Assembly: GCA_016188625.1 (NCBI GenBank)
Contig: JACPHL010000306.1
Coordinates: 1 to 8,979, forward strand
Direction: 5' to 3'
Source: Candidatus Rokuibacteriota bacterium
GTDB lineage: Bacteria; Methylomirabilota; Methylomirabilia; Rokubacteriales; JACPHL01
Length of the DNA: 8,979 nucleotides
The position numbers were made by a program, and so were the translations under genes. This document shows positions 1 to 8,979 of the stretch, piece by piece. The notes below the pieces were generated by a model that worked only from the letters and a program-made list of their open reading frames with translations, did no database searches and was not told the origin of the DNA. Position 1 is the stretch's first letter, and each line of letters opens with the position of its first letter.

Positions 1-57
1 ACGGTCCGACCCCAGCGGAACACCCCGGACGGACCGAAGGCTGATCCAGCGCACCTG

Positions 58-66
58 TGCCATAAT
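58..66 (+). promoter_or_regulatory. Possible extended -10 promoter element before the amidotransferase gene
   Basis: The sequence TGCCATAAT matches the extended -10 pattern (TGn followed by a TATAAT-like hexamer, 5 of 6 bases). It is a locally AT-rich spot in GC-rich DNA. The predicted transcription start would lie near 73, just before the ribosome binding site at 76-82. No convincing -35 hexamer is seen upstream, which is tolerable for an extended -10 promoter. This is inferred from pattern only. Confidence 0.35.
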
Positions 67-89
67 GGGGCCGCCGAGAGGGCAGCACG

Positions 90-806
90 ATGCGCTTTCT
101 GGTCTTTCAGCACATCGCCTGTGAGCACCCGGGACTCCTGCGGGGGCTGATGAGGGCCCAGGGGATCGCCTGGGACGCCGTGGAGCTCGATGAGGGGACC
201 GCCATCCCTCCCCTCGAGGGGTACGACGCCCTGCTGGTCTTCGGCGGTCCGATGAACGTGGACGAGACCAGGCGGTTCCCGTGGCTCAGCGGGGAAGTCC
301 AGGCGATCCAGGACGCCGTCCAGCGCGACATGCCGTACCTGGGCTTCTGCCTGGGGGCCCAGCTGCTCGCCAGGGCCCTCGGGGCTGCCGTGACCAAGGC
401 GCCCAGCCCCGAGGTCGGCGTCATGCCGGTCACGCTGACCCCTGCCGGGCGGGCGGATCGGCTGTTCACCGGGCTCCCTTCGGAACTCCCCGTGTTCCAG
501 TGGCACGGCGATACCTTCGACCTGCCGCCGGGAGCCGTGCACCTGGCCGCGTCCCCGCTCTGCCCCCACCAGGCGTTCCGATACGGTCGCGCGTACGGGC
601 TCCAGTTCCACGTCGAGGTGGTTCCCGAGATGGTCCAGGAGTGGGGCGAGGTCCCGGAGTACTGCGCCTCCCTCGAGGCCGTCCGCGGGCCGGGCGCGTT
701 CGCGGCGCTCAGAGACGAGACGACGGCGTCTTTGAAGACGTTCGAGACGTCCTGTCAGACGATCTTCGGCAACTTCGTCCGTCTGGTCGGCGAGTCCCTC
801 CGTTGA
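90..806 (+). CDS. Class I glutamine amidotransferase-like protein (GMP synthase GATase-domain type)
   Basis: A stand-alone 238-residue class I glutamine amidotransferase domain. Such domains hydrolyse glutamine and pass ammonia to a partner, or act on other gamma-glutamyl compounds; the acceptor here is unknown. The nucleophile elbow GFCLGAQ places the catalytic Cys at residue 87, and QFHVE supplies His174 and Glu176, so the triad is intact. The FGGPM segment near residue 51 is the usual oxyanion-side loop. No ATP-pyrophosphatase domain follows, so this is not full GMP synthase (GuaA); it resembles the free-standing GuaA-like amidotransferases common in bacteria. The ATG at 90 is preceded by GAGAGGG (76-82) at good spacing. 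It lies 94 bp before the molybdopterin enzyme gene on the same strand and may be co-transcribed, but no functional link is evident. The protein is cytoplasmic, with no signal peptide. Confidence 0.88.
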   Translation: MRFLVFQHIACEHPGLLRGLMRAQGIAWDAVELDEGTAIPPLEGYDALLVFGGPMNVDETRRFPWLSGEVQAIQDAVQRDMPYLGFCLGAQLLARALGAAVTKAPSPEVGVMPVTLTPAGRADRLFTGLPSELPVFQWHGDTFDLPPGAVHLAASPLCPHQAFRYGRAYGLQFHVEVVPEMVQEWGEVPEYCASLEAVRGPGAFAALRDETTASLKTFETSCQTIFGNFVRLVGESLR

Positions 807-900
807 GATCGGCTGTCCTCTGATGGGGAGGCGGAGGCGCCTGTGATCGCGGGCGCCGTCGGTCGCGGGGGGCACGGGCCCTTGGAGGGGAAGGTCGGCG

Positions 901-3162
901 ATGGCTGACCGGGTCATCCCGAGCACCTGTTGGGAGTGTTCGGTCAAGTGCGGCTCGCTGGTGCACGTCCGGGACGGCCGGGTCGCGAAGATCACCGGCA
1001 ACCCCGACCACCCCCACTCCGAAGGGGCGTTCTGCGTGAAGGGGATAAACGCCCCGCTGGCCGCGCTCGAGCACCCTGACCGGCCCCTGTTCCCCCTCCG
1101 CCGGGCGGGCGAGCGGGGTGCGGGGCGGTGGGGCCGGGTCTCCTGGGACGAAGCCCTCGAGGAGATCGCCGAGCGGCTGGGGGCGGTGAAGCGACGTTAC
1201 GGCCCCCTGGCCATCTGCGGCGCCGTCTCGAGCGCCTACTTCAGCCGCGGGGTCGCCATGGCCCTGCTCCTCCGCTCCCTCGGCACGCCCAACCACATGA
1301 TCAATCAGGACCTCTGCCAGGGGTGCCGGAACACCGGGGCGCTGCTGACGGGGCTCGGGGCGGCGGCGGGGAACGAGCTCAAGCGGACGCGCTGCGTGCT
1401 CGTCGTCGGGAAGAGCCCCTCGGAGTCGGACGTGGTGCAGTGGATGCACCTCAAGGCGGCGAAGCGGCGCGGGGCGACCCTCATTGCGGTCGATCCCCGC
1501 CGGACCCAGGTCGCCCGGCTGGCCGACCTCTGGCTCCGGGTGCGCCCCGGCACCGACGCCGCCCTGGCGCTCTCGATGATCCATGTCCTCTTCGAGGAGG
1601 GGCTCTGGGATCGCGCCTTCGTGGACGAGTGGTGCGTGGGGACGGAGCGGCTTCGGGAGCGCGCCCGGCGGTACCTCCCCGGCGTGGCGGCGGAGATCAC
1701 CGGCCTGGGGGCGGGAGAGATCGTCGAGGCCGCCCGGCGGTTCGCGACGGAGCGGCCCGGCTGCCTCATCCTCGGCCACGGGATCGACGCCCAGGCCAAC
1801 GGGGTCCAGACCGCGCGCGCCTTCCAGTGCCTCCTGGCGCTGACCGGCAATGTCGATGTCCCGGGGGCCAACCGCATGGCCCAGCGGCTGGCGGGGTTCC
1901 GCGACTACTGGAGCTTCATCCACGCCCCGGAGTTCCGCCTCCCCCGCGAGATCGAGGAGGAGATCGTCGGCGGCCGCCGGTACCCGTTCTGGGCCGGGCC
2001 GTCGGGATGGGCGAAGGCCTGCCACAACCCCTCGGTGATCCGGGCGATCCTCACCGGGGACCCGTACCCGGTCCGCGCCCTGTACGTGAGCGGGGTCAAC
2101 ATCGTCTGCACCTACCCGGGGATCCAGGACACGATCGCCGCGCTCCGGGACCTGGACCTCCTGGTGGTGGCCACCGACCACATGACCCCGACGGCCGAGC
2201 TGGCCGACTTCGTCCTTCCGAAGACGACGCTCCTCGAGGAAGAGGAGGTCTCCTGGGAGCCCGGCGGGCCGTGCCTCTCCCTGACCCAGCGGGTGGTCCC
2301 GCCGCGGGGCGAGGCGCGCACCGACTTCGAGATCGCCATCGCGCTCCGGGACCGGCTCCGGGCGCGCGGGCTCATCGACCACGAGCTGCTGCCGTGGAAC
2401 AGTCATCGGGAGTTCCTCGAGTTCCAGCTCAGGGACACGGGGATCCGGCTGGAGGAGCTGCGCGAGAGGGGCTTCTACGAGATCCCGCTCAACTACGGGA
2501 GCTACCGGGCCAAGGGCTTTCCCACGCCCAGCAAGAAGATCGAGCTGGCCTCGAGCCTCCTGGAGGAGGCGGGGTACGACCCCCTCCCCGACTACGTCCC
2601 CCCCGGTTACATCCGGCCCGGTCCGGACTACCCGCTGACGCTCCTCACCGGGATCCGCACCATGGCCTACCACCACTCCCGCTTCCGGAACCATGCCTGG
2701 GCGCGACAGATCCTGGCCGACCCCGAGCTGCGGGTCCACCCCGAGACGGCGAGGGGCCACGGGATCGGGGAAGGGGACTGGGTCTGGATCGAGACGCCGG
2801 GAGGGAAGGGGCGCGTCCGCCTCCGGGCCCGGCTGACGGACGAGGTGCCGTCCGACGTGGTGGCTACAGGCATGGGGTGGTGGTACCCGGAGCGCCCCGG
2901 CTTCGATCACGGGGCCCTCGCCGTGAACGTCGATGCCGCGATCCGTTACGGCCCCCCCTGGGACCCCATCAGCGGCTCCGCCGAGGCCCGCAACATCGCC
3001 TGCCGGATCCGGCGGGCGGAGGCCGAGGAGCGTCTCGAGACGGCCGAGACCGTTTCCGGGCTGGGAGAGCCCTCGTGGCCCGCGCCCTCCGAGCCCCGCG
3101 CGCCCAGGCGGGCCGAGGTGCCCGCGGCCGAGGCGATCGAGGCCCTGCCGCAGGATGGGTGA
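901..3162 (+). CDS. Molybdopterin oxidoreductase, DMSO reductase family (cytoplasmic)
   Basis: A 753-residue catalytic subunit of the Mo/W-bis-MGD (DMSO reductase) family. The N-terminus carries a canonical [4Fe-4S] motif: Cys10-x2-Cys13-x3-Cys17-x27-Cys45, followed by the usual Lys (CVKG). The central molybdopterin-binding domains run from about residue 50 to 530, with typical stretches such as GKSPSESD, DPRRTQ, LILGHGIDAQ and LADFVLPKTT. A MopB C-terminal dinucleotide-binding domain covers about 570-705. The likely metal ligand region contains DLCQGC (residues 137-142); Cys142, or else Cys139, aligns by eye with the Sec/Cys of formate dehydrogenase-type enzymes. There is no twin-arginine signal, so it is probably cytoplasmic. 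The last 45 or so residues are a Pro/Ala/Glu-rich tail outside the fold. The substrate cannot be told from sequence; formate dehydrogenase, thiosulfate/polysulfide reductase-like and acetylene hydratase-like relatives share this layout. No iron-sulfur or membrane partner gene is adjacent. GGAGGGG (884-890) precedes the ATG. Confidence 0.93.
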   Translation: MADRVIPSTCWECSVKCGSLVHVRDGRVAKITGNPDHPHSEGAFCVKGINAPLAALEHPDRPLFPLRRAGERGAGRWGRVSWDEALEEIAERLGAVKRRYGPLAICGAVSSAYFSRGVAMALLLRSLGTPNHMINQDLCQGCRNTGALLTGLGAAAGNELKRTRCVLVVGKSPSESDVVQWMHLKAAKRRGATLIAVDPRRTQVARLADLWLRVRPGTDAALALSMIHVLFEEGLWDRAFVDEWCVGTERLRERARRYLPGVAAEITGLGAGEIVEAARRFATERPGCLILGHGIDAQANGVQTARAFQCLLALTGNVDVPGANRMAQRLAGFRDYWSFIHAPEFRLPREIEEEIVGGRRYPFWAGPSGWAKACHNPSVIRAILTGDPYPVRALYVSGVNIVCTYPGIQDTIAALRDLDLLVVATDHMTPTAELADFVLPKTTLLEEEEVSWEPGGPCLSLTQRVVPPRGEARTDFEIAIALRDRLRARGLIDHELLPWNSHREFLEFQLRDTGIRLEELRERGFYEIPLNYGSYRAKGFPTPSKKIELASSLLEEAGYDPLPDYVPPGYIRPGPDYPLTLLTGIRTMAYHHSRFRNHAWARQILADPELRVHPETARGHGIGEGDWVWIETPGGKGRVRLRARLTDEVPSDVVATGMGWWYPERPGFDHGALAVNVDAAIRYGPPWDPISGSAEARNIACRIRRAEAEERLETAETVSGLGEPSWPAPSEPRAPRRAEVPAAEAIEALPQDG

Positions 3163-3172
3163 GACGTCGTTA

Positions 3173-3200
3173 CGGGAGATCGGGGTCGGCCGATCTCCCG
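3173..3200. terminator. Hairpin between convergent genes, candidate bidirectional terminator
   Basis: A perfect 11-bp inverted repeat (CGGGAGATCGG at 3173-3183 and its complement at 3190-3200) with a 6-base loop. It lies 10 bp after the stop of the molybdopterin oxidoreductase gene and 19 bp beyond the stop of the convergent minus-strand gene. Position and stability suit a shared transcription stop. No T-tract follows on either strand, so it would have to be an atypical intrinsic terminator, a processing/stability hairpin, or a Rho-assisted site. Confidence 0.55.
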
Positions 3201-3219
3201 CCCCGCCTGAGCGCGTCCC

Positions 3220-3510
3220 TTAGGCGGAGATCTGCCCTGCGAGGACCCCGTGGGCCACGCACGCCCGTCCGCATCCACCTTGTGCCGGCCAGAACGAGCA
3301 GTCCTTGACCTCCAGCTGCGATCGGCTCACGACGGACGTCCAGGCCGCCCGCACCGCATCCACCCGGACCTCCGCGTCGCGGCCTGTTTCGGGGCACCGG
3401 AGGAGTCGGGCCGCACGGTAGGTGGCCAGGGTCCCGAGTACGGTCGGGAGCAGGACGTAAAACACCCCGAGGAGGATCATCGCGAGCAGCACGATCCAGG
3501 GGTGGGTCAT
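3220..3510 (-). CDS. Small cysteine-containing membrane protein of unknown function
   Basis: A 96-residue protein that I do not recognise by name. Residues 5-30 are strongly hydrophobic (IVLLAMILLGVFYVLL) and form one predicted transmembrane helix. A basic stretch (YRAARLLR) and a soluble tail follow, probably on the cytoplasmic side by the positive-inside rule. Four cysteines sit in the tail: Cys39 in RCPETG, then Cys71, Cys80 and Cys84 in CSFWPAQGGCGRAC. The spacing suggests metal or cluster binding or a disulfide, but this is inference. Evidence that it is real: a strong ribosome binding site (AAAGGAGG, minus strand) five bases before the ATG, protein-like composition, a terminator-like hairpin beyond its stop, and a divergent arrangement with a TetR gene across operator-like repeats. 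It may therefore belong to the TetR regulon and serve the BcrCB/Mo enzyme system, for example in electron transfer or assembly. Confidence 0.75.
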   Translation of the reverse strand: MTHPWIVLLAMILLGVFYVLLPTVLGTLATYRAARLLRCPETGRDAEVRVDAVRAAWTSVVSRSQLEVKDCSFWPAQGGCGRACVAHGVLAGQISA

Positions 3511-3515
3511 CGCAT

Positions 3516-3523
3516 CCTCCTTT
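3516..3523 (-). promoter_or_regulatory. Strong ribosome binding site that fixes the start of the small membrane protein
   Basis: Read on the minus strand this is AAAGGAGG, close to a perfect anti-Shine-Dalgarno match, five bases before the ATG at 3510. A second GGAGG lies just upstream. It is the best ribosome binding site in the window and the main argument that the 96-residue frame is translated. Confidence 0.75.
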
Positions 3524-3591
3524 CCTCCGCGCCGCCGGCGCGACCGAACGCTCGTCCGTCTGAGACCAGCATGGGCGAGACGCTCCGGAAA

Positions 3592-3617
3592 AGTAAATAG
3601 GGCGCCCGCCTCATTTT
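3592..3617 (-). promoter_or_regulatory. Operator-like site 1 (26-bp repeat, probable TetR-family binding site)
   Basis: This 26-bp sequence recurs in inverted orientation at 3668-3693 with only three mismatches (23 of 26 identical). It is itself an imperfect palindrome: AAAT at 3595-3598 and ATTT at 3613-3616 flank a GC-rich core, with half-sites reading AAATaGGGCG and AAATgAGGCG towards the centre. It lies 82 bp upstream of the minus-strand membrane protein start. On the minus strand its outer edge reads CTATTTACT, which could serve as a poor -10 element for that gene. Symmetry and position beside a TetR gene are typical of operators of that family; binding is inferred. Confidence 0.65.
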
Positions 3618-3621
3618 CGTA

Positions 3622-3645
3622 GGGCGAGGGCCGCGGCCCCCGCCC
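3622..3645. repeat. 24-bp GC-rich near-perfect palindrome between the two operator-like sites
   Basis: The left arm GGGCGAGGGCCG (3622-3633) and right arm CGGCCCCCGCCC (3634-3645) are reverse complements except for one pair (A3627 against C3640). The centre contains the SacII-type CCGCGG. It sits between the two AT-edged operator-like sites and is unlike them in sequence. It may be a separate protein site, a cruciform-forming element or a product of high GC; no function can be assigned. Confidence 0.5.
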
Positions 3646-3667
3646 GATCTAGCCCGCCCGCCCCATA

Positions 3668-3693
3668 AAAATGAGGCGATCGCTCTATTTACT
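3668..3693 (+). promoter_or_regulatory. Operator-like site 2 (26-bp repeat, probable TetR-family binding site)
   Basis: Inverted copy of the site at 3592-3617. Its palindrome is AAAT (3669-3672), three bases, the perfect 8-bp core GCGATCGC (3676-3683), three bases, ATTT (3687-3690). The centres of the two sites (3605.5 and 3679.5) are 74 bp apart, about seven helical turns, which would put bound dimers on the same face of the DNA. The site ends 23 bp before the GTG start of the TetR gene. TATTTA at 3686-3691 could act as a poor -10 element, so a bound repressor would block the TetR-led operon. Autoregulation is inferred. Confidence 0.65.
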
Positions 3694-3716
3694 CGGCGCC
3701 GGCCCGGGCCTAGGCT

Positions 3717-4334
3717 GTGATCAAACGTTCGACCGGACCGCCCATGAGAGCCCAGACGCGCGCCGACGAGATCCTGAGGGCCGCCACCGCGGTCTTCGCC
3801 CGACGCGGCTTCCACCGGGCCTCCATCCGGGACGTCGCCGCGGAGGCTGAGGTCAGCCTGGCCGGGCTCTACTACTACTTCCGCTCCAAGGACGAGCTGC
3901 TCTACCGGATCCTGGACCGGACCTTCGACGCGCTCCTGGACCGCCTCGCCCAGGTGATCCGCGACGGGTCCGGTCCGGAGGAGCGCGCGCGGGGGCTCGT
4001 CCACGGCCACCTCGGTTATTTCGCGGCCCACATGGACGCCATGAAGGTCGTCTCCCACGAGACCGACTCCCTGGGCGGGGGTTTCCGGCGACAGGTCGCC
4101 GAGAAGCGGCGCCGCTACTTCCTGGAGTGCCAGGCGCTCCTCCGCGAGCTGGACGCCGGGCGCCGCCCCCCAGAGGACCTGCGCACGGCCACCCTCGCCC
4201 TCTTCGGGATGATGAACTGGATCTACACCTGGTACCGCCCCGAGCGGGACGGCGACGCCGGGGCCATCGCCAAGCGGATGATGGATCTCTTCCTCTACGG
4301 CTTCAGCGGCGATTCGAAGAGGGCAGGGCCATGA
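3717..4334 (+). CDS. TetR/AcrR-family transcriptional regulator
   Basis: A 205-residue TetR-family repressor. The N-terminal DNA-binding domain spans about residues 12-60, with the helix-turn-helix at IRDVAAEAEVSLAGLYYYF (37-55) followed by the family's SKDELL. The C-terminal ligand/dimer domain ends with GMMNWIYTWYRPERDG and LFLYGF, a pattern known in TetR proteins of fatty-acid, steroid and aromatic acyl-CoA catabolism. The ligand is therefore plausibly an acyl- or aroyl-CoA, by inference. The start is uncertain: GTG at 3717 or ATG at 3744 (residue 10), neither with a good ribosome binding site; the ATG would give 196 residues and still keep the whole HTH. The stop overlaps the next gene's start (ATGA), so the regulator is the first gene of the BcrC/BcrB/Mo-enzyme operon. 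It very likely binds the paired palindromes just upstream. Confidence 0.93.
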   Translation: MIKRSTGPPMRAQTRADEILRAATAVFARRGFHRASIRDVAAEAEVSLAGLYYYFRSKDELLYRILDRTFDALLDRLAQVIRDGSGPEERARGLVHGHLGYFAAHMDAMKVVSHETDSLGGGFRRQVAEKRRRYFLECQALLRELDAGRRPPEDLRTATLALFGMMNWIYTWYRPERDGDAGAIAKRMMDLFLYGFSGDSKRAGP

Positions 4335-5485
4335 CCTTCGAGGCGATCGTCGAGGAGTGCCGGGCCCGGCTGGCCCGGCCGCCGGGCGAGGTGGCCGCGA
4401 CCTGGAAGGCCGAGCACCCGGGGGGGAGGGCGATCGGCTGCTTCCCCGTCTACACCCCGCTCGAGCTGATCCACGCCGCCGGCGCACTCCCCCTGGCCGT
4501 CGCGGGCGGCGGGACCACGGTCGAGCTGACCCACGCCGACTCGCGCTTCCAGTCCTTCGTCTGCTCCATCGCCAAGACGACCCTCGAGCTGGGCTTCCAG
4601 GGGCGCCTGGCGGGCCTGGACGGGGTCCTGTTCCACTCCATCTGCGACGTGGCGCGCAACCTGTCGAGCGTCATGCGCCGGAACTTTCCGGACCTCTTCG
4701 TGGAGTATCTCCACCTCCCCCAGAACACGGCGAGCGAAGCCGCCGTGGACTACCTGGAGGCCGAGTACCGGCGCCTCCTCGCGCGCCTCGAGGGGCTGGT
4801 CGGCCACCCCGTGACGGACGACGACCTCGCCCGGAGCATCCTGGCCCACAACTGGCGCCGCGGCCTGCTCCGGCGGCTTTACGCCTTCCGGGCCCAGGCT
4901 CCCCACCTCCTCTCCCTGGCCGAGTGCGCCCTCCTGACCCGCGCGGCCGGGGCGATGCCGGTCGAGAGCTACGGCCCGCTCCTCGAGGCCGCCCTGGTCG
5001 CCCTGGGGGCCCGGGAGGGGCGGCTCAAGGACCGGGTCCGGGTCGTCGTCGAGGGGGCCTTCTGCGAGCAGCCCCCCCTCGGGCTCCTGGAGGTGATCGA
5101 GGAGGCGGGGTGCTACGTGCTGGACGACGACCTCATGACCGGCTGGCGGTGGTTCACGGAGGACGTCCCCGTGGACGGCGCGCCGCTCCGTGCCCTGGCC
5201 GAGGCCTATCGGGACCGCTCCGAGTACTCCTCGATCCGCCACGACTGGCGCAAGCCCAAGGCCCAGGGGCTCCTGGAGAAGGTGCGCCGGGCCGGGGCCG
5301 ACGCCGTCCTCTTCCTCCCCGCCAAGTTCTGCGAGCCGGCCCTGTTCGACTACGTCCTCTACCGGGAGGCCTTGGAGCGGGAGGGGATCCCGCACCTGGT
5401 CGTCGAGTTCGAGGAGAAGCAGTGGACCTTCGAGCGGACCCGGAACGAGATCGAGACCTTCGTGGAGTCGTTGCTCTTCGACTGA
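4331..5485 (+). CDS. BcrC/HgdB-type subunit (benzoyl-CoA reductase or 2-hydroxyacyl-CoA dehydratase family)
   Basis: A 384-residue protein of the family that includes BcrB/BcrC of ATP-dependent benzoyl-CoA reductase and the HgdA/HgdB-type 2-hydroxyacyl-CoA dehydratase subunits. The length fits BcrC. Family signs: IGCFPVYTPLELIHAAG at 35-51, SFVCSIAKTTLELG at 75-88, HSICDVARN at 102-110, and KFCEPALFDY near the C-terminus. Candidate cluster ligands are Cys37, Cys78, Cys105 and Cys334. In known members such cysteines hold a [4Fe-4S] cluster that passes one electron at very low potential to the CoA ester. The open frame extends upstream to 4127, but the ATG at 4331, overlapping the TetR stop by four bases, is the sensible start; GAGGG lies just before it. 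The protein is cytoplasmic and presumably forms a heterodimer with the next product. Whether it reduces an aromatic ring or dehydrates a hydroxyacyl-CoA is not decided by sequence alone. Confidence 0.9.
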   Translation: MTFEAIVEECRARLARPPGEVAATWKAEHPGGRAIGCFPVYTPLELIHAAGALPLAVAGGGTTVELTHADSRFQSFVCSIAKTTLELGFQGRLAGLDGVLFHSICDVARNLSSVMRRNFPDLFVEYLHLPQNTASEAAVDYLEAEYRRLLARLEGLVGHPVTDDDLARSILAHNWRRGLLRRLYAFRAQAPHLLSLAECALLTRAAGAMPVESYGPLLEAALVALGAREGRLKDRVRVVVEGAFCEQPPLGLLEVIEEAGCYVLDDDLMTGWRWFTEDVPVDGAPLRALAEAYRDRSEYSSIRHDWRKPKAQGLLEKVRRAGADAVLFLPAKFCEPALFDYVLYREALEREGIPHLVVEFEEKQWTFERTRNEIETFVESLLFD

Positions 5486-5498
5486 GGGGGGAGAGGCG

Positions 5499-6782
5499 AT
5501 GGCCGAGGCGGCAAAGGCGACCCAGGCGGTGAAGGGCGAGCACGGCTACCACGGGAACGTCCACGAGCGCTCGAAGGCGCTCATGGAGGCCTGGGCGGCG
5601 GAGAGCGCGCGGCGGGCCCGGACCGGGGAGCCGTCGGCGACCATCATGATCTCCGGCAACTGCGTGGAGATCCTCCGGGCCTTCGACATCCACCCCCTCT
5701 TCCCCGAGGTCTCGGCGCTCCAGATGGCGATCCGCAAGCAGTCGCTCCCTCTGATCCTGAAGGCGGAGCAAGTAGGCTACTCCTCGGACAACTGCGCCTA
5801 CGTCAAGGCCGACATCGGCTACCTCCTCTCGGGCGGCTACGGCCCCGAGGGGACGCTGCCGCGCCCGGCGCTGGTCCTCTGCAACTACGTGGGGCGCAAC
5901 GTCTACGTCAAGTGGTTCGAGCACCTGGCCGAGTTCACCAAGGCGCCGCTCTACGTGCTGGACATCCCCTTCCTCCGCGAGGCGCGCCCGAGCCCGGATG
6001 ACGTGGCCTACGTGGTCCGCCAGCTCCGGGAGGTCATCGCCCTCTGCGAGGGGATCACCGGCAAGCGGTTCGACATCGACCGGCTCCGGGAGATCCTCGC
6101 CTACTCCGCGCGGGCCGAGGAGGGCTGGGTCCGGGCCAAGGAGCTCTGCAAGGCGCATCCCGCCCCCTTCGACGCCTACTTCGACTCGATCAACATGATG
6201 GGCCCCATCAACGTCCTCCGGGGGACGCGCGAGTGCGCCGAGTTCTTCGACGCCGCGGTTCCCGAGTACGAGGGGATGGTTGCCCGAGGGGAGGGGCCGC
6301 TCCCGGAGGAGCGCTTCCGGACCGTCGTGGAGGGACCGCCGCCCTACCCCTACTACCGGAGCTTCCGGAACCTGTTCGCCAAGTGGGGGGCCGTGGCTGT
6401 CCAGTCCACCTACTCCACCGTGGGCGGGATCTGGGAGTTCGGGTTCCGACACGACCCCGAGCGGCCGCTCGAGTCGATCGCCGAGCAGATGCTCGTCCAG
6501 AACCTCACCAACCGGAGCCTCCTGGACCGCTACGGGCAGATCCGCGCCTACGTCGAGGGGTGGCGGGCCGACGCCCTGGTCATCCACTCGATCAAATCCT
6601 GCCGGCTCTTCTCCGCGGGGCAGGGGGACATGCGGGAGTACTTCACCAAGGAGCTGGGGGTGCCGACGCTCCTGGTCGAGTCCGACCTGGAGGACCCCCG
6701 CTACTACGCCGAGGCCCAGATGCGGAACCGGATCGACGCCTTCTTCGAGGCCCTGGAGCACAAGAAGGTCATGGGGCGGTAG
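5499..6782 (+). CDS. BcrB-type subunit (benzoyl-CoA reductase or 2-hydroxyacyl-CoA dehydratase family)
   Basis: A 427-residue partner of the preceding subunit, close to the usual BcrB length of roughly 430. Conserved-looking cysteines are Cys55 (ISGNCVEILRAF), Cys99 (SSDNCAYVKADIG), Cys128 (LVLCNYVGRN) and Cys368 (HSIKSCRLFS). The last is the family's C-terminal cluster-ligand region, followed by the GVPTLLVESDLEDPR segment typical of the second Rossmann-like domain. The BcrC-then-BcrB gene order is that of bcrCBAD-type operons. The ATG at 5499 follows the previous stop by 13 bp with GGGGGGAGAGG in between, a strong ribosome binding site; the open frame reaches back to 5190 but would overlap the upstream gene. 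The TAG stop shares its last base with the next gene's GTG. No ATPase/activator gene (BcrA/BcrD or HgdC type) follows within the window. Confidence 0.9.
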   Translation: MAEAAKATQAVKGEHGYHGNVHERSKALMEAWAAESARRARTGEPSATIMISGNCVEILRAFDIHPLFPEVSALQMAIRKQSLPLILKAEQVGYSSDNCAYVKADIGYLLSGGYGPEGTLPRPALVLCNYVGRNVYVKWFEHLAEFTKAPLYVLDIPFLREARPSPDDVAYVVRQLREVIALCEGITGKRFDIDRLREILAYSARAEEGWVRAKELCKAHPAPFDAYFDSINMMGPINVLRGTRECAEFFDAAVPEYEGMVARGEGPLPEERFRTVVEGPPPYPYYRSFRNLFAKWGAVAVQSTYSTVGGIWEFGFRHDPERPLESIAEQMLVQNLTNRSLLDRYGQIRAYVEGWRADALVIHSIKSCRLFSAGQGDMREYFTKELGVPTLLVESDLEDPRYYAEAQMRNRIDAFFEALEHKKVMGR

Positions 6783-8979
6783 TGGCGACGCGCAAGGTCC
6801 CGGTCTACTGCTACCAGTGCGTGGCCGGTCCCGATCTCCTCAAGGTGGTCGTGGAGGACGGGGTCGCGGTCGGCGTGGAGCCCAACTGGGACGCCCGCGC
6901 CTGCCACCCCGCCGGGGGGCGGATCTGCGTGAAGGCCTACGGCCTCATCGAGAAGACCTACAACCCGCACCGGATCACGACCCCCATGCGCCGGACGAAC
7001 CCGCGCAAGGGGCGGGGGGAGGACCCGGGCTGGGTCCCCATCGGCTGGGAGGAGGCCCTGGGGCTCCTGGCCGAGCGCCTCAACCGGATCCGGGCCCACG
7101 GCCCCGTGGACCTCCAGGGCTACCCGAAGCTCGCCGTCACCCTCGGCTCCGGCGGGATCGCCCCGGCGTACCTCGGGAGCTTCGCCGCCTTCCTGGCGGC
7201 CTGGGGGCCGGTGGACATGGGGCTCGGGTCGGGGCAGGGGGTCAAGTGCTACCACTCCGAGCACCTCTACGGGGAGTTCTGGCACCGGGCCTTCACGGCG
7301 GTCCCCGACACCCCCCGCTGCCGCTACATCCTCTCCTTCGGGAACAACAACGACGCCTCCGGCGGGGTCAGCGGGGTCTGGCGTCACGCCGAGGCGCGCG
7401 GCCGCGGGGTCCGCCGGGTCCAGTTCGAGCCCCACCTCTCGGTGACCGGGGCCGGCGCGGAGTGGATCCCGATCCGGCCGAAGACCGACGCCGCGGTCCT
7501 CCTGGCGATGCTCCAGGTGGCCCTCCACGAGGAGGAGTGGTGGGAGGTCGTGGACCTCCCCTTCCTCCGCCGCCGCACCAGCGCTCCCTACCTGGTGGGC
7601 CCGAACGGCTACTACCTCCGCGATCTCGCCAGCGGCAAGCCCCTGGTCTGGGACCTCGTCGCGGGCGCCCCGCGCCCCTTCGACGACCCTGCGGTGGAGG
7701 AGTACGCGATGGAGGGGGAGTACCGGGCGGGCGGGGTCGAGATCGGCCCGGACGGGCAGCGCTGGGAGCATGCGGCCGCGGCCGCCCGTCCCGCCTTCCA
7801 GCTCCTCCTCGACCACGTCCAGGGCTACACCCCCGAATGGGCCGAGGCGATCTCGGACGTCCCCGCCGCCGTCATCCGGCGGGTTACCCGCGAGTACCTC
7901 GCCCACGCCGGGGTGGGGGAGACCATCGAGATCGACGGCGAGGTCTTCCCGTACCGGCCGGTCGCCATCGTCCTCGGCAAGGGCGTGGCCAACGGCTGGG
8001 GCGGGTACGAGTGCTGCTGGGCCCGGACGGTCCTGGCCTGCCTTGTGGGGGCCCTGGAGGTCCCCGGCGGCCTGGTCGGGACCACGGTGCGGCTCAACCG
8101 CCCCGCCACCGACCGGTGGGCGAGCGTCCGGCCGGGCCCCGACGGCTTCATGGCCCAGCCGCTGAACCCGACCGACAAAACCTCCTGGCCGCGCCGCCCG
8201 GGCATCCGGAACGCCTACCGCACCCTGGTCCCCCTGGCCGCGGACTCCCCGTGGTCGGCGGCGCTCGGCCCCGGCCACCTCGCCTGGCTCTTCCAAAAGG
8301 CGCCGCCCGCGGGCTGGCCCCGCCCGACGCCCCCGGAGGTCTGGATCGTCTACCGGGCCAACCCCGTGATCTCCCACTGGGACCCGGCGACGGTGGAGGA
8401 GGTCCTCGCGGGCTTCCCGTTCACGGCGGCCTTCGCCTATACCCAGGACGAGACCAACTGGTACGCCGACCTCCTCCTCCCCGAGGCGACCGACCTCGAG
8501 AGCCTCCAGCTCTACCGGATCGGGGGGACCAAGTACATCGAGCAGTTCTGGGAGCACGCCGGCTTCGCCCTCCGCCAGCCCGCGGTGCTGCCGCGCGGCG
8601 AGGCCCGCGATCTCACCGACCTCGCCACCGAGCTGGCAGGCCGGACCGGCCTCCTCGAGGCGTACAACCGGGCCCTCAGCCGGGGGGCGGGGACCGGGGT
8701 CCCCCTCGCGGGGGAGGGGTTCGACTATGCCCTCGATCCCGGGACGGCATACCCGGCCGAGGCGATCTGGGATCGTGTCTGCCGGGCCGCCACCCGCGCC
8801 CTGACGGCGGGGAAGGAGGAGCGCGACCTGGCCTGGTTCCGGGAGCACGGCTTCTTCGTCGTCCCGTTCCCGGCCCGCTCCTGGTTCCTCCACCCGATCA
8901 TGGTCGCCCAGGGCCTCCGCTATGAGCTCCCCTACCAGGAGCGCCTCCGGCGCCTCGGCGCGGAGCTGGCCGCGCGCCT
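6782..8979 (+). CDS. Molybdopterin oxidoreductase with variant Fe-S motif, 3' end beyond window; PadB-like candidate
   Basis: The frame is open from the GTG at 6782 to the window edge, giving at least 732 residues with no stop, so the gene is partial. It is a DMSO reductase-family Mo/W-bis-MGD catalytic subunit. N-terminal motif: Cys10-Tyr-Gln-Cys13, then Pro17 where the third Cys is normally found, then Cys49 in ICVKAYG; Cys41 is an extra cysteine nearby. The run KTYNPHRITTPMRRTNP follows, then WVPIGWEEAL. The metal-ligand region is GVKCYHSEHLYGE (Cys156 the candidate). Further MopB features are LSFGNNNDAS, VIVLGKG-like AIVLGKGVANG, and TNWYADLLLPEATDLE. The MopB C-terminal domain is mostly missing. 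There is no Tat signal, so it is cytoplasmic, which suits a CoA-ester substrate. The one-base overlap with the BcrB-type gene implies translational coupling. A PadB-like phenylacetyl-CoA:acceptor oxidoreductase role is inferred from context only. Confidence 0.88.
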   Translation, partial: MATRKVPVYCYQCVAGPDLLKVVVEDGVAVGVEPNWDARACHPAGGRICVKAYGLIEKTYNPHRITTPMRRTNPRKGRGEDPGWVPIGWEEALGLLAERLNRIRAHGPVDLQGYPKLAVTLGSGGIAPAYLGSFAAFLAAWGPVDMGLGSGQGVKCYHSEHLYGEFWHRAFTAVPDTPRCRYILSFGNNNDASGGVSGVWRHAEARGRGVRRVQFEPHLSVTGAGAEWIPIRPKTDAAVLLAMLQVALHEEEWWEVVDLPFLRRRTSAPYLVGPNGYYLRDLASGKPLVWDLVAGAPRPFDDPAVEEYAMEGEYRAGGVEIGPDGQRWEHAAAAARPAFQLLLDHVQGYTPEWAEAISDVPAAVIRRVTREYLAHAGVGETIEIDGEVFPYRPVAIVLGKGVANGWGGYECCWARTVLACLVGALEVPGGLVGTTVRLNRPATDRWASVRPGPDGFMAQPLNPTDKTSWPRRPGIRNAYRTLVPLAADSPWSAALGPGHLAWLFQKAPPAGWPRPTPPEVWIVYRANPVISHWDPATVEEVLAGFPFTAAFAYTQDETNWYADLLLPEATDLESLQLYRIGGTKYIEQFWEHAGFALRQPAVLPRGEARDLTDLATELAGRTGLLEAYNRALSRGAGTGVPLAGEGFDYALDPGTAYPAEAIWDRVCRAATRALTAGKEERDLAWFREHGFFVVPFPARSWFLHPIMVAQGLRYELPYQERLRRLGAELAAR

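Follow-up and report, generated by a model that had tools for sequence, protein, structure and literature searches.

An interleaved bcr-pad operon in Rokubacteriales, cut off by a contig end: probable first part of a route from phenylacetate through benzoyl-CoA

The locus described here raises the question of why a gene for a molybdenum enzyme directly follows a pair of bcrC- and bcrB-like genes, at the place where the ATPases of a benzoyl-CoA reductase would be expected. The window, by which we mean the whole stretch of DNA that was analysed (8,979 nucleotides), is the complete contig C127 of a Rokubacteriales MAG (2.6 Mb in 344 contigs, 84% complete), the named relatives of which are Rokubacteria MAGs; position 8979 is the contig end. 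The features of the window are as follows.

90-806: glutamine amidotransferase gene
901-3162: first molybdopterin oxidoreductase gene
3717-4334, + strand: tetR, TetR-family regulator (PF00440 and PF17932), first gene of the visible operon
4331-5485, + strand: bcrC-like gene, predicted class I benzoyl-CoA reductase subunit, 384 amino acids (HGD-D, 2e-70)
5499-6782, + strand: bcrB-like gene, 427 amino acids (HGD-D, 2e-62)
5895-5897, + strand: CGC codon for Arg133 of the BcrB-like protein (alignment of BcrB homologues)
6782-8979, + strand: padB, predicted catalytic Mo subunit of phenylacetyl-CoA:acceptor oxidoreductase (PF00384, orthology and neighbours), cut by the contig end

The stop of tetR overlaps the start of the bcrC-like gene by four bases (ATGA, 4331-4334), and the visible operon therefore begins at tetR, not at 4331; tetR is also found upstream of bcrC in most Rokubacterial loci with contigs long enough. 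The bcrC-like gene ends with TGA at 5483-5485 and is followed, after 13 bp, by the ATG of the bcrB-like gene at 5499, the stop of which (TAG, 6780-6782) shares one base with the start codon of the Mo gene (GTG, from 6782). A previous sequence-only reading of this DNA had given this order and these spacings, including the overlap TAGTG, exactly, apart from the earlier start of the operon. A scan for promoters and terminators gave no match. Further upstream, 901-3162 encodes another Mo enzyme of the DMSO reductase family (753 amino acids), with the glutamine amidotransferase gene upstream of it; its nearest models are Fdh-alpha and PhsA, at scores far under the cut-offs, and no Mo gene of this type was found with the PadB query at the corresponding place in the loci of relatives, which were read by tblastn with named queries.

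We consider the window to hold the opening genes of an interleaved operon for the anaerobic degradation of phenylacetate (or phenylalanine) via benzoyl-CoA, with a probability of about 0.83. The order of the operon would be tetR-bcrC-bcrB-padB-[padC-padD-bcrA-bcrD], the last four genes lying outside the window, and some relatives' operons add genes for an oxidoreductase of the phenylglyoxylate type and for a phenylacetate-CoA ligase. Phenylacetate would first be activated to phenylacetyl-CoA, which a membrane-bound Mo/Fe-S/NrfD complex, PadBCD, would oxidize to phenylglyoxylate with the removal of four electrons, the acceptor probably being a quinone. A thiamine-dependent 2-oxoacid oxidoreductase would then convert phenylglyoxylate to benzoyl-CoA, and the ring would be reduced by BcrCB, powered by the two-ATPase activator BcrAD. 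The Mo enzyme would act upstream in this pathway and would not be the electron donor of BcrCB. Gene identities, orthology and gene order in relatives are read from sequence; the substrates and products are what we infer. No new enzyme type is needed, the operon being otherwise an ordinary one that is cut off while still at its start.

The central point is the identity of the Mo enzyme. Its gene product matches the Molybdopterin oxidoreductase family (PF00384, E 9e-16), and a full-length orthologue also contains PF01568, as in Mo/W-bis-MGD enzymes of the DMSO reductase family; the window holds 732 of about 905-925 amino acids, and the C-terminal dinucleotide-binding domain is missing. Orthologues share 64-71% identity within Rokubacteriales, and many Proteobacteria and Chloroflexi have one at 56-64%. 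The orthologue of Sedimenticola selenatireducens (L173; 57-58% identical to the window protein) is encoded ahead of padC and padD, of genes for PadF, PadG, PadH and PadI that score above NCBIfam cut-offs, and of a gene for a PaaK-like ligase (606 bits against a cut-off of 646). Since the window protein is orthologous to the protein that heads this pad cluster, it is taken to be PadB, a name that comes via the Sedimenticola cluster and not from direct comparison with the PadB sequence of Thauera or Aromatoleum. The order of the pathway is PadJ, PadBCD, PadEFGHI (PMC5109826), and the biochemistry goes back to Rhee and Fuchs 1999, as cited in PMC9765128. The neighbours of padB are constant: padC lies directly 3' of it in 64 of the 68 non-Rokubacterial loci with room for it and in 8 of 9 such Rokubacterial loci, and a phenylacetate-CoA ligase occurs downstream in 40 of 74 non-Rokubacterial loci. 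The Mo gene is thus padB by orthology and context, with a predicted activity, and its product very probably acts ahead of the ring-reducing enzyme, supplying its precursor. When plasmids were searched with the Mo protein, only distant matches came up (best 31%). A Telmatospirillum contig (L202) has a pair of padB orthologues in divergent orientation, with padC and padD after each of them.

The loci of relatives reveal what may lie beyond the contig end. Among 60 Rokubacteriales genomes surveyed, bcrB of the window's type is present in 18 and padB in 18; in 12 of the 18 genomes bearing padB, bcrB is immediately upstream on the same strand, as counted from coordinates, the two genes overlapping by one base at the closest and standing about 320 bp apart at the widest. 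With this frequency of adjacency, the arrangement is not chance. The same adjacency was found in none of 74 non-Rokubacterial padB loci. Six Rokubacterial loci (L035, L036, L037, L111, L113 and L114) have the order bcrB-padB-padC(Fe-S)-padD(NrfD)-ATPase A-ATPase D. In L039, the classical order bcrC-bcrB-ATPase A-ATPase D is followed by padB, and in L124 the order is ATPase A-ATPase D-padB-padC-padD. The ATPases of these operons are two different genes of the BcrA/BcrD family, as in class I. In a SAR324 locus (L179), padBCD comes after bcrC-bcrB-ATPase A-ATPase D, the two sets being separated by an acetyltransferase-like match. A further padB orthologue, in Ardenticatenaceae (Chloroflexi; L131, 18972-22185), has an Mbd-like BcrC/BcrB pair downstream. 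What is new here is the interleaving of bcr and pad genes, together with the divergent reductase clade described below.

The contig of the window ends exactly where relatives carry padC, padD and bcrA. Neither bcrA nor padC was found in the MAG: the ATPase search recovered a single BcrD/MbdQ-like ATPase, on contig C104, and the best PadC match was 44%. We infer that padC, padD and bcrA fall in assembly gaps; given a gene order like that of relatives, the place of padC and padD would be past the break in the contig, and that of bcrA either there or past the end of C104. The ATPase on C104 is accompanied by an acetyltransferase and by a crotonase that resembles 6-oxocyclohexene-carbonyl-CoA hydrolase at a score below the cut-off; the Chloroflexi locus L131 has a crotonase 58% identical to it. 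Just upstream of this ATPase gene is a RidA-like gene (L053, 5598-6029), unlike in relatives. Contig C99 carries 2-oxoacid oxidoreductase genes with 62-77% identity to their counterparts in the relatives' operon, and also a phenylacetate-CoA ligase (73% identity). No Oah-type hydrolase scored above its cut-off in seven genomes and no Had-type dehydrogenase did so in the window's own genome, the control genomes giving none either in both cases.

These components bear on whether the substrate is phenylacetate itself. It is possible, but unlikely, that the operon serves another arylacetate, such as 4-hydroxyphenylacetate or a substituted phenylacetate, via the matching aroyl-CoA and by the same mechanisms. 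Both BcrCB and the 2-oxoacid oxidoreductase diverge from the curated families (the relatives' oxidoreductase is under the PadE/G/I cut-offs and nearer to general 2-oxoacid oxidoreductases), and none of the standard downstream enzymes scored above cut-off. Against this, the operon ligase is closest to PaaK, at 558 bits and so under the cut-off of 646, and pad clusters are where PadB orthologues occur in other organisms. Phenylacetate remains the more probable substrate.

The BcrC/BcrB pair, the only HGD-D proteins recovered by the search of the window's genome, is best read as a divergent class I benzoyl-CoA reductase, its clade being a probable sister to the Bcr type. The BcrC-like protein scores 298 bits with TIGR02263 (cut-off 421) and the BcrB-like protein 323 bits with TIGR02260 (cut-off 487), so that neither reaches the level of the curated equivalogs, which describe the Thauera Bcr type; with the Had models the two score 204 and 177 bits. 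By comparison, Bcr-type BcrB proteins of pad-bearing Proteobacteria and SAR324 score 713-821 bits, and one Mbd-like BcrB 220. The closest solved chains are MbdN (9g87_B; 306 bits, E 4e-90) for the BcrC-like protein and MbdO (9g87_A; 269 bits) for the BcrB-like protein. In a BcrB tree, which has long branches to HadB and BzdO and includes one dehydratase, the window protein falls within a Rokubacterial clade (support 100/98); this clade stands beside Bcr-type BcrB (90/81, not starred), Mbd (MbdO) joins next (100/99), and HadB lies outside. The phylogenetic check proposed with the sequence-only reading thus groups the pair with benzoyl-CoA reductases and not with dehydratases. It is very unlikely that the pair is a 2-hydroxyacyl-CoA dehydratase of the HadBC/HgdAB kind, with one homodimeric activator, standing beside an unrelated Mo enzyme. 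The superfamily is shared, and HadB and HadC are the second-best solved relatives of the pair, but at 176 (BcrC) and 155 bits (BcrB) they score well below MbdN and MbdO; the tree places the pair with the Bcr and Mbd reductases, and relatives have two different ATPase genes where dehydratases have a single activator. This identity was rejected on scores, tree and ATPases. One relative (G033), which has a padB-linked pair, encodes an additional reductase pair that is Mbd-like and is accompanied by two ATPases (L119, on contig C142).

All three cluster cysteines are kept in the BcrC-like protein. The BcrB-like protein of the window keeps two of three, and orthologues covered at all three sites keep all of them. 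The exception is residue 133, which is Arg in the window and Cys in every orthologue aligned there; in the alignment of BcrB homologues, it corresponds to a [4Fe-4S] ligand position, matching Cys117 of HadB. The codon CGC is one transition away from TGC. Arg133 may be an assembly or sequencing error, or may reflect a real loss of function in an inactivated bcrB.

It might be asked whether the interleaving has a mechanistic meaning. It is highly improbable that it reflects physical or electronic coupling, in which the electrons of PadBCD would be used, directly or via a shared carrier, by the divergent BcrCBAD; if this were true, a single assembly would couple the oxidation of a carbon skeleton to the reduction of its ring. 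Very improbable, too, is the proposal that the Mo enzyme takes over from the ATPases by giving electrons straight to the BcrCB-like core, for which the tight linkage of bcrB and padB in the window and in other genomes of the order could be cited, but which is rejected on account of the BcrA/BcrD-type ATPases in the same operons, the failure of the linkage to extend outside the order, the constancy of padC and padD (Fe-S subunit and membrane anchor) as the neighbours of padB, and the presence of padB in two relatives (G017 and G019, each about 91% complete) that have no HGD-D protein, so that PadB need not be partnered with BcrCB.

The sequence-only reading had offered two accounts of the Mo gene. 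The first, in which a PadB-like oxidoreductase provides the reductase with a precursor, has strong support from the orthology and the pad neighbours. The second, in which a Mo enzyme takes the position of the ATPases and is the redox partner of BcrCB, fails: since the ATPases stand after padBCD or between bcrB and padB in relatives, the Mo gene is no replacement for them, and the window genome itself has a BcrD-like ATPase. It had named BcrA/BcrD-type genes directly downstream as evidence against the second account; in substance these are what relatives have, although only after two further pad genes. Conservation of the adjacency, which it had proposed to examine, proved to be common within Rokubacteriales. 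The claim in its title arose because the contig ends inside the Mo gene and so hides the genes beyond, and the locus is an example of how a contig end can give a normal operon the appearance of a novel enzyme system. More broadly, sequence makes a case that Rokubacteriales, an uncultured order of soil and groundwater, may be able to degrade phenylacetate anaerobically through benzoyl-CoA; in a text search, a single open-access paper named Rokubacteria together with benzoyl-CoA. The locus also points to a clade of benzoyl-CoA reductases that escapes the present curated models.

Among known systems, the Bcr type (bcrCBAD) shares with the Rokubacterial operons the placing of C before B, a pair of distinct ATPases (A and D) and the sister position in the BcrB tree; it differs in that most Rokubacterial loci that can be read through have pad genes separating bcrB from bcrA, and in that the window's BcrC and BcrB are below its cut-offs. 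Of the solved structures, 3-methylbenzoyl-CoA reductase MbdONQP (9g87, 9gai) has the chains nearest to BcrC, BcrB and the BcrD-like ATPase, whereas the BcrB of the window falls in a separate clade of the tree. With the 2-hydroxyisocaproyl-CoA dehydratase HadBC/HadI, the likeness is one of superfamily and, apart from position 133 of the BcrB-like protein, of cluster cysteines; the window pair is more distant from it in score and tree, and HadBC uses a single activator. Finally, PadBCD of the padBCDEFGHIJ clusters of Thauera aromatica and Aromatoleum is matched by way of Sedimenticola, where the orthologue of the window's Mo subunit heads a pad cluster, and Fe-S and NrfD-type subunits come next in the relatives of the window; in contrast to these clusters, padBCD in Rokubacteriales sits within a bcr operon, and the 2-oxoacid oxidoreductase there does not reach the PadE/G/I cut-offs.
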